From Actinomycetota bacterium (lineage in GTDB: Bacteria > Actinomycetota > Thermoleophilia > Gaiellales > Gaiellaceae): DNA of 64,000 nt. Below, in pieces: positions 1 to 64,000 of the stretch; the stretch's first letter is position 1; each line of letters begins with the position of its first letter. The DNA lies in NCBI GenBank assembly GCA_003161615.1, contig PMOB01000010.1:1-64000 (forward strand), written 5' to 3'. The position numbers and the translations under genes were made by a program. Below the pieces are notes generated by a model, which saw only the letters and a list, made by a program, of their open reading frames with translations, searched no databases and had not been told where the DNA came from.

Positions 1-3968
<3,968 letters not shown>

Positions 3969-3972
<4 letters not shown>

Positions 3973-5033
3973 GCCGCCTCCGCGATCGCGCCCGGCGTGA
4001 CCTCGAGCAGCTGGTCGGCTTCGGCCGGCAGCATCGCGGCGTCAGTCGCGGTGATGAGCGCCTGCCCGGCGCGACGCACACGCTCGGCGAGGATCAAACG
4101 GCGCGACGGGTCGAGCTCCGAGAGCACGTCGTCGAGCAGGAGGAGCGGAGGAATGCCGCTGCGCTCGGTGATCGCCTCTGCCTCCGCGAGGAGGAGCGCG
4201 AGCAGCGCCAGCCGTTGCTCTCCCTGCGAGCCGAAGCCGCGGAGGTCGCGATCGCCGGCGAGGAGCAGAACGTCGTCGAGATGCGGCCCGAGAGACGTCG
4301 TGCCGCGTTCGAGGTCGCGCTCGAGCGCTACGTCGAGCGCTTCGCGTGTCGGCGCCTCGCCCTCGTAGCGCACCACGGCTGCCTCGAGGCCGAGCTCCCC
4401 GGCCCGCTCCGCGAACCCCGCCTCGAGCGTGGCGATCGCCTCGAGTCGTCCCGCCACGAGCTCGGCGCCGAGGGAGACGACGCGGTCGCTCCACGGCTCG
4501 ATCGCCTCGCGCGTCGACCAGCCGCCGGCCGCACGGCGCAGAGCGGCATTCCGCTGCGCGATCGCGGCCCCGTACTCGACCGATAAGGACGCGCGTGCCG
4601 GGAAGAGACGCGCGAGGACGCGGTCGAAGTACGCGCGGCGCGCAGCGGGAGCGCCCTTGACGACGCCGAGCCGGTCGGGCGTGAAGACGAGCGTCGACAC
4701 GGTCGTCCGCAGCTGCTCGGCCGTGCGCAGCGGCGCCCCGTTGAGGCGCGCGCGCTTCCCTTCTCCCGGCCGCACCGTCACCTCGAGCTCGAGCTCGACC
4801 TCGCCCCGGCGACCCGTGACGGCAGCTCGGGCGCCGGCGTCGCCGAAGCGCACGAGCTGCGCGTCGGTCCGAGTCCGCGGCGAGAAACCCTGTGTGGCGA
4901 CGTGAATCGCTTCGAGGAGGTTCGTCTTGCCGACCCCGTTCGGCCCGACCGCGAGGACAAGCCCCGGACGCACCGACAGCTCGAGCCGCTCGTACGAACG
5001 GAAGCTGCGGAGCGAAACCGTCTCGACTATCAG
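3969..5033 (-). CDS. recF: RecF recombination/replication repair protein, probable CTG start
   Basis: 354 aa from the proposed start. SMC-like ATPase that binds gapped DNA and helps RecOR load RecA. Walker A is GPNGVGKTN near residue 30; the ABC-type C-terminus has QGEQRLALLALLLAEAE and LLLLDDVLSELDPSRR. The conserved N-terminus IVETVSLRSFRSYERLEL begins right after the dnaN stop, and no ATG, GTG or TTG lies between. The best start is CTG at 5033, overlapping the dnaN stop as CTGA; ATA at 5030 is the only alternative. The 489-aa ORF in the track is an upstream run-on through dnaN. Confidence 0.93.
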
Positions 5034-6157
5034 CCGGGCAGACGGATCGGCATTACGAGGTACGTGAAGTCGTCCTCGCCTTCGAGCACGGCCGGCCGCA
5101 GCGAGCTGATCAGCTTGAACTTCACGTCGTCGCCGTCGACCGACTCGAGCCCGTCGCGCAGGAACTCGGCGTTGAAGCCGATCTCCAGAGGCTCGCCGGT
5201 GAAGGGGACGGGCATCGACTCCCGCGACTCGCCGACGTCGTGCGTGCGAGCGACGACCGTGACCTCGCCGTCCGCGAAGCGAAGCTGGAGCGGCGTGGCG
5301 CGCTGGATCATCACGTGCGCGCGGCGCACGACGTCCAGCAGCTCGGCGCGCGGCACCATCAGCTCGTGCTCGAACGACTCCGGCAGCAGCTGGCGGTAGT
5401 TCGGGAACTGGCCGTCGATCCGGCGGGTCGTCAGCCACACATCCCCGACGGCAAAGAGCACCTGGTTCTCCTGCACACCGACCGCGATCTCGTCCACGTC
5501 GCCGGCGATGCGCGCGAGCTCCTGCAGCGCGCGGCTCGGAACGATCGCCTCGAGATCCGGCGCGGCGCCACCGAGCGCGGTCTCCTTCACCGCGAGCCGG
5601 TACGAGTCGGTCGCGGCCATCACGAGCTTGTCGCCCGCGAACTGGACGAGGACGCCGGTAAGGACGGGGCGCGCCTCGTCCCGCGATGCAGCGCGAGCGA
5701 CGCGCGTGATCGTCTCGAGCAGCGGCCCGCGAGCGACGGAGAAGGTCTCCGACTCCGCGAAGTCCGGCAGCCGCGGGAAGTCCTCCGCGTTGAACGTCTG
5801 CAGCGTGTAGCTCGCGCTACCGGAGGAGATGTGAACGACGGACTCGGCCGCGCGATGCTCGAGCGTCACCTCCGCGGCAGGCAGTAGACGCGCGATGTCG
5901 ACGAGGGTCCGGCCCGGCAGCACAACCGACCCTTCGCCCTCCACCTGCGCAGCAACGACGGCGCGTACCGAGAGCTCCATGTCCGTTGCAGCGAGCCGCA
6001 CCTGACCCCCGCTCGCCTCGAGCAGGATCCCGGAAAGGATCTGGATCGCGGTGCGCGTCGAGAGCGCTCTCCCTACGACCGACAAGCCCTGGACGAGCTC
6101 GTCCTTCGAGCAGGTGATCTTCAGATCTGCACCGACTGTTGTTTCACTCTCGATCAT
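5030..6157 (-). CDS. dnaN: DNA polymerase III beta sliding clamp
   Basis: 375 aa, the expected size for the ring-shaped clamp that tethers DNA polymerase III. Three repeated clamp folds are visible: SKDELVQGLSVVGRALSTRT at the start, ARPVLTGVLVQF in the middle and the terminal YLVMPIRLPG, which is the canonical C-terminus. ATG start with AGGA 8 nt upstream. It is separated from dnaA by 132 bp rich in DnaA-box-like sites. First gene after dnaA, with recF overlapping its stop codon. Confidence 0.98.
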   Translation of the reverse strand: MIESETTVGADLKITCSKDELVQGLSVVGRALSTRTAIQILSGILLEASGGQVRLAATDMELSVRAVVAAQVEGEGSVVLPGRTLVDIARLLPAAEVTLEHRAAESVVHISSGSASYTLQTFNAEDFPRLPDFAESETFSVARGPLLETITRVARAASRDEARPVLTGVLVQFAGDKLVMAATDSYRLAVKETALGGAAPDLEAIVPSRALQELARIAGDVDEIAVGVQENQVLFAVGDVWLTTRRIDGQFPNYRQLLPESFEHELMVPRAELLDVVRRAHVMIQRATPLQLRFADGEVTVVARTHDVGESRESMPVPFTGEPLEIGFNAEFLRDGLESVDGDDVKFKLISSLRPAVLEGEDDFTYLVMPIRLPG

Positions 6158-6289
6158 CTAATTGGTCCTCATAGAAGTAATAGGGAGTGTGGACGGCGGG
6201 GAAGACAGGCGCCACGCCGCGCGGCTGTGGCGATTTGCGTGTGGAGGCACATTGTGGACGATCGCCCCGGTCCCACAGGCAGCCAAGCG
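6158..6289. other. Candidate oriC: dnaA-dnaN intergenic DnaA-box cluster
   Basis: 132 bp between dnaA and dnaN, the usual actinobacterial oriC position. Four sites in one orientation resemble the minus-strand form of TTGTCCACA: TGTGGACGG (6188-6196), TGTGGCGAT (6226-6234), TGTGGAGGC (6240-6248) and TGTGGACGA (6253-6261). The last three start 13-14 bp apart. A more AT-rich patch (TCATAGAAGTAATAGG) lies beside dnaN. A further near-match, TTGTACACA, lies at 6333-6341 inside dnaA. Boxes are degenerate, so either this region or the one upstream of dnaA, or both, could serve as oriC. Confidence 0.65.
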
Positions 6290-7657
6290 TCAGCGGACCT
6301 GCTTCACACGTGCGGTGAGTTCTTGCACCAGGTTGTACACAGACCTGTCTTCGCGGATCAGGCGGGCGATCTTCGAGGTGGCGTGGATGACGGTGGTGTG
6401 GTCGCGGCCGCCGAACTCCTTGCCGATCTTGGGGAGCGACGAGTCGGTCAGCTCGCGCGAGAGATACATCGCGACCTGGCGCGGATAGACGATGTTCTGG
6501 GAGCGCTTGTCGCCGCAGAGCTCCTCGAGGGTCATGCTGAACCGCTCGGCGACGAGATCCTGGATCCTCTTGATCGAGACCTCCGCCGCCTCGCCTTGCG
6601 GGAAGACGTCGCGGAGCACGTCCTGCGCGAGCTCGACCGTCATCGCGCGCCCGGTCAGCGACGAGAAGGCGACGACGCGCGTGAGCGCGCCTTCGAGCTC
6701 GCGGATGTTCGACGAGACGCGGCCGGCGATGAACGTCAGCACCTGCTCGTCCTGGACGTTGATCCCGTCCGCTCTGACCTTGCGCCGCAGGATTGCGATA
6801 CGTGTCTCGAGGTCGGGCGGCTGGATGTCGGTGATCAGGCCCCACTCGAAGCGGCTGCGCAGCCGCTCCTCGAGCGTCGCGATGTCGCGCGGCGGGCGAT
6901 CGGAGGAGAGGACGATCTGTGAGCCGGCCTCGTAGAGGGAGTTGAACGTGTGGAAGAACTCCTCCTGGAAGCGCTCCTTCCCCTCGAAGAACTGGACGTC
7001 GTCGATCAGGAGGACGTCGTAGGTGCGGTAGCGCTGCTTGAAGCCCTCGATCCGCGACTTGTCGCGCAGGGAGTTGATGAAGTCGTTGACGAAGGCCTCG
7101 CTCGTCACGTAGCGGACGGAGAGCGACGAGGAGTGTTCGCTCACGTACTGCGCGACCGCCTGGAGCAAATGCGTCTTCCCCAGGCCGGTGCTGCCGTAGA
7201 TGAAGAGCGGGTTGTACGCCTGCGCCGGCGCTTCCGCGACTGCGAGCGCTGCGGCGTGGGCAAAGCGGTTCGACGAGCCGATCACGAAGGAGTCGAACGT
7301 GTACTTCGCCTTGAAACCGCCGCTCTCCGGCCGCGGCGGCAGGTGTCGGACCATGGAAACGACGCCGTCTTGCTGAGCGCCATGCTCCCGATCAGGGTCG
7401 GCCACGCGCAGCTCGAGCGGCCGGTCGTCGCCGACGATGTCGCGCACCGCTGCGCCGAGAAGACCGCGGAAATGTCCCTCGATCCAGTCGCGGGAAAGCT
7501 CGTTCGGGACCGTGAGGACGATCGTCTCACCCTCGACCTGGAGGCTGTGGACGTCGCCGAACCACTTTGCGTAGGTGCGGTCGTTCAGCGCCTCTCGGAG
7601 CCGTCCGGAGATCTCACTCCAAAGGTTCTCCGCAGACAGCTCGATTTGGTGCTCCAC
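6290..7657 (-). CDS. dnaA: Chromosomal replication initiator DnaA
   Basis: 455 aa from GTG at 7657, chosen because GAGGAGGG lies about 11 nt upstream and the protein then starts [13 protein letters not shown], the domain I helix. Domain III AAA+ has Walker [10 protein letters not shown] and Walker [11 protein letters not shown]. Domain IV carries the DnaA signature [15 protein letters not shown] for box recognition. It binds DnaA boxes and opens oriC. The linker (domain II) is short, unlike the long one of Streptomyces. The 536-aa ORF in the track extends into upstream regulatory DNA. Confidence 0.97.
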
Positions 7658-7716
7658 TACTCGACCGACCCTCCTCGCCTGACCGAACGGCCAGCATAAC
7701 AGCGCCTTTCGCGGGG

Positions 7717-7735
7717 GCAAAACACCGGGTTTTGC
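7717..7735. promoter_or_regulatory. 19-bp perfect inverted repeat upstream of dnaA
   Basis: GCAAAAC-ACCGG-GTTTTGC, 7-bp arms and 5-bp spacer, about 60 bp before the dnaA start. On the minus strand TATGCT (7698-7693) is a plausible dnaA -10, and the repeat covers the matching -35 position. It may be an operator for dnaA expression. The gyrB leader stem (GCAAATC...GATTTGC) is similar in sequence. Confidence 0.45.
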
Positions 7736-7825
7736 AGGCAGTTTCTGGACCGCCCGAATCCCTCCACAGGTGTGGACAGGCGTGGGGGAAACTCCCTCCG
7801 ACCGCATGCCTCCGCCCTCTGCGCT

Positions 7826-7834
7826 TGTGGACAA
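7826..7834 (-). promoter_or_regulatory. Perfect DnaA box
   Basis: TGTGGACAA is the exact complement of the actinobacterial DnaA box TTGTCCACA. A one-mismatch partner lies 55 bp away at 7771-7779. Confidence 0.65.
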
Positions 7835-7854
7835 GACGGTGGACGAGCCGTGGC

Positions 7855-7893
7855 TATACTGCGCGCCACGCCCCGCCGCCGGCGGGGATTTTT
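7855..7893 (+). promoter_or_regulatory. rpmH -10 element and 5' leader hairpin
   Basis: TATACT (7855-7860) is a near-consensus -10; TGGACA 21 bp upstream is a poorly spaced -35. Transcription would start near 7867, so the leader RNA would begin almost directly with the hairpin CCCCGCC-GCC-GGCGGGG (7871-7887) followed by ATTTTT. This resembles an intrinsic terminator or attenuator placed before the L34 gene. Confidence 0.5.
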
Positions 7894-7921
7894 CTGGCAA
7901 AGACGAGCCTTTTCACCTCTC

Positions 7922-8056
7922 GTGAAGCGCACCTACCAGCCGAACGTTCGCCGCCGCAAGCGCAAGCACGGCTTCCGTGCGCGCATGTCGACGAAGGCCG
8001 GCCGCGCGATCCTCAAGCGCCGCCGTGGCAAGGGTCGCGCCCGCCTTTCCGCGTAG
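7922..8056 (+). CDS. rpmH: 50S ribosomal protein L34
   Basis: 44 aa, [20 protein letters not shown] then [22 protein letters not shown], the complete canonical L34 sequence of the large subunit. GTG at 7922 is the only start that gives the MKRTYQP N-terminus; the track ORF from 7772 is too long. No good Shine-Dalgarno is visible. First gene of the rpmH-rnpA-yidD-yidC-jag block that diverges from dnaA. Confidence 0.98.
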
Positions 8057-8068
8057 AGCGAGCGGCAC

Positions 8069-8074
8069 TAAGCT
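8069..8074 (+). promoter_or_regulatory. -10 element for leaderless rnpA
   Basis: TAAGCT, then 7 nt, then the rnpA GTG at 8082; it would give a separate leaderless rnpA transcript inside the rpmH block. Confidence 0.5.
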
Positions 8075-8081
8075 GCTCTCC

Positions 8082-8435
8082 GTGAAGCGCGCCAACCGCC
8101 TGTCCCGCTCCCGGGACTTCGACGCGGTGCATCGCCGCGGCCGCTCGGTCTCGTCGCGTTTCCTCGTTCTCTACTGGCTGCCGCAGGCCGAGCCGGCCGA
8201 TCCGCGCGTCGGGTTTGCCGTGCCGCGCGCTGCCGGCGGGTCTGTCGAGCGGAACCGGATCAAGCGGCGCCTGCGCGAGGTCTGGGACGAGCGCCTCGAG
8301 CGTGTCGCGCCCGGCCATGACTATGTGCTGATCGTACGGCCGGGCCTGCCTGAGGCCGCCGAGGCGAACGGCTTCGCCTGGCTCGGCGAGCAGGTCGACG
8401 AGCTCCTCGATCAGACCGGCTCGGTGGCGGCATGA
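8082..8435 (+). CDS. rnpA: Ribonuclease P protein component
   Basis: 117 aa basic protein that supports the RNase P RNA in 5' maturation of tRNAs. It begins MKRANRLSRSRDFDAVHRRG and contains the family signature RNRIKRRLREVWDE. The GTG at 8082 is selected because the N-terminal helix starts there; the track ORF starting at 7977 includes rpmH shadow. It ends in ATGA overlap with yidD. Confidence 0.97.
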   Translation: MKRANRLSRSRDFDAVHRRGRSVSSRFLVLYWLPQAEPADPRVGFAVPRAAGGSVERNRIKRRLREVWDERLERVAPGHDYVLIVRPGLPEAAEANGFAWLGEQVDELLDQTGSVAA

Positions 8436-8662
8436 CGACCGTGGCGAGACTTCCGCGCTATGCCGGGATCGGGCTCGTCTGGGCCTGGCGGCTGACGTTC
8501 GGCGCTCTCTTCCCGACGAGCTGCAAGTACGAGCCGTCCTGTTCCGAGTACGCGATCCAGGCGGTGCGCAAGCGCGGTCTCTTCAAGGGCAGCGCGCTCG
8601 CCGGCTGGCGGCTGCTGCGCTGCAACCCGTGGAGCCACGGAGGCCACGACCCGGTCCGATGA
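8432..8662 (+). CDS. yidD: Membrane protein insertion efficiency factor YidD
   Basis: 76 aa with the YidD signature TSCKYEPSCSEYAIQAV and the terminal RCNPWSHGGHDPV. Small membrane-associated protein thought to assist YidC-dependent insertion. The ATG overlaps the rnpA stop (ATGA), and its own stop overlaps the yidC ATG (ATGA). The order rnpA-yidD-yidC is the standard bacterial arrangement. Confidence 0.96.
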   Translation: MTTVARLPRYAGIGLVWAWRLTFGALFPTSCKYEPSCSEYAIQAVRKRGLFKGSALAGWRLLRCNPWSHGGHDPVR

Positions 8663-9489
8663 TCGTCTACGCGATCCCCGTACTCAGCCAGCTCGAGGCC
8701 GTGATGCGTCACGTCCTCAACTTCTTCCACGCGAATCTCGGGCTCACGTGGGCGTGGTCGATCGTGGCGACGACCGTCGTCGTGCGGGTGATCCTCGTGC
8801 CGCTGACGATCCGGCAGATCCACTCGATGCAGTCGCTGCAGCTGCATGCGCCGGAGATGAAGCGCATCCAGCAGAAGTACAAGCACGACCGCCAGAAGCA
8901 GAACGAAGAGCTGATGAAGTTCTACAAGGAGAACAAGATCAACCCGGCCGCCTCGTGTCTGCCGATGCTCCTGCAGCTGCCGGTCTTCATCGCTCTCTAC
9001 TACACGCTCAAGCACTTCACGTTCACCGGCGGCACGCTCGCGTTCCTCCACTTCATCCCGTCGATCAAGGAGGGGACGACCGCCCACTGGGGCGGCTACG
9101 TGCTCCTCGTCGTTTACGTCGGGAGCCAGATGGCGTCGGGCCTGTTCATGGCGCCGACGGCGCAGAAGTCGCAGCGAATGATCTTCATGATCATGCCGCT
9201 CGTTTTCGTCTTCGTCATTGCGCGGTTCCCTGCCGGCCTCGTTCTCTACTGGGTGACGACGAACCTCTGGACGGTCGGGCAGGGACTGATCACGCGGCGG
9301 CTCGTGCAGCGGACGCCCGCGCCGGCCCCCGAGCGCCGCACCTCGCGGACGCCTCCGAAGGACGACGGCTCGGACGGCAGCGATACGAACGGGGACGAGC
9401 CCTCGCCGCAGCCGGCCTCGCCGGCGGCTACGAGCTCGCAGCCACGGCAGGTGCGGCGCAAGAAGAAGAAGAGCTCCGGGCGGAGATGA
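8659..9489 (+). CDS. yidC: Membrane protein insertase YidC/Oxa1
   Basis: 276 aa, the Oxa1 core without the large periplasmic domain of Gram-negative YidC. Helices are visible at WAWSIVATTVVVRVILVPLT (conserved Arg in the groove), LPMLLQLPVFIALYYTLK, GGYVLLVVYVGSQMASGLF and MIFMIMPLVFVFVIARFPAGLVLYWV. The C-terminal tail is charged and disordered, ending QVRRKKKKSSGRR, a likely ribosome-contact tail. Start ATG 8659 overlaps the yidD stop. Confidence 0.97.
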   Translation: MIVYAIPVLSQLEAVMRHVLNFFHANLGLTWAWSIVATTVVVRVILVPLTIRQIHSMQSLQLHAPEMKRIQQKYKHDRQKQNEELMKFYKENKINPAASCLPMLLQLPVFIALYYTLKHFTFTGGTLAFLHFIPSIKEGTTAHWGGYVLLVVYVGSQMASGLFMAPTAQKSQRMIFMIMPLVFVFVIARFPAGLVLYWVTTNLWTVGQGLITRRLVQRTPAPAPERRTSRTPPKDDGSDGSDTNGDEPSPQPASPAATSSQPRQVRRKKKKSSGRR

Positions 9490-10175
9490 GCGACTCGGCG
9501 GCGAATCTGACGGCCGAGACGACGGGGGAGACCGTCGGCGAGGCTAAGTGGGCGGCGCTGCGGGAGCTCGAGCACCGCTATCCCGGCCTCGACAAGGCGG
9601 CGGTGCGCTTCGAGGTCGTCTCCGAGGGAGAGCGCGGCCTGCTCGGCGTCGGCTACGAGCCGGCGCGTGTCGTCGCGTTTCTCCCGGAGGAAGCTGCAGC
9701 TGCAGCCGCGGTCGCCGAGGAGGAGGGCGGCCAGGCGGCGGAGGCTCGCGGCCTCGTGGCGCGGATCGTCTCCGAGCTCGGCGTCGACGCACGGGTCGAA
9801 GCACAGGAGGACGACGAGGCGATCGTCGTCACGTGCACCGGTCCCGACGTGGGCCTCCTGATCGGACGGCATGGCCAGACGATCGACGCGATGCAGTACC
9901 TGATGAACGTCATCGCCTACCGGGCGTACGGCGAGGAGAAGAAGGACGTTGTCGTCGACGCGGCGGGGTACCGCGCGCGGCGCCAGGCGACGCTCGAGAC
10001 GCTGGCCGACCGGATCGCCGAGCGGGTGCGCGACACGGGCGAGCGTGAGGAGCTCGAGCCGATGACCGCTGTCGAGCGGAAGGTCGTCCACCTGCACCTC
10101 AAGGAGGTCGCGGGTGTTGCGACGAGCTCGGAGGGGACGGAGCCGAATCGCTACGTCGTCGTCCTCCCCGGCTGA
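9486..10175 (+). CDS. jag: Jag/KhpB-like KH-R3H RNA-binding protein
   Basis: 229 aa from ATG 9486 (ATGA with yidC). An N-terminal Jag_N-type segment with GEAKWAALRELEHRYPGLD and RGLLGVGYEPARVVAF is followed by an Ala/Glu linker. The KH domain has LLIGRHGQTIDAMQYLMNVIA and the R3H-type region ends EREELEPMTAVERKVVHLHLKE. The usual R-x3-H is kept in outline. These proteins bind RNA and influence envelope synthesis and division. Typical position after yidC. Confidence 0.92.
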   Translation: MSDSAANLTAETTGETVGEAKWAALRELEHRYPGLDKAAVRFEVVSEGERGLLGVGYEPARVVAFLPEEAAAAAAVAEEEGGQAAEARGLVARIVSELGVDARVEAQEDDEAIVVTCTGPDVGLLIGRHGQTIDAMQYLMNVIAYRAYGEEKKDVVVDAAGYRARRQATLETLADRIAERVRDTGEREELEPMTAVERKVVHLHLKEVAGVATSSEGTEPNRYVVVLPG

Positions 10176-10746
10176 TCTCGACGCCTGGCTCGCTGCCGTT
10201 CTCGCCACGCCGGGACTGACAGCGCTCCGCGATCCGCAGCGGGCGCGGGAGATGCTGCTCGACGACGCGCTACGGGCGGTGCAGCTCGTCGAGCGTTTCG
10301 CCGGGCCGGTCGTGGACGTCGGCTCGGGCGGCGGCTCGCCCGGCATCCCGCTCGCCGTGGCGCTGCCCGAGAGAGAGGTGACGCTGCTCGACAGCGAGCA
10401 GCGCAAGTGCGACTTCCTCCGGCAATGGGCGCCGCCGAACGCCTCCGTCGTTTGGGGGCGGGCCGAGGAGCAGCCGCTGGAGAGCTTCGGGATCGCGCTG
10501 GCGAAAGCGCTCGCGCAGCCGCCCGTTGCGGCCGAGTGGTGCCTGCCGCTGGTGCGCGTCGGCGGCGCGGCGATCCTGTGGGTCGGGCCGTCCGCAGACC
10601 TCGAGGCGCTCACGCGCGTCTCCCTTCAGCTCGGCGGTGGGGAGCCGGAGGAGCACGACGGCCTCGTTCTCATCCCGAAGGTCACGCCGACGCCGTCCCG
10701 CTTTCCCCGGCGAGCCGGCGTCGCGAAGAAGCGTCCGCTGGCCTAG
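10114..10746 (+). CDS. rsmG: 16S rRNA (guanine527-N7)-methyltransferase RsmG
   Basis: 210 aa SAM-dependent methyltransferase of 16S rRNA G527; loss is linked to low-level streptomycin resistance in other bacteria. SAM site VVDVGSGGGSPGIPLAVALPE near residue 65, then EREVTLLDSEQRKCDFLRQ. The C-terminal family end TPSRFPRRAGVAKKRPL is clear. The only upstream starts are GTG 10114 and TTG 10117 inside jag, giving a 62-nt overlap. Confidence 0.95.
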   Translation: MLRRARRGRSRIATSSSSPADLDAWLAAVLATPGLTALRDPQRAREMLLDDALRAVQLVERFAGPVVDVGSGGGSPGIPLAVALPEREVTLLDSEQRKCDFLRQWAPPNASVVWGRAEEQPLESFGIALAKALAQPPVAAEWCLPLVRVGGAAILWVGPSADLEALTRVSLQLGGGEPEEHDGLVLIPKVTPTPSRFPRRAGVAKKRPLA

Positions 10747-10761
10747 CGACAATGGGTGCGG

Positions 10762-11514
10762 ATGAGTCGCATCTATGCCATTGCGAACCAGAAGGGCGGC
10801 GTCGGCAAGACGACGACTGCCGTCAATCTCGCCGCCTGTCTGGCGGAGGCCGGCGAGCGCGCGCTCGTCATCGACCTCGACCCGCAGGCGAACGCGACCT
10901 CCGGGCTCGGGATGCGCGCGAACGGGACGTCGAGCTATGACCTCCTCGATGGCGCACCTCTCGGCGAACTGATCCGGCACACCGCCTTCGCGAACCTCGA
11001 CCTCGTTCCCGCGAAGCCCGATCTCGCGGGAGCGGTCGTCGAGCTCGCCCGACGCGAGGACGGGGAGGGCTACCTGGCCCAGGCGCTCGCCTCCGGCTGC
11101 GAGCAGTATGACTTCGTCTTCCTCGACTGCCCGCCCTCGCTCGGCCCGCTGACGGTGAACGCGCTCGCCGCCTCCGACCGCGTCCTCGTGCCGGTGCAGG
11201 CGGAGTACTACGCGCTCGAAGGCCTGACGCAACTCATGCACTCGATCGAGCTGATCCGCCGCCGCCTCAACCCAAGTCTCGGGATCGGCGGAGTCCTGCT
11301 GACCATGGTGGACGGCCGCACGCGTCTCGCCGCCCAGGTCGAGGACGAGGTGCGCCGGCACTTCGGGAACCTCGTCTTCCGCACGTCCGTGCCGCGTTCG
11401 GTGCGCCTCGCCGAGGCGCCGAGCCACGGCCTGCCCGCGATTGCCTACGACCGTCGCTCCGCCGGAGCCGACGCCTACTGGAAGGTGGCGATGGAGCTTG
11501 TCGAGCGCGCCTGA
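10762..11514 (+). CDS. parA: Chromosome partitioning ATPase ParA
   Basis: 250 aa. Deviant Walker A NQKGGVGKTTTAVNLAACLA at the N-terminus, Walker A' VIDLDPQANATSG and Walker B FVFLDCPPSLGPLTVNALAA place it in the ParA/Soj family, which moves ParB-parS complexes along the nucleoid. ATG 10762 is preferred to GTG 10756 because the first strand begins MSRIYAIANQ. GACAAT lies 8 nt before this ATG, a possible weak -10. It overlaps parB by 17 nt. Confidence 0.97.
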   Translation: MSRIYAIANQKGGVGKTTTAVNLAACLAEAGERALVIDLDPQANATSGLGMRANGTSSYDLLDGAPLGELIRHTAFANLDLVPAKPDLAGAVVELARREDGEGYLAQALASGCEQYDFVFLDCPPSLGPLTVNALAASDRVLVPVQAEYYALEGLTQLMHSIELIRRRLNPSLGIGGVLLTMVDGRTRLAAQVEDEVRRHFGNLVFRTSVPRSVRLAEAPSHGLPAIAYDRRSAGADAYWKVAMELVERA

Positions 11515-12366
11515 GTCCTCCCCGCGCCGCGGTCTCGGTCGCGGCCTCGAGATGCTGATCGGAGGCAATCCGGTCCCTTCCGAGCTGCTCGAGATCCCGG
11601 TCGACGCGATCCACCCGAATCCGAAGCAACCGCGGCGGCGCTTCGAGGCGGAAGCAGCGTCGGGGCTCGCCGACTCGGTGCGGCGCCAGGGCGTGATCCA
11701 GCCACTCCTCGTGCGGCCGCGCGGGATCGGTGGCTACGAGATCGTCGCCGGCGAGCGCCGCTGGCGGGCGGCGCGGGAAGCCGGCCGCCAGACGGTGCCG
11801 GCAGTTGTCCGCGCTGTCGACGACCGCGAGACCCTTCTCCTCGGGCTCGTTGAGAACGTCGCGCGTGAGGCGCTGACGCCGATCGAGGAGGCGCGCGCGT
11901 ATGCCGTGCTCATCGACGAGTTCGAGCTCTCGCTCGGCGAGGTTGCCGAGCGGGTCGGCCGCTCGAAGCCGTCTGTCTCCAACCGGATCCGCCTCCTCGA
12001 GCTTCCCGACGACGTGCTTGGGATGGTCGAGCGCGGCCAGCTGAGCGAAGGCCACGCGCGCGCGGTTCTCGCGGTGCCCGACCACGAGGGCCGGCGGCGC
12101 CTCGCGCGGGAGATTGTCCGTCGCGGTCTCTCGGTTCGCGCGGCGGAGCAGCGGGCGAAGTGGGCCGGGGCGAAGCAGCGTCCCCGAACGAACTCCGCCC
12201 CCGTCGACCCGGCGCTCGCCGAGCGCGTGCGGACGGCGCTCGAGACGCTGACCGGCTACCAGGCGCGCATCACCGCCGGCCGCGTCGAGCTCCCATTCGC
12301 CGACGAGCACGACCTCGCCGAGATCGCCGAGGCGCTCGAGAACGCGGTTACAATCCGCCCCCGCGC

Positions 12367-12376
<10 letters not shown>
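11498..12376 (+). CDS. parB: Chromosome partitioning protein ParB
   Basis: 292 aa CTPase clamp that loads at parS. TTG 11498 is chosen since the N-terminal ParA-interaction motif RRGLGRGLEMLI follows shortly after. ParB nuclease-like/CTPase domain: VDAIHPNPKQPRRRF, GYEIVAGERRWRAAREAG and LLGLVENVAREALTPIEEA. The helix-turn-helix is in GEVAERVGRSKPSVSNRIRLL, followed by QLSEGHARAVLAV. The last 10 nt of the gene, including the stop codon, lie inside tRNA-Ile, and the tRNA promoter lies in its 3' coding end. Confidence 0.97.
12349..12354 (+). promoter_or_regulatory. -10 element for tRNA-Ile inside parB
   Basis: TACAAT (five of six matches to TATAAT) ends 12 nt before the tRNA 5' end and lies in the parB coding sequence. 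No convincing -35 is visible. Confidence 0.5.
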
Positions 12377-12440
<64 letters not shown>

Positions 12441-12451
12441 CTTTCTCGCGC

Positions 12452-12943
12452 CTACTTCGGGACTTTCGCCAGCAGAGCCCGCAGCGTCGCGATCGCCTGC
12501 GCGTGCGTGAGCGTGACCGGCGCGCCCCACTGCAGGTCGAAGAACTCGTCGCCGCGCACGACATAGGCCCCGCTCAGGCCACCGTCGAGTAGGAACGCCT
12601 TCGTCCCGAGGCCCTGCACCCACTCCGCGGTGCTGCTCGGATCGGCGGACAAGACGTTGAAGCCCTGCTGCAGCTCGGCGAGCGCCTTCTTCGGCGAGGG
12701 GAGCGCGTGGATCCCGACCTGGAAGGCATCGCGGGTGCCGTTGACGATGAAGTGGCACTGCCCGGCCGGCCCCTTCTGCGGCGTGCCGACAACGCCCGTC
12801 TGCTTCTGAACCCAAGCGGCGGACGCGTACTTCGAGCACGTCCCTGCCACCTCGTGGAACGGCTTCTTCTTCGCTGCCGCAGCTGTGCCGCTCAGTCCGA
12901 TCGCGCACGCAAGTGCGACGACACCGCAGATCCAGACCCTCAT
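12452..12943 (-). CDS. Secreted protein of unknown function
   Basis: 163 aa from ATG 12943, which has GAGGAGAGGG 5 nt upstream and directly opens a signal peptide MRVWICGVVALACAIGLSGTAAAA. The mature part has two cysteines (GTCSKYAS and AGQCHFIVNG) that could pair, a VGIHALP strand and an Ala/Leu-rich C-terminal helix. I do not recognise a family; it looks like a small exported domain. It converges on tRNA-Ile with 11 nt between them. Confidence 0.75.
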   Translation of the reverse strand: MRVWICGVVALACAIGLSGTAAAAKKKPFHEVAGTCSKYASAAWVQKQTGVVGTPQKGPAGQCHFIVNGTRDAFQVGIHALPSPKKALAELQQGFNVLSADPSSTAEWVQGLGTKAFLLDGGLSGAYVVRGDEFFDLQWGAPVTLTHAQAIATLRALLAKVPK

Positions 12944-13067
12944 CTCGACCCTCTCCTCGGGAATGACGCCAGAGCCTGGAGAGTACGCTGGAATCCAGCC
13001 CATTGAAAGAGACACGCCCGGCTCGCGGACGCGAGCTCGTTGCGCTTTCGGCTTGGTCGAGCTGAGC

Positions 13068-13073
13068 TATATT
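13068..13073 (+). promoter_or_regulatory. -10 element upstream of the bifunctional nuclease gene
   Basis: TATATT, 17 nt before the ATG at 13091, implies a short 5' leader of about 10 nt. No clear -35. Confidence 0.4.
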
Positions 13074-13090
13074 CGAGACGAGTCGCGCCG

Positions 13091-13606
13091 ATGCAGGAGA
13101 TGAACATCTACGGGGTCAGCTTCGATCTCGTCGGCAAGCAGCCGATCGTCCTCCTCAAGACCGCCGACGGGAACAAGTTCCTCCCGATCTGGATCGGCCA
13201 CAACGAGGCCGCTGCGATTCTCATGAAGCTCCAGAGCCAGCCGTCGCCGCGGCCGATGACGCACGATCTCCTCAGCGACATGCTCGAGCAGCTCGGCGCG
13301 TCGATCTCCCGCATCACCGTGACCGAGTTGCGCGAGAACACCTTCTACGCCCAGATCACCGTCGCGCAGGACGGACAGGAGATCGAGATCGACTCGCGGC
13401 CGTCCGACGCGATCGCCCTCGCCATCCGCGCCGAGGCGCCGATCTTCGCGGCCGACGACGTGATCGCCGAGTCCGCGATCGAGTTCGAGGGCGACGAGGT
13501 GGACGAGGAGCAGCTCGAGGCCGAGGTGCTCAAGTTCCGCAGCTTCCTCGAGGACGTCACCCCCGACCAGTTCGTGATCGAAAACGGCGGCGACGAAGAG
13601 GACTAG
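13091..13606 (+). CDS. Bifunctional nuclease domain (DUF151) protein
   Basis: 171 aa. The BFN/DUF151 core is visible: NIYGVSFDLVGKQPIVLLKT, FLPIWIGHNEAAAILMKLQ, RPMTHDLLSDMLEQLG and SRPSDAIALAIRAEAPIF. Family members have been described with RNase and DNase activity, but most are uncharacterised. The acidic C-terminus has an EDVTPDQF motif frequent in actinobacterial homologues. ATG 13091 starts at the conserved MNIYGV region; the track ORF starts 51 nt upstream. Its stop shares CTAG with the convergent CPBP gene. Confidence 0.9.
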   Translation: MQEMNIYGVSFDLVGKQPIVLLKTADGNKFLPIWIGHNEAAAILMKLQSQPSPRPMTHDLLSDMLEQLGASISRITVTELRENTFYAQITVAQDGQEIEIDSRPSDAIALAIRAEAPIFAADDVIAESAIEFEGDEVDEEQLEAEVLKFRSFLEDVTPDQFVIENGGDEED

Positions 13607-14292
13607 CTCAGCACGGCGGCGGCGAGCGCCGCGCCGTTGAACAGCGCGTGCACGAGCATCCCGGGCAGGACGCTGTCGGTGCGGTTGCGCAGCCAGGCGA
13701 GCGCGATGCCGAATGGGACGAGCACGAGCAGCGCCTCGACGAGCCCGTGCGCGACGCCGAACGCGACGCCAACGATGAGGATCGACGGCGTGCTCCCGAG
13801 GAAGCGGAGCAGCGACTGCCCGACGCCGCGGAACGTGAGCTCCTCGACCACCGGCGCGACGAGGGCGAAAAGGACGACGTTCGCGGCGAAGGCGCCGGCG
13901 TGCGCGGGCTCCCAGTGGACGGTCGTGATCCCTTGCTCCCTGCCCGGGCTCTGCGGCAGTGGCAGTTTCGAGACGATCCCTTCGACGACGAAGATCGCGA
14001 CGATGACCCCGACCGCGAGCCCGAGCGCTCTCCCCCAGTCGTGCGGCCGGCGCAGCGCGAGGAGGTCGAAGCGGTCGACCGCGATCAGGAGGACGATCCC
14101 GAGCCAGACGGCGTAGATGACCATTCCGCCGGCGAACGTCGAGTAGGAGTAGACGCTGAGGTGCGACGAGCCGGTGCGGCCGTGGCTGCTCCCGGCGAAC
14201 CGTCCGTAGTAGTTGACCGCCGCGATCAGGCCGACGAAGAAGATCCAGAAAGCGAGGCGCCGATAACTCGGGCGTGGGGCGGCGGCTTCCAC
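13603..14292 (-). CDS. CPBP-family intramembrane metalloprotease
   Basis: 229 aa from GTG 14292. Several hydrophobic segments surround the CPBP/Abi motifs: APVVEELTFRGVGQSLL (EExxxR), then GVAFGVAHGLVEALLV (FxxxH) and the final MLVHALFNGAAL (HxxxN-like). These enzymes resemble CAAX prenyl proteases; bacterial substrates are mostly unknown. TAGGCT lies 8 nt upstream of the start. It diverges from the DUF2203 gene with 25 nt between starts. The longer track ORF (start 14583) only adds antisense to that gene. Confidence 0.88.
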   Translation of the reverse strand: MEAAAPRPSYRRLAFWIFFVGLIAAVNYYGRFAGSSHGRTGSSHLSVYSYSTFAGGMVIYAVWLGIVLLIAVDRFDLLALRRPHDWGRALGLAVGVIVAIFVVEGIVSKLPLPQSPGREQGITTVHWEPAHAGAFAANVVLFALVAPVVEELTFRGVGQSLLRFLGSTPSILIVGVAFGVAHGLVEALLVLVPFGIALAWLRNRTDSVLPGMLVHALFNGAALAAAVLS

Positions 14293-14304
14293 GACGGCGA
14301 AGCC

Positions 14305-14310
14305 TATGCT
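14305..14310 (+). promoter_or_regulatory. -10 element for leaderless DUF2203 gene
   Basis: TATGCT-N7-ATG(14318). It decides the start: the upstream ATG at 14306 lies inside this hexamer. The same patch read on the minus strand gives TAGGCT for the CPBP gene. Confidence 0.6.
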
Positions 14311-14317
14311 GCCGCCG

Positions 14318-14725
14318 ATGCGCCACTTCACCCCGGAGGAGGCGAACGCGGAGCTCGAGCACGTCCGCCCGCTCGTCGAGCACCTCGTCGCCGGTCGCAC
14401 CGAGCATGTCGAGGCGCTCGAACGGCAGGAGGAGCTCGAGCGGAAGATCCGCGGCAACGGCGGCGGCATCCCGCCCGCCGAGCTCGCCGAGGCGACGGCC
14501 GAGGTCGACGCGATCGCGCGGCGCCTCGCGAAGCTCGTCGACGAGATCAACGGGCACGGCGCGGAGGTCAAGGATCTCGACACCGGCCTGATCGACTTCC
14601 CTGCACTGCGGCAGGGCGAGACGGTCCTCCTCTGCTGGCAGCTCGGCGAGGACGAGATCGGCTTCTGGCATCGCCTCGACGACGGCTTTACCGGCCGCCG
14701 GCCGCTGCCGCTCGACGACGACTGA
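14318..14725 (+). CDS. DUF2203 family protein
   Basis: 135 aa. It begins MRHFTPEEANAELEHVRPLV, then a long helical region rich in Glu, Leu and Arg, and ends with the DUF2203 signature KDLDTGLIDFPALRQGE, VLLCWQLGEDEIGFWH. Function is unknown; family members occur widely in bacteria. The ATG at 14318 is preferred because the domain starts there and a -10-like TATGCT lies 7 nt upstream. Confidence 0.85.
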   Translation: MRHFTPEEANAELEHVRPLVEHLVAGRTEHVEALERQEELERKIRGNGGGIPPAELAEATAEVDAIARRLAKLVDEINGHGAEVKDLDTGLIDFPALRQGETVLLCWQLGEDEIGFWHRLDDGFTGRRPLPLDDD

Positions 14726-14759
14726 GGAGTTCGCGGCCGGGTAGCGAACCCGAAGGCGG

Positions 14760-15488
14760 ATGAGCCCGTTCTGGAAACACCTCGTGATCGCCGCGGTGAT
14801 CTTCATCGCGGTCTCGCTCGCGGCGCGCCTCGTCGACTGGTGGCTCGCCCGACGCCCCCTGCCGCCCGAGGCGACGACGCGCTACCGCGTCCTCCGCCGC
14901 ACGATCACCACCGTCTTCCTCGTCGTCGGGCTCTTCTCGGCGCTCCTTGCGATCCCGGAAGTCCGCGCCGTCGCCGGTGGCCTGCTCGCCTCCTCCGCCC
15001 TGCTCGGGATCATCGTCGGCTTCGCTTCGCAGCGGACGCTCGGCAACGTCGTCGCGGGACTCCTGATCGCGTTCGCGCAGCCGGTGCGGATCGGCGATCG
15101 CGTCGAGTACAACGGCGTGGACGGCGTGATCGAGGAGATCGGCCTGAGCTACACGTTCATCCGCACCCTCGACCGCCGGCGGCTCGTCGTTCCGAACGAG
15201 AAGCTCGCCTCCGATCCGATCGTCAACGCCTCGATCCGCAGCCGGGAGACGTTCGCCGAGGTGTCGGTGCCTTTGCCGCTTTCGACCGATGTCGGCGCAG
15301 CGCTCGACGCCTTGCGGCAGGACGTCGCGGACGAGCGCGACTCCGACGTCTACCTCGACTCACTTGACGGGACAGCGACCGTGATCGTCCGCGCCGCAGC
15401 GCCGGACGAGCTCAGCGCCGAGCGGCTCGAGCGCGACCTGCGCCTGCGCGCCCACCGCCGGCTGCGCGAGCTCGGCGTCTGGGCGTGA
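14760..15488 (+). CDS. MscS-family small-conductance mechanosensitive channel
   Basis: 242 aa. Two or three N-terminal membrane helices, a pore-lining helix RAVAGGLLASSALLGIIVGFASQRTLGNVVAGL, then the beta domain IAFAQPVRIGDRVEYNGVDGVIEEIGLSYTFIRT and VPNEKLASDPIVN. It protects cells from hypo-osmotic shock. Shorter than E. coli MscS (286 aa). ATG 14760; its stop overlaps the PBP start (GTGA), so the two envelope genes are probably co-translated. Confidence 0.93.
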   Translation: MSPFWKHLVIAAVIFIAVSLAARLVDWWLARRPLPPEATTRYRVLRRTITTVFLVVGLFSALLAIPEVRAVAGGLLASSALLGIIVGFASQRTLGNVVAGLLIAFAQPVRIGDRVEYNGVDGVIEEIGLSYTFIRTLDRRRLVVPNEKLASDPIVNASIRSRETFAEVSVPLPLSTDVGAALDALRQDVADERDSDVYLDSLDGTATVIVRAAAPDELSAERLERDLRLRAHRRLRELGVWA

Positions 15489-17419
15489 GCCCGAAGCAGC
15501 GGCGGAAGCCCCCGCGGAAGACCCGGCGCCTGCGGCGCTTCCTCCTCATCGCTGCCGTTCTTGTCGTGCTGGCACTCGCAGGCACGGTGGCCTACGGGCT
15601 CAACGTCTACTACGGCGCGAGCTGCGACCTCAGTGCGCTCAAGCCCGTTCCGCAGGGGAACAGCTCCCGCGTCTACGGCGTAAACGGGAGCCTGATCGGC
15701 GTACTCCCCGCGGTCGAGAACCGCACGGCTGTGGCGCGAGGCGAGATCAGCCCGTGGCTGCCGAAGGCGACCGTGGCGATCGAGGATCGGCGCTTCTACC
15801 AGGAGGGCGGGATCGACCCGATCGGGATCCTGCGCGCGTTCGTCGACGACCTCTGGGCCGGCCACATCGTCGAGGGCGGCTCGACGATCACGCAGGAGCT
15901 CGTCCGCAACCTCTACCTCTCGCGCGAGCAGACGGTGCAGCGGAAGGTCGTCGAGGCGTGCCTCGCGATCAAGCTCGCGCGGGCGTGGTCGAAGGACAGG
16001 ATCCTCGGGGCGTACCTCAACGACGTCTACTACGGCGCGCACGCGTACGGGATCGAGGCGGCCGCCGAGACGTACTTCTCCGTCCCCGCGAGCAAGCTGA
16101 CACTCGAGGAGGCGGCGGTCCTTGCCGGGCTGCCGCAGGCGCCGTCGTTCTACGACCCGCTCAGCAATCCGCGCGCCGCGCTCGCTCGCCGAGACGAGGT
16201 GCTGCGCGCGCTGCGAGCGAGCGGGTACATCACGCAGTCGCAGTACGACACTGCGGTGCGCGACCGGAGCCTCCACCTCCGCCCGAGCCCGGTCTACGGC
16301 GGGAGCGATGAGCCGTACTTCCTCAGCTACGTCGAGGACGAGCTGCAGCGGCAGTACGGCGCCGCGACGGTGCGGGCGGGCGGGCTGAGGATCTACACGA
16401 CGATCGAGCCGCGCCTGCAACAGGCGGCGGTCGCGGCCCTTTCGCACGTCGTCTACGCGAAGCAGGATCCGGCCGGCGCGATCGTCTCCCTCGATCCGGC
16501 CACGGGCGCCGTCCGCGTCATGGCCGCCGTGACGCCGGGCACGCAGGCGAACACGTTCAACCTCGTCACGAGCTCCCAGCGGCAGGCCGGCTCGACCTTC
16601 AAGCCGATCGTCCTCGCCGCCGCGGTCGAGCGCGGCATGAACCCCTGGGCGACGCGCTACGACTCGGCGCCGTTCTACTACCCGCCGCTCCAGTGGCACG
16701 TCACGACCTACGACGGGACGTACGCCGGGCCGGAGACTGTCGCCGCCGCGACGCTCCATTCCGACAACACCGTCTTTGCGCGGCTCGCACTCGACGTCGG
16801 CTCAGGCGCGATCGTCTCGATGGCGCAGGCGCTGGGAGTGAAGACGCCGCTGCAGCCGACGCCGTCCCTCGCGCTCGGCTCGGAGGCCGTGACGCCGCTC
16901 GACATGGCCACCGTCTACGCGACGCTTGCCGCCGGCGGCGTTCGTGCCGAACCGTTCGCGGTGCGGCGGGTCGTCTTTCCCGACGGCAAGGTCGACCCCG
17001 GGGGACGGCCGCAGCTGACGCGCGTGCTGCCCGATTGGGTGGCGGCGACGGTGACGCGCGTCCTCGAGCAGAACATGCTGCACGGGACGGGAGTCGGTGC
17101 GCATGTCCCCGGCCGCGCTGACGCCGGCAAGACCGGAACGACGGACAACTACGCCGACGCCTGGTTCTGCGGCTATACGCCCTCGCTCGAGGCGACGGTC
17201 TGGATCGGCTATCCGCAGGGCGAGACCCCGATGCTCGACGTGCACGGCGCCGCCGTCTCCGGGCCGACGCTGCCGGCGACCGCGTGGCGGCTGTTCATGG
17301 AGAAGGCGCTCGCCGGAACATCCGGCGGCGGCTTCCTGCGACCCACGACCGCCGCGCAGTTCCAGCCCTGGGCCCGCCGGTACGCCTACACCGCGACTAC
17401 GTCGTCGTCGCAGCCGTAG
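15485..17419 (+). CDS. Class A penicillin-binding protein
   Basis: 644 aa bifunctional peptidoglycan synthase. A basic cytoplasmic start and TM helix (residues about 18-40) precede the GT51 glycosyltransferase with catalytic EDRRFYQEGGIDPIGILRA and GGSTITQELVRNLYLSREQT. The transpeptidase has SxxK as GSTFKPI, SxN as SDN and KTGTT. No PASTA or long C-terminal tail. GTG 15485 overlaps the mscS stop. Its 3' end overlaps the convergent kinase gene by 23 nt. Confidence 0.95.
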   Translation: MSPKQRRKPPRKTRRLRRFLLIAAVLVVLALAGTVAYGLNVYYGASCDLSALKPVPQGNSSRVYGVNGSLIGVLPAVENRTAVARGEISPWLPKATVAIEDRRFYQEGGIDPIGILRAFVDDLWAGHIVEGGSTITQELVRNLYLSREQTVQRKVVEACLAIKLARAWSKDRILGAYLNDVYYGAHAYGIEAAAETYFSVPASKLTLEEAAVLAGLPQAPSFYDPLSNPRAALARRDEVLRALRASGYITQSQYDTAVRDRSLHLRPSPVYGGSDEPYFLSYVEDELQRQYGAATVRAGGLRIYTTIEPRLQQAAVAALSHVVYAKQDPAGAIVSLDPATGAVRVMAAVTPGTQANTFNLVTSSQRQAGSTFKPIVLAAAVERGMNPWATRYDSAPFYYPPLQWHVTTYDGTYAGPETVAAATLHSDNTVFARLALDVGSGAIVSMAQALGVKTPLQPTPSLALGSEAVTPLDMATVYATLAAGGVRAEPFAVRRVVFPDGKVDPGGRPQLTRVLPDWVAATVTRVLEQNMLHGTGVGAHVPGRADAGKTGTTDNYADAWFCGYTPSLEATVWIGYPQGETPMLDVHGAAVSGPTLPATAWRLFMEKALAGTSGGGFLRPTTAAQFQPWARRYAYTATTSSSQP

Positions 17420-18656
17420 TCGTAGTCGTCGCGGTTGTCGTGGGTGTGGTCGTCGTGGTCGGGGCCGTGGTCGTCCCCTGAGTCGTCGTCGGCGTGGTGG
17501 TCGTCGTTCTCGCGGTCGTCGTTCGCGCGGTCGTCGTTCGCGTGGTTGTCGTTCGCGCGCGGGTGCTCGTCGTCGGGCTGGTGGTCGAGGAATGCGTGCT
17601 CGTCGCGGCCGTCGTCTTGTGCGACGTGGTCGTCCGGTGATGCTGGGTGCTTCCGCTGCCCGCGGCGGAGACGACTCCTGCGGGCGCAGTCGCAGGCGGT
17701 CGCGTCACCGCCCAGGCGAGCACGCCGCCCAGGCCGGCGAGGAGAAGCAGCGCGAGGGCGACCGCGACCGCGCCGCGCCGCGACACTCGCCCGGGTTCTC
17801 GCGCCACCGCGGGGAGCACGGCGGTCTGCTGCGTCTCCTCTGCGTCCGCCACGACGACAGGGGCGAGCCCGAGGGCCGCGAGCACGGCGGCCCCGTCGGC
17901 AGGTCGCGCGGCGGGGTCCTTCTGGAGGGCTGCGTTCGTCAGCGCGGCGAGCTCCGGCGGCGCGTTGGGGTTGATCTCCTCCACCGCCGGCGCCGGCTGG
18001 TCTCGGTGCATCTCGAGCAGGGCGAGCGCGCCGTCCGCGTTGAACGGGAGCGCCCCCGTCAGCATCCGGAACAGGATCACGCCGAGCGCGTAGACGTCGC
18101 TTGCGGGAGTGGCCGGCTCGCCCGAGGCCTGCTCGGGAGAGATGTAGGCGGCAGTGCCCAGCACGGTCCCCGCCTCGGTCAGCGTGCCGTAGCCCTCCGC
18201 CGCGCGCGCGAGCCCGAAGTCGGCGAGCTTCGGCCGCCCCTCGTCGTCGAACAGGACGTTGGCCGGCTTGAGGTCTCGGTGGACCATGCCGCGCTCATGC
18301 AGGTGCGCGAGCCCGGCCGCAACGCCGCGCGCATACCCCGCCGCTTCCTCGGGAGGGAGCGCGCCGTGGCCGAGCCGGTCCTCGAGCGTCCCGCCGTGTA
18401 GCCACTCGAGCGCGATGAAGGGGCCGGCCGCGGCCTCGCCGTAGTCGTAGACCCGCATCACGTTCTCGTGGCCCAGCGAGGCGATTGCCCGGGCCTCCCG
18501 CTGGAAGCGCTCGAGGTCGGCGGCCGGCGCGAGGATCTTCAGCGCGACTGTGCGGTCGAGCGTGCTGTCGTGGGCGCGCCAGACCTCCGACATCGGCCCG
18601 CGGCCCGCCAGCTCCTCCAGCCGGTAGCGACCGGCGACCTCGTCTCCGGGGGTCAC
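17397..18656 (-). CDS. Membrane Ser/Thr protein kinase with Thr-rich extracellular tail
   Basis: 419 aa Hanks-type kinase. ATP lysine in VALKIL, catalytic loop HRDLKPANVLF, DFG as LADFGLA, and the APE region as ISPEQASG are intact. After a juxtamembrane segment comes one TM helix (about residues 295-315, AVAVALALLLLAGLGGVLAWAV). The C-terminal 100 residues are mostly Thr with Ser, Arg and Ala and end TTT; there are no PASTA repeats. Thr-rich tails like this are candidates for O-mannosylation in actinobacteria (inference). GTG start only 18 nt from divergent moeA. Confidence 0.93.
   Translation of the reverse strand: MTPGDEVAGRYRLEELAGRGPMSEVWRAHDSTLDRTVALKILAPAADLERFQREARAIASLGHENVMRVYDYGEAAAGPFIALEWLHGGTLEDRLGHGALPPEEAAGYARGVAAGLAHLHERGMVHRDLKPANVLFDDEGRPKLADFGLARAAEGYGTLTEAGTVLGTAAYISPEQASGEPATPASDVYALGVILFRMLTGALPFNADGALALLEMHRDQPAPAVEEINPNAPPELAALTNAALQKDPAARPADGAAVLAALGLAPVVVADAEETQQTAVLPAVAREPGRVSRRGAVAVALALLLLAGLGGVLAWAVTRPPATAPAGVVSAAGSGSTQHHRTTTSHKTTAATSTHSSTTSPTTSTRARTTTTRTTTARTTTARTTTTTPTTTQGTTTAPTTTTTPTTTATTTTTAATTT
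17512..17556. repeat. 15-bp tandem repeat in the Thr-rich tail
   Basis: Two exact copies of GCGGTCGTCGTTCGC followed by the variant GTGGTTGTCGTTCGC. On the minus strand each copy encodes ARTTT-like pentads. The whole 17400-17640 stretch is low-complexity (CGT/GGT-rich) and could change length by slippage. Confidence 0.85.
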
Positions 18657-18662
18657 AACTAC

Positions 18663-18670
18663 GGTATACC
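18663..18670. promoter_or_regulatory. Palindromic GGTATACC between kinase and moeA
   Basis: The 8-bp palindrome GGTATACC offers TATACC on both strands, 6 nt before the kinase GTG and 4 nt before the moeA GTG. It could act as a shared -10 for divergent transcripts that lack leaders, though the final T of TAnnnT is missing. Confidence 0.4.
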
Positions 18671-18674
18671 CGCC

Positions 18675-19874
18675 GTGGCTTCGTTACTCACGTTCGAGGA
18701 GGCGCAGGAGCGCGTGCTGGCGCTCGCGCGGCCGCTGCCGGCGGAAGACGTCGCCATCGCGCTGGCCGCGGGCCGCGTCACCGCGGCGGACGCCCGCTCG
18801 CTCGTGGACCTGCCGCCGTTCGCCAGCTCGGCCATGGACGGATACGCCGTGCGTTCGGCCGACGTTCCCGGTTCGCTCCGCGTCGCCGGAGAGTCGGCGG
18901 CCGGACGGCCGTTCGACGGAGAGGTCGGGCCGGGCGAGGCGGTTGCCATCTCGACCGGAGCGGTCGTTCCTGCCGGCGCGGATGCCGTCATCCCCGTCGA
19001 GTATGTTGACAAGACAGACAACGGTATCGAGGTTGGAGGAGGACTCTCGCCCGGCGCGAGCGTGCGGCCGCGCGGCGGTGACACGGCGGCGGGAGACGTC
19101 GTGGTCCCGGCCGGAGCCCGGCTCGACGCCGCGCGCCTTGCTGCGCTCGCCGCGGCCGGCGTCGCCTCTCTCGCCTGCGCTCGCCGTCCCCGAGTGGCCG
19201 TCCTTGTTACCGGAAGCGAGCTCGTCCAGCCCGGCGAACCTCTGCAGCCGGGCCAGATTTACGAGGCGAACGCGCTGATGCTCGCCACGGCGCTCGCGCT
19301 CGCCGGCGCGGAAGTCACGACCGAGCCGGCGGTTCCGGACGACGAGTCGGCTCTGCGGGAGGCGCTGGAGCGCGGCCTCGCGGCCGACGTCCTCGTCACC
19401 TCCGGCGGCGTCTCGGTCGGCGAGCACGACCTCGTCCGCGCGGTGGAGGCGGAGCTCGGCGTCGAGGAGATCTTCTGGCGCGTCGCGATCAAACCGGGCA
19501 AGCCCGTTTCCTTCGCCAGGCGCGGCGACACGCTCGTCTTCGGCCTACCGGGCAATCCCGTCTCCGCACTCGTCGGCTCGGAGCTCTTCGTCAAGCCGGC
19601 TCTTCGCGCGCTGCAAGGGATCACCGAGCCGCTGCCGCGGTTCGAGCCCGGGCGCACTGCGGCGGCCCTGCGGCGCAACGCCGAGCGCGACGAGTTCGTC
19701 CGCGCCCGTTCGCGTGTGGACGCCGACGCCGTCGTGCTCGAGCCGATTCTCGGCCAGGAGTCGCACATGATCGCCCGCGCCGCCGCCGCCGACGCACTCG
19801 TCCACGTTCCACGTGGAAACGGCGAGGTCGCGGCGGGAGCGGTCGTCTTCTGGTTGCGTCTCGGCGCCGCCTGA
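18675..19874 (+). CDS. moeA: Molybdopterin molybdenumtransferase MoeA
   Basis: 399 aa; inserts molybdate into adenylated molybdopterin. Domain I starts SLLTFEEAQERVLALARPLP and has PPFASSAMDGYAV; the MoCF-binding domain has RPRVAVLVTGSELV, GQIYEANALML and TSGGVSVGEHDLV; then KPGKPVSFA and GLPGNPVSALV. Domain IV follows. GTG 18675 is selected; the track ORF starts in the kinase. moaC and mogA lie 4 kb downstream. A parS-like site sits near its 3' end. Confidence 0.96.
   Translation: MASLLTFEEAQERVLALARPLPAEDVAIALAAGRVTAADARSLVDLPPFASSAMDGYAVRSADVPGSLRVAGESAAGRPFDGEVGPGEAVAISTGAVVPAGADAVIPVEYVDKTDNGIEVGGGLSPGASVRPRGGDTAAGDVVVPAGARLDAARLAALAAAGVASLACARRPRVAVLVTGSELVQPGEPLQPGQIYEANALMLATALALAGAEVTTEPAVPDDESALREALERGLAADVLVTSGGVSVGEHDLVRAVEAELGVEEIFWRVAIKPGKPVSFARRGDTLVFGLPGNPVSALVGSELFVKPALRALQGITEPLPRFEPGRTAAALRRNAERDEFVRARSRVDADAVVLEPILGQESHMIARAAAADALVHVPRGNGEVAAGAVVFWLRLGAA
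19806..19820. promoter_or_regulatory. parS-like centromere site inside moeA
   Basis: GTTCCACGTGGAAAC contains the perfect 12-bp palindrome TTCCACGTGGAA and closely matches the conserved bacterial parS TGTTTCACGTGAAACA. It lies 7.4 kb from parB, a usual distance for parS clusters near oriC. I found no other equally good copy by eye. Confidence 0.55.
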
Positions 19875-19880
19875 GCGGCC

Positions 19881-21731
19881 CTACTGCACGGCGCGCTTCG
19901 CCTCGGCGTCGAGCGTCCGCTGCCGCTGTGCGATCAAGAGCATGCGGAGCAATTCGCGGATCGGACCGCGGCGAGACCGCTCTCGCGGCCCCGGATACGG
20001 CGCATAGCGGTTCGCGGCGAGCGCGAAGAGTTGTCCGGCCGCGGCGAGCCAGGCGAGCGAGATCACCAGCAGCGTTCGCGGCGCGTAGCCGACGGCGAAT
20101 AGTCGCGCGATGTACCACGGCGCGTCCCAGCCAAGCCCGTAGTGCGTCGCGAACGTCCAGACGAGATACGCAGGCCCGGCGAAGCCGGCCAGCAGAACCG
20201 CCGCGCGGGCGAGTGGCGGCCGGGTCTGGAGTTGCGGCAGCCAGAGCCAGAAGTGCAGGCACGGCAGGAGGAAGATGAGCGCGAACGGATTCGTCGCGGC
20301 GACGAGGAGGCCGACCACCGCCAGCGCGAGCAGTGCACCCGCGTGCCCCGCGAGCTGCTCCTCCATCCGGATCGGCCGGCGTGGCAGGAGACGGTCGCGC
20401 GTCACGAGCCAGCCGATTGCCGCGAGGAGACCGAGGACGACCATCGTGCCGGCCGGCCAGCTGATGCCATTGAGCGTGGGTGGCCGCGAGCCGCCGCTCC
20501 CCCAGAAGCCCGCGGCGTCGAAGACGAGGAAGAGCACGCCGACCCAGATCCAGAAGGCCAGCCGGCTGCGATAGCTGCGCAGCGCGGGTGAAATGCGGAT
20601 CCGGCGGCGCCGGCAGCGCGCGAACAGGTCGACGGCCGCGGCGATGAACGGCAGGAGCATGGCGATGAGGGCGATCTCGATCGCCCAGCCGCGTACGAGC
20701 CGCTGGCCGAGAAACACGTAGCTGGAAGGCCCCTGCGCGAGCGAGACCCCTTCCTCCATCGCGTCCACCGTGTCCTGCGTCGCAAGTCCAATCTCGCCGA
20801 GGTGCGTCACGTTCAGCTGCGCGTGGCCCGTTTCCGCCGGCGGTCGCGGCCCGCCGGTCGTGATCGTGACGGCGGGGATGCCGCGGCTGACGAACGGCGC
20901 CTGTTCGTAGGCGCTGAAGGGAAAGCCGAGCCCGAGGAGTTGCTCGAGGCCGCTCGGCCGGGACGGATTCCCGCCTCCTTCGTGCGCGAGCGCCGCCCGT
21001 AGCGTCTCGAGCAGGCCGGGTGCGGGCGAACGGGCGCTGTCACCGGAGAATTCGAGCCGCGGCAGCCCGGTTCCGGCGATCGAATCGAGGTTGATCACGG
21101 CGAGCGCGTCGTGGGTCTGCGCCTCGGCTGCGAAATGCGCCGCGCCGAGCTCGCCTTCCTCCGCACCGTCCGTCGAGACGAAGACGAGGGAGTACGGGAG
21201 CGAGGCGCGCTGTGCGACGGCGGTGGGCGCGTACGAGCGCGCGAGCTCGATGAGCGCGGCAGTTCCCGACGCGTTGTCGTCGAGCCCGCTGCCGTTGCCG
21301 CTGTCGTCTCGGTGCGCCATGACGACGATCTCGTGCGTCGAGAGGCCGGTCTTCTCCGCGACGAGGTCGGTGAGGGTGGTGCGCCGGCCGTCGACGATGG
21401 CGGTGAACGTGTCGGGAGTGACGCGGAAGCCGTACGGCGCAAGCTGCTGGGAGAACCATGTCGCAGCGCCCTGCGCGCCCACGGTGCCGGGAACGCGGTC
21501 CGGATAGCGGGACGCGAGCTCGGCCGCGAGCGTCGACGCCGCGCTGCGGTCGAAGGCGGGCGGGAGGCCGGGCAGCTGCAGAGGTGCGGGCCGCGAGACG
21601 CTGAACGCGAGCAGCAGGAGCGGGAGGCCGACGAGCAGCCATGTTCCCCGGTAGAGCCGTCCGTTGACGGGGCGCTCGAGCGATCCCGGCCGCGGCCGTC
21701 TGCGCTCGGGTGCGGGCGAGGCGGCCGTCAT
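19881..21731 (-). CDS. M28-family aminopeptidase with C-terminal membrane domain
   Basis: 616 aa. An N-terminal TM helix (about 29-46) is followed by an extracytoplasmic M28 zinc peptidase: MAHRDDSGNGSGLDDNASG supplies the first His/Asp ligands, STDGAEEGELGA the Glu pair, INLDS the next Asp, and HAQLNV a late His. From about residue 340 there are six or seven hydrophobic helices, ending with a basic tail. The catalytic lining looks complete. Physiological substrate unknown. ATG 21731. It converges on moeA with 6 nt between stops. Confidence 0.88.
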   Translation of the reverse strand: MTAASPAPERRRPRPGSLERPVNGRLYRGTWLLVGLPLLLLAFSVSRPAPLQLPGLPPAFDRSAASTLAAELASRYPDRVPGTVGAQGAATWFSQQLAPYGFRVTPDTFTAIVDGRRTTLTDLVAEKTGLSTHEIVVMAHRDDSGNGSGLDDNASGTAALIELARSYAPTAVAQRASLPYSLVFVSTDGAEEGELGAAHFAAEAQTHDALAVINLDSIAGTGLPRLEFSGDSARSPAPGLLETLRAALAHEGGGNPSRPSGLEQLLGLGFPFSAYEQAPFVSRGIPAVTITTGGPRPPAETGHAQLNVTHLGEIGLATQDTVDAMEEGVSLAQGPSSYVFLGQRLVRGWAIEIALIAMLLPFIAAAVDLFARCRRRRIRISPALRSYRSRLAFWIWVGVLFLVFDAAGFWGSGGSRPPTLNGISWPAGTMVVLGLLAAIGWLVTRDRLLPRRPIRMEEQLAGHAGALLALAVVGLLVAATNPFALIFLLPCLHFWLWLPQLQTRPPLARAAVLLAGFAGPAYLVWTFATHYGLGWDAPWYIARLFAVGYAPRTLLVISLAWLAAAGQLFALAANRYAPYPGPRERSRRGPIRELLRMLLIAQRQRTLDAEAKRAVQ

Positions 21732-21757
21732 ACGAGGGCCAGTCTAGGAGGGCGACC

Positions 21758-21773
21758 GTTTCCCCGTGGAAAC
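21758..21773. repeat. GTTTCC-CCGT-GGAAAC inverted repeat
   Basis: Perfect 6-bp arms with a 4-bp centre between the divergent M28 and RsbW-like genes. It resembles a parS site with an altered centre (CCGT for ACGT and longer arms) but could equally be an operator. Confidence 0.35.
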
Positions 21774-21898
21774 GACGGTGTTAGAGCGGGCGTCGGGATG
21801 GGAAGGCCCGTTTACGAGCAGTAAGGCCGGAGGCGACTGGTAGAAATCGCCAGGTTTAGAACCTCGAATCTGCGGAAAAGAGGAGTAGTGGCGGGCGC

Positions 21899-22360
21899 AT
21901 GAGCGAGGCGACATTGGCAGAGACAGCGGGCGAGGAGGTCGAGGGGATCAGAACGATCCGCCTTCGGATCCCCGCGCGCGCGGAGTACATCGCGCTCGCA
22001 CGACTCGTGCTCAGCGGCCTCGCGGATATCGCCGGTCTCTCCGACGAAGGGCTGGCCGACCTCAAGCTTGCGTTGACCGAGGCGGTCTCGAACTCCGTGC
22101 GCCACGCCTATCCCGACGACAGCGGCTTCGTCTCGATCTCCTACGAGCTGACCGCCACGACGCTCGGGATCGAGGTCGTGGACGATGGCGCCGGCTTCGA
22201 CCCGGAGCGGCCGCCGCCGCTCGAAGGGGAGGAGCTGAGCGAGGGCGGTCTCGGCATCGCGATCATACGGACGATCGCCGACGAGTTCGAGATCCACTCG
22301 CAGCCCGGTGCTCGCGGCTCGAGACTCCGCTTCGTGAAGCGCCTCGAGCGCTCGGCGTAG
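21899..22360 (+). CDS. RsbW/SpoIIAB-like anti-sigma histidine-kinase-fold ATPase
   Basis: 153 aa HATPase_c_2 protein. N-box KLALTEAVSNSVRHAY, G1 box VVDDGAGFDPE and G2 box GGLGIAIIRTI are present, and the C-terminus RGSRLRFVKRLE matches anti-sigma regulators. Such proteins bind a sigma factor or phosphorylate an anti-anti-sigma partner; no partner gene is adjacent. It lies 8 nt before otsA, which hints at control of a stress or osmotic response (inference). GAGGAG lies about 13 nt before the ATG. Confidence 0.85.
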   Translation: MSEATLAETAGEEVEGIRTIRLRIPARAEYIALARLVLSGLADIAGLSDEGLADLKLALTEAVSNSVRHAYPDDSGFVSISYELTATTLGIEVVDDGAGFDPERPPPLEGEELSEGGLGIAIIRTIADEFEIHSQPGARGSRLRFVKRLERSA

Positions 22361-22368
22361 TAGTCTCG

Positions 22369-23793
22369 TTGTCGGATCGGACAACGGCCCGTCGCAAGCT
22401 TCTTGTCGTCGCCAATCGCGCGCCCGTCACGTACGAGGGCGGCACTGCGCGGCGCGGCGGAGGCGGGCTCGTAACCGCTCTCTCCGGGCTCATCGCCCAT
22501 CACGACGTGACGTGGGTGGCGAGCGCGATGAGCGACGGAGATCGCGCTGTCGCAGCCGAGCACGACGGCTCCTTCGAGGAGACGACGCGCGACGGAGCCA
22601 CGTACCGGCTGCGGCTCGTGGTCCACGATTCTGCTGCATATGACCGCTTTTACAACGTCGTCGCGAATCCGGCGCTGTGGTTTCTCCAGCACTACCTCTG
22701 GGATCTCGCGCCCGAGCTCGGGCCGGAGTTTCTCGCTGCGTGGGACGAGGGGTACGTGCCCGTGAACGAGGCGTTCGCCGCGGCGACCCTGGAGGAGCTC
22801 GACCGCGAGCCCGAGGCGGCCGTCCTCTTCCACGACTACCACCTCTATCTCGCTCCGCGGCTTCTGCGGGAAGCGAGGCCGGACGTCGTCAGCTCCCACT
22901 TCATCCACATTCCGTGGCCGGAGCCGGACTACTGGGACGCCTTGCCGGCAGAGCTCCGCGTCGCGATCCACGAAGGGCTGCTCGCGAACGACATCGTCGG
23001 CTTCCACACGGAGCGGTGGCGCGACGCCTTCCTTGCCTGCGCCGATCGCTTCGTGCCTGAGCGCCGCGGTCGGGTGACGCGAGTGGTTGCGCATCCGATC
23101 GGAGTCGACGCCGACGAGTTCGAGCGGTTGCGGGACGACCCGGAGGTTCTCGAGCGCGAGGCGGCGCTCATCGCCCGCAGGCCCGAGCAGCTGATCGTTC
23201 GCGTCGATCGCATCGACCCTTCAAAGAACATCGTGCGCGGCTTCGAGGCGTTCGGGCTGCTTCTCTCCGAGCACCCTGAGCTGCACGGCCGGGTCGGGAT
23301 GATGGCCCTGCTCGCGCCGTCGCGGCAAGACATTCCGGAGTACGCGGAATACGCCGCCGCCGTCGAGCGGGCCGCCGCCGAGGTGAACGAGCGCTTCGGC
23401 CGGGACGGCTGGACGCCGGTCGAGCTCGACGTCGCCGACGATTTCCCGCGCTCGCTCGCGGGCTACAAGCAGTTCGACGTCCTCTATGTCAATCCGGTCT
23501 TCGACGGGCTCAATCTCGTGGCGAAGGAGGCCTTCCTCCTCAACGAGCGCGACGGCGTGCTCGTCCTCTCGGAGAACGCCGGCGCGCACGAGGAGCTCGG
23601 CGAGTGGGCGCTCACCGTGGACCCGTTCGACGTCTCGGGACAGGCCGGGGCGCTGTACGAGGCGCTCGTGCTGCCGGCCGACGAGCGACGCCGCCGGGCT
23701 GAGGCGATCCGCGCCCACGTCCGCGCGCACGACATCCGCGAATGGATCTCGGCGCAGCTGAGTGATCTCGACGCCGTACGATCAGGGGAATGA
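22369..23793 (+). CDS. otsA: Trehalose-6-phosphate synthase (GT20)
   Basis: 474 aa. It transfers glucose from a nucleotide sugar to glucose-6-phosphate. Family landmarks: N-terminal LLVVANRAPVTYEGG with GGGGLVTAL, HDYHLYLAPRLLREARP, SSHFIHIPWPEPDYW, VRVDRIDPSKNIVRGFEAF and NPVFDGLNLVAKEAF with ENAGAHEELGEWAL. TTG 22369 gives the correct N-terminus. The stop overlaps moaC. The partner phosphatase otsB is 31 kb away at 55.2-55.9 kb rather than adjacent. Confidence 0.95.
   Translation: MSDRTTARRKLLVVANRAPVTYEGGTARRGGGGLVTALSGLIAHHDVTWVASAMSDGDRAVAAEHDGSFEETTRDGATYRLRLVVHDSAAYDRFYNVVANPALWFLQHYLWDLAPELGPEFLAAWDEGYVPVNEAFAAATLEELDREPEAAVLFHDYHLYLAPRLLREARPDVVSSHFIHIPWPEPDYWDALPAELRVAIHEGLLANDIVGFHTERWRDAFLACADRFVPERRGRVTRVVAHPIGVDADEFERLRDDPEVLEREAALIARRPEQLIVRVDRIDPSKNIVRGFEAFGLLLSEHPELHGRVGMMALLAPSRQDIPEYAEYAAAVERAAAEVNERFGRDGWTPVELDVADDFPRSLAGYKQFDVLYVNPVFDGLNLVAKEAFLLNERDGVLVLSENAGAHEELGEWALTVDPFDVSGQAGALYEALVLPADERRRRAEAIRAHVRAHDIREWISAQLSDLDAVRSGE
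23777..23782 (+). promoter_or_regulatory. -10 element for leaderless moaC
   Basis: TACGAT-N7-ATG(23790), inside the otsA 3' end, despite the ATGA coupling to otsA. Confidence 0.45.
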
Positions 23794-24239
23794 GCGAGCT
23801 TTCGCACGTGGACGAGACCGGCGGCGTGCGCATGGTCGACGTCGGCGGCAAGGACGTCTCGCGCCGGCGAGCCGTCGCGCGCGCCGAGGTGCGGATGGCG
23901 GCCGCGACCGCGCGGATCCTGCGCGAACTGCCGAAGGGCGATGCGCTCGCGACCGCGCAGCTCGCCGGGATCATGGCCGCCAAGCGGACGAGCGAGCTCA
24001 TCCCGCTCTGCCATCCGCTGCCGCTCTCGCACGTCGAGGTGACGCTGACGGTCGGCGACGAGTCGGTCGAGATCGTCGCGTCCGCCGAGACGACCGCGCA
24101 GACCGGCGTGGAGATGGAGGCGCTCACGGCGGCGTCCGTCGCGGCGCTCACCGTCTACGACATGGCGAAAGCGGTCGACAAGGAGATGCGGATCGTCGAG
24201 GTCGCGCTCGTCGAGAAGACGAAGGAGAGCGTCAGCTGA
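23790..24239 (+). CDS. moaC: Cyclic pyranopterin monophosphate synthase MoaC
   Basis: 149 aa. It converts 3',8-cH2GTP to cPMP in molybdenum cofactor synthesis. Signatures GGVRMVDVGGKDVSRRRAVA, AAKRTSELIPLCHPLPL, TTAQTGVEMEALTAAS and MAKAVDKEMRI include the catalytic Lys residues. Full-length. It overlaps otsA by ATGA and mogA by CTGA. moaA and moaD/E are not in this window. Confidence 0.97.
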   Translation: MSELSHVDETGGVRMVDVGGKDVSRRRAVARAEVRMAAATARILRELPKGDALATAQLAGIMAAKRTSELIPLCHPLPLSHVEVTLTVGDESVEIVASAETTAQTGVEMEALTAASVAALTVYDMAKAVDKEMRIVEVALVEKTKESVS

Positions 24240-24715
24240 AGGCGGCGGTGCTCACGGTCTCGGACGGCGTCGTGGCCGGGACGCGCGAGGACAAGAGCGG
24301 CGACGCGCTCGAGGAGCTTCTCCGCGGCGACGGCTACGAGGTCGGGCGGCGCGTCGTGGCCGACGAGCGCGAAGAGATCGCCGCGGCGATTCGCGAGCTC
24401 GCGGCCGGCGCTCGGGTCGTGCTCACGACCGGTGGCACCGGCTTGGCGCCGCGCGACGTGACGCCCGAGGCAACACGCGACGTGATCGAGCGCGAGGCGA
24501 CGGGAATCGCGCAGGCCTTGCGCGCCGACTCGATCGCGAAGACGCCGCACGGGCTGCTCTCCCGCGGCACGGCAGGTGTTCTCGGCTCGACGCTCGTCGT
24601 CAACCTTCCTGGCTCGACCGGCGGCTGCCGCGACGGCTTCGCAGTGCTTCAGCCCGCGCTCGCGCACGCGCTCGAGCTCCTCGCGGATACGCCGACCGAG
24701 CACGAGCAGACGTGA
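24236..24715 (+). CDS. mogA: MoaB/MogA-like molybdopterin adenylyltransferase, probable CTG start
   Basis: 159 aa from CTG 24236. MoCF-binding fold: KAAVLTVSDGVVAGTREDKSG, VVLTTGGTGLAPRDVTPEAT and STLVVNLPGSTGGCRDGF. It adenylates molybdopterin before MoeA inserts molybdenum. The first strand KAAVLTVSD needs the CTG start, which overlaps the moaC stop as CTGA; the next start, GTG 24248, would cut that strand to MLTVSD. The longer track ORF starts inside otsA and is a moaC shadow upstream. Confidence 0.93.
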   Translation: MKAAVLTVSDGVVAGTREDKSGDALEELLRGDGYEVGRRVVADEREEIAAAIRELAAGARVVLTTGGTGLAPRDVTPEATRDVIEREATGIAQALRADSIAKTPHGLLSRGTAGVLGSTLVVNLPGSTGGCRDGFAVLQPALAHALELLADTPTEHEQT

Positions 24716-25578
24716 CGGCGACCGGGCTCGCGCCGCTGCCCGCGCGCTTCGCGCGGCTCGTCAAGATCGAGCACACCGTCTTCGCGCTCCCGTTCGCCTA
24801 CGTCGGCGCCTTTCTCGCGGTGAACGGGACGCCGAGTGGTCACGACCTCCTGTGGATCACGCTCGCGATGGTCGGCGCCCGCTCGCTCGCGATGGCGCTC
24901 AACCGGCTAATCGACGCAGGCATCGACGCGCGCAATCCGCGCACCGCCGGGCGCGAGCTTCCGAGCGGACAGCTCTCGATTCCACAGGTCGCCCTCTTCT
25001 GTGCCGCGTCGCTCGCGCTCTTCCTCGTCGCCGTCTGGCAGCTGAACCCGCTCGTCCACTGGCTGTGGCCGATTCCCGTTGTCGGCTTCGTGGTCTACCC
25101 GTATCTGAAGCGCTTCACGTGGCTCTGTCACCTCTGGCTCGGCGCGGTGGACGGGCTCGCGCCCGTCGGTGCCTGGGTCGCGATCACCGGGAAGCTGCCG
25201 TGGCAGGCGTGGACGCTCGGCGCGGCGGTCGCGCTCTGGATCGCCGGCTTCGACTTCCTCTACGCGCTCTTCGACGAGGAGATCGACCGGCGGGAAGGTC
25301 TCCACTCGATCGTGACGCGGTTCGGCGTCGGCGGCGCCTTCCACGGCGCCCGCCTCTCGCACGCAGCGACTGTCGCCTGTCTCGTCGCGGTCGGGCTCGG
25401 GCTGCCGGTCAGCGCTCTCTACTGGCTCGGCGTCGCGGCGGTGGCGGCGCTGCTCGCGTACGAGCACTCCCTCGTGCGTCCCGGCGACCTGCGCCGTCTC
25501 GATACCGCGTTCTTCACGATGAACGGCGTCATCTCGGTCGCCTTCGCGGTCTTCGTCGCGCTCGACGCGGCGACGTGA
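24712..25578 (+). CDS. UbiA-family prenyltransferase (MqnP/UbiA-like)
   Basis: 288 aa with about eight TM helices. First Asp-rich motif NRLIDAGIDARNPRTAGRELPSG, second motif region FDFLYALFDEEIDRREGLHS, both required for prenyl-diphosphate and Mg binding. This form is usually annotated as 4-hydroxybenzoate prenyltransferase but in menaquinone producers is often MqnP of the futalosine pathway; I cannot separate them from sequence alone. GTG 24712 overlaps mogA (GTGA). Confidence 0.88.
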   Translation: MTATGLAPLPARFARLVKIEHTVFALPFAYVGAFLAVNGTPSGHDLLWITLAMVGARSLAMALNRLIDAGIDARNPRTAGRELPSGQLSIPQVALFCAASLALFLVAVWQLNPLVHWLWPIPVVGFVVYPYLKRFTWLCHLWLGAVDGLAPVGAWVAITGKLPWQAWTLGAAVALWIAGFDFLYALFDEEIDRREGLHSIVTRFGVGGAFHGARLSHAATVACLVAVGLGLPVSALYWLGVAAVAALLAYEHSLVRPGDLRRLDTAFFTMNGVISVAFAVFVALDAAT

Positions 25579-25632
25579 GACTCGCGGGGGCGCCGATGCG
25601 CATCAGCGCCCCCACGCTTCGAGACTGACGCG

Positions 25633-26226
25633 CTAGTAGCGCAGCTCGAACCTCAGCCGCAGAGGCTTGTGGCCGTTCCCCTTGCCGTGCACGGCGCGGA
25701 GGCACGAGCCGCCGGAGAAGATCGCGCCGGCACCGGTCGTCGCCGCCCCGACCGTCCCCGACGAGAAGCCGCTAGCGGTGTCGAAGCCGGAACCGAGCGA
25801 GGCGAGGAGCCAGCCGCCCGGGCCGTGCAGCTTCGCGTGGACGACGCCGGCCGCCTGGCCGTTCGAGATGGCAGTCCGGACGACGCCATAGGCGCCGCTC
25901 GAGTCCGTCCCGTCGATCCGGATCCGGCCGACGAGGCCGCCGACGCCGGTCGTCGTGTCGACGAGGCTCTTCGCGCGGATCGTGACCGGCCCGCTCAGCC
26001 GCGGATCGCTGCTCGTGGCCGTGCCGGTGTAGATCGCACGCGTGAAGGCATACGTGTCTCCGCCCGCTGTGCAGGTCGCCTGCACCTTCTCCGTGACGCT
26101 CGTCGCGTTGAACGTCGCGGTCGCGGACTGAACGCCGGCGTCCCGGTTGTGGGCTGCGGCGAGTCCCGCGACGGCAAGAGCCGTACAGGCCGCCGCCACT
26201 CCGATCCACAGTTTCTTGTTCATCAT
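25633..26226 (-). CDS. Secreted protein of unknown function
   Basis: 197 aa. Signal peptide MMNKKLWIGVAAACTALAVAGLAAAH, then a Thr/Ser/Gly-rich beta-type region with ATFNATSVTEKVQATCTAGG and TGTATSSDPRLSGPVTIRA. Two cysteines (TCTAGG and GSCLRAV) could form a disulphide. The C-terminus is basic (HGKGNGHKPLRLRFELRY). I do not recognise the family. ATG 26226 or 26223; the leader has a GGGGGG run as a poor Shine-Dalgarno. Confidence 0.7.
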   Translation of the reverse strand: MMNKKLWIGVAAACTALAVAGLAAAHNRDAGVQSATATFNATSVTEKVQATCTAGGDTYAFTRAIYTGTATSSDPRLSGPVTIRAKSLVDTTTGVGGLVGRIRIDGTDSSGAYGVVRTAISNGQAAGVVHAKLHGPGGWLLASLGSGFDTASGFSSGTVGAATTGAGAIFSGGSCLRAVHGKGNGHKPLRLRFELRY

Positions 26227-26330
26227 CTTGCCCCCCTCGGTCGCGTTTCGGTAGCGGAGGTAGGAGACCGGAGCCGAGCACGCCTACGGGCAAAGGCGCC
26301 GTAAAACGCCGGTAAACCGCGTCCGCCCCC

Positions 26331-26336
26331 TATCCT
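26331..26336 (+). promoter_or_regulatory. -10 element for leaderless ccmA
   Basis: TATCCT-N6-GTG(26343). Likely start of the ccm-hem operon transcript. Confidence 0.6.
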
Positions 26337-26342
26337 GGCGTC

Positions 26343-26930
26343 GTGCTCACGGCGCATCGGCTCGGCAAGCGCTACGGGGAGAAGCGCGTCCTCCGTGGCG
26401 TCGACCTCGAGTTGCCGGACGGCGGGTTTCTCGTCGTCACCGGGCCGAACGGCTCGGGCAAGACGACGCTGCTACGGATCTGCGCCGGTCTCGCCGCGCC
26501 GACCTCGGGGACGGTCGAGCGGCGCGCCACCCGCGCCGAGCTCGGCTACCTCGGCCACGAGCCGCTCGTGTACCGCGAGTTGACCGCACTCGAGAACCTC
26601 GACCTCTACGGACGGCTCTATCGCGTGCCCGAGCGGCGCGAGCGGATCGGGATGCTGCTCGAGCGCTTCGGGCTCTGGGAGGCCCGCCACGACCGCGTCG
26701 CGGCATACTCGCGCGGCATGACTCAGCGGCTCGCGCTCTGTCGCGTCCTTCTCCACGATCCCGCGCTGCTCGTGCTCGACGAGCCGTACACCGCGCTCGA
26801 CGAAGCGGGAGCAGAGCTGCTCGACGACCAGCTCACGGAGCTGCGCGGAGAGCGGACGTTCCTCGTTTCCACCCACGATCCGGCGCGCGTCGCGCCGCTC
26901 GCGAGCGGACGGCTCGCGCTCGGGACATGA
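26343..26930 (+). CDS. ccmA: Heme exporter ATPase CcmA
   Basis: 195 aa ABC ATPase of the CcmABC(D) complex for cytochrome c maturation. Walker A GPNGSGKTTLLRI, signature YSRGMTQRLALCRVLL, Walker B LLVLDEPYTALD and H-loop STHDPA are intact. The sequence is short, as in CcmA. It starts at GTG 26343 directly downstream of a TATCCT hexamer and overlaps ccmB by ATGA. Confidence 0.92.
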   Translation: MLTAHRLGKRYGEKRVLRGVDLELPDGGFLVVTGPNGSGKTTLLRICAGLAAPTSGTVERRATRAELGYLGHEPLVYRELTALENLDLYGRLYRVPERRERIGMLLERFGLWEARHDRVAAYSRGMTQRLALCRVLLHDPALLVLDEPYTALDEAGAELLDDQLTELRGERTFLVSTHDPARVAPLASGRLALGT

Positions 26931-27565
26931 CCTACGTCCGTGACGTCGGCGCGCTTGCGCGCAAGGATCTGCTCCTCGAGCTGCGGGCGAAGGACACGCT
27001 GCCGGCGATGCTCCTCTTCGTCGCGGCGGTCTTCGTCGTCTTCCACTTCGCCCTGCCGGGCAACCCGTCGCGGCTCGAGACGACCGGGCTCCTCTGGGTG
27101 GCGATCCTCTTCACCGCGCTGCTCGGCCTTGGCCGCGCCTTCGTGCCGGAGCGGGAGCAGCGGACGATGGACGGCCTCGTTCTCGCGCCGTGCGACCGGA
27201 GCGCGATCTGGCTCGCGAAGTCGCTTGCGACGCTCGCCTTCCTGGGCGCCGCCGAGGTCGTGGCGCTGCCGCTGTACGCGCTCTTCTTCCACCGGATCGG
27301 CGGCTCGACCGTGCTCGCGGTCGTGCTCGCCGACATCGGGATCTGCGCGGTCGGGACGTTCCTCGGCGCGATGGCCGTCGTAACCCGCGCGCGCGACCTG
27401 CTTCTGCCTCTCCTCTTCCTGCCGCTCGCGATGCCGATCGTCGTCGGGGCCGTCGGCGCGAGCATCGGTCACTCGCCCGGCAGGTACCTCGGCTTCCTCG
27501 CCCTCTACGACCTCCTGTTCGGCGTCGTCTGCTGGGGCTCGTTCGAGTACGTCGTCGCGGAATGA
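26927..27565 (+). CDS. ccmB: Heme exporter membrane protein CcmB
   Basis: 212 aa with six predicted TM helices. It begins YVRDVGALARKDLLLELRAKDTLPAML, the CcmB N-terminal amphipathic motif, and has RAFVPEREQRTMDGL and SIWLAKS-like loop (DRSAIWLAKSLATLAFL). Works with CcmA and CcmC in release of holo-CcmE. ATGA overlaps on both sides (ccmA and ccmC). Confidence 0.93.
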   Translation: MTYVRDVGALARKDLLLELRAKDTLPAMLLFVAAVFVVFHFALPGNPSRLETTGLLWVAILFTALLGLGRAFVPEREQRTMDGLVLAPCDRSAIWLAKSLATLAFLGAAEVVALPLYALFFHRIGGSTVLAVVLADIGICAVGTFLGAMAVVTRARDLLLPLLFLPLAMPIVVGAVGASIGHSPGRYLGFLALYDLLFGVVCWGSFEYVVAE

Positions 27566-28278
27566 GGACGGCTGCTGCGACAATCCGGGCAGTGTGTCGT
27601 CCTTCCCGCATTCCCTTGCCCGCGCTCGCGGTGGCGTCGCTCGTACTGATCACGACAGCGCTCCTCTTCGTCTTCTACGTGGCGCCGGACGACGCGAACC
27701 AGGGCTTCTCGCAGCGGATCTTCTACTTCCATGTCTCGATCGCGTTCACGGCGTACGTGTGCTTCGCCGCCGGCGCGTGGAAGGCATTCCGGCACCTCTG
27801 GAAGCGCGATCCGCGCGCCGACCTCGAGAGCTACGTCTGGGTCCACCAGGGCCTGATCTTCGGCGCGATGGTGTTGGTAACCGGCTCGATCTGGGCCAGG
27901 ATCTCGTGGGGACGTTGGTGGGTCTGGAGCGAGGACGAGCTCGTGCTCTTTCTGATCCTCTACCTCTTCTACTGCGCCTACTTCATGCTCCGCTTCTCGG
28001 TCGACCCCGGTCCGCAGCGCGCGAACCTCAGCGCTGTCTACGCGCTGTTCGGCGTCGTGCTCATCCCGGTCAGCTTCGCCGCGATCCGGCTCGCGAAGGA
28101 GGTCCTTCATCCCAGGGTCTTCACGCTCCACGGCCCGAACTTCGGCGGCTGGATCCTCGTCACGTATTGCATCGCGCAGGCCGCGCTGCTCGTGCTCGCG
28201 TACACGCTGTATCGCGTCGAGCTCGCGGGCAAGCGGCTCGATCTACGCCTCCGTGAGCTGAAGGAGGTGCTCGCGTGA
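27562..28278 (+). CDS. ccmC: Heme-handling protein CcmC, altered tryptophan motif
   Basis: 238 aa from ATG 27562. Six TM helices; conserved RIFYFHVSIAFTAYVCF and VWVHQGLIFGAMVLVTGSIWA include the periplasmic heme His candidates. The tryptophan-rich loop reads WGRWWVWSEDELVLF where family members typically have WWVWDARLT-like sequence, so the Asp-x-Arg part is changed. It presents heme to CcmE. Coupled to ccmB (ATGA) and ccmD (GTGA). Confidence 0.9.
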   Translation: MRTAAATIRAVCRPSRIPLPALAVASLVLITTALLFVFYVAPDDANQGFSQRIFYFHVSIAFTAYVCFAAGAWKAFRHLWKRDPRADLESYVWVHQGLIFGAMVLVTGSIWARISWGRWWVWSEDELVLFLILYLFYCAYFMLRFSVDPGPQRANLSAVYALFGVVLIPVSFAAIRLAKEVLHPRVFTLHGPNFGGWILVTYCIAQAALLVLAYTLYRVELAGKRLDLRLRELKEVLA

Positions 28279-28451
28279 CCAACGCGGAGAAATACGTCAC
28301 GGCCGCGTACTGCGTCGTCTTCGCCGTCGTCCTCGCCTACGTCCTGATCATCGCGCTCAAGCTGCAGCGGCTCGAGCGTGAGGTGGACGAGCTCGCCGGC
28401 CGCACGCCGGCCGCCGAGGACGAGGAGCGGGAGGCAGCTCCCGTTGGCTGA
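28275..28451 (+). CDS. ccmD: CcmD-like small membrane protein
   Basis: 58 aa, below the ORF track cutoff. GTG 28275 overlaps the ccmC stop (GTGA). The product reads MTNAEKYVTAAYCVVFAVVL, then a single TM helix, the motif LKLQRLEREVDELAG and an acidic tail. One N-out helix followed by a charged coiled-coil-like segment is the CcmD plan. The position after ccmC supports the call; the sequence alone is not diagnostic. Confidence 0.75.
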   Translation: MTNAEKYVTAAYCVVFAVVLAYVLIIALKLQRLEREVDELAGRTPAAEDEEREAAPVG

Positions 28452-29232
28452 GCTCCTCTTCTGGCCGGCGCTTCTCCTCTACGGGGAGGCGGCCGTCGGG
28501 TACCTCGGCGACGCGCGGCGGCCGGGGAGCGCGGGGCGGTTTGCGACGTGGGGAGTGCGGCTCGGCTGGCTCGCCCAGACCGCGCTTCTCGCCGTGCAGG
28601 CCGCGCGCGACGACGGCTTCCCGTGGGGGACGTGGGCGTCGTCGCTCGAGCTCTTCGTCTGGCTCGTCGTCTCCGCGTATCTGATCTGGGGTTGCCGGCG
28701 GCCGTATCGGTTGCTCGGCCTTGCCGTGATGCCGCTGGCGGTCGCGCTGCTCGTCGCGGCGCGTGCCGGCGGCGGAACGGGAATCGGGAGCGCGAACCAC
28801 TACTCGAACCTCTTCCTCGTCCTGCACGTCGGTTTCGTCCTCGCCGCGTTCGCGGGCTTGACGCTCGCGGCGGCGCTCTCCGGCCTCTACGTCTGGCAGG
28901 AGCGCAGGTTGAAGACGCGGCCGGCGACGATCCTGCGGCGTCCCGTGCCGGCGCTCGCGACGCTCGACGGGCTCGCGCTGCGTACGGTCGCGTGGTCGGT
29001 GCCGCTCCTGACGCTTGGGATCGCCGTCGGGCTCGGGCGCCTCGTGGCGCGCGGCGACCGCTTCGATGCGCTCATTGCGGCAACCGTCGCGACCTGGGTC
29101 GTCTGGTGTGCCTACCTCGGCCTGCGGCTCGTCGCCGGCTGGGCGGGACGGCGCGCCGCCTACCTCGCGCTCGTCGGCTTCGTGTTTGTCGTCGTCGTGC
29201 GACTTGCCTTGCCGGGGAGCCATTTCGCGTGA
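28444..29232 (+). CDS. hemX: CcsA/HemX-family cytochrome c assembly protein
   Basis: 262 aa from TTG 28444, overlapping ccmD by 8 nt. Eight hydrophobic segments. PWGTWASSLELFVWLV resembles the N-terminal motif of CcsA/HemX proteins, and HVGFVLAAFAGLTLAAALSGLYVWQERRLK carries a conserved His. It precedes hemA exactly as HemX does in Firmicutes, where HemX modulates HemA level; it could instead serve cytochrome c assembly with the adjacent ccm genes. No full WxWD heme motif is seen, which favours HemX. Confidence 0.75.
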   Translation: MAELLFWPALLLYGEAAVGYLGDARRPGSAGRFATWGVRLGWLAQTALLAVQAARDDGFPWGTWASSLELFVWLVVSAYLIWGCRRPYRLLGLAVMPLAVALLVAARAGGGTGIGSANHYSNLFLVLHVGFVLAAFAGLTLAAALSGLYVWQERRLKTRPATILRRPVPALATLDGLALRTVAWSVPLLTLGIAVGLGRLVARGDRFDALIAATVATWVVWCAYLGLRLVAGWAGRRAAYLALVGFVFVVVVRLALPGSHFA

Positions 29233-30431
29233 TTCGCCTCGTCCTCGTCGGCACGTCGCACCACCACGCACCGGTCGAGCTGCGCGAACGGGTCGCGCTC
29301 GAACGCGAGGAGGCGCAGGCGCTCGCCGCGCGTCTCGCCGAGGGAGGCCGGGAGGCTGTCTGCCTCTCGACGTGCAACCGCACCGAGCTCTATCTCGCTG
29401 CCGAGGACGGCGAGGCGGCGGAGCGCGACGCGGTCGCGGCGCTGGCCGAGCTCGAACCGGACGTCGAGCCGGCGCTCTACCGGCTGCAGGACCAGGCTGC
29501 GGCTCTCCACCTCTTCCGAGTCGCCGGCGGGCTCGACTCCCTCGTCCCCGGCGAGGGCGAGATTCTCGGGCAGGTGCGGGCCGCGCACCAGTTCGGCGCG
29601 ACGGGGTCGTTTCTCGACCGCGTCTTCCGGCAGGCGCTGCACGCAGGCCGAAAAGTGCGGACGCAGACCGCGATCGGCGAGAGCCCGGCGTCGGTCTCGT
29701 CCGCCGCCGCGGCCCTCGCGGAGCAGGTCTTCGGGAGCCTCGCCGGGCACTCGATTCTTCTCCTCGGCGCGGGCACGGTGAGCGAGCAGGCGGCGCGGAA
29801 CCTCCGCAGTCGCGGCGCCGAGATCGCCCTTGTCGCGAATAGCAAGACCGGCCGAGAGGAGATCGAGGAGCAGCTCGGTCTCGCCGACGTCGTGATCGCC
29901 TCGACGAACGCGCCGGGGGTAGTCCTCGACGCCGACGCCGTCGGTCGCGCGCTGCAGCGTCGGCGCGGCCGCCAGCTGCTGCTCGTCGATCTGGCCGTTC
30001 CGCGCGACCTCGATCCGGCGATTCGCGACCTCGACGGCTGCTACCTCTATGACATCGACGACCTCGAGGAGATCGTGGCCGAGACACTGTCGGGCCGCCG
30101 CCGCGAGGCGGAGCGGGCGGAGTCGCTCGTCGCCGCCGAGGCGGAGAAGTTCCACGAGTGGCACGCGTCGCTCGACGTGGTCCCGGCGATCGCGTCGCTG
30201 CGCGCGAGGGCGGAGGAGATCCGCACGGCGGAGCTGCGCAAGGCCGAGTCGCTGCTCGAGCGGCTCGACGACAGCCAGCGGCGCGCTGTCGAGTCGGTCA
30301 CCGCGCAGATCGTCAACAAGCTCCTCCATCTCCCGACCGTCCGCATGAAGCAGGCGGCCGCGGCAGCCGATGGGGTCCTCTATGCTGAGGCTGTGCGGCA
30401 CCTCTTCGGTCTCGGCGAGGACGAGCGCTGA
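29229..30431 (+). CDS. hemA: Glutamyl-tRNA reductase HemA with shortened nucleotide-binding loop
   Basis: 400 aa from GTG 29229 (GTGA with hemX). It reduces Glu-tRNA to glutamate-1-semialdehyde. Catalytic Cys in LSTCNRTELYL, then LDSLVPGEGEILGQVRAAH and HAGRKVRTQTAIGE. Rossmann motif LLGAGTVSEQAARNL is intact, but the usual VxNRTxxRAxxLA motif is VANSKTGREEIEEQLGLADV: NRT is lost and some 20 residues before LADVVIASTNAP are missing. The dimerisation helix region is complete. Still likely active; cofactor binding may differ. Confidence 0.93.
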   Translation: MIRLVLVGTSHHHAPVELRERVALEREEAQALAARLAEGGREAVCLSTCNRTELYLAAEDGEAAERDAVAALAELEPDVEPALYRLQDQAAALHLFRVAGGLDSLVPGEGEILGQVRAAHQFGATGSFLDRVFRQALHAGRKVRTQTAIGESPASVSSAAAALAEQVFGSLAGHSILLLGAGTVSEQAARNLRSRGAEIALVANSKTGREEIEEQLGLADVVIASTNAPGVVLDADAVGRALQRRRGRQLLLVDLAVPRDLDPAIRDLDGCYLYDIDDLEEIVAETLSGRRREAERAESLVAAEAEKFHEWHASLDVVPAIASLRARAEEIRTAELRKAESLLERLDDSQRRAVESVTAQIVNKLLHLPTVRMKQAAAAADGVLYAEAVRHLFGLGEDER

Positions 30432-30542
30432 AGGTCAGGCCCGTCAGTGGGCGTCCTCTGCCGCTCCAGGCGCCGACGGCTTTCATCCGGGTGCGGCCGC
30501 GGATCGCGGGTTGCGCCCCTCCCGTGCGGAGGACGATCGCCT

Positions 30543-31379
30543 GTGCTCGTCCGCGTCGGCAGCCGCGGCAGTAGGCTCGCCCTTACCCAGGCCGAGCGCG
30601 CCCTCGCGGCGTTGCGCGCGCCGGGGATCGAGCTTGCGGTCCTGCCCATCACCACGGCCGGCGACCGCGACCGCTCGCTGCCGTTCGGAGAGATCGGCTC
30701 GCGCGGCGTCTTCGTCAAGGAGCTCGAGGAGGCACTGCTCGAGCGACGGATTGACGTTGCGGTGCATTCCGCGAAGGATCTGACGGCGACCGATCCGGAG
30801 GGTCTGTCGATTGGCGCCTTCCTCCGGCGGGAGGACCCGCGCGACGCGCTCTGCGGCGCCGACGGGATCCGGCCGGGGATGCGGATCGGCACCGCGTCAG
30901 TGCGGCGGAAGGCCGAGCTGCTCGCGCTCGAGCCGTCGCTGGAGATCGAGCCGCTGCGCGGCAACGTCGACACGCGACTGCGGAAGCGCGGCGAGCGCGG
31001 CCTCGACGCGATCGTGCTCGCGGCGTGCGGGCTCGACCGGCTCGGGCTCGGTGCGGAGATCGGCTATCGCTTCAGCGTGGACGAGCTGTTGCCGGAGGCA
31101 GGCCAGGGTGCGCTGGCGCTGCAGGTTCGCACGGGGGAGGAGCACCTCGTGGCGGCCGCCGACGACGCCGAGACGCGGGAGCGTGTGGAGGCGGAGCGGA
31201 TCGTGATCGCAGTGGTGGGCGGTGGATGCCTCGCGCCCGTTGCGGCCCACCACGACGGGGAGACGTTGATGGGCATGGTCGCGGCGGAAGACGGGTCATG
31301 GCTCGAGCGGCGCTCCGGGCCGGACGCGCGAGCGCTCGGCGAGGAGCTCGCGGCGATCGCATCCAGTCGCGGCGGGTGA
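30543..31379 (+). CDS. hemC: Porphobilinogen deaminase (hydroxymethylbilane synthase)
   Basis: 278 aa from GTG 30543, chosen since VRVGSRGSRLALTQAE is the conserved N-terminus and GGAGG lies about 10 nt upstream. Key motifs: VHSAKDLTATDPEGL (catalytic Asp region is HSAKD), RIGTASVRRKAELLA, RGNVDTRLRKRGE and the dipyrromethane Cys in GGGCLAPVAAHH. The 111-nt hemA-hemC gap has no recognisable gene or riboswitch. Confidence 0.96.
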   Translation: MLVRVGSRGSRLALTQAERALAALRAPGIELAVLPITTAGDRDRSLPFGEIGSRGVFVKELEEALLERRIDVAVHSAKDLTATDPEGLSIGAFLRREDPRDALCGADGIRPGMRIGTASVRRKAELLALEPSLEIEPLRGNVDTRLRKRGERGLDAIVLAACGLDRLGLGAEIGYRFSVDELLPEAGQGALALQVRTGEEHLVAAADDAETRERVEAERIVIAVVGGGCLAPVAAHHDGETLMGMVAAEDGSWLERRSGPDARALGEELAAIASSRGG

Positions 31380-31457
31380 GCGGGAAATTGACGCTTTCGC
31401 CGCGAAGTCCGCACGGCCGCGCGACACACTCCGGCCTACTCTCTGATTCCCCGTGGT

Positions 31458-31480
31458 GGGTGGGGGTTTGGGATGGTGGG
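31458..31480 (+). promoter_or_regulatory. G-quadruplex motif over the hemD start codon
   Basis: GGG-T-GGGGG-TTT-GGG-ATGGT-GGG fits the G3+N1-7 fourfold rule and contains the hemD ATG (31473) and its only possible Shine-Dalgarno. TACTCT (31437-31442) upstream is a plausible -10, giving a leader of about 24 nt made mainly of this motif. Confidence 0.6.
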
Positions 31481-32144
31481 TGAGAGCCTCCGTCCTCGCG
31501 TCGCCGTCACCCGAGCCGCCGGCCAGGCCGACGAGCTTGCGCAGCGGCTCGAGACGGTCGGCTGCGTGCCCGTTCTTTGGCCGTTGATCGCGATCGAGCC
31601 GCTCGGCGACGAGCCGGTCGACCCGAGCGGCTACGACTGGGTCGTCGTCACGAGCCCGAACGGCGCCGCCGAGCTCGCGCGTCGGCTCACTTCCCCACCG
31701 CAGCGCGTTGCAGCGATCGGCCCGGGAACCGCCGCCGCGCTTCGCGGGCACGGCATCGAGCCCGACCTCGTTCCGTCCGACTCCACACAGGAGGGCCTGC
31801 TTGCCGAGCTGCCGCGCCCGGCCGGTCGCGTCCTCCTCGCCGCAGCGGAGGGAGCCCGGCAGCTTCTCGCCGAGGAGCTCGTCGCTGACTTCCTGCCGCT
31901 GTACCGCACCGTCGAGCTCGCGCCCGTCGAGACGCCCGAGCTCGACCTCGTCCTGCTCGCCTCGCCCTCTGCGGCGCGCGCGCTCGCTCGCACCAAGGCC
32001 CGCGCCGTTCCCGTCGTCGCCATCGGCCCTCAGACCGCCGGCGCCGCACGCGACCTCGGCCTCACGATCGCCGCCGAGGCCGACAGTCACGACCTCGACG
32101 GCCTAGTCGCGTCCCTCCGGCGCGCACTCGCCGCGAAGGGCTAG
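31473..32144 (+). CDS. hemD: Uroporphyrinogen-III synthase
   Basis: 223 aa, two-domain HemD fold: RVAVTRAAGQADELAQRLE, YDWVVVTSPNGAAELARRL, RVAAIGPGTAAALRGHGIEPDLVP and the C-terminal VVAIGPQTAGAARDLGL, the conserved hallmark. It closes hydroxymethylbilane to uroporphyrinogen III. Divergent family, but the hemA-hemC-hemD order supports it. The stop TAG also begins a TAGCCT hexamer before the next gene. Confidence 0.92.
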   Translation: MVGESLRPRVAVTRAAGQADELAQRLETVGCVPVLWPLIAIEPLGDEPVDPSGYDWVVVTSPNGAAELARRLTSPPQRVAAIGPGTAAALRGHGIEPDLVPSDSTQEGLLAELPRPAGRVLLAAAEGARQLLAEELVADFLPLYRTVELAPVETPELDLVLLASPSAARALARTKARAVPVVAIGPQTAGAARDLGLTIAAEADSHDLDGLVASLRRALAAKG

Positions 32145-32147
32145 CCT
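32142..32147 (+). promoter_or_regulatory. -10-like TAGCCT using the hemD stop codon
   Basis: TAGCCT-N9-ATG(32157); the TAG is the hemD stop. Would give a transcript with a 2-3 nt leader. Confidence 0.35.
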
Positions 32148-32156
32148 CGGCCGTCT

Positions 32157-32969
32157 ATGGCGCCGCTGATCACCTTCCTCAGCGACTTCGGTCTCGCCGA
32201 CCACTTCGTCGGCACGTGCCGCGGCGTCATCGCGACGATCGCCCCGGACGCCCGTGTCATCGACATCACACACGGGATCCGGCCAGGCCGGATCCTGCAA
32301 GGGGCACTCACGCTCGCGAACACGCTGCCCTACATGCCAGCAGGAGTTCACCTCGCCGTCGTCGACCCCGGCGTAGGCGGCGAGCGCCGCGCTCTCGCGA
32401 TCCGGGACGAGGATGGACGCCTCCACGTCGGCCCCGACAACGGCCTTCTCCTGCCCGCGGTCGACCGCTTCGGCGGGGTCGCGGCAGCGTACGAGCTCGC
32501 GAACCCGGACTACTCGCTCCAGCCCGTCTCCCGGACGTTCCACGGCCGTGACCTCTTCGCGCCCGCGACGGCCCACCTCGCGCGGGGCGTCGAGCCTGCG
32601 GAGCTCGGCCCGCCGGTCGACCCCGACGCGCTCGTGCGCCTCGAGATCCCGCAGCCGCAAGTCGGTGCCAACCGGGTGCGCGCCACCGCCCTCGGCATCG
32701 ACCGCTTCGGCAACGTCGCGCTCAACCTGAGGCGCGACCAGCTTGGCGCAACCGACCTCGGCGCCGGCACACGGATCGAGATCACCTGTCGCGGCGAGCA
32801 CTTCTACGCCGTGTCCGCGAGGACGTTCGCCGACGCACCGCGCGGCCAGTTGATCCTCTACGAGGACAGTTACGGCAGCCTCGCTCTCGCCGTCTCGAAC
32901 GGCGACGCCGCGCAACTCCTGCGCGCGCAGGAAGGGACGGAGATCCTGCTCGGGCTCGACGCCCCGTGA
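32157..32969 (+). CDS. SAM hydroxide adenosyltransferase (DUF62 family)
   Basis: 270 aa. N-terminal ITFLSDFGLADHFVGTCRGVI, DITHGIRPG, VHLAVVDPGVGG and VGPDNGLLLPA are the signatures of the duf62/SAM_adeno_trans family related to fluorinase and chlorinase; the Asp-Arg-His water-activating triad of hydrolytic members appears present (D in SDFG, RR, FHGRDLFAP). These enzymes cleave SAM to adenosine and methionine. Role in cells unclear. Last plus gene of the ccm-hem cluster; terminator downstream. Confidence 0.9.
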   Translation: MAPLITFLSDFGLADHFVGTCRGVIATIAPDARVIDITHGIRPGRILQGALTLANTLPYMPAGVHLAVVDPGVGGERRALAIRDEDGRLHVGPDNGLLLPAVDRFGGVAAAYELANPDYSLQPVSRTFHGRDLFAPATAHLARGVEPAELGPPVDPDALVRLEIPQPQVGANRVRATALGIDRFGNVALNLRRDQLGATDLGAGTRIEITCRGEHFYAVSARTFADAPRGQLILYEDSYGSLALAVSNGDAAQLLRAQEGTEILLGLDAP

Positions 32970-33045
32970 TCCCGGCCGCCGGGGCTTCGCGGAATTTGCG
33001 GAATTCTCGGCGCCGGCGGCAACCGCGCTGCGCGCAACGAGGCAG

Positions 33046-33140
33046 TAGGCTCCGGCCAACGGTCGTCCGCGACACGGTCACACCGGTCCGAACGGCCTGA
33101 GGCCCCCGAAGGCGTCACCGCCGTCGGGGGCCTCGTCGTT
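33046..33140 (+). ncRNA. Possible small RNA with own -10 and terminator
   Basis: TAGGCT at 33046-33051 is followed by about 45 nt without an ORF and then a strong hairpin ending GTCGTT. If the hexamer is active, an RNA of about 75-80 nt would result. No family is recognised and no -35 is visible, so this is a weak proposal. Confidence 0.25.
33099..33134. terminator. Strong bidirectional hairpin between convergent genes
   Basis: GAGGCCCCCGA...TCGGGGGCCTC, 11-bp perfect stem with an inner GGCG/CGCC pairing. It lies between the SAM-HAT stop and the permease stop. Only GTCGTT follows on the plus strand, a poor U-tract. Confidence 0.8.
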
Positions 33141-33151
33141 ACTGCGCGGTG

Positions 33152-34612
33152 CTAGGTCAGGTGGCCGCCGAACCAGCTGACGTGCTGCTGGAGGAACGGC
33201 ACGAGGAAGTAGAGGACGAACGCCGCGGTCACGACCCACATGATCGGGTGGATCCGCTTCCACTCACGCCGCGCCGCACAGATCAGCGTGTACGTGATGA
33301 AGCCGAAGCCGATCCCGTTCGTGATCGAGTACGTGAACGGCATGACGACGATCGTGAGCGCAGCCGAAAGGCCGATTGCGAGATCGTGGAAGTCGATCCC
33401 TGCGAGCTTGGAGGCGCCTTCGCCCTCGGCCTCGCCCTCCATCTCGGTGAGCGTCGAGATCATCAGCCAGCCGACGACGATCAGCGCTGCCGCCGTCGCC
33501 TGCGCCGGAACCATCCCGATCAGCGGCGAGATGAACATGAACGGGAAGAAGAGCAGCCCGGCCACGACCGCGACCCAGCCGGTGCGGCCGCCGGCCGCGA
33601 CGCCCGAGCCCGACTCGATGTACGTCGTCGCCGACGAGGCGGAAGCCGCGCCGCCCGCCACGGCCGCGAGGCCGTCGACGATCAGAGCCTTCTTGAACTC
33701 CGGGATGTTGCCCTCGGAGTCGACGTAGCCCGCCGCGTTGCCGACGCCGATCGCCGTCCCCGAAAAGTCGAAGAAGTCGCTCAGGAACAGGGAGAAGACC
33801 CAGACGAGCGAGGCGATCACTCCGAGCTGCGTGCTCGAGAAGGAGTGCATGCTGATCTTGCCGAGCAGGCCGAAGTTCGGCGAGGCGTAGAGGTGATGCC
33901 AGCCCGGCCACGTCGCCACCGACGTGCCGAAGACGCGGTGGTGGCTGACGAGCGCGTTGATGACCGTCGCCACGATTGTCGTGCCGATGATCCCGACGAT
34001 CAGATCCCCCTTGAACCGGATCGCTCGCATCGCGAAGGTGAAGAGAATCCCGAAGATCGCAACGAAGATCGGCCAGGTCGTGAAGCTGCCGAGCTGGACC
34101 GGTGTGCCGTTCGCCGGGATGGACGCGACGATGCCCGAGTTGTAGAGCCCGATGAACGCGATGAAAAGCCCGATGCCGATCGCGATCGCTTTCTTCAGCT
34201 CGAGCGGGATCGCCCTGAAGATCAGCTCGCGCAAGCCGCTGACCGCGAGGATGACCATCGCGACACCCTCGAGCACGACGAGTCCCATCGCTTCCGGGAA
34301 GCTCGCCTTGCCGCTCGCGACGAGACCGTACGCCACGACCGCGTTCAGACCGAGGCCCGGCGCGATCGCATAGGCGTAGTTCGTCGTGATCCCCATCAGC
34401 ATCGACATCACGCCGGCGACGAGGCAGGTGCTCGTCAGGACGGCGGAGAACGCGAGCGGAGCGCCGAATTTCGGCGTCGCGCCCGTGAGGATGATCGGGT
34501 TGAGGAAAATGATGTACGACATCACGACGAATGTCGTGACGCCGGCCATCGTGTCCCGCCCGAGTGTCGTGCCTCGCGCGGCAAAGCCGAAGTAACGCTC
34601 CAGCGTGCTCAT
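33152..34612 (-). CDS. AzgA-type (NCS2) purine permease
   Basis: 486 aa, about 13 TM helices. Signatures: the start LERYFGFAARGTTLGRDTMAGVTTFVVMSYIIFLNP, GLGLNAVVAYGLV, GLFIAFIGLYNSGIV, LSDFFDFSGTAIGVG and SATTYIESGSGVAAGGRTGW, all typical of the guanine/hypoxanthine/adenine AzgA branch. Imports purines by proton symport. ATG 34612 has GGGGAGGG upstream. The track ORF runs further upstream through the leader. No purine riboswitch is seen. Confidence 0.95.
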   Translation of the reverse strand: MSTLERYFGFAARGTTLGRDTMAGVTTFVVMSYIIFLNPIILTGATPKFGAPLAFSAVLTSTCLVAGVMSMLMGITTNYAYAIAPGLGLNAVVAYGLVASGKASFPEAMGLVVLEGVAMVILAVSGLRELIFRAIPLELKKAIAIGIGLFIAFIGLYNSGIVASIPANGTPVQLGSFTTWPIFVAIFGILFTFAMRAIRFKGDLIVGIIGTTIVATVINALVSHHRVFGTSVATWPGWHHLYASPNFGLLGKISMHSFSSTQLGVIASLVWVFSLFLSDFFDFSGTAIGVGNAAGYVDSEGNIPEFKKALIVDGLAAVAGGAASASSATTYIESGSGVAAGGRTGWVAVVAGLLFFPFMFISPLIGMVPAQATAAALIVVGWLMISTLTEMEGEAEGEGASKLAGIDFHDLAIGLSAALTIVVMPFTYSITNGIGFGFITYTLICAARREWKRIHPIMWVVTAAFVLYFLVPFLQQHVSWFGGHLT

Positions 34613-34659
34613 GTCCGTGCTTCCCTCCCCTTGAAAAGTGAACGGCCCGAGACAGGGAG

Positions 34660-34687
34660 AACGTAAAGCCTGGCGGGGACGGATCAA
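34660..34687 (-). promoter_or_regulatory. Permease promoter candidate
   Basis: Minus strand TTGATC-N16-TACGTT, about 48 nt before the permease ATG. A classic leadered promoter, unlike its neighbours. Confidence 0.45.
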
Positions 34688-34694
34688 GGCCCGC

Positions 34695-34710
34695 GCGGGC
34701 GAAAGCCCGC
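34695..34710. terminator. GCGGGC-GAAA-GCCCGC hairpin after tRNA-Phe
   Basis: Perfect 6-bp stem closing a four-base loop, 22 nt past the tRNA-Phe 3' end. No U-tract on the minus strand; it may terminate or protect the tRNA transcript. Confidence 0.35.
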
Positions 34711-34732
34711 ACATTGCGGAGAAAAACGCGAG

Positions 34733-34805
34733 TGGCGAGGGCCGGACTCGAACCGGCGACACCCCGGTTTTCAGCCGAGTGCTCTACCAGCTGAGCTACC
34801 TCGCC
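34733..34805 (-). tRNA. tRNA-Phe (anticodon GAA)
   Basis: 73 nt on the minus strand: acceptor GGCGAGG with CCTCGCC, D-arm GCTCAGCTGGTAGAGC, anticodon arm CTCGGCTGAAAACCGGG with GAA, T-arm CGCCGGTTCGAGTCCGGC, discriminator A, no encoded CCA. TACACT (34827-34822) is a likely -10, 16 nt upstream. Confidence 0.97.
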
Positions 34806-34839
34806 GCGCCAGGCGGCGGTCAGTGTAACCAGGTGGAGC

Positions 34840-34845
34840 TAGCCT
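34840..34845 (+). promoter_or_regulatory. -10 element for leaderless rocF
   Basis: TAGCCT-N7-GTG(34853). It lies 13 bp from the divergent tRNA-Phe -10. Confidence 0.6.
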
Positions 34846-34852
34846 CTCCGCG

Positions 34853-35767
34853 GTGAGTGTCGAGACGAAGCCACGGGAGATTGCCGTGATCGGCGCGCCG
34901 ATGGATCTCGGCGCGGGCCGGCGCGGGGTCGACATGGGCCCGTCGGCGATCCGCTACGCGGGCATCGAGCAGCACCTCGTCTCCAAGCTCGGCGTCACCG
35001 TGTCGGACATCGGCAACGTTCTCGCGCCGGTCGCCGAGTCGACGGACGAGGGGGACGAGAACGCTCGCTTCCTCGAGCAGATCCTCGACCTCTGCAACCG
35101 CGTCGCCAAGCTCGTGGCGGAGGCGGCTCGTCGCGGCGCGATGCCGCTCGTGCTCGGCGGCGACCACTCCGTCGCGCTCGGCTCGCTCGTGGGGATGGCG
35201 CAGGCGCGCGGCCGGGGCGGCGTCGTCTGGGTCGACGCCCACGGCGACCTCAACACGCCGGCGACATCGCCGACCGGGAACGTGCACGGCATGGTGCTCG
35301 CCGCCGCGCTCGGGCTTGCGGGCGAGGCGTTCGGCCGGGACGACTGGCCGCTGCCCGCCATCGAGTCTGGAAAGCTCGCGCTCGTCGGCGTCCGCTCGCT
35401 CGACGACGGGGAGCGGAAGCTCCTCCACGAGCTCGAGGCGAAGGTGTTCACGATGAGCGAGGTCGACCGGATCGGCATCGAGCCGTGCATGCGCGAGGCG
35501 CTGGCGCACGCATCCGGGGCCGGCTTCCTCCACGTCTCGCTCGACATGGATGCCGTGGATCCCGACGTGGCGCCCGGCGTCGGCACGCCGGTGCGCGGCG
35601 GCCTCTCCTACCGCGAGGCGCACCTCGCGATGGAGACGGTTGCGGAGTTCGGGTTCGCCGACTCGATGGATGTCGTCGAGGTCAACCCGATCCTCGACCG
35701 CGAAAACACGACCGGCCAACTCGCCGTCGAGCTCGTCGCCTCCGCCCTCGGCGCCACCATCCTCTGA
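34853..35767 (+). CDS. rocF: Arginase
   Basis: 304 aa ureohydrolase that splits arginine to ornithine and urea. N-terminal IAVIGAPMDLGAGRRGVDMGPSAIR is arginase-specific. Mn ligands: VLGGDHSVALG, WVDAHGDLNTPATSPTGNVHGM and SLDMDAVDPDVAPGVGTPV. The SxxxNxHGM variant fits arginase rather than agmatinase. GTG 34853 sits 7 nt after a TAGCCT hexamer. Convergent with rarA, 49 nt between stops. Confidence 0.95.
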   Translation: MSVETKPREIAVIGAPMDLGAGRRGVDMGPSAIRYAGIEQHLVSKLGVTVSDIGNVLAPVAESTDEGDENARFLEQILDLCNRVAKLVAEAARRGAMPLVLGGDHSVALGSLVGMAQARGRGGVVWVDAHGDLNTPATSPTGNVHGMVLAAALGLAGEAFGRDDWPLPAIESGKLALVGVRSLDDGERKLLHELEAKVFTMSEVDRIGIEPCMREALAHASGAGFLHVSLDMDAVDPDVAPGVGTPVRGGLSYREAHLAMETVAEFGFADSMDVVEVNPILDRENTTGQLAVELVASALGATIL

Positions 35768-35800
35768 AGAGCTACTCCGGCGCGTCCATTCCACCGATGT

Positions 35801-35819
35801 TAGGCGAGCGCTCCGCCTA
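35801..35819. repeat. TAGGCG...CGCCTA inverted repeat between rocF and rarA
   Basis: 6-bp arms around AGCGCTC; the right arm contains the rarA stop. Possible weak bidirectional terminator without a U-tract. Confidence 0.35.
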
Positions 35820-37076
35820 CGACTCGCTTTCGCCTGACTCCTCTTCGCCGTTTCCGGACGGTTCGTAGTACGTCCGGTCCCGTAGCTCCTCGGGGAGGTA
35901 GCTCGCCTCGAAGCCGGCCGGATCGCCGTGCGGGTAGACGTAGCCCTCGCCGTGGCCGAGCTTGCGGCCGTACCAGGAGGCGTTGCGCAGCGCCTTCGGC
36001 GGGCGGCTCGCGCCATGCTCGAGGACGTCGGCTGTGGCGCGGTTCAGCGCCATGTAGCTCGCGTTGGATTTCGGCGCCCGCGCGAGATAGATCGCCGCCT
36101 GGGAGAGGTTGAGCCGCGCTTCGGGCAGTCCGACGTGCTCGACCGCCTGCGCCGCCGCGACCGCAACGAGCAGTGCGCGCGGATCTGCGTTGCCGATGTC
36201 CTCGGAGGCGAGGACGATCATGCGCCGGGCGATGAACCGCGCATCCTCGCCGCCCTCGAGCATCGCGGCGAGGTAGTAGACGGCCGCGTCGGCGTCGCTG
36301 CCCCGCATCGACTTGATGAAGGCGGACGTGTAGTCGTAGTGCGCGTCGCCGGCCTTGTCGTAGACGAGCGGCGGCTTGCGCGCGGCGTCCTCGACGTTCT
36401 CGACCGTGACCGCGCCGGTCGCCGTCTCGTGCGCGAGCTCGACGATGTTCAGCGCCGTGCGCGCGTCGCCTCCCGAGCGCTGGGCGATCAGTTGGACGAC
36501 CTCGTCGGACGCCTCGCCGCCGACCTCCGCCAGCCCGTGGCGGACCACGACTTCCATCTCCTCCGGCGTAAGCGTCTCGAGCTCGTAGACCTGCGTCCGC
36601 GAGATGAGCGCGGAGTTGACCTCGTAGTACGGGTTCTCGGTCGTCGCGCCGATCAGCGTCAGGAGGCCGACCTCGACGCCCGGGAGGAGCGCGTCCTGCT
36701 GCGCCTTGTTGAAGCGGTGGATCTCGTCGAGGAAGAGGATCGTGCGCGTTCCGCTCGTGCCGAGTCTCTCCCGCGCCCGCGCGAGCACCTCGCGCACGTC
36801 CTTCACCGTCGCCGACACCGCCGACAGCTCCTCGAACGCGGCGCCGGTCGTCGCCGCGACGATCCGGGCGAGCGTCGTCTTCCCGCTGCCGGGCGGGCCG
36901 TAGAAAATCGAGGAGTGGACTCGGTCCTCTTCGATCGCGCGCCGCAGCGCCGAGCCTTCGCCGAGGATGTGCCGCTGCCCGACGAAGTCGTCGAGCGTCG
37001 ACGGACGCAGCCGCTGCGCGAGCGGTGCGAACTCGCTGCTGCGGCGGTCGGCCGCCTCGGAGAAGAGATCCGACAT
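35817..37076 (-). CDS. rarA: RarA/MgsA replication-associated AAA+ ATPase
   Basis: 419 aa. [26 protein letters not shown], Walker [16 protein letters not shown], Walker [21 protein letters not shown], sensor LIGATTENP and arginine-rich C-terminal [28 protein letters not shown] and [17 protein letters not shown] are typical. Acts at stalled forks with SSB. ATG 37076; CATACT lies 6 nt upstream. Diverges from the M20 peptidase with 20 nt between starts. Confidence 0.95.
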
Positions 37077-37082
37077 GAACGA

Positions 37083-37090
37083 AGTATGCT
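37083..37090. promoter_or_regulatory. Overlapping divergent -10 elements, rarA and M20 gene
   Basis: Plus TATGCT (37085-37090), N6, ATG 37097. Minus CATACT (37088-37083), N6, ATG 37076. The two hexamers share four base pairs, so both starts are placed symmetrically for leaderless transcripts. Confidence 0.6.
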
Positions 37091-37096
37091 CGGCGC

Positions 37097-38401
37097 ATGT
37101 CCGGGACCGATCTCCGCGACGAGGTCACGGACCTCCTCCAGCGGCTGATCCGCGTCGATACGACGAACCCGCCCGGGAACGAGACGGCGGCGGCCGAGCT
37201 GCTCCGCGACTACCTCGCGGCGAACGGCGTCGAGTCGGAGCTGATCGCGAAGGTGCCCGAGCGCGCCAACCTCGTGGCGCGGATTCCCGGCGGCGACGGG
37301 CCGACGCTCCTACTCCTCTGCCACACCGACGTTGTGCTCGCCGACCCGGCCGAGTGGTCGGTGCCGCCCTTCTCCGGCGAGCTCCGCGACGGCGAGGTCT
37401 GGGGACGCGGCGCGCTCGACATGAAGAGCCAGGTGGCGGCGAACGCTGTCGCGATGGCGTCGCTCGCGCGCGAGGGGTTCAAGCCGAGCGGCGACCTGAT
37501 CTTCGCGGCGACCGCCGACGAGGAGGTCGGCGCGGGCTTCGGCCTCGAGTGGCTGTGCGAAGAGCATCCCGACGCAGTTCGCTGCGACTACGCCGTCAAC
37601 GAGGGCGGCGGCGAGCGGCTCGAGCTCGCCGACGGGACGATCCTCTACCTGCCGACGGTCGCCGAGAAGATGACCGCGCCGTTCACGCTGCGCGTGCGCG
37701 GCCGCTCGGGGCACGCGTCGATGCCGCGCATCGCCGACAACGCGCTGGTCAAGGCGACGGTGCTGATCGAGCGGATTGCGGAGTACCGGCCGGAGCCGCA
37801 GCTCGGTCCCGAGGTCGAGGGATTCCTGCGCGCGGCGCTCGGTGAGGTGCCGCCGGCGCAGGACGCTGTGGAGCGGGTCGCAGCGGCGTCACGGCCCGCT
37901 GCCGCTCTCGTTGACGCCCTCCTCGTGCCGACGTTCTCGCCGACGATCATCTCCGCCTCGCAGAAGCGGAACGTCATCCCGGCGCTCTGCGAGATCGAGG
38001 TGGACTGCCGGCTCCTGCCCGGCCAGCACCCGGAGCACGTCGAGCCGATGATTCGCGCGGTGCTCGGCGGCGACGTCGACTACGAGCTCGAGTGGATCGA
38101 GGCGCGCGGCGGGACGCGCTCGCCGCTCGACACGCCGCTCTGGAGCGCGCTCGAGGAGTTCGTAGCGGAGGCGGTGCCCGGCGCAAGGGCGGCGCCCCTC
38201 ACATGCGCCGGCTTCACGGACAGCCATTGGCTGCGCGACGCCTTCGGCACGGTCGCCTACGGCTTCTTCCCCGCGAGTGGCGAGATGCCCGCGGAGCTCG
38301 CCGCGACGCTGATCCATTCCGCCGACGAGCGGATTCCGGTCGCCGATCTCGAGCTCGGCGTGCGCTGGCTGCGCCATGCGGCGCAAACCGTCCTCGGCTG
38401 A
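37097..38401 (+). CDS. M20-family metallopeptidase (ArgE/DapE/CPG2-like)
   Basis: 434 aa zinc peptidase or deacylase. Metal and catalytic residues: LLLCHTDVV (His), WGRGALDMKSQVAAN (Asp), FAATADEEVGAGFG (Glu-Glu), NEGGGERLEL and the terminal AATLIHSADERIPVADL (His). The dimerisation domain begins PFTLRVRGRSGHASMP. Exact substrate cannot be read from sequence; the form resembles those annotated as acetylornithine deacetylase-like or carboxypeptidases. Confidence 0.9.
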   Translation: MSGTDLRDEVTDLLQRLIRVDTTNPPGNETAAAELLRDYLAANGVESELIAKVPERANLVARIPGGDGPTLLLLCHTDVVLADPAEWSVPPFSGELRDGEVWGRGALDMKSQVAANAVAMASLAREGFKPSGDLIFAATADEEVGAGFGLEWLCEEHPDAVRCDYAVNEGGGERLELADGTILYLPTVAEKMTAPFTLRVRGRSGHASMPRIADNALVKATVLIERIAEYRPEPQLGPEVEGFLRAALGEVPPAQDAVERVAAASRPAAALVDALLVPTFSPTIISASQKRNVIPALCEIEVDCRLLPGQHPEHVEPMIRAVLGGDVDYELEWIEARGGTRSPLDTPLWSALEEFVAEAVPGARAAPLTCAGFTDSHWLRDAFGTVAYGFFPASGEMPAELAATLIHSADERIPVADLELGVRWLRHAAQTVLG

Positions 38402-38408
38402 CCGGCAG

Positions 38409-38414
38409 TACCCT
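38409..38414 (+). promoter_or_regulatory. -10 element for leaderless DUF1385 gene
   Basis: TACCCT-N7-ATG(38422), 8 nt past the M20 stop. Confidence 0.55.
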
Positions 38415-38421
38415 GAAGAAC

Positions 38422-39198
38422 ATGGCCGAGGAGAAGATCAGGCTCGGCGGGATGGCTCTGCCGAACGGGGTGCTCGTGCATGGGCCGCATTCGTGGGCGT
38501 GCGCGATCCGGCGCAGCGACGGCCGGATCGAGGTGGCGTCGGCGCGGAAGCGGCTGCAGGCGTCGCGCGTCCGGAATCCGCTCCTGCGCGGGCCGGCCCG
38601 CATGCTCGAGGCGCTCGCGCTTCTGCCGCAGGTGAAGGTGAAGCTGCCGGCCGCGAAGCTGCCGATGGAGAGCCCGTCCGTCCTCGCCTCGATGCTCGGC
38701 GCGGCCGTCCTGGTCCGCGGGCTGCGCGAGTCGCGGCTACGTCCGCTCGCGCGCGAGCTCCTCTCCGGCCTCGCCAGTTTCGCGCCGGCCGTCCTTGCGC
38801 TTCGCTCCGGCGATCTCGCCGCCTACCACGGCGCCGAGCACATCTCGATCGGCAGCTATGAGCACGGGACGCGCGCGACGCGCGAGCACGAGCGCTGCGG
38901 AGGGCACCTCGTCGGCCCGCTCCTCGCCACCTCGGCGATCGGCAACACGCTCGCGGCCCTCGCGCCCGAGCGGCACCGCCGCCAGGCGCAAGCCGTCGCC
39001 CAGGTCGGCGCAGTCGCGGCCGCGACCGAGCTATTCGGCTGGATGACCCGGCATCCCTCGAACCCGCTCGCCAAGGCGCTTGCGAAGCCGGGGCACGAGC
39101 TCCAGCATCGCTTCTCGACCGCCGAGCCGTCGGCGGCTCAGCTCGAGGTTGCCGAGGCGGCACTCGCTGCGTGCCTCGAGCTCGAGCGCGCGCGCTGA
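38422..39198 (+). CDS. DUF1385 (YqhQ-like) protein
   Basis: 258 aa. IRLGGMALPNGVLVHGPHSWACAIR matches the DUF1385 opening (gGqAvieGVmmr-like), followed by hydrophobic helices VLASMLGAAVLVRGL and the signature AAYHGAEHISIGSYEHG with a later HERCGGHLVGPLL replacing HPRCGT. Membrane-associated, function unknown. The C-terminal half is more divergent than usual. ATG 38422 is supported by an upstream TACCCT; the track ORF begins inside the M20 gene. Confidence 0.8.
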   Translation: MAEEKIRLGGMALPNGVLVHGPHSWACAIRRSDGRIEVASARKRLQASRVRNPLLRGPARMLEALALLPQVKVKLPAAKLPMESPSVLASMLGAAVLVRGLRESRLRPLARELLSGLASFAPAVLALRSGDLAAYHGAEHISIGSYEHGTRATREHERCGGHLVGPLLATSAIGNTLAALAPERHRRQAQAVAQVGAVAAATELFGWMTRHPSNPLAKALAKPGHELQHRFSTAEPSAAQLEVAEAALAACLELERAR

Positions 39199-39221
39199 GT
39201 CGTCAGGTCACTCGCCGGGAG

Positions 39222-39227
39222 TACCCT
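39222..39227 (+). promoter_or_regulatory. TACCCT hexamer before a broken small ORF
   Basis: TACCCT-N7-ATG(39235), the same arrangement as the DUF1385 gene, suggests that the remnant downstream once was, or still is, transcribed. Confidence 0.35.
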
Positions 39228-39234
39228 TGCCTCG

Positions 39235-39462
39235 ATGCTCGGTCTCATCTCCCACAAGTCCTGAGCGGTTGAACAGGCCGAGCGTGTCTCGGCGGCGCTA
39301 CAGGAGCATGAGCTCAGGAACCAGCTGCGCGATAGCGGCGGTCCGCCGCTCCCACGTCGGCGCTGGCTACCCGCGTGGGTACAGCTGCACCGTCAGCCGC
39401 GGCGGGAAGTAGCTCTGGCAGTGGCTACCGCCGCGCCAATTCACCGTCACCCGGGTCCGTAG
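39235..39462 (+). pseudogene. Possible broken small gene
   Basis: ATG 39235 opens MLGLISHKS then TGA (39262-39264). The same frame continues AVEQAERVSAALQEHELRNQ, a helical protein-like stretch, then a less protein-like Pro/Arg-rich end to TAG at 39460. It fills most of the 291-bp DUF1385-ppgK gap. It may be a decayed gene. A GCCGAG-CGTGT-CTCGGC hairpin (39277-39293) 13 nt after the TGA makes selenocysteine decoding conceivable but unsupported. Confidence 0.3.
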
Positions 39463-39489
39463 CGTCCCCGGTAAGGCGCCGAGCGGTTC

Positions 39490-40173
39490 CTAGCCGGCGT
39501 GCGCGGTCCAGTCGGGATCCCAGAGCCGGAACCCGCCAAGGAATGCGTTTTCGTTCGCGCCGCGCCGGCACCGCGGCGGCAGTTCGTCAAGGTCGGCGAC
39601 AGCGCCGCCGCCGAGCACAACCTCGTCCGGCTCCATCGCCGCAGTGAGCGTCTCGACGGCCTCGAAGACGGCTTTCCGCCACTTCTTCGGGCCGGACTTC
39701 TTCAGCGCTCGCTCGCCGACGTAGTCCTCGAACGTCTTCTTGCGGAAGGGGAGGTGCCCTAGCTCGAGCGGCGCGACCACGCCGTCGAGGATCAGCGTCG
39801 TGCCGAGGCCCGTGCCGAGCCCGAGAAAGAGCATGCGGCCGCCCTCGTAGCTACCGACCGCCTGCATCACGGCGTCGTTCACGACCTTGGCCCGCTTGCC
39901 GAGCGCCGCCTCGAAGTCGAAGCCGACCCAGCCTGGGCCGAGGTTGACCGGCTCGGCTGCGACTTTGCCGTCCCGCACGCGGGCCGGGATCCCGATGCTC
40001 GCGACGTCCCAGCTCCATCCCTCGACGAGCTCGAGGACGCCGGCCACCATCTCGGCTGCGGAAAGGGACGGTCCGGACTCAAAGCGCCGCCGTTCGCTCT
40101 CGTTCGAGGCGAGGGCCTTCACGTGGGAGCCGCCGACGTCGATGGCGAGGACGATTTGCTTCGGTGCGCTCAT
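39490..40173 (-). CDS. ppgK: ROK-family sugar kinase, polyphosphate-glucokinase-like
   Basis: 227 aa. N-terminal phosphate motif IVLAIDVGGSHVKAL, catalytic-loop region VNDAVMQAVGSYEGGRMLFLGLGTGLGTTLILDG and VVAPLELGHLPFRKKTFEDYVGERALKKSG fit the actinobacterial polyphosphate glucokinase branch (ELGH as zinc-free ROK). It would phosphorylate glucose with polyP or ATP. The usual NDAD is NDAV. ATG overlaps the NDH-2 stop (ATGA), an unusual kinase-dehydrogenase pairing. Confidence 0.8.
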   Translation of the reverse strand: MSAPKQIVLAIDVGGSHVKALASNESERRRFESGPSLSAAEMVAGVLELVEGWSWDVASIGIPARVRDGKVAAEPVNLGPGWVGFDFEAALGKRAKVVNDAVMQAVGSYEGGRMLFLGLGTGLGTTLILDGVVAPLELGHLPFRKKTFEDYVGERALKKSGPKKWRKAVFEAVETLTAAMEPDEVVLGGGAVADLDELPPRCRRGANENAFLGGFRLWDPDWTAHAG

Positions 40174-41408
40174 AGGCCTTCAGGATGCCCGAGCTGCCCG
40201 AGCTCGGCGATGTCGCGACGGAAGAAGAGCGCCACGGTCCAGTCCACGACGACGCGGAACTTCCGCTGCACAAGGGGCAGTTGGTAGAGGTGATACGTCC
40301 GCGTCACCCACCAGCCGGGGAAACCGCGCAGGCGCAGCCCGAGCACCTCGGCGATTCCCTTGTGGCGGCCGAGTGTCGCGACCTGGCCGAGCATCCGGTA
40401 GCCGTACGGCTCCGGCTCCCCGGCGAGGTTTTTCGCCAGGCGGCGCGCCTGGCGCAGCGCGTGCTGGCACGTCGGCGGATCGGGCTGCTCGCTGCGCGTG
40501 TTCGGGACGCGAGCGCAGTCGCCGAGCGCCCACACGTGCTCGTGGCCGCGCACCCGCAGAACGTCGTCCACCTCGACGCGGCCGCGCTCGTCCAGAGGCA
40601 GCCCCCACTCGCGGAGGAGCGGGTTCGGCGTGACGCCGGCCGTCCAGACAAGCGTCCGCGTCGGGATCCGCGTCCCGTCGCCCAGCACGACTTCTTCGGC
40701 CGCCGCCGACGCGAGCGTCGTGCCGACGTGGATTTCGATGCCGCGCGCTGCCAGCTCGCGCGCCGCGTAGTCGCCGAGCTTGCTCGGGATCTCCGAGAGG
40801 ATCCGGGGCGCCGCGTCGACGAGCACCCAGCGACGGCGAGCCTCCCGCAGCCGCGGGTACCAGCGGAGCGCGTCCTCGACGAGGTCGGACAGCTCGGCGA
40901 GCGCTTCGACGCCCGCGTAGCCCGCGCCGACGAAAACGAACGTCAGGTGCCGGTCGCGTTCTTGCTCTTCGAGTGCGGCGTCGGCCGCCTCGAGCCGTTG
41001 CAGGACGTGGTTGCGGAGGTTGATCGCGTCGGCGAGCGTCTTGAACGAGAGCCCGTGCTCGCGAAGACCGGGGATCGGCAGCGTCCGCGGCACCGCGCCG
41101 AGCGCGACCACGAGATCGTTCCAGCGGATCGTCCGGCCGTCGACGGACGCCGTGCGCGCCTCGAGGTCGACGCCGTCGATCGTCCCGAGGAGGAGCTCGG
41201 AGCGCGGGCACATGACGCGGAGCGGCACGACGGCGTGCCGCGGCTCGAGCGTCCCCGAGGCGGCCTCCGGCAGCAGCGGCGTGTAGAGCATGAAGTTCTC
41301 CCGGCTGACGATCGTCGCCTCGCGACCGCGCAGGAGCCGCGCGACGTACGCGCCCGCGAAGCCGCCGCCAAGAATCAGGACGTCCCGCTCTTCTAGGCTT
41401 CGCTTCAT
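40170..41408 (-). CDS. ndh: Type II NADH dehydrogenase (FAD-dependent)
   Basis: 412 aa. First dinucleotide motif DVLILGGGFAGAYVARLL binds FAD, second FVFVGAGYAGVEALAELSD binds NADH; LVVALGAVPRTLPIPGL, TLVWTAGVTPNPLL, VWALGDCARVPN and the C-terminal amphipathic helix FRVVVDWTVALFFRRD match NDH-2. It feeds electrons to menaquinone at the membrane without proton pumping. GAGACT lies 6 nt before the ATG, a weak leaderless -10. Confidence 0.93.
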   Translation of the reverse strand: MKRSLEERDVLILGGGFAGAYVARLLRGREATIVSRENFMLYTPLLPEAASGTLEPRHAVVPLRVMCPRSELLLGTIDGVDLEARTASVDGRTIRWNDLVVALGAVPRTLPIPGLREHGLSFKTLADAINLRNHVLQRLEAADAALEEQERDRHLTFVFVGAGYAGVEALAELSDLVEDALRWYPRLREARRRWVLVDAAPRILSEIPSKLGDYAARELAARGIEIHVGTTLASAAAEEVVLGDGTRIPTRTLVWTAGVTPNPLLREWGLPLDERGRVEVDDVLRVRGHEHVWALGDCARVPNTRSEQPDPPTCQHALRQARRLAKNLAGEPEPYGYRMLGQVATLGRHKGIAEVLGLRLRGFPGWWVTRTYHLYQLPLVQRKFRVVVDWTVALFFRRDIAELGQLGHPEGL

Positions 41409-41473
41409 GCCGCAAGTCTCCGTGATCGGGAGTGGGGCGGAGCACGAGGAGCGCGCCGAACTGGTCGGCAGGC

Positions 41474-41707
41474 TTACCGAGTCTGACTCTGAGAAGGCGC
41501 CTTGATCCAGCCGCGTTCGGGATGCCCGCGCGACGCCGCCCGCGCCATCACGATTCGGCCCATCGCGTGAACGTGATGGACGAACTCGTCATGGTCCGAC
41601 GGGTGGTACACGTCCAACTCCGCGAAGGCCGTGTATGCCGCGCCGATGTGGTTCAAGACGGCTAGCTCCTGCTCGGTCAGACGACCCGGTGCTGGTTCGT
41701 CGGCCAT
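41474..41707 (-). CDS. Small conserved-looking protein, unknown function
   Basis: 77 aa, MADEPAPGRLTEQELAVLNH, then an acidic/His-rich stretch ELDVYHPSDHDEFVHHVHAM and RIVMARAASRG. It appears helical and has no signal or TM. I do not recognise a named family. Reality is supported by TAGCGT-N6-ATG upstream and by GC-rich codon use. It lies downstream of the CGNR gene but with its own promoter. Confidence 0.65.
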   Translation of the reverse strand: MADEPAPGRLTEQELAVLNHIGAAYTAFAELDVYHPSDHDEFVHHVHAMGRIVMARAASRGHPERGWIKAPSQSQTR

Positions 41708-41713
41708 GACGCG

Positions 41714-41719
41714 ACGCTA
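41714..41719 (-). promoter_or_regulatory. -10 element for the 77-aa gene
   Basis: Minus strand TAGCGT-N6-ATG(41707). Confidence 0.55.
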
Positions 41720-41751
41720 CACCAGCACCGTCGAACTGCGCCAAACCCTCT

Positions 41752-42291
41752 CTAGTGGTGCTTCGCCCGGAACGTCCGGGCCTTCTCGCGGTTCCCGCAG
41801 ACCTCCATCGAGCACCAGGCGCGAGATCGGTTGCGGGACTTGTCGTAGAAGACGACGCGGCAGTGGTCGTCGCGACATGCCTTCAGCCGCGCCCACTCCG
41901 GAGCGGAGGCCAGCTCGGCAACGGCTGCGACGATCTGGCCGAGCGCGGCGGCGGCTCCGTCGCCCTCCGGCGCGAGCACCGGCCGGCCGTCCTCGAACCG
42001 GACGCCCAGCCCCGTCTTCCGGCCGGCCGTCTCGAGGATCGCGGAGGCCGACGCAGTGTCGGCGGACATCCCGTTGTTCGCGAGCAGGAGCTCCCGGATC
42101 GCCTCGCGGACGGCGAGCGCATCCGCGTGTTCGTCGGCAGTCGGCTCGACGAGATCGTCGACGAGACCCTCCTCCGAGAACCACTCGGCGAGCTCATCCG
42201 GCGACGCGATCTGGTCGACCTCCGTCTCGAGGTCGAGCGTGTTGACGAAGTCGCGGACGAGGTCGAGGCGGCTATGTAAAGTCGTAACCAT
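41752..42291 (-). CDS. CGNR zinc-finger (ABATE-domain) putative regulator
   Basis: 179 aa from ATG 42291. N-terminal ABATE region LDLVRDFVNTLDLETEVDQI, long helical middle and C-terminal zinc finger LKACRDDHCRVVFYDKSRNRSRAWCSMEVCGNREKARTF with four cysteines and the CGNR motif. Common in actinobacteria as presumed transcription regulators. The longer start at 42375 would run across the divergent promoter region. Diverges from the 115-aa gene over an AT-richer 82-bp spacer. Confidence 0.88.
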   Translation of the reverse strand: MVTTLHSRLDLVRDFVNTLDLETEVDQIASPDELAEWFSEEGLVDDLVEPTADEHADALAVREAIRELLLANNGMSADTASASAILETAGRKTGLGVRFEDGRPVLAPEGDGAAAALGQIVAAVAELASAPEWARLKACRDDHCRVVFYDKSRNRSRAWCSMEVCGNREKARTFRAKHH

Positions 42292-42373
42292 TGTTCTTGC
42301 TTTAGAGGTTATGTAACTGGTAATCTCCGAACACTGGTTAGAGAGTACCACGCCGACAGAGGAGAGCGCCACC
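42292..42373. promoter_or_regulatory. Divergent promoter/operator between CGNR gene and 115-aa gene
   Basis: Plus: TTGCTT (42297-42302)-N18-TAATCT (42321-42326), then GAGGAG before ATG 42374. Minus: TAACCT 14 nt before the CGNR ATG. Two direct copies of ACTGGT (42316-42321, 42333-42338) and a GTTA-TG-TAAC palindrome could bind the regulator. The stretch is clearly less GC-rich than its surroundings. Confidence 0.5.
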
Positions 42374-42721
42374 ATGCATCCGATGATTCAGCAGCAGTTG
42401 GCCCAGGCCCGCATCACCACGCTCCGCAGCGACGCGAGCCGCTACCGCCGGGCGCGGCAGGCGGCGATTCATCCGCCGCAGCCCGTCCGCGCGGCCATCG
42501 AGCTTCGGCTCAGCGCCTGCCGGGACGAGCTCGAGCGCCTCGCCCAGCTGAGTGAGCGGAAGCTCCGTGGCGGCGACTGGATCGTCGCCGACGTCAACGG
42601 AGTGCCGGTCGCGGCCGTGTCGCTCGACGACGGGTCGACGGTCTACGACCCGTTCAAGCCGACGTCACAGGTCGTCTCGCTGCTCGAACTCCGTCGCAAG
42701 CAGGTTCTGGCGGCCGCGTAG
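42374..42721 (+). CDS. Protein of unknown function divergent from CGNR regulator
   Basis: 115 aa. N-terminal helix [20 protein letters not shown] followed by an Arg-rich stretch, then a beta-type C-terminal half [29 protein letters not shown]. No TM or signal. GAGGAG lies 9 nt before the ATG. The last 57 nt overlap the convergent ECF42 gene. Possible target of the neighbouring CGNR protein (inference from position). Confidence 0.7.
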
Positions 42722-43849
42722 GAAATCCCGCTCGGCATCGCTGGGAGCGAGCGCGACGGCGCGCTCGTACTCCGCCGCGGCCGGCCGCCCGAGCCGGCGC
42801 AGGAAGTCGGCTCGGGCCGCGTGCCAGAGGTAGTAGTCCTCGAGGCCGCCGATCTCATCGAGGAGCGCAAGCCCTGCGTCCGGCCCGCGTGCCATCCCGA
42901 CGGCGACCGCGCGATTGAGCTCGACCACGGGCGACGGCGCCAGCCCGGCGAGACGCTCGTAGAGGAGCGCGATCTGCGCCCAGTCGACCTCCTCGTCGAA
43001 ATGGAGCGACGCGATCGCAGCCTGGAGCTGGTACGGCCCCGGCGCCCGCAGCGACATCGCCCGCTCGAGCGAGTGGCGGCCCTGTTCGACCTGCGCGAGG
43101 TTCCAGAGCCCGCGATCCTGCTCGGCCAGGAGGACGAGCTCGCCCTTCGGCGTGAGTCGAGCGGCGCTGCGTGCGTCCTGCAGGAGCAAGAGCGCATGTA
43201 GCCCGTGAGCCTCTGCCTCGTCCGGCATCAGCGTCGCGAGCACCGCTGTGAGGCGGACCCCCTCCTCGCACAGCTCTCGCCGGACCGGCGGCCCGTAGCC
43301 GGCGTTGAAGACGAGGTAGATCGTCGCGAAGACCGTCCGCAGCCGGTCGGGAAGGGCGTGCTCGGGCGGCACGCGGAGAGGGATGCCAGCGTCGCGGATC
43401 TTCCGCTTCGCGCGCACGAGCCGCTGCGCGAGCGTCGCCTCGGGGAGGATGAAGGCGCGCGCGATCTCCGGCGTCGCGAGGCCGCCGACGAGACTCAGCG
43501 TCAGCGCGACCTGGGCCTCCGGCGCGAGCGCCGGGTGGCAGCAGGCGAAGATCAGCTCGAGCCGCTCGTCGGGAATGGTGGTCTCCTCGTCTTCAGGCAG
43601 CTCCTCCGCGCGGGCCAGCAGCTGCGCTTTGCGGGCGAAGGTCTGCTCGCGGCGGATGCGGTCGATCGCGCAGTTGCGCGCGGCCGTCACGATCCAGGCC
43701 CCGGGGTTGGCGGGGACGCCGTCGCGCGGCCAGCGCTCGGCCGCCCGGACGAATGCGTCCTGCACCGCGTCCTCGGCGAGGTCGAGGTCACCGAGGACGC
43801 GGCCGAGAATCGCGACGGACTTGGCCCGCTCGTCGCGGTACGCGCGCAA
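42665..43849 (-). CDS. ECF42-type RNA polymerase sigma factor with long C-terminal extension
   Basis: 394 aa from TTG 43849. Sigma region 2: [39 protein letters not shown]; region 4: [37 protein letters not shown]. The remaining 200 residues (DUF6596/TPR-like) include [27 protein letters not shown] and [16 protein letters not shown], the C-terminal extension that defines ECF42. The upstream DGPF gene is the usual partner. No ATG or GTG lies near the conserved start; TTG is the best choice. Confidence 0.88.
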
Positions 43850-43860
43850 GAGCTCGTCTA

Positions 43861-44220
43861 TTACATCGCCTCGTAGTCGGTGACGACTGGGCGCACCTCG
43901 ATCGTGCCGTACGCCGCTCCCGGGATCTTCGCCGCCCACCCAAGCGCCTCGTCGAGCGTGTCGACGTCGATGAGGTAGTAGCCGCCGAGCACTTCCTTCG
44001 TCTCGGCGAATGGCCCGTCGGTCGTGAGCGTCTCGCCGTCGCGCACGCGGACCGAGGTGGCGGTCGTCACCGGCTGGAGCGCGTCGCCGGCGGCCATCTT
44101 CCCGGACGCGCGCAGCTCGTCGGTGAACGCGAAGTACGCAGCACCCATCTCTTGCTGCTGCTCGGGGGTGAGTGTCTTCCAGCCGCTGTCCTCACCGTAG
44201 ATCAAGAGCATGTACTGCAT
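43861..44220 (-). CDS. DGPF/YCII-related protein
   Basis: 119 aa. [14 protein letters not shown] at the start and [20 protein letters not shown] in the middle define the DGPF (YCII-like) family, which accompanies ECF42 sigma factors. The fold is a ferredoxin-like alpha/beta dimer. Strong AAGGAGG 9 nt before the ATG, so this small operon uses a normal leader. Sigma gene follows 11 nt after the stop. Confidence 0.92.
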
Positions 44221-44251
44221 TTCGGGTCGCCTCCTTCAGGGGTTGACGTCT

Positions 44252-45070
44252 CTACGACGAACGGGCAGGCCCGAAATCGACAGGAAGCGTGAGACAGGTT
44301 GGGCCACCGTCCCCCTTTCGCGAGATCTCGTCGCCCTCGTACTCGATCACCTCGACGCCGGCTTCCTCGAGGCGGCGCTTCGTGACGGGGTTCCCGGCGA
44401 TCGCGAGCGCACGGCCGTCGGGCAGGCCGAGGACGTTCGGCCCCATCGTCTCGAACTCCTCGTCCGGAACGTCGACGAGCCGGACTCCGCGCGATTCGAG
44501 GAGCTCGACGAGTGGAACGGGCATCAGTGGCCGGTAGACCACCGCGAGGTCGCGACCGATCGGGTTGAGGAGCGAACGCAGGTGGAGCACTTCGCCTCTG
44601 CCGTGGAAGTGCGGGAGGTGGAACGCGAGCACTTGGCAACTGGGCAGCAGCCGCCCGAGCGCTTCGATCCCGGCGGCGTTCGTCCTGTAGGTGTGGCCGA
44701 CGAGCAACGTCTCGTCGTCGAGCCACACGGTGTCGCCGCCCTCTGCGAACTCGTCCCCGTCCAGCCGGCCCAGGATCGGCAGCGGCAGGTCGTCCGCGAG
44801 AGCGGAGGGCTCGCCGCGCCGCCCGCTCTTGCCGGGCTGGAGGAGGATCGCGCCGTCCGGCGTGACGAGCACGGGGTCGTAGACGTAGAGCGAGTCGAGG
44901 TTTCCCGGCTCGCCTCGCGCCTCGAGCACGGTCGCTCCGGCGCCCGCGAGCTTGGCTCGGAATGCCTCGTGCTCGCGCGCAAGCGCGTCGAAGTCGGGCG
45001 CAGCGCGCCAGCCGAGTCTCTCCCACGAGCCGACGTCCTCAGGCGCCGGCGGCCGCACGATCACCCTCAC
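44252..45070 (-). CDS. Dimethylarginine dimethylaminohydrolase/amidinotransferase-superfamily enzyme
   Basis: 272 aa, pentein fold. NLDSLYVYDPVLVTPDGAILLQPGK, RLDGDEFAEGGDTVWLDDETLLVGHTYRTNAAGIEAL, LHLRSLLNPIGRD and C-terminal GGPTCLTLPV with the presumed catalytic Cys match DDAH-like proteins. It may hydrolyse methylarginines or a related guanidino compound; arginase lies 10 kb away. GTG 45070 overlaps the helicase stop (GTGA) and follows TATGCT by 6 nt. Confidence 0.85.
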   Translation of the reverse strand: MRVIVRPPAPEDVGSWERLGWRAAPDFDALAREHEAFRAKLAGAGATVLEARGEPGNLDSLYVYDPVLVTPDGAILLQPGKSGRRGEPSALADDLPLPILGRLDGDEFAEGGDTVWLDDETLLVGHTYRTNAAGIEALGRLLPSCQVLAFHLPHFHGRGEVLHLRSLLNPIGRDLAVVYRPLMPVPLVELLESRGVRLVDVPDEEFETMGPNVLGLPDGRALAIAGNPVTKRRLEEAGVEVIEYEGDEISRKGDGGPTCLTLPVDFGPARSS

Positions 45071-47304
45071 GAATCGAGCATACGGCGCAACAGCGTGAGC
45101 GCCCCTCCCTTGTCGAGGAACTCGTTGAGGTTGCCGCACTTCGGGCTCTGGACACAGGAGGGACAGCCGCGCTCGCACGGGCAGCCCTCCAGGAGCGTGA
45201 CGGTGTCCGCGACCCAGCCCTCGAACTGCTCGAAGCCGCGCTCGGCGATCCCGACGCCTCCGGCGTGTCCGTCGTAGACGAAGACGGTCGGCGCGCCGGT
45301 GTCGAGATGGAGGTTCGTCGAGAGGCCGCCGATGTCCCAGCGGTCGCACATCGCCCAGAGCGGTAGAAGCGCGATGAGCGAGTGCTCGGCGGCGTGGAGG
45401 GAGGAGAGGAGGAGCGGCATCGCCTCCAGACCGTCGAGCTGGTGCGGCCGCGGCACGAACCAGACCGCCTCCGTGTCGAACGTCGTGGGCGGCAGCTCGA
45501 GTGGATGTGTTGCGAGCGTCGAGCCGTCCGCGACCGCCTTCTTCTGGTAGCCGACGACCTGTTCCGTGACGGAGACGCGGCCGAAGGAGAGCTCCAGGCC
45601 GAGGCGGCGCTCGACGCGCAGCGGCTCCTCGATCGCGGTGGTCGTCTCCTTCTTCACCTGCGTGTACCAGTCGCCGTCGAACGGCTCCACGATCGCGCGG
45701 CGCGCTTCCAGATCGAGCTCGCGCACGAGGAACTGGCGGCCGAGGTGGAGATAGACCGCGCCCTCGTGGACGGTGGAGTAGGCGCGCTCGCGCTCGGCGA
45801 GGCCGAGGACGTCGCCGCTCGAGGCGTCGACGACGACGAAGGCGTCGGGCGAGGTCGAGCGGAGCGGAGTGCGCGCAGCGGGCGACTCCTTTCCAGCCCA
45901 GACCCAGCCGCGCGGCGTGTGCTGCAGCTCGGGAACGAGCGGTGCGCGCTCGAGCGCCTCCTTCCCGAGCGTCGCCACGTCGCTCTCGTCGAGCGGCGCC
46001 TCGAACGCGGCCGCCGCGACGTGCCCGTCGAGGACGCGCGGATTTGCGTGGTCGAGGATCGCCGCCTCGACGTGCCGCTCGAGCAGCGCCGGCGGCTCCC
46101 GCATGAAGTACTGGTCGAGCGCGTCCTCGGACGCGATGAGAATCGCGAGCCCGTGGGCGCGGCGGCCGGCGCGTCCCCACTGCTGGCGGAGGCTCGCAAC
46201 CGTGCCGGGGAAGCCGACGGAGATCGCGCAGTCGAGGTCACCGATGTCGATTCCCAGCTCGAGCGCGTCGGTGGAAGTGACGCCGAGGAGCTCTCCCTCG
46301 ACGAGGCGCCGCTCGATCTCGCGGCGCTGCTGCGGCGTGTAGCCGGCGCGATAGGGAGCGAGCCGCGAGGCGGTTGCCGCGTCCAGGCGATCAGCGGCGA
46401 AGCGGTGGATGAGCTCCGCCGACTTGCGGCTCTTGGCGAAGCAGATCGTGCGGAGTCCGCGGCCGGCGAGCGTGGCGAGCAGTCGGGATGCTTCCCCGAG
46501 CGCGCTCGCCCGCAGCCCGAGTTCCGCATCGAGCAGCGGCGGGTTCCAGAGGGCGATCGTCCGCTCGGCCCGCGGCGCGGCGTCGTCCTCGACGACCGTC
46601 GCGTCCGCGCCGGTCAGCGCGAGCGCGAGCTCGCCGGGGTTCGCGATCGTCGCGGAGGCGAGCAGGAACTGCGGCTCCGATCCGTAGATCCGCGCGAGCC
46701 GCCGCAGCCGCCGCAGGACGTTCGCGACGTGTGAGCCGAAGACGCCGCGGTAGACGTGCGCCTCGTCCACGACGACGAAGCGGAGGTTGTGGAAGAAGTC
46801 GCCCCACAAATCGTGCCGCGGCAGCACGCCGATGTGGAGCATGTCCGGGTTGGTCAGGACGAGGTTCGCCCAGCCGCGGATGTGCCGCCGCTGCTCGGTC
46901 GGCGTGTCGCCGTCGTAGATCGCGGCGCGGACGCCCGGGACGGCGAGCTCCGCGAGCGAACGCGCCTGATCCTGCGCGAGCGCCTTCGTCGGATAGAGGT
47001 AAAGCGCACGCGCGTGCCGGTCGGCGGCGAGCGCGTCGAGGACGGGAAGGTTGAAGGCGAGTGTCTTCCCCGACGCGGTTCCGGTCGTGACGATGACGTT
47101 TCCGCCGCCCCGCGCGGCTGCAAACGCCTCCGCCTGGTGCGCGTAGAGGGCGTCGATGCCGCGGCGCGCGAGTGATTCCCGCACGGCCGGGTGGAGCTCG
47201 TCCGGAATCGTTGCCGTCTGCGCGTCGCGCGCCGGCTCGGTCGTGAGATGCGCGAGCTCGTCCCCCGCGAGCAAGTCATCCCAGAGCAACGACGCTCCCA
47301 TCAC
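45067..47304 (-). CDS. DEAH-box helicase with C-terminal DUF1998 domain (MrfA/Hrq1-like)
   Basis: 745 aa SF2 helicase. Motif I VTTGTASGKTLAFNLP, Ia YLYPTKALAQDQ, II VVDEAHVYRGVFGSH, III LLASATIANP, and VI QQWGRAGRRAHG are intact. The C-terminal DUF1998 zinc site is CPCERGCPSCVQSPKCGN. Homologues MrfA (Bacillus) and Hrq1 (yeast) act in DNA-crosslink or mitomycin repair. GTG 47304 or ATG 47301. It overlaps the upstream methyltransferase-like small gene by 29 nt. Confidence 0.93.
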   Translation of the reverse strand: MMGASLLWDDLLAGDELAHLTTEPARDAQTATIPDELHPAVRESLARRGIDALYAHQAEAFAAARGGGNVIVTTGTASGKTLAFNLPVLDALAADRHARALYLYPTKALAQDQARSLAELAVPGVRAAIYDGDTPTEQRRHIRGWANLVLTNPDMLHIGVLPRHDLWGDFFHNLRFVVVDEAHVYRGVFGSHVANVLRRLRRLARIYGSEPQFLLASATIANPGELALALTGADATVVEDDAAPRAERTIALWNPPLLDAELGLRASALGEASRLLATLAGRGLRTICFAKSRKSAELIHRFAADRLDAATASRLAPYRAGYTPQQRREIERRLVEGELLGVTSTDALELGIDIGDLDCAISVGFPGTVASLRQQWGRAGRRAHGLAILIASEDALDQYFMREPPALLERHVEAAILDHANPRVLDGHVAAAAFEAPLDESDVATLGKEALERAPLVPELQHTPRGWVWAGKESPAARTPLRSTSPDAFVVVDASSGDVLGLAERERAYSTVHEGAVYLHLGRQFLVRELDLEARRAIVEPFDGDWYTQVKKETTTAIEEPLRVERRLGLELSFGRVSVTEQVVGYQKKAVADGSTLATHPLELPPTTFDTEAVWFVPRPHQLDGLEAMPLLLSSLHAAEHSLIALLPLWAMCDRWDIGGLSTNLHLDTGAPTVFVYDGHAGGVGIAERGFEQFEGWVADTVTLLEGCPCERGCPSCVQSPKCGNLNEFLDKGGALTLLRRMLDS
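45077..45082 (-). promoter_or_regulatory. -10 element for leaderless DDAH-like gene
   Basis: Minus strand TATGCT-N6-GTG(45070), inside the last codons of the helicase gene. Confidence 0.5.
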
Positions 47305-47587
47305 GGTGGACGAGGATCATGCGCGCCGCATCGATGTGGGCGAGATCCGCATCTGCGGGCGCAACGACGGCGTCGAAGCAACCTTCCGCCACGTCCGCCA
47401 CGTGATCGCTTCGCTCGCGCGCCCGAGGGTCGCGGTCTACGACGACCACGTCCCAGCCCGCGAGCTCGAGCGGGCGCGCGTGGATGCCGGCGAAGCCCAA
47501 CTCGAGGAGGCGGCCTGGACGATCCCCGAGCAGCTCGAGTATCCGCGGGGTCGCGGTGGCGGCGAGGGCGGGTGGCAGGCGATGCAC
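47276..47587 (-). CDS. Small Rossmann-like protein (possibly UPF0146-related)
   Basis: 103 aa. GRLLELGFAGIHARPLELAGWDVVVVDRDPRARERSDHVADV looks like the first SAM/nucleotide-binding half of a Rossmann fold, then DAARMILVHRDGSVVALG. The plan resembles UPF0146, a family best known from archaea; this is a tentative match. It overlaps the helicase start. The GTG start lies 16 nt from the divergent DUF5808 gene. Confidence 0.6.
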   Translation of the reverse strand: MHRLPPALAATATPRILELLGDRPGRLLELGFAGIHARPLELAGWDVVVVDRDPRARERSDHVADVAEGCFDAVVAPADADLAHIDAARMILVHRDGSVVALG

Positions 47588-47591
47588 GCGC

Positions 47592-47597
47592 TACGCT
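47592..47597 (+). promoter_or_regulatory. -10 element for leaderless DUF5808 gene
   Basis: TACGCT-N6-ATG(47604). Confidence 0.55.
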
Positions 47598-47603
47598 CGA
47601 TAC

Positions 47604-47789
47604 ATGAGCGAGAAGGGCACGGGCAAGTTTCTCGGCGTTCCGTACGACTGGCGGCGGCCGACCTGGGAGCGGACGAAGTCGCGCTGGTGGAACCGCGACG
47701 ACCCCCGGATCCTCACACCGCGGGCGTTCGGCTGGGGCTACGACTTCAACCTCGCCGAGATCGGCCGACGGCTGCGCCTGCTCCGCTAA
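47604..47789 (+). CDS. DUF5808 family small protein
   Basis: 61 aa: GKFLGVPYDWRRPTWERTKS, RWWNRDDPRILTPRAFGWGYDFNLAEI. The LGVPYDWRxPT and FGWGYxxN motifs are those of DUF5808, a short domain found alone or fused to membrane proteins. Function unknown. ATG 47604 follows a TACGCT hexamer by 6 nt. The TPP riboswitch starts right after the stop. Confidence 0.85.
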   Translation: MSEKGTGKFLGVPYDWRRPTWERTKSRWWNRDDPRILTPRAFGWGYDFNLAEIGRRLRLLR

Positions 47790-47794
47790 CTTGC

Positions 47795-47872
47795 GCAGAC
47801 CGGGGTGCCTCGCGGAGAGGCTGAGATCACACCCGTAGAACCTGATCCGGGTCATGCCGGCGAAGGGAGTGC
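47795..47872 (+). ncRNA. TPP riboswitch (THI element)
   Basis: Canonical conserved parts in order: CGGGGTGCC, GAGAGGCTGAGA, ACCCGTAGAACCTGATCCGGGT and ATGCCGGCGAAGGGAG. The 3' strand (GAAGGGAG) supplies the thiD Shine-Dalgarno, 5 nt before the TTG start, so ligand binding probably blocks translation of thiD-thiM directly. Confidence 0.96.
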
Positions 47873-47873
47873 G

Positions 47874-48644
47874 TTGGTTCCACGCTGCATCACGATCGCG
47901 GGCTCCGATTCGGGCGGCGGCGCCGGGATCCAGGCGGACCTGAAGGCGTTCGCCGCTGCCGGCGTGCATGGCTCGACCGCGATCGTCGCACTCACCGCGC
48001 AGAACACCGTCGGCGTGAGAGCCGTGTACGAGGTGCCGCCGTGGTTCGTGGTCGCGCAGCTCAATGCTGTCTGGGAGGACGTTGGCGCCGACGCCGCGAA
48101 GACGGGGATGCTCTTCTCCCCCTCGACCATCGAGGCCGTGGCGGACTGGCTCGAGGAGCATCCACTGCCGCTCGTCGTCGACCCGGTCATGGTTGCGAGC
48201 TCAGGGATGCGACTGCTCGAGGAGGACGCGGTCGACGTGCTCGTCGGGCGGCTGTTCCCGCTCGCCACGGTCGTGACGCCGAACCTGCTCGAGGCGCGGG
48301 CGCTGACCGGCTCCGACTCGCCGCCGCGGGAGCTGGCAGAGGCGCTCGTCGGGCTCGGCGCACCCGCTGCCCTCGTCACCGGCGGCCACGCCGAGGAGCC
48401 GATCGACCATCTCTTCGACGGTCGCGAGCATCACGCGATTCCGGTCGAGCGGCATGAGATCGCCGCGACGCACGGCGCCGGCTGCACCCACTCCGCCACG
48501 CTCGCCGCACTCCTGGCTCGCGGGACGCCGCTGCTCGAGGCCGCGCAGGGAGCCGCTGCGGCGGCGTCGCGTGCCGTCGCACAGGGGCTCGTCGAGATCG
48601 GCGCGGGCGACGGCCCTGTCGACGTGCTAGGAGTGCGGTCATGA
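47874..48644 (+). CDS. thiD: Hydroxymethylpyrimidine (phosphate) kinase
   Basis: 256 aa ribokinase-fold enzyme that phosphorylates HMP and [32 protein letters not shown] at the N-terminus, [30 protein letters not shown] and [17 protein letters not shown] (anion hole and catalytic Asp replaced by the family GxGCT pattern). TTG 47874 is used because the riboswitch occupies the upstream part of the track ORF. ATGA overlap with thiM. Confidence 0.95.
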
Positions 48645-49441
48645 GCATCACCCCCGGCGCGACGTTGCGCGAGCTGCGCGAGCGGAAGCCGCTCGTCCAC
48701 CAGATCACGAACTACGTCGTCATGAACGAGACGGCGAACGCCACGCTCGCGATCGGCGCGCTTCCCGTGATGGCGCACGCACCGCAGGAGGTCGAGGAAA
48801 TGGTCGGCCTCGCGTCGGCGCTCGTCATCAACATCGGCACGCTCTCCGACCCCTGGATCGAGGCGATGCTGCTCGCCGGCCGCGCTGCAAGCGAGCGTGG
48901 CATCCCCGTCGTGCTCGACCCCGTGGGCGCCGGCGCCACGAAGTACAGGACCGAGACCGCCCACCGCCTCCTTCACGAGCTGAACGTCACCGTCCTGCGC
49001 GGCAATCAGGGCGAGGTCGCAACGCTCGTCGGCACCGAGGCCGAGGTGCGCGGCGTCGAGTCGATGGCGACCGGCCTCGAGCCTGCTGCCCTCGCGCGCG
49101 GCGCGGCGCGGCAGCTCGGCGTCGTCGCTTCCGTGACTGGCCCGATTGACCACGTCTCCGACGGCGAGCGCGTCATCGACATCGCCAACGGGCATCCGCT
49201 CCTCGCCGCTGTCACCGGCACCGGCTGCATCTCGACAGCGATCACGGGCTGTTTCCTCGCCGTGAAGCCGGACGACCCGCTCGCGGCGGCGGCCGAGGCG
49301 CTGATCGCGTACGAGGTTGCGGCGGAGGATGCAGCGGCCGGAGCGGACGGCCCGGGCACGTTCCACGCGCGGCTCTACGACGCTCTCGCGGCGCTCGATC
49401 CGGACACGCTCGACGGGCGGGCCAAGATCTCATGGGCGTAG
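48641..49441 (+). CDS. thiM: Hydroxyethylthiazole kinase
   Basis: 266 aa. RKPLVHQITNYVVMNETANATLAIGALPVMAHAPQEVEEM, INIGTLSDPWIEAM, VLDPVGAGATKYRTE, LRGNQGEVATL and TGTGCISTAITGCFLA are textbook ThiM. Salvages thiazole for thiamine. Lies between thiD and thiL under the TPP riboswitch; thiE is not in this window. Confidence 0.96.
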   Translation: MSITPGATLRELRERKPLVHQITNYVVMNETANATLAIGALPVMAHAPQEVEEMVGLASALVINIGTLSDPWIEAMLLAGRAASERGIPVVLDPVGAGATKYRTETAHRLLHELNVTVLRGNQGEVATLVGTEAEVRGVESMATGLEPAALARGAARQLGVVASVTGPIDHVSDGERVIDIANGHPLLAAVTGTGCISTAITGCFLAVKPDDPLAAAAEALIAYEVAAEDAAAGADGPGTFHARLYDALAALDPDTLDGRAKISWA

Positions 49442-49460
49442 GCTCGACGGAGCTCAACCA

Positions 49461-49500
49461 AGAGCGAAGACGCCGGCTTTGCCGGCGTCGAGAGCGAAGA
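49461..49500 (+). repeat. Hairpin flanked by 10-bp direct repeats, thiM-thiL gap
   Basis: GACGCCGGC-TTT-GCCGGCGTC (49469-49489), a perfect 9-bp stem, is bracketed by exact copies of AGAGCGAAGA (49461-49470 and 49491-49500). The second copy ends 5 nt before the thiL GTG. It may modulate read-through from thiM into thiL, or be the trace of a small inserted element. Confidence 0.6.
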
Positions 49501-49505
49501 ATTGC

Positions 49506-50321
49506 GTGACGACCGTCGCGGAGCTCGGCGAGTTCGGGCTGCTCGCGGAGCTCGAGCGGCGCGGGCTGGCAAGCGGAGTCGAGCACGACGCCGCGGTTGT
49601 CGACGGCCTGGTGGTGACGCAGGACGCGCTCGTCGAAGGCGTTCACTTCCGCTTCGACCTTCTCGACTGGACGCAACTCGGCGCGCGCGCCGCTGCCGTC
49701 AACATCAGCGATCTCGCCGCGTCGGGTGCCGAGCCACTCGCGCTGCTCGTCTCGCTCGGCCTGCCATCGCAGACGGAGCTCGACGACGTGCTCGCGCTCT
49801 ACGAGGGGCTCAACTCGCTGGGCGTCCCCGTGCGCGGCGGCGACACGACTCGAGCTGACAGCGTCTTCCTCGCTATCACCGCGCTCGGGCGCTCGGAGCG
49901 CGTCCCCGGCCGCGCAGGGGCTCGGCCCGGCGACCTCGTCGTCGTCACCGGCCCGCTCGGCGCCGCGGGTGCCGCCTTCCGCGCCGGCAACTTGCCGCCG
50001 GTGCCAGTCCGCGTGGAGGAGGGAAGGCGCCTCGCTCAGGTCGCGACGGCGATGCTCGACATCTCCGACGGGCTTGCCCGCGACGCGACCCACGTCGCGA
50101 TGCGCTCCGGCGTCCGGCTCGAGATCGAGCTCGAGCGGATACCGCTTTCTCCGGGAGCCGAGCTCGACGACGTCGGCTTCGGCGAGGACTACGAGCTGCT
50201 CGCGGCGACACCCGATCCGCTCGACTTCGCGGTGATCGGCCGCGTGGTTGAGGGCGAAGGAGTCGAGCTCACCCTGAACGGCGAGCGCTACGACCTAGCT
50301 GGCTGGGAGCACTTCCGCTAG
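49506..50321 (+). CDS. thiL: Thiamine-monophosphate kinase
   Basis: 271 aa AIR-synthase-fold kinase making TPP from TMP. GVEHDAAVVDGLVVTQDALVEGVHFRFDLLDW, VNISDLAASGAEPLALLVSLGLP, VRGGDTTRADSVFLAITALG and MLDISDGLARDATHVA include the Mg and ATP ligands. Shorter than E. coli ThiL (325 aa). GTG 49506. The 3' end overlaps convergent trxA by 27 nt. Confidence 0.93.
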   Translation: MTTVAELGEFGLLAELERRGLASGVEHDAAVVDGLVVTQDALVEGVHFRFDLLDWTQLGARAAAVNISDLAASGAEPLALLVSLGLPSQTELDDVLALYEGLNSLGVPVRGGDTTRADSVFLAITALGRSERVPGRAGARPGDLVVVTGPLGAAGAAFRAGNLPPVPVRVEEGRRLAQVATAMLDISDGLARDATHVAMRSGVRLEIELERIPLSPGAELDDVGFGEDYELLAATPDPLDFAVIGRVVEGEGVELTLNGERYDLAGWEHFR

Positions 50322-50594
50322 CCACTCCTCGAAGTACGGGCGCGGCCGTACTCCGACGACCGAGCCGAGCGCCTCGCCGCCGGAGAACAGGATCACGGTC
50401 GGGATCGACAGCACGTCGTAGCGCGACCCGATCCCGGGCTCCTCGTCGACGTTGACCCGCGCCACCTCGACCGGGAGCTCCTCGAGGATCGGCTCGAGCG
50501 CCTTGCAGGGCCGGCACCACGGCGCCCAGAAGTCGACGAGCAGCGGCCCGCCGGCGATCGCCTCGTCGAAGTTCGCTTCGCTGAGCTCCGTCAC
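50295..50594 (-). CDS. trxA: Thioredoxin
   Basis: 99 aa. Redox site WAPWCRPCKALEPILEEL, cis-Pro in SIPTVILFSGG. The CRPC centre differs from the classic CGPC but occurs in actinobacterial thioredoxins. GTG 50594 gives the standard N-terminus TELSEANFDEAIAGGP. It overlaps the upstream glycosyltransferase stop as GTGA and thiL at the 3' end. Confidence 0.93.
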   Translation of the reverse strand: MTELSEANFDEAIAGGPLLVDFWAPWCRPCKALEPILEELPVEVARVNVDEEPGIGSRYDVLSIPTVILFSGGEALGSVVGVRPRPYFEEWLAEVLPAS

Positions 50595-51301
50595 AGTCGT
50601 CCCGTCAACGCGGCGAAACGTAGCGCCGGCACACGGGCGACGGCCTCGAGGAAGATCCCACGGCTCATCTTCGAGCGGCCCTTCGTCCGGTCTCGGAAGA
50701 GGATCGGCACCTCGACCACGCGGAAGCCCTTGCGGAGGGCGCGATACGTCAGCTCGATCTGGAACGCGTAGCCCTTCGCGTCGACGGCGTCGAGGTTGAC
50801 CGTCTCCAGGACCTCCCGGCGGAAGCATTTGAAGCCGCCGGTCGCGTCGTGGACGGGCATCAGGAGGAGACGCGTGTAGATCGAGGCGCCGCGCGATACG
50901 AGGCGGCGAAGGAGCCCCCAGTCCTCCGTCCCGCCGCCCGGCACGTAGCGCGAGCCGAGGGCAAGGTCGGCTCCCTCGTCGCAGGCCGCGATCAGCCGCG
51001 GCACGTCCGCGGGGTCGTGGGAGAAGTCGCAGTCCATCTCGAGGACGAAGTCCGTGTCGCCGCGCAGCACCTCGCGGAAGCCGGCGATGTAGGCAGGCCC
51101 GAGCCCCTCCTTGCGCGGCCGATGGAGGACGGAGACCCACTCGCGCTCGGCGGCGAGCCGGTCGGCGATCTCCCCGGTTCCGTCGGGCGAGTTGTCGTCG
51201 ATCACGAGCACGCGGACGCCGAGCGGCGCCAGCGCCTCGATCATCCGCTCGAGGTTCTCGCGCTCGTTGTACGTCGGCAGGCAGATCACGGCAGTCGACA
51301 T
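50591..51301 (-). CDS. GT2 polyprenol-phosphate mannosyltransferase-like (Ppm/DPM1)
   Basis: 236 aa soluble GT-A glycosyltransferase. VICLPTYNERENLERMIEALAPL, VIDDNSPDGTGEIAD, FVLEMDCDFSHDPADVPRL (DxD) and YVPGGGTEDWGLLRRLVSRGAS, DATGGFKCFRREVLE match Ppm1/DPM1 synthases that make polyprenyl-phosphomannose. This donor serves O-mannosylation and lipoglycan synthesis in actinobacteria. ATG 51301. Diverges from polX with 22 nt between starts. Confidence 0.9.
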   Translation of the reverse strand: MSTAVICLPTYNERENLERMIEALAPLGVRVLVIDDNSPDGTGEIADRLAAEREWVSVLHRPRKEGLGPAYIAGFREVLRGDTDFVLEMDCDFSHDPADVPRLIAACDEGADLALGSRYVPGGGTEDWGLLRRLVSRGASIYTRLLLMPVHDATGGFKCFRREVLETVNLDAVDAKGYAFQIELTYRALRKGFRVVEVPILFRDRTKGRSKMSRGIFLEAVARVPALRFAALTGRL

Positions 51302-51310
51302 GGCCCTGCC

Positions 51311-51316
51311 TATGAT
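51311..51316 (+). promoter_or_regulatory. -10 element for leaderless polX
   Basis: TATGAT-N7-GTG(51324). Confidence 0.6.
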
Positions 51317-51323
51317 CGCTGGA

Positions 51324-53039
51324 GTGCCGGAATTGCCGCGTAACCCGGACGTCGCCGACCAGTTCGACCTCCTCGCCGACCTGCTCGAGCTGGACGGTGC
51401 GGAGTCGTTCCGCGTCATCGCATACCGCCGCGCAGCGAGCCGGATGCGCGAGACGTCGGGCTCGGTCGCGCAGCTCGCGCTCGACGGCAAGGCGAAGCAG
51501 CTGCAGGGGATCGGCAAGACGATCGAAGAGAAGATCGTCGAGCTCGTCGAGACCGGCCGGATCGCGGCACTCGAGAAGAAGCGGGCCGGCGTGCCGCCCG
51601 AGGTCGTCCTCTTCATGCGGCTCCCCGGGCTCGGTCCGAAGACGGCGGCGCGGATCTGGCGCGAGCTCGGAGTCGAGACGCTCGAGGAGTTGAAGTCGGC
51701 GGCGGAGGCGGAGCGCCTGAGGACGCTCGCCGGGCTAGGCCCTAAGAGCGAGGAGAAGATCCTGGCCGCGCTCGCCTTCCAGGCGCAGACGGCGGAGGCG
51801 GGCGACCGGCGGCTCCTCGGCGACGGGCTCGGGCCTGTGCAGGGGGTCGTCGCGGCGCTACAGGAGCTGCCGGCTGCGATCGCAGTCTCGGAGGCGGGAT
51901 CCGTGCGGCGCCGGAAGGAGACGTTCCGCGACCTCGACGTGATCGCGAGCGCGACAGAGCCGGCCGAGCTGACGCAGCACTTCACGGAATTCGAGTGGGT
52001 GCTCGACGTCGCGGCGCACGGCGACACGAAAGCGACGGTCGTCTCCCGCGAGGGCCTTCGCTTCGACCTGAGGGTCGTGCCGCCGGAGTCGTTCGGGAAC
52101 CTTCTCCAGCACTTCACCGGCTCGAAGGAGCACAACGTCGCGATGCGGGAGGACGCTGTGCGGCGCGGCCTCTCGATCTCGGAGTACGGGATCACGACAG
52201 TCGAGACCGGCGAGGTCTTCCGCAGCGCCGACGAGGACGCGGTCTACGAGTTCCTCGGCTACCAGCCGATCCCGCCGGAGCTGCGGGAGAACTCCGGCGA
52301 GCTCGAGGCGGCGCGCGCGGGCGAGCTGCCGAAGCTCGTCGAGTTGAAGGACGTGCGCGGCGACCTGCACACGCATTCCCACTGGTCGGCCGACGGGAAG
52401 AACACCCTCGAGGAGATGCTCGAGGCGGCCGTCGCCCGCGGCTACGAGTACTACGCCGTCACCGACCACTCGCACTACCTCCGCGACGGCCGGCTCCAGG
52501 CCCAGCTCGAGGAGATCGAGTCGCTACGGAAGCGCTTCCCGCAGCTGACAATCCTCGCCGGCGTCGAGGCGAACATCCGCTCGAACGGCGAGGTCGACAT
52601 GGCGGAAGAGGACTTGAAGCTCCTCGACTGGGTTGTTGCCTCGGTGCACAACGCGCCCGACAATCGCCCGACCGAGCGCGTGCTCGAGGCGATGGCAAAC
52701 CCGTACGTGGACTGCATCGGCCATCTGACCGGCCGCCGGATCAACAAGCGGCCGCCGCGCGACGTCGACGTCGAGCGCGTGATCGAGGAAGCGCTCGCGA
52801 CCGGCACGCTGCTCGAGATCAACGGCCAGCCGGACCGGCTCGACCTCCGTGACGTCCACGCGCGCGCCGCGAAGGAGGCGGGACTGAAGCTCGTCGTCTC
52901 GTCTGACGCCCACCAGATCCGCGCCCAGTCGTACGTCGAGCTCGCAGTCGCGCAGGCGCGGCGCGGCTGGCTGACGAAGGCGGACGTCGCCAACACGCGC
53001 ACGTGGAAGCAGCTCGACAAGCTGCGGAAGAAACGCTGA
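51324..53039 (+). CDS. polX: DNA polymerase X with PHP exonuclease domain
   Basis: 571 aa. Helix-hairpin-helix region QLQGIGKTIEEKIVEL and RLPGLGPKTAARIW; palm with GSVRRRKETFRDLDVIAS (DxD) and FDLRVVP (third Asp); PHP domain DLHTHSHWSADGKNTLEEM, VTDHSHYLR, GVEANI and VVSSDAH with all metal ligands. Bacterial PolX fills gaps and its PHP domain trims 3' ends. GTG 51324 gives MPELPRNPDVADQFDLLADLL, the family start. Confidence 0.96.
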   Translation: MPELPRNPDVADQFDLLADLLELDGAESFRVIAYRRAASRMRETSGSVAQLALDGKAKQLQGIGKTIEEKIVELVETGRIAALEKKRAGVPPEVVLFMRLPGLGPKTAARIWRELGVETLEELKSAAEAERLRTLAGLGPKSEEKILAALAFQAQTAEAGDRRLLGDGLGPVQGVVAALQELPAAIAVSEAGSVRRRKETFRDLDVIASATEPAELTQHFTEFEWVLDVAAHGDTKATVVSREGLRFDLRVVPPESFGNLLQHFTGSKEHNVAMREDAVRRGLSISEYGITTVETGEVFRSADEDAVYEFLGYQPIPPELRENSGELEAARAGELPKLVELKDVRGDLHTHSHWSADGKNTLEEMLEAAVARGYEYYAVTDHSHYLRDGRLQAQLEEIESLRKRFPQLTILAGVEANIRSNGEVDMAEEDLKLLDWVVASVHNAPDNRPTERVLEAMANPYVDCIGHLTGRRINKRPPRDVDVERVIEEALATGTLLEINGQPDRLDLRDVHARAAKEAGLKLVVSSDAHQIRAQSYVELAVAQARRGWLTKADVANTRTWKQLDKLRKKR

Positions 53040-54337
53040 TGGATTTTCGCGAGGACGGCGCGGCGGCGCTCGAGTGGGCGGCGCGTTATCTCGAGCGAGT
53101 GGGGGATCTTCCCGTGCTCGCGCAGGTGAAGCCGGGCGACGTGCTGGCGCAGCTGCCGGAGTCGGCGCCGGAACAGGCGGAGGCGTTCGCCGACGTTCTT
53201 CGCGATCTCGACGAGGTGCTCCTGCCGGCCTTCACGAACTGGCAGAGCCCGCGCTTCTTCTCCTATTTCGCGGTTACGTCGTCGGAGCCGGCGATCCTCG
53301 CCGAGCTGCTCGCCGCCGCGACGAACCAGGTGGCGATCCTCTGGCGCGCCTCGCCGGCGTCGACCGAGCTCGAGCTGCGCGTCGCCGACTGGGTGCGGCA
53401 GCTGCTTGGACTTCCGGACGGCTGGCACGGCCACATCGAGGACACGGCTTCCACCTGCACCCTCGCCGCGCTGATCGCGGCGCGGCACGTCACCGGCCGC
53501 AACGTCGTCGTCTGCTCCGAGCACGCGCATTCGTCCGTGGAGAAGGACGCCCGGATGCTCGGGATGGAGCTGCGCAAGGTGCCGGTCGACGCCGAGCTGG
53601 AGATGACCGTCGACGGCTACGACCTCGCGGACGTCGCGTGCGTCGTCGCCACCGTCGGCACGACCTCGTTCGCCTCCGTCGACCCGGTGCGCAAGCTGGC
53701 CGAGCGCGCTCACGCCGCCGGCGCCTGGCTCCACGTCGACGCGGCGTACGCCGGTTCCTCCTGGATCTGCGACGAGGAGCGCTGGTCGGCCGACGGCGTC
53801 GAGCTCGCCGACTCCCTCGTCGTCAACCCGCACAAGTGGCTGCTCGTCCCGACCGACTGCTCCCTTGTCTGGACGGCGCGGCCGGACGAGTGGCGCGAGG
53901 CGTTCTCGCTGATCCCGGAGTACCTGCGCACGCCCGACGACGCGTACGCGCTCTCGGAGTACGGCCCCGCGCTCGGCCGCCGCTTCCGCTCGCTCAAGCT
54001 CTGGGCGGTGCTCCGCTGCTACGGCGCGGAGGGGCTGCGCGCGATCCTCCGTGAGCACATCCGCCTCGCACAGGTGTTCGCGAGCTGGGTAGAGAAGAGC
54101 CCGGACTGGGAGCTCGTCGCACCGCAGCGCTTCTCCCTCGTCGTCTTCCGCCGCAACGGCACTGACGAGGAGAACGAGGATCTACTGAAGCGCGTCAACG
54201 AGTCGGGTGAGATCTTCATCACGCACACGAAGCTCAACGGGCGGTACGTCCTGCGGCTCGCGATCGGCAACGCGCGGACGACGGAGGACGACGTGCGGCG
54301 GGCGTGGGAAGTCCTCAACAGGGAGGCGCAACGTTGA
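53039..54337 (+). CDS. PLP-dependent group II decarboxylase (aromatic amino-acid type)
   Basis: 432 aa. Pyridoxal group II decarboxylase: PRFFSYFAVTSSEPAILAELLAAATNQVAILWRASPA, EDTASTCTLAALIAAR, AWLHVDAAYAGSS and SLVVNPHKWLLVPTDCS with the PLP lysine. Resembles tyrosine/tryptophan/DOPA decarboxylases; product amine unknown. ATG 53039 shares its A with the polX stop (TGATG). Its stop overlaps the next gene as TTGA. Confidence 0.92.
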   Translation: MDFREDGAAALEWAARYLERVGDLPVLAQVKPGDVLAQLPESAPEQAEAFADVLRDLDEVLLPAFTNWQSPRFFSYFAVTSSEPAILAELLAAATNQVAILWRASPASTELELRVADWVRQLLGLPDGWHGHIEDTASTCTLAALIAARHVTGRNVVVCSEHAHSSVEKDARMLGMELRKVPVDAELEMTVDGYDLADVACVVATVGTTSFASVDPVRKLAERAHAAGAWLHVDAAYAGSSWICDEERWSADGVELADSLVVNPHKWLLVPTDCSLVWTARPDEWREAFSLIPEYLRTPDDAYALSEYGPALGRRFRSLKLWAVLRCYGAEGLRAILREHIRLAQVFASWVEKSPDWELVAPQRFSLVVFRRNGTDEENEDLLKRVNESGEIFITHTKLNGRYVLRLAIGNARTTEDDVRRAWEVLNREAQR

Positions 54338-54891
54338 CGGAATACGTCGTAGAGGCGTCCGACGACGAGTTCGTCTTGCCAATCACCGGTTTCGTCTGCG
54401 CCGGTCTGGAGGACGGTGTGGTCATCGACGACGCGCCCGTTCACGTCGACCTTCTCTTGCACAACAAGGACTTCACGGAGACGGCGAGGATCAGGATTGC
54501 GGACAGCGCCTATCGCCCCCGTGTCCTTGGGCTATCCGAGCGTCGAGCAGGCGTGGAGCGCGCGGTTGCGACGGCCGAGTCGACGCTCGTTCTCGAGTTC
54601 GAGGGCGGCGAAGCCCTCGAAGTGCCAGCTGGCGAGTACGAGGCATGGGAGGTTGAAGGGCCAGGACTCGTGAAAGTCATCGCACCGGCGGGAGGTGGCG
54701 AGCCGGCGATCTTTGACGCGACCTCCGAAACCCGCACGATCCGTCCAGACGAACCACTCCCGCGGGACTTGGAGGCAGCGCTCAAGTCGTTCGGTTTGCC
54801 CCGGCCGACGGAAGCGTTCGAGCTCCGGCGTACGACCGGGCGGACGAAGAGCATCGAACTTCGAGCAGCCACAGAACAAAGGGAGGACTGA
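54334..54891 (+). CDS. DUF6188-like protein
   Basis: 185 aa from TTG 54334 (TTGA overlap). Beta-rich core: LPITGFVCAGLEDGVVIDDAPVHVDLLLHNKDF, ESTLVLEFEGGEALEVPAGEYEAWEVEGPGLVKVIAPAGG matches the DUF6188 pattern of unknown function. The C-terminal 45 residues are extra. Codon use appears less GC-biased than in neighbours. Coupled to the decarboxylase and 2 nt from ybjQ. Confidence 0.7.
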   Translation: MTEYVVEASDDEFVLPITGFVCAGLEDGVVIDDAPVHVDLLLHNKDFTETARIRIADSAYRPRVLGLSERRAGVERAVATAESTLVLEFEGGEALEVPAGEYEAWEVEGPGLVKVIAPAGGGEPAIFDATSETRTIRPDEPLPRDLEAALKSFGLPRPTEAFELRRTTGRTKSIELRAATEQRED

Positions 54892-54893
54892 CG

Positions 54894-55214
54894 GTGATCG
54901 TCACGACGATGAACGACATTCCGGGCTACGAGGTCGACGAGGTGTTCGGCGAGGTGATGGGGCTGACAGTGCGCTCGCGCAACATCGGTTCCCAGATCGG
55001 CGCCGGCCTCAAGTCGATCGTCGGCGGTGAGCTGAAAGGGATGACGAAGGCGCTCACGGCGAGCCGGGAGCAGGTGATGGAGCGGATGATCGAGGAGGCG
55101 AACGGGAAGGGCGCGAACGCGATCATCGCCATGCGCTTCGACACGTCCGAGCTCGGCACGGGCTGGACCGAGATCTGTGCCTACGGGACGGCGGTGAAGG
55201 TCCGCAAGGCCTAG
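54894..55214 (+). CDS. ybjQ: YbjQ/UPF0145 family protein
   Basis: 106 aa. TMNDIPGYEVDEVFGEVMGLTVRSRNIGSQIGAGLKSIVGGELKGMTKALTASREQVMERM is the YbjQ signature, ending ANAIIAMRFDTSELGTGWTEICAYGTAV. Pentameric protein suggested to bind metal; function unproven. GTG 54894 has GGGAGG upstream. The stop shares CTAG with the otsB stop. Confidence 0.95.
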   Translation: MIVTTMNDIPGYEVDEVFGEVMGLTVRSRNIGSQIGAGLKSIVGGELKGMTKALTASREQVMERMIEEANGKGANAIIAMRFDTSELGTGWTEICAYGTAVKVRKA

Positions 55215-55924
55215 AGCTTCCGCAGCAGGTCGAGGAACTCGCCGGTCGAGCCGACAACGACGTCGGCCGTGTCAAGCAGCGCGCCCGGCGCTTCCTCGGA
55301 TGCGACGGCGACCCGCACGGCGACGTCCAGTCCGTCCAGCGCGGCAAACGCGTCGAGGTCTGTCGTGTCGTCGCCGGCCGCAAGCGCGCGTCGTAGCCCA
55401 TGCTCCTCGAGCAGTCGCCGCACTGCCGTCCCCTTGTGCGAGCCGAGCGGCGGGAGCACCTCGAGGATCTTTCTGCCGTAGCGAGCCGCGAGCCCTTCCT
55501 CGCGCGCGGCAGCGGCGATCGCGTCGAGCTCGCGGATCGCCTCGCTCTCGTCCGTCCTGTCCCGGAAGTGGAAAGCCACGGCGAGCCCTTTCACCTCGAC
55601 CTCGCTCGCGGGCCACGGGGCGCCGGCCGCGAAATCGGCGAGTGTCTGTCGCCAGCGCTCGGCCTCCGGCTCGAGCTCGAGCCCGTGCGAGCCGACGCAG
55701 ACGACGCCGTCCACGCCGATTCTCGCGCGGACGTCTTCGCCGGCCCGCCCGCTCACGACCGCGACCACCGCGTACCGTGCCGCGAGCCGCGCGAGCTCGG
55801 CGCGCGTCTCCGGCGGGATCGTCGCGTCCTCCGGCCGCTCGACGATCGGCGCGAGCACGCCGTCGAAGTCGAGGAATAGCCCGGCCTGAGACGGCTCCTC
55901 GGCCAACTGCGCAAGCGCGTCCAC
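55211..55924 (-). CDS. otsB: Trehalose-6-phosphate phosphatase
   Basis: 237 aa HAD hydrolase. LFLDFDGVLAPIVERPEDA (nucleophile Asp), VVSGRAGEDV, GSHGLELEPE, LEVLPPLGSHKGTAVRRLLEE and LAAGDDTTDLDAFAAL match OtsB motifs. Completes trehalose synthesis begun by OtsA at 22.4 kb. GTG 55924 is 7 nt after minus-strand TACCGT. Diverges from the 131-aa gene. Confidence 0.95.
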   Translation of the reverse strand: MDALAQLAEEPSQAGLFLDFDGVLAPIVERPEDATIPPETRAELARLAARYAVVAVVSGRAGEDVRARIGVDGVVCVGSHGLELEPEAERWRQTLADFAAGAPWPASEVEVKGLAVAFHFRDRTDESEAIRELDAIAAAAREEGLAARYGRKILEVLPPLGSHKGTAVRRLLEEHGLRRALAAGDDTTDLDAFAALDGLDVAVRVAVASEEAPGALLDTADVVVGSTGEFLDLLRKL

Positions 55925-55931
55925 GAGGTCT

Positions 55932-55937
55932 ACGGTA
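55932..55937 (-). promoter_or_regulatory. -10 element for leaderless otsB
   Basis: Minus strand TACCGT-N7-GTG(55924). Confidence 0.5.
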
Positions 55938-55950
55938 CTTCGCCGCGGGG

Positions 55951-55956
55951 CATACT
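55951..55956 (+). promoter_or_regulatory. -10-like CATACT for the 131-aa gene
   Basis: CATACT-N6-GTG(55963), the same hexamer and spacing as rarA. Confidence 0.4.
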
Positions 55957-55962
55957 TCCGCC

Positions 55963-56358
55963 GTGGCCGAGCTCGACGAGGTTTGGATCCCGCTGGTCGA
56001 CGAGCCGATCGGGCAGATCGTCGACCGCATCGTCCGGGACGATCCCGCTCTCGCGGCGCTCGTCGAGACGCCGCATCGGATCCTTGCCTTCAGGACGTTC
56101 GCCTACGTCCGGACGGGCATCCTGCTCGGCCAGCTCCTCTTCGACAACGACATCCCCGACTGGGACGGGTCGGAGAGCTGGGTCGACGCGTTCCTACGCG
56201 AACCTCGCCACCGCGCTGCGATCGAAGCGGAAGTGCGGGCGGTGGCGGAGGAGATCGCGGCGGATCCGGAGTACGCCGACGACGAGCCGCTCGCCCCGGA
56301 CGAGCGCGCCCGCGACCGCTTCCGCGCTTTCGCGCGGGAGCACTTGAGCGGTCGCTAG
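55963..56358 (+). CDS. Protein of unknown function
   Basis: 131 aa, acidic, MAELDEVWIPLVDEPIGQIV, then helices ending ALVETPHRILAFRTFAYVRTGILLGQLLFDNDIPDWDG. The C-terminal half is Glu/Ala/Arg-rich helix. No TM or signal. I do not recognise a family; it reads as a compact soluble helical protein. GTG 55963 is selected from the hexamer upstream and the protein-like start. Stops 12 nt before the convergent membrane-protein gene. Confidence 0.7.
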   Translation: MAELDEVWIPLVDEPIGQIVDRIVRDDPALAALVETPHRILAFRTFAYVRTGILLGQLLFDNDIPDWDGSESWVDAFLREPRHRAAIEAEVRAVAEEIAADPEYADDEPLAPDERARDRFRAFAREHLSGR

Positions 56359-56370
56359 ACCCCGTCTGAC

Positions 56371-56814
56371 CTAGCTGAGCGGGGTGCCGTTGCTGTCGCG
56401 GTAGGTCGAGCTGCGCTTACCGAAGATCTTGCGGCCGAGCCAGCGCCGGAGCGGCGGGCCCGTGAGCGGGTTGAACAGGAGGCCGATTGCGATGCCGGCG
56501 ATGAGGATCAGCGTGTTCCTCGCCGCACGCACGGGCTCGGTCTCACGCTTGCCGCTGACGGACTGGACGCGTCCAGCCGCCTCGCGTAGCTCGTCGATCG
56601 CGTTCCGCAGCTCGTCCTGCACGCTCGAGTCGCTCGCGAGCCGGGTGGCGACGTCGGAGACGCCGTGGCGCCCGATCAACTGGTCATAGACGCTACGCGC
56701 GGACGAATACGCATTCCGCACGTTCTGCCGCAACTCCTGGTCGCGAAGCGCGCGCTCGACATAGGGCCTCGCGTTCGCGGCCGCATCCGCAACTTTTTCC
56801 TTCGTGTTCGTCAT
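56371..56814 (-). CDS. Small membrane-anchored helical protein, unknown function
   Basis: 147 aa. A long amphipathic N-terminal half (KEKVADAAANARPYVERALRD, SDVATRLASDSSVQDELRNA) of coiled-coil type is followed by one TM helix (about 102-122, TLILIAGIAIGLLFNPLTGP) and a short basic tail. The layout resembles YtxH-type stress proteins, but I see no diagnostic motif. AAAGGA lies 8 nt before the ATG. Confidence 0.75.
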   Translation of the reverse strand: MTNTKEKVADAAANARPYVERALRDQELRQNVRNAYSSARSVYDQLIGRHGVSDVATRLASDSSVQDELRNAIDELREAAGRVQSVSGKRETEPVRAARNTLILIAGIAIGLLFNPLTGPPLRRWLGRKIFGKRSSTYRDSNGTPLS

Positions 56815-56969
56815 CTCGCGGTCCTTTCGTGGGGAGGCCAGACTCTGTTACCCGAGCCTAAGCGATTCGAACTCTCTTGAGTGGTGCCGCAGTGCCGCAG
56901 TTGCCCGCGGACCGTATACGCAACGGCCATCCCCTCGTTGGGGGAATCGGAAGTAGCCTCTCGACCGAG

Positions 56970-57107
56970 GTGGCAGGCATCAAGCGGATCCTCAGAGCTG
57001 TGATCGGCGCGCTCGCGGCACTCCTCCACGTCTGGTATCGCGGTGTGCTCGCCGCGCCGGAGGTGAAGCGGCGGAAGCGGGCTAGGCGAGCCGCCCGGCG
57101 CGCCTGA
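56970..57107 (+). CDS. Possible 45-aa basic membrane peptide
   Basis: GTG 56970 opens MAGIKRILRAVIGALAALLH, a single hydrophobic helix, then VWYRGVLAAPEVKRRKRARR and a stop; net charge strongly positive. TAGCCT lies 11 nt upstream. The alternative longer ORF (56877) adds a non-protein-like start. It overlaps the convergent CitE-like gene by 26 nt. Could be a real small protein or chance. Confidence 0.35.
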   Translation: MAGIKRILRAVIGALAALLHVWYRGVLAAPEVKRRKRARRAARRA

Positions 57108-57900
57108 GGAGCGTTTCCGCGAGGCGGCGCGACGCCTCGTCCACGAGCTCCCCCTCGAAACGCAGCGCGCCGCGGGAGGCGAGGATCCGCTCCGCCCGCT
57201 CGAGCTCCGCGGGCGAGGGCGTGAAGACGAGGTGCACCGGCTCGATCTGGCTGGGGTGGATGACCCACTTGCCGTCGTAGCCGTGCTCGAGCGCGCGGCG
57301 GGTCGAAAGTACGAGCCCGAGGTCGTCGCCGAGCCGCGCGTGCGGGCCGTCGATCGCCTGCAAGCCGGCGGCACGCGCCGCGGTCACGATCCGGCCGAGC
57401 ACGTAGTCGGACGTCCCGTCTCCGATCGTCAGGACAGGGATGCCGAGTGCAGAGGCGAGGTCGCCGGGACCGAGGAGGAGCGCCTCGATCCCTGGCGCCG
57501 CCGTCGCGATTCGCTCGGCGTCTGCGAACGCTTGCGCAGTCTCGATCAGGACCTCAATGCCGATTCCGTCCGGAAGCAGCTCGGCCGCCGCGGCCACGTC
57601 TTCCGGGGACTCGACCTTCGGGAGTACGACGACGTCCGGCTTCGCCTCGGCGACGGCGCGCAGGTCGTCCTCCCACCACTCCGTGCCGCGGGCGTTGACG
57701 CGAATCGCGGTGGTCGGCGCGAGCGGTCCCTTCCGCACTGCGGCGACCGCCTGGGCGCGCGCCGCGTCCTTGTCCTCGGGAGCGACGCCGTCCTCGAGGT
57801 CGACGATCGCTTCGTCCGCGCCGAGCGACGGCGCCTTCGCGAGCATCCGCTCGCTCGAGGCGGGAACGCTGAGGCAGGAGCGGCGCAGGCGGGCGGGCAC
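57082..57900 (-). CDS. HpcH/HpaI aldolase / citrate-lyase beta-like (CitE) protein
   Basis: 272 aa TIM barrel. RRSCLSVPASSERMLAKAPSLGADEAIVDLEDGVAPEDKDAARAQ (metal Asp-Glu), IRVNARGTEWWEDDL, VVVLPKVESPEDV, IGIEVLIETAQAF, LLLGPGDLASALG and GYDGKWVIHPSQIEPV fit the CitE-like malyl-CoA/citramalyl-CoA lyase group. Acyl-CoA substrate unknown. GTG 57900 follows TAGCGT by 6 nt, whose TAG is the MFS stop. Confidence 0.92.
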   Translation of the reverse strand: MPARLRRSCLSVPASSERMLAKAPSLGADEAIVDLEDGVAPEDKDAARAQAVAAVRKGPLAPTTAIRVNARGTEWWEDDLRAVAEAKPDVVVLPKVESPEDVAAAAELLPDGIGIEVLIETAQAFADAERIATAAPGIEALLLGPGDLASALGIPVLTIGDGTSDYVLGRIVTAARAAGLQAIDGPHARLGDDLGLVLSTRRALEHGYDGKWVIHPSQIEPVHLVFTPSPAELERAERILASRGALRFEGELVDEASRRLAETLLRRAGRLA

Positions 57901-57906
57901 GCGGGA

Positions 57907-57912
57907 ACGCTA
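57907..57912 (-). promoter_or_regulatory. -10 element for CitE-like gene, built on the MFS stop codon
   Basis: Minus strand TAGCGT-N6-GTG(57900); TAG is the stop of the upstream transporter gene. Confidence 0.5.
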
Positions 57913-59160
57913 GCTCGCGGGCTCGGGCAGCTCCTCGAGCGCGGGGTCCGGGTCGTGGCCGCCCGTCGCCCGCGCAAAGAGCGCTGCGGCCGGTGCCAGC
58001 GCCGCTGCAGCCGCGAGCAGGGCGGCCCGGATCCCCCAGAGGTTGCCGATCGCACCAAGCACCGGGCCGCCTGCCGCCTGCCCGATCGCGTCGGACTGGC
58101 CGCAGATCGAGAACACCGTTGCGCGCACGCTCGAGTCGGTGATCTGCTCGTTGAGCCAGATCGTGTAGAGCGGCGCGGCGAGGTTGCGGGCGAGGAAGAC
58201 GCCGAGGAGTCCCGCCGCCGCGGCCCACGCCGACCATGCGGCCGCGAAGACGACAAGCGCCGCGAGCTGGAAGCCGGTGATGGCGAGTAGGGCCGTCGAG
58301 ATGACACCGAGCCCCTCCCGCTCGACGCGGCGGATGAGGAGCGTCGTCCCGACGAAGCCGTTGATCATCCCCACGAGCCAGAAGATCCCGAACCAAAGCA
58401 CCGGGCTCAGGTGCCCGATCGCCGGCAGGCCGACGTCACGGAGGAAGTGCGCCTCTTTCAGCCGGTCGAACCCCTCGCTCGAGGCGCCGGCGAACACTGC
58501 GACCGCGATGAGCAGGACGATGACAGGCGCCGCGCGCGCGTAGCGCGCACCAGCTCCCGCGGTCGCGCGCATCTCGTGCAGAGGAGAGCGCCGCTTGGCG
58601 CGCGGCCGCCGAGTGAACCCGTGCTCCTCCATCAGGAGGATGCAGCCGAGCCCGCACGCGAGCGTGAACGCACCGCCGAGCATCACGCCGGCCCGCAGCG
58701 ACGCGACGCCGACCGCCACTTGCAGCACGAGCCCGACGACGGCGCCGGCCTGGCCGTACCGCGCCGCGCGGAGGAAGACCCGCGAAGCCCGCTCGACGCC
58801 CACCTCATCCGCCACCCACGCCTCCTCGGCTCCGCTCGTGAACGTGTACGCGATCCCCCACAACGCCCACAGCGCGATCACGAGCCCTGGCGTCGAGACG
58901 AGGCCGACGGCGAGCCACGTCGCGCCCATCCCGAGGTAGCCGACGATGAGAGACAGGCGGCGGCTGTACGTGTCGGCGACGACCCCAGTCGGTACCTCGA
59001 AGAGAAAGACCGCACCCTCCATCGCCGTCCCCATGAGGACGAGCTGCAGCGGGGATAGGTGCAGGTCTCGGACGAGATAGACCGCCATCACGACCCATGT
59101 CGGCATCCGCAGGCCGAACGTCAGCCAGTAATAGAGCGACTCCGCCCGCGGTCGCCTCAC
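57910..59160 (-). CDS. MFS transporter
   Basis: 416 aa, about 12 TM helices. The loop 2-3 motif appears as EVPTGVVADTYSRRLSLIVGYLGMG; the sequence SLYYWLTFGLRMPTWVVMAVYLVRDLHLSPLQLVLMGTAMEGAVFLFE is typical of drug-efflux-type MFS proteins. Substrate unknown. GTG 59160 overlaps the methyltransferase stop (GTGA). C-terminal tail acidic (DPALEELPEPAS). The longer track ORF extends over the methyltransferase. Confidence 0.9.
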   Translation of the reverse strand: MRRPRAESLYYWLTFGLRMPTWVVMAVYLVRDLHLSPLQLVLMGTAMEGAVFLFEVPTGVVADTYSRRLSLIVGYLGMGATWLAVGLVSTPGLVIALWALWGIAYTFTSGAEEAWVADEVGVERASRVFLRAARYGQAGAVVGLVLQVAVGVASLRAGVMLGGAFTLACGLGCILLMEEHGFTRRPRAKRRSPLHEMRATAGAGARYARAAPVIVLLIAVAVFAGASSEGFDRLKEAHFLRDVGLPAIGHLSPVLWFGIFWLVGMINGFVGTTLLIRRVEREGLGVISTALLAITGFQLAALVVFAAAWSAWAAAAGLLGVFLARNLAAPLYTIWLNEQITDSSVRATVFSICGQSDAIGQAAGGPVLGAIGNLWGIRAALLAAAAALAPAAALFARATGGHDPDPALEELPEPAS

Positions 59161-59855
59161 GGCTTCTGCCAGACCGAGACGTGCTTCGTGCTCTCGGCCG
59201 TGAACGGCGTGCGGTTCCAGTCGGCCCAGCGCTCGCGCAGCTCGAGGCCGGCGAGTCGCGCCATCAGGTCGAGCTCGGGCGGCGAGACGGCCCGGAACTC
59301 GCCTGAGGCCAGCTTCCAGAGGTCGTCGCCGACGGGCGACAAATGGTGGGAGACGAGACGCTGTGTCTCCGCGTCGTACTCGTCGATGCCGATGTGCGTG
59401 TCGCTCAGGTCGAACACCGTCCACGCGCGGTCGGGGCGGACACCGACCTCGATCACGAAGCATCCGCCCGGCGCGAGATGAGCGGCGGCGTTCGCGAACG
59501 CCGCGATCTGCGCCTCCTGCGTCGTGAGGTTGTTGATGCCGTTGAAGACGAGATAGACGAGGGAGAACTCGCCGTCGACCTTCGTCGTCGAGTAGTCGCC
59601 GACCTCGACGGCAATGTCGGAGGATTTCCGCCGCAGCTGCGCGACCATTGGCGCGGAGTAGTCGATGCCCGCCACGCGGATGCCGCGGGCGGCGAGCGGA
59701 ACTGCGATTCGGCCGGTGCCGATCGCGAGCTCCAGCGCGCCGCCTGCAGCGAAGGACTCGAGGAAGTCGACGGTCGCCTCGATCGTCGCCGGCTCGAAAT
59801 ACGGGCCGGTCGACTCGTCGTAGCGGCTGCCGGCGTCATCTGCGAACCAGCCCAT
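59157..59855 (-). CDS. SAM-dependent class I methyltransferase
   Basis: 232 aa. Motif I ALELAIGTGRIAVPLAARGIRVAGIDYSAPMVAQLR, then SLVYLVFNGINNLTTQEAQIAAFANAAAHLAPGGCFVIEV. The fold is Methyltransf_25/11-like; acceptor unknown. The placement between an ABC exporter and an MFS exporter hints at modification or resistance to a small molecule (inference). ATG 59855 shares ATGA with the permease stop. Confidence 0.9.
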   Translation of the reverse strand: MGWFADDAGSRYDESTGPYFEPATIEATVDFLESFAAGGALELAIGTGRIAVPLAARGIRVAGIDYSAPMVAQLRRKSSDIAVEVGDYSTTKVDGEFSLVYLVFNGINNLTTQEAQIAAFANAAAHLAPGGCFVIEVGVRPDRAWTVFDLSDTHIGIDEYDAETQRLVSHHLSPVGDDLWKLASGEFRAVSPPELDLMARLAGLELRERWADWNRTPFTAESTKHVSVWQKP

Positions 59856-60676
59856 CAGCCGGACCGCTTCAGCTTCCCGTGCTTCTTCGCGTGCCGCTCG
59901 CCCGCCTTGAAGACGACGAGGCCGACCGGCGTCGCGAAGACGGCGATGATCAGGAGTGGCCAGACGTCGGCCCACGCCACTCCGGCGCCGTAGATGATCG
60001 ACGCCCGGTCGCCGCGCAGCGCGTACGTCGCCGGCGAGACCTTCGCGATCCACTGCATCCACTCCGGCATCACGGTGATCGGGTAGTAGACGCCCGAGAC
60101 CACGAGCATCAGGCCCTGGCAGACGAAGCCGAGCTGCGCGCCCTTCTCCGGCGAGATCAGCGGCAGGACCGAGGTCATGATCCCGACGCCGATGAAGGAG
60201 AGGGACGCGAGCGCGAGCAGCAGGAGCGCCGCCCCGTAGTTCGCGTTCGGCGCGTGGATGCCGATGAACGCCGCGACCGCGAAGAAGAGGATCGAGGCAC
60301 GGATCAGGCCGTAGAGCACCGCGAATGCGCCCTGTCCGAACAGGTGCGCGAACCGCGACAGCGGGGCCATGAACGTGTACTCGATCGTCCCCTCCCAGCG
60401 CTCCCAGGCGACGATCTCCGTCATGAACTCGAAGATGATCCCGAGGAACGCCCAGATCGTCGCGCCGACGAGCAGCCTCGTCGCAAGCGTGTTCTCAGCG
60501 GCCGGTGCAAGGCCCGCCGACCGCGCGATGAAGACGATCGTGAGCGTGTTCGCGATCGTCCAGACCATGAACGCGACGTCCCAGAGGATGTAGCGCTTGG
60601 TCAGGTAGACGTTCCGCTCGACGATCCCGAACAGGCCGACGAGCTGGTTCCTCATTTCGATGGCGTAGGCACTCAT
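59855..60676 (-). CDS. ABC-2 type exporter permease
   Basis: 273 aa with six TM helices. FGIVERNVYLTKRYILWDVAFMVW, EIVAWERWEGTIEYTFMAPLSRFAHLFGQ and VVSGVYYPITVMPEWMQWIAKVSPATYALRGDR are typical of DrrB/NodJ-like ABC-2 permeases. Pairs with the ATPase 4 nt upstream (ATGA). The cluster's leader peptide and hairpin suggest regulated expression. Confidence 0.92.
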   Translation of the reverse strand: MSAYAIEMRNQLVGLFGIVERNVYLTKRYILWDVAFMVWTIANTLTIVFIARSAGLAPAAENTLATRLLVGATIWAFLGIIFEFMTEIVAWERWEGTIEYTFMAPLSRFAHLFGQGAFAVLYGLIRASILFFAVAAFIGIHAPNANYGAALLLLALASLSFIGVGIMTSVLPLISPEKGAQLGFVCQGLMLVVSGVYYPITVMPEWMQWIAKVSPATYALRGDRASIIYGAGVAWADVWPLLIIAVFATPVGLVVFKAGERHAKKHGKLKRSG

Positions 60677-61548
60677 GCGAACACCTCCCTGTGCTCGTCG
60701 TCGTCTTCGGTTGCCTCGTTCTCGAACTCGCGGCCGGTCGCCGCGAAGAACGCCTCCTCGAGCGTCTCGACGCCGAAGCGCTTCTTCACGTCGGAGACCG
60801 GTTCGAGGAAGAGCAGCCGGCCGCGGTCGAGCAGCCCGATCCGGTCGGCGAGCGATTCCGCCTCGGCCATGTCGTGCGTGCAAAGGAGGATCGTCGCGTC
60901 GTGCTCGGCCCGGACCTGGCGGATGAAGTCCTGCACCTCGAGCTTCGAGCGCGGGTCGAGACCCGTCGTCGGCTCGTCGAGCAGCAACAGGACAGGCGAG
61001 GTCAGGAGCGCCCTGGCGAGGGCGACCTTCTGCTGCATCCCGCGGGACAGGTTCTCCATCGCCTCGCCGCGCCTCTCGGCCGGGAAGCCGACCTTCTCGA
61101 GGATTTCGGGGATGGCCGTGCGCGTCTGCCTCGGCGTCATCCCGTAGAAGCGCGACGCGTACGAGAGGTTCTCGGCGGCGGACATCTTCTTGAAGAAGCT
61201 CGCCTCGACGGAGACGCGGTTGACGAGCCGGCGGATCGCCTGCGTTTCCTCGAACGCGTCGTGGCCGAAGATCCGCGCCTCGCCGCCGTCGTTGATCAGC
61301 AGCGTCGAGAGGAGGCGGACCAGCGTCGACTTTCCCGAGCCGTTCTGGCCGAGGATTGCGACGCACTCGCCACGGGCGATCGTGAAGGTGACGTCGGCGA
61401 GCGCCGGCCACGGACGCTTGCGGGCGAAGCGACCCGCTTTGCGGTCCTTCCGGCGGAAGGTCTTGCGCAGATCGCGCACCTCGACGGCGGGCACCCCGCG
61501 GTCGAGACGTGCGGCCAACTCAGATGTGGATGTTGCGACGGTAGACAT
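60673..61548 (-). CDS. ABC-2 type exporter ATPase
   Basis: 291 aa. Walker A ILGQNGSGKSTLVRLLSTLL, Q-loop VSVEASFF (Gln replaced by Glu-Ala), signature NLSRGMQQKVALARALL, Walker B LLLLDEPTTGLDPRS and H-loop CTHDMAE. DrrA/NodI class. N-terminal 45 residues precede the first strand and include a basic patch. AAGGAG 6 nt before ATG 61548. It starts the operon that runs through CitE. Confidence 0.93.
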   Translation of the reverse strand: MSTVATSTSELAARLDRGVPAVEVRDLRKTFRRKDRKAGRFARKRPWPALADVTFTIARGECVAILGQNGSGKSTLVRLLSTLLINDGGEARIFGHDAFEETQAIRRLVNRVSVEASFFKKMSAAENLSYASRFYGMTPRQTRTAIPEILEKVGFPAERRGEAMENLSRGMQQKVALARALLTSPVLLLLDEPTTGLDPRSKLEVQDFIRQVRAEHDATILLCTHDMAEAESLADRIGLLDRGRLLFLEPVSDVKKRFGVETLEEAFFAATGREFENEATEDDDEHREVFA

Positions 61549-61590
61549 GCTGCTCCTTCGGAAATCGAAGTACGGAACGGAGGACGGAAT

Positions 61591-61606
61591 GCCGCCGACT
61601 GGCGGC
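61591..61606 (-). promoter_or_regulatory. Leader hairpin before the ABC operon
   Basis: GCCGCC-AGTC-GGCGGC on the minus strand, between the short leader ORF and the ABC ATPase ATG. Possible attenuation or ribosome-stalling response element. Confidence 0.35.
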
Positions 61607-61614
61607 GCGCGGAC

Positions 61615-61692
61615 CTAACGGGTGCCGCGCGGGCCGAGGAGGCGCGCGGTAGCGCCACCCGGCTTCCTGTCCATCACGTTCGTGAGCAACAT
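61615..61692 (-). CDS. Possible 25-aa leader peptide of the ABC operon
   Basis: Minus strand ATG 61692 to TAG: MLLTNVMDRKPGGATARLLG followed by PRGTR. TAGCCT lies 9 nt upstream, so the transcript would begin about at the ATG. The ORF ends 66 nt before the ABC ATPase, with a GC hairpin between. Its Arg/Gly/Pro-rich end could stall ribosomes. Not in the ORF track because of length; homology not testable here. Confidence 0.4.
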   Translation of the reverse strand: MLLTNVMDRKPGGATARLLGPRGTR

Positions 61693-61759
61693 GGTCTCGC
61701 CAGGCTAGGCGCTCTTGCGCACTTCGTCAAATGTCGCCTCTGAGCAGGTGTTTGCGCGC

Positions 61760-61765
61760 TAGCGT
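61760..61765 (+). promoter_or_regulatory. -10 element for leaderless sulfurtransferase gene
   Basis: TAGCGT-N7-ATG(61773). Confidence 0.55.
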
Positions 61766-61772
61766 TCGGTCA

Positions 61773-62489
61773 ATGGCCGGCCGCTACCAGTTCGTCGACT
61801 GCCGCTGGGAGCTCGGGGATCCCGACGCCGGTCGCCGCGCCTACCTCGCCGGCCATGTCCCGGGCGCATCGTTTCTCGACGTCGACGCGGACCTCTCGGA
61901 CTTGTCGGTGCAGGGCGCGGGGCGCCATCCGCTTCCGTCCGCCGCGGCGTTCGCTGGCGCCGCCGGCCGCGCCGGGATCGGTGCGGGCGTCTTCGTGGTC
62001 GCGTACGGGACGATGGGCGGCGCCGAGCGGCTGTGGTGGCTGCTCCGCCATTTCGGACACGACGACTGCGCCGTCGTGATCGGCGGCATCGCGGCGTGGG
62101 GCGGCCAGCTGCGTGCCGGCGATGAGGAGATCGAGCCCGCCGAATTCGTCCCGCGCGAGCGCGAAGGCGACACGATCACGGCAGAGGAGATCGTCCGCCG
62201 CCTGGCCGATCCGTCGCTCCTGCGCGTCGATGCGCGGACCGCCAACCGCTGGCGCGGCGAGCCGAACGAGATCGACGACCCGCCGGGCCGGATTCCGGGC
62301 GCAGCCAACGCGCCGTGGAACGAGCCGCTGCCGGAGCTGCCCGCGGGAGAGCTCGCCGCCTACTGCGGCTCTGGCGTCAGCTCATGCGTCACCCTCCACC
62401 GCGCCTGGCTCGCGGGCCGCGAAGGCCGGCTCTACCCCGGCTCGTGGAGCGAGTGGTCGAAGCGCGGCCTGCCGCTCGAGCGCGGCTAG
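61773..62489 (+). CDS. Thiosulfate/3-mercaptopyruvate sulfurtransferase-type tandem rhodanese
   Basis: 238 aa. N-terminal inactive rhodanese: FVDCRWELGDPDAGRRAYLAGHVPGASFLDVDADLSD, VAYGTMGGAERLWWLLRHFGHDDCAVVIGG. C-terminal active domain: LRVDARTANRWRGEPNEIDDPPGRIPGAANAPW and catalytic AYCGSGVSSCVTLHRAWLAG. CGSGVS loop indicates thiosulfate/MPST type. ATG 61773 follows TAGCGT. Stop shared as CTAG with the aminotransferase. Confidence 0.93.
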   Translation: MAGRYQFVDCRWELGDPDAGRRAYLAGHVPGASFLDVDADLSDLSVQGAGRHPLPSAAAFAGAAGRAGIGAGVFVVAYGTMGGAERLWWLLRHFGHDDCAVVIGGIAAWGGQLRAGDEEIEPAEFVPREREGDTITAEEIVRRLADPSLLRVDARTANRWRGEPNEIDDPPGRIPGAANAPWNEPLPELPAGELAAYCGSGVSSCVTLHRAWLAGREGRLYPGSWSEWSKRGLPLERG

Positions 62490-63850
62490 CGGCGGACGCC
62501 GGCGCTCGCGGCTGAGAGCGCGAACTTCGTCAGCGACTTCGGCATCCGCTGCGCGGACTTGACCGTGGCGTGGAGGGCTTCTGCGAACTCCTCGACGTCC
62601 TCGTCCGAGAGGCAGAGCGGCGGCAGCACCTTGACGACGGCCATGTTGTGGCCGGCGACCTGGGTGAGGATCCGGTGCCGCGTGAAGAGCGGCACGACGA
62701 CGAGCTGCGCGAAGAGTCCCTTCTGCATCCGCTCGATCAGCCGCCAGGACGTCCGCCCGGATTTCGGCTCGGTGAACTCGATTGCCCACATCAGCCCGAG
62801 CCCGCGCACCTCGCTCGCGACCTCGAAGTCCTCGACGAGCGGCCGGGTCAGCTTGAGCAGCTTCTCGCCGAGGCGGGCGCTCTCCTCCACCAGCCGGCGG
62901 TCGCGCAACTCCTGGAGCGTTGCGAGGCCGGCCGCCATGCCGAGCTCGTTCGGCGCGAACGTCGAGCCGTGGGAGACCGCGTGCTCCATCGAGTCGAACA
63001 CGGCCTCGTGCACCGCGCGCGACATGAGCAGCCCGCCGACGGGGACGTAGCCGCCGGAGAGCGACTTCGCGACCGGAACGAGATCCGGCTCGAGCCCCCA
63101 GTGCTCGAACGCGAACATCCGGCCCGTCCGGCCGAAGCCGGTCTGCACCTCGTCGACGGCGAACAGCGTCCCGTAGCGGCGGCACAACTCCTGCGCGCCC
63201 TGGAGATAACCGTCCGGCGGCAGATGGACGCCCTTCCCCTGGATCGGCTCGACGAGGAAGATCGCGACGTCCTCGCGCCGCAGCTCGGCCTCGAGCGCGC
63301 CGAGGTCGCCGAACGGCACCTGCGCGAAGCCGGGCAGGAGTGGCTGGAAGCGGTCGGTGAACTCGGGACAGCCGTTTGCCGAGAGGGCGCCGAGGGTCAA
63401 CCCGTGGAAGCCGTGCTCGCACGAGATCACGCGCTCGCGCTTCGTCGCGGCGCGGCCAAGCTTCAGCGCCGCCTCGACCGCCTCGGTGCCGGTGCTCGTG
63501 AAAAGACAGCGCTCGATCCGTCCGCCGGCGAGCTCGATGAGCTGCTCGGCCAGCAGGCCGGGGAGAAGAGTCGTCCCCATCGCGAGCATCCCGGGCGTCT
63601 CGAGCTCGAGCGCCTCGACGAGTGCCGCCCGCACGCGCGGGTTGTTGCGGCCGACGTTGTACATCCCGAAGCCGCCGAGCATGTCGAGGTAGCGCTTGCC
63701 GTCCTCATCGAAGAGATAGGCGCCTTCGGCGCGCGCCCACGTCCGGTCGAAGTCGATCGTTCGGAGAACGCGGACGAACTGCGGGTTGATCGAGCGCGCC
63801 CAGAGGTCGAGATCCTCGCCGCGCCGTGCGTCGAGCAGCTCCCGCAACAT
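62486..63850 (-). CDS. Class III PLP-dependent aminotransferase
   Basis: 454 aa. EGAYLFDEDGKRYLDMLGGFGMYNVGRNNPRV, LFTSTGTEAVEAALKLGRAAT, CEHGFHGLTLGALSANG, FLVEPIQGKGVHLPPDGYL, LFAVDEVQTGFGRTGRMFAFEHWGLEPDLVPVAKSLSGGYVPVGGLLM with PLP Lys. Nearest in style to ornithine/putrescine or acetylornithine aminotransferases; specific amine not assignable. ATG 63850 follows TAGGCT by 6 nt. Confidence 0.93.
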   Translation of the reverse strand: MLRELLDARRGEDLDLWARSINPQFVRVLRTIDFDRTWARAEGAYLFDEDGKRYLDMLGGFGMYNVGRNNPRVRAALVEALELETPGMLAMGTTLLPGLLAEQLIELAGGRIERCLFTSTGTEAVEAALKLGRAATKRERVISCEHGFHGLTLGALSANGCPEFTDRFQPLLPGFAQVPFGDLGALEAELRREDVAIFLVEPIQGKGVHLPPDGYLQGAQELCRRYGTLFAVDEVQTGFGRTGRMFAFEHWGLEPDLVPVAKSLSGGYVPVGGLLMSRAVHEAVFDSMEHAVSHGSTFAPNELGMAAGLATLQELRDRRLVEESARLGEKLLKLTRPLVEDFEVASEVRGLGLMWAIEFTEPKSGRTSWRLIERMQKGLFAQLVVVPLFTRHRILTQVAGHNMAVVKVLPPLCLSDEDVEEFAEALHATVKSAQRMPKSLTKFALSAASAGVRR

Positions 63851-63856
63851 GGATTG

Positions 63857-63862
63857 AGCCTA
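63857..63862 (-). promoter_or_regulatory. -10 element for leaderless aminotransferase gene
   Basis: Minus strand TAGGCT-N6-ATG(63850). Confidence 0.55.
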
Positions 63863-63910
63863 GCTCAGCCCGAACGGCCGGTCCGCGCGCCCCGGCACAA
63901 TGTCGCCGGC

Positions 63911-63982
63911 GCCCCCGTAGCTCAGTGGATAGAGCAGCGGTTTCCTAAACCGCGTGCGCAAGTTCGATTCTTGCCGGGGGCA
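63911..63982 (+). tRNA. tRNA-Arg (anticodon CCT)
   Basis: 72 nt: acceptor GCCCCCG with CGGGGGC, D-arm GCTCAGTGGATAGAGC, anticodon arm GCGGTTTCCTAAACCGC with CCT, T-arm GCAAGTTCGATTCTTGC, discriminator A. CCA not encoded. CACAAT (63896-63901) is a weak -10. Confidence 0.97.
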
Positions 63983-64000
63983 TCCGCCTAGTCGTCTCTC

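Follow-up and report, generated by a model that had tools for sequence, protein, structure and literature searches.

The 20-nt gap between rarA and a divergent M20 peptidase gene probably acts as a minimal bidirectional promoter of the sigma-A type, without −35 elements, that gives rise to two predicted leaderless mRNAs. If both transcription starts are confirmed, it would be about the smallest possible divergent control region, with a 20-nt gap that is all promoter and two leaderless mRNAs departing from it. The near-complete conservation of its core sequence despite changes of partner gene provides a natural test of the sequence constraint imposed by overlapping promoters, and of whether bidirectional promoters persist through rarA, through the partner or through both. 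Ready-made comparisons exist in sister lineages whose promoters are separate or overlap in another register. Throughout, the window is the whole 64,000-nt stretch of contig PMOB01000010.1 that was analyzed, and positions refer to it unless another sequence is named.

Two −10-like hexamers interlock within the gap

The minus-strand rarA gene (35817–37076) encodes an MgsA/RarA AAA+ ATPase (Pfam MgsA_C, 4.4e-60; AAA_assoc_2, 1.4e-21) and begins at an ATG whose A lies at 37076; in most family members the alignment of the product starts at its first or second residue. The nearest public relatives of this rarA come from uncultured Actinomycetota. On the plus strand, a gene for an M20 family peptidase or deacylase (37097–38401; Peptidase_M20, 1.5e-28; M20_dimer, 3.8e-16) begins at an ATG whose A lies at 37097. 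Both genes are predicted to be leaderless, and the gap between them, GAACGAAGTATGCTCGGCGC, spans 37077–37096.

At the center of the gap is the octamer AGTATGCT (37083–37090, no strand assigned), a predicted interlocked bidirectional −10 core. Its plus-strand hexamer TATGCT (37085–37090) fits the −10 motif TANNNT and is followed by the 6-nt spacer CGGCGC (37091–37096), which is the modal leaderless spacing, and by a predicted transcription start at 37097. Its minus-strand hexamer CATACT (37083–37088) is followed by the 6-nt spacer TCGTTC (minus strand, 37077–37082) and a predicted start at 37076; it has the −11A and −7T, while its −12 base is C. The four base pairs TATG (37085–37088, no strand) are common to both hexamers. 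An earlier note on this DNA had described a 20-nt separation of the two ATGs, with TATGCT-N6-ATG and CATACT-N6-ATG sharing four base pairs, and this description is exact. It had also called the promoters mirror images, which is approximate, as only one of the two hexamers fits TANNNT.

The octamer is nearly invariant across the family

We found rarA in 112 of the 129 genomes of the order and read its upstream region in more than 70. Among the 63 distinct rarA sites of the same GTDB family that carry the element, the first seven bases (AGTATGC) never vary, and the eighth base is T at 62. The immediate flanks carry only about 0.4–1.4 bits (63 sites). Within rarA itself (64 sequences), all 22 four-fold sites of the first 140 codons vary, and the longest stretch without variation over the first 420 nt measures 5 nt. 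The octamer is present somewhere in 98 of the 103 family genomes and in 33 of the 34 genera, and three of the family genomes inspected (G045, G072 and G081) are without it at rarA. Its distance to the rarA start is 6–9 nt in nearly all cases.

In this genome (2,323,381 bases), AGTATGCT occurs once. As a yardstick, a Markov model predicts about 2.1 occurrences in a 672-kb sample; this expectation is a better reference than a count of the reversed octamer, because the dinucleotide make-up of the latter differs. Within the window, the gap is the sole place where such an octamer has start codons 6–7 nt from both of its ends. The single genomic copy, this unique geometry and the conservation across the family together argue that the octamer is more than a chance match.

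The degree of fixation exceeds what a −10 element would need. Octamer positions 2, 6 and 7 are invariant at the family sites though TANNNT does not constrain them, and the base at −12 of rarA is always C, though an A at octamer base 6 would create TATACT in both directions. We considered whether G is generally preferred at −13, which would account for all eight fixed bases, and rejected the idea, since only 19 of 62 leaderless promoters in this genome have it. Recognition by sigma-A is thus not the full explanation of the fixation.

One alternative is that AGTATGCT serves chiefly as a binding site, overlapping the promoter, for a sequence-specific regulator or an alternative sigma factor. The near invariance of all eight bases, three of them beyond the needs of TANNNT, would suit such a site, as would the variation of ordinary −10 elements in the same family: the leaderless dus gene has TACCAT in 19 of 30 cases, and leaderless glyA has several forms. 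A third gene, kgd, showed no conserved TANNNT element and serves as a negative example only. Against this, the octamer has one copy here and about one to five in relatives, too few for a sizeable regulon; it has no conserved flanking half-sites, is never a perfect palindrome at the family sites and always has the same orientation relative to rarA. We therefore consider a regulator site unlikely.

Two side observations may be added. Leaderless dus genes (upstream regions L278–L307) often have GTCAAC some 17 nt ahead of TANNNT, which shows that the family is not devoid of −35-like elements. Separately, the sequence upstream of rarA in a public record labelled Acidobacteriota (L003) is the same as in the family genome behind L137, and the label of the record therefore looks wrong.

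The octamer persists while its partner genes change

The gene opposite rarA is not constant. The M20 orthologue directly adjoins rarA in about 20 family genomes; elsewhere the position is taken by genes for a SAM methyltransferase, a tryptophan 2,3-dioxygenase or a glyoxalase-like protein, and the M20 gene often lies further on. Because the partners change while the octamer stays, the octamer is not tied to the M20 gene. At 51 of the 63 family rarA sites, TATGCT has a divergent start codon at a distance of 6–9 nt. A few partners start at 10–13 nt or are preceded by a leader containing a Shine-Dalgarno sequence (L176 and L323).

These data bear on whether the octamer promotes transcription in one direction only, toward rarA through GCATACT or toward the partner through TATGCT, with the other fit being incidental. 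Each half can indeed live alone: G020–G022 have lost the partner-side T8 and retain only the rarA-side hexamer, whereas G072 and G081 retain only a partner-side TATCCT, with the rarA side decayed. Moreover, TANNNT-N6/7 precedes rarA in many distant Actinomycetota. A one-way element would nevertheless leave unexplained why changing partners so regularly start at the same short distance from TATGCT, why both outer bases (A1 and T8) are fixed and why the same octamer stands between other divergent starts. On balance, a one-way promoter is improbable, slightly more so than a regulator site.

The third of these points comes from 20 copies of AGTATGCT outside rarA that we inspected in relatives, of which 7 belong to two sets of orthologous sites, each next to a divergent start and with similar spacing. 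In L329, L337 and L338 (around position 400), the octamer lies between a cupin-like gene (minus strand, N6) and a dehydrogenase-like gene (plus strand, N7), and both starts could be placed in all three genomes. In L334, L336, L341 and L343 (also around position 400), it lies upstream of a methylmalonyl-CoA mutase-like gene (minus strand, N6–N8), and in L334, L336 and L343 a divergent start lies at N6; the opposite reading frame could plausibly encode a secreted protein in L336 and L343, is short in L334 and is uncertain in L341. These gene names were assigned by inspection and not by family search. The sites support the view that AGTATGCT may be a general two-way promoter, not one peculiar to rarA.

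A stronger proposal is that AGTATGCT is a fixed and portable two-way core promoter of the family, its eight base pairs leaving no position free and each being read in two interlocked polymerase-binding registers; it would be kept in some 33 genera despite the exchange of genes on one side, and reused at other divergent leaderless pairs. We advance this proposal tentatively, as one that could well be right but is somewhat more likely to be too strong.

Leaderless promoters are common in this genome

Promoter statistics were taken from 672 kb (29% of the genome), with genes called by a simple codon-usage method. TANNNT is found 38, 24, 14, 18 and 10 times at distances of 6, 7, 8, 9 and 10 nt before candidate starts, compared to a background of about 3.8; the average per spacer position is 20.8 versus 3.8, an enrichment of about 5.5-fold that is highest at 6 nt. 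This strong enrichment indicates that the genome commonly uses actinobacterial-type leaderless promoters. By contrast, CANNNT shows no enrichment ahead of start codons in the same sample (17.8 versus 14.6 per spacer position), which makes the CATACT of rarA an atypical −10 hexamer; C or G at −12 also occurs at rarA in family f4. The M20 gene, with TATGCT-N6-ATG and no Shine-Dalgarno sequence, has the arrangement that defines a leaderless TANNNT promoter (6–7 nt).

As side observations, TATGCT is depleted in the 672-kb sample (11 observed, about 32 expected from Markov models) and CATACT is mildly depleted (19 observed, about 29 expected), perhaps reflecting an avoidance of stray promoters. The arginase gene of the window (34853–35767) also reads as leaderless, with TAGCCT-N7-GTG.

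Other signals around the gap are scarce. TATGCT is the sole plus-strand TANNNT from 36700 to 37096, and the minus strand holds none between 37500 and the rarA start. No Shine-Dalgarno sequence is found in the 20-nt gap, and a sigma-70 scan of 36800–37400 returned no promoter-like site. No −35-like hexamer lies at the proper distance on either side (best, 3 of 6 matches). The earlier note was right that −35 boxes are absent, but it had attributed this to a lack of room; the space exists, and the corresponding positions fall in the first codons of the other gene. The conservation of the octamer, together with the absence of any other proper-strand TANNNT within about 400 nt upstream of either gene, favors real promoter use, and the earlier proposal that two leaderless −10-like elements overlap on shared base pairs is supported.

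It is very improbable that the promoters instead lie inside each other's gene and that translation is leadered, the octamer belonging to a leader or acting as an RNA signal: GGAG does precede the rarA-side element in many relatives (with the completing base at 42 of 63 sites), but in addition to the scarcity of other promoter signals, the variable spacer lengths show that the element is not coding. Two related candidates were rejected: GGAG as the rarA-side Shine-Dalgarno sequence, because the window reads CGAG at that place and the distance to the start would be 12 nt, and the octamer as coding sequence, because its spacers range from 6 to 9 nt and the reading frames differ.

A compact variant of known bidirectional promoters

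The preferred reading, a −35-less bidirectional promoter, implies the following mechanism. TATGCT on the plus strand and CATACT on the minus strand would interlock within AGTATGCT at a 2-bp offset, so that each direction's −11A faces the other's −10T. A housekeeping (sigma-A type) RNA polymerase would bind in either orientation, one at a time, and would melt the same base pairs in both. Transcription would then start at or beside the first base of either start codon, and the predicted starts are 21 bp apart. The geometry, the leaderless signal of this genome, the conservation, the exchange of partners and the separate promoters of relatives are observed, and recognition by sigma-A, the actual start sites and activity in both directions are parts of the model that we infer.

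The locus is best read as a compact, well conserved variant of the bidirectional promoters described by Warman, Grainger and colleagues in Escherichia coli, Salmonella and other prokaryotes (PMC12825309, PMC10268837). As defined in PMC10268837, such promoters have divergent starts 7–25 bp apart, a range that includes the 21 bp obtained here if transcription starts at the predicted start codons, and they share −10 base pairs on opposite strands, as the two elements do here (37085–37088) and across the family. The distances named as common for them are 18, 10 and 23 bp, and the modal 18-bp arrangement has −7T and −11A reciprocally paired, with other arrangements allowed; the rarA–M20 gap has instead the 21-bp register, with −11A opposite −10T. 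The present locus also differs in that the mRNAs made in both directions come from protein genes and are predicted to be leaderless, in that promoter and intergenic region coincide, and in that a whole bacterial family keeps the octamer fixed.

The leaderless promoters of Mycobacterium tuberculosis (PMC3898074) are similar in having TANNNT about 6–7 nt before the start and no conserved −35 element, and they include a divergent pair, prpD and Rv1129c, whose mRNAs are both leaderless. In contrast to them, the −10 elements of the rarA–M20 gap overlap each other, and one of these carries C at −12. We found no bacterial promoter in the open-access literature that is described as both leaderless and bidirectional.

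The E. coli studies also inform how the two directions may interact. Opposing polymerases cannot bind a bidirectional promoter together (PMC12825309), and by analogy with this steric exclusion, occupancy by a single polymerase is likely at the rarA–M20 gap, in keeping with the earlier suggestion that polymerase binds in only one direction at a time. The further claim that the two genes are forced into mutually exclusive firing is not supported: all five E. coli promoters tested were too weak at the basal level for polymerases to compete, and competition appeared only once one direction was strongly activated (PMC12825309). A dedicated switch between rarA and the M20 gene is also unlikely because unrelated genes repeatedly replace the partner while the octamer remains fixed. 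Regulatory coupling of the two genes is probably weak.

Other families of the order use different arrangements

In G120, the same locus has separate leaderless promoters, TAGATT-N6-ATG for rarA and TAGCGT-N6-ATG for the M20 gene, with start codons about 60 nt apart; G121 has separate promoters like those of G120. In G122 and G123, pairs of TANNNT-N6-start elements overlap (TAGCCT/TACACT and TAGGCT/TATACT), sharing only TA and thus having a different register; the gene opposite rarA in G122 encodes a DUF1385 protein. As judged from these sequences without a tree, the overlapped promoter seems to have arisen at least twice. An overlapped leaderless promoter of rarA and its divergent neighbor, in a different register with only TA shared, is seen at about 504–530 of L192 and L194, from two genomes of another family.
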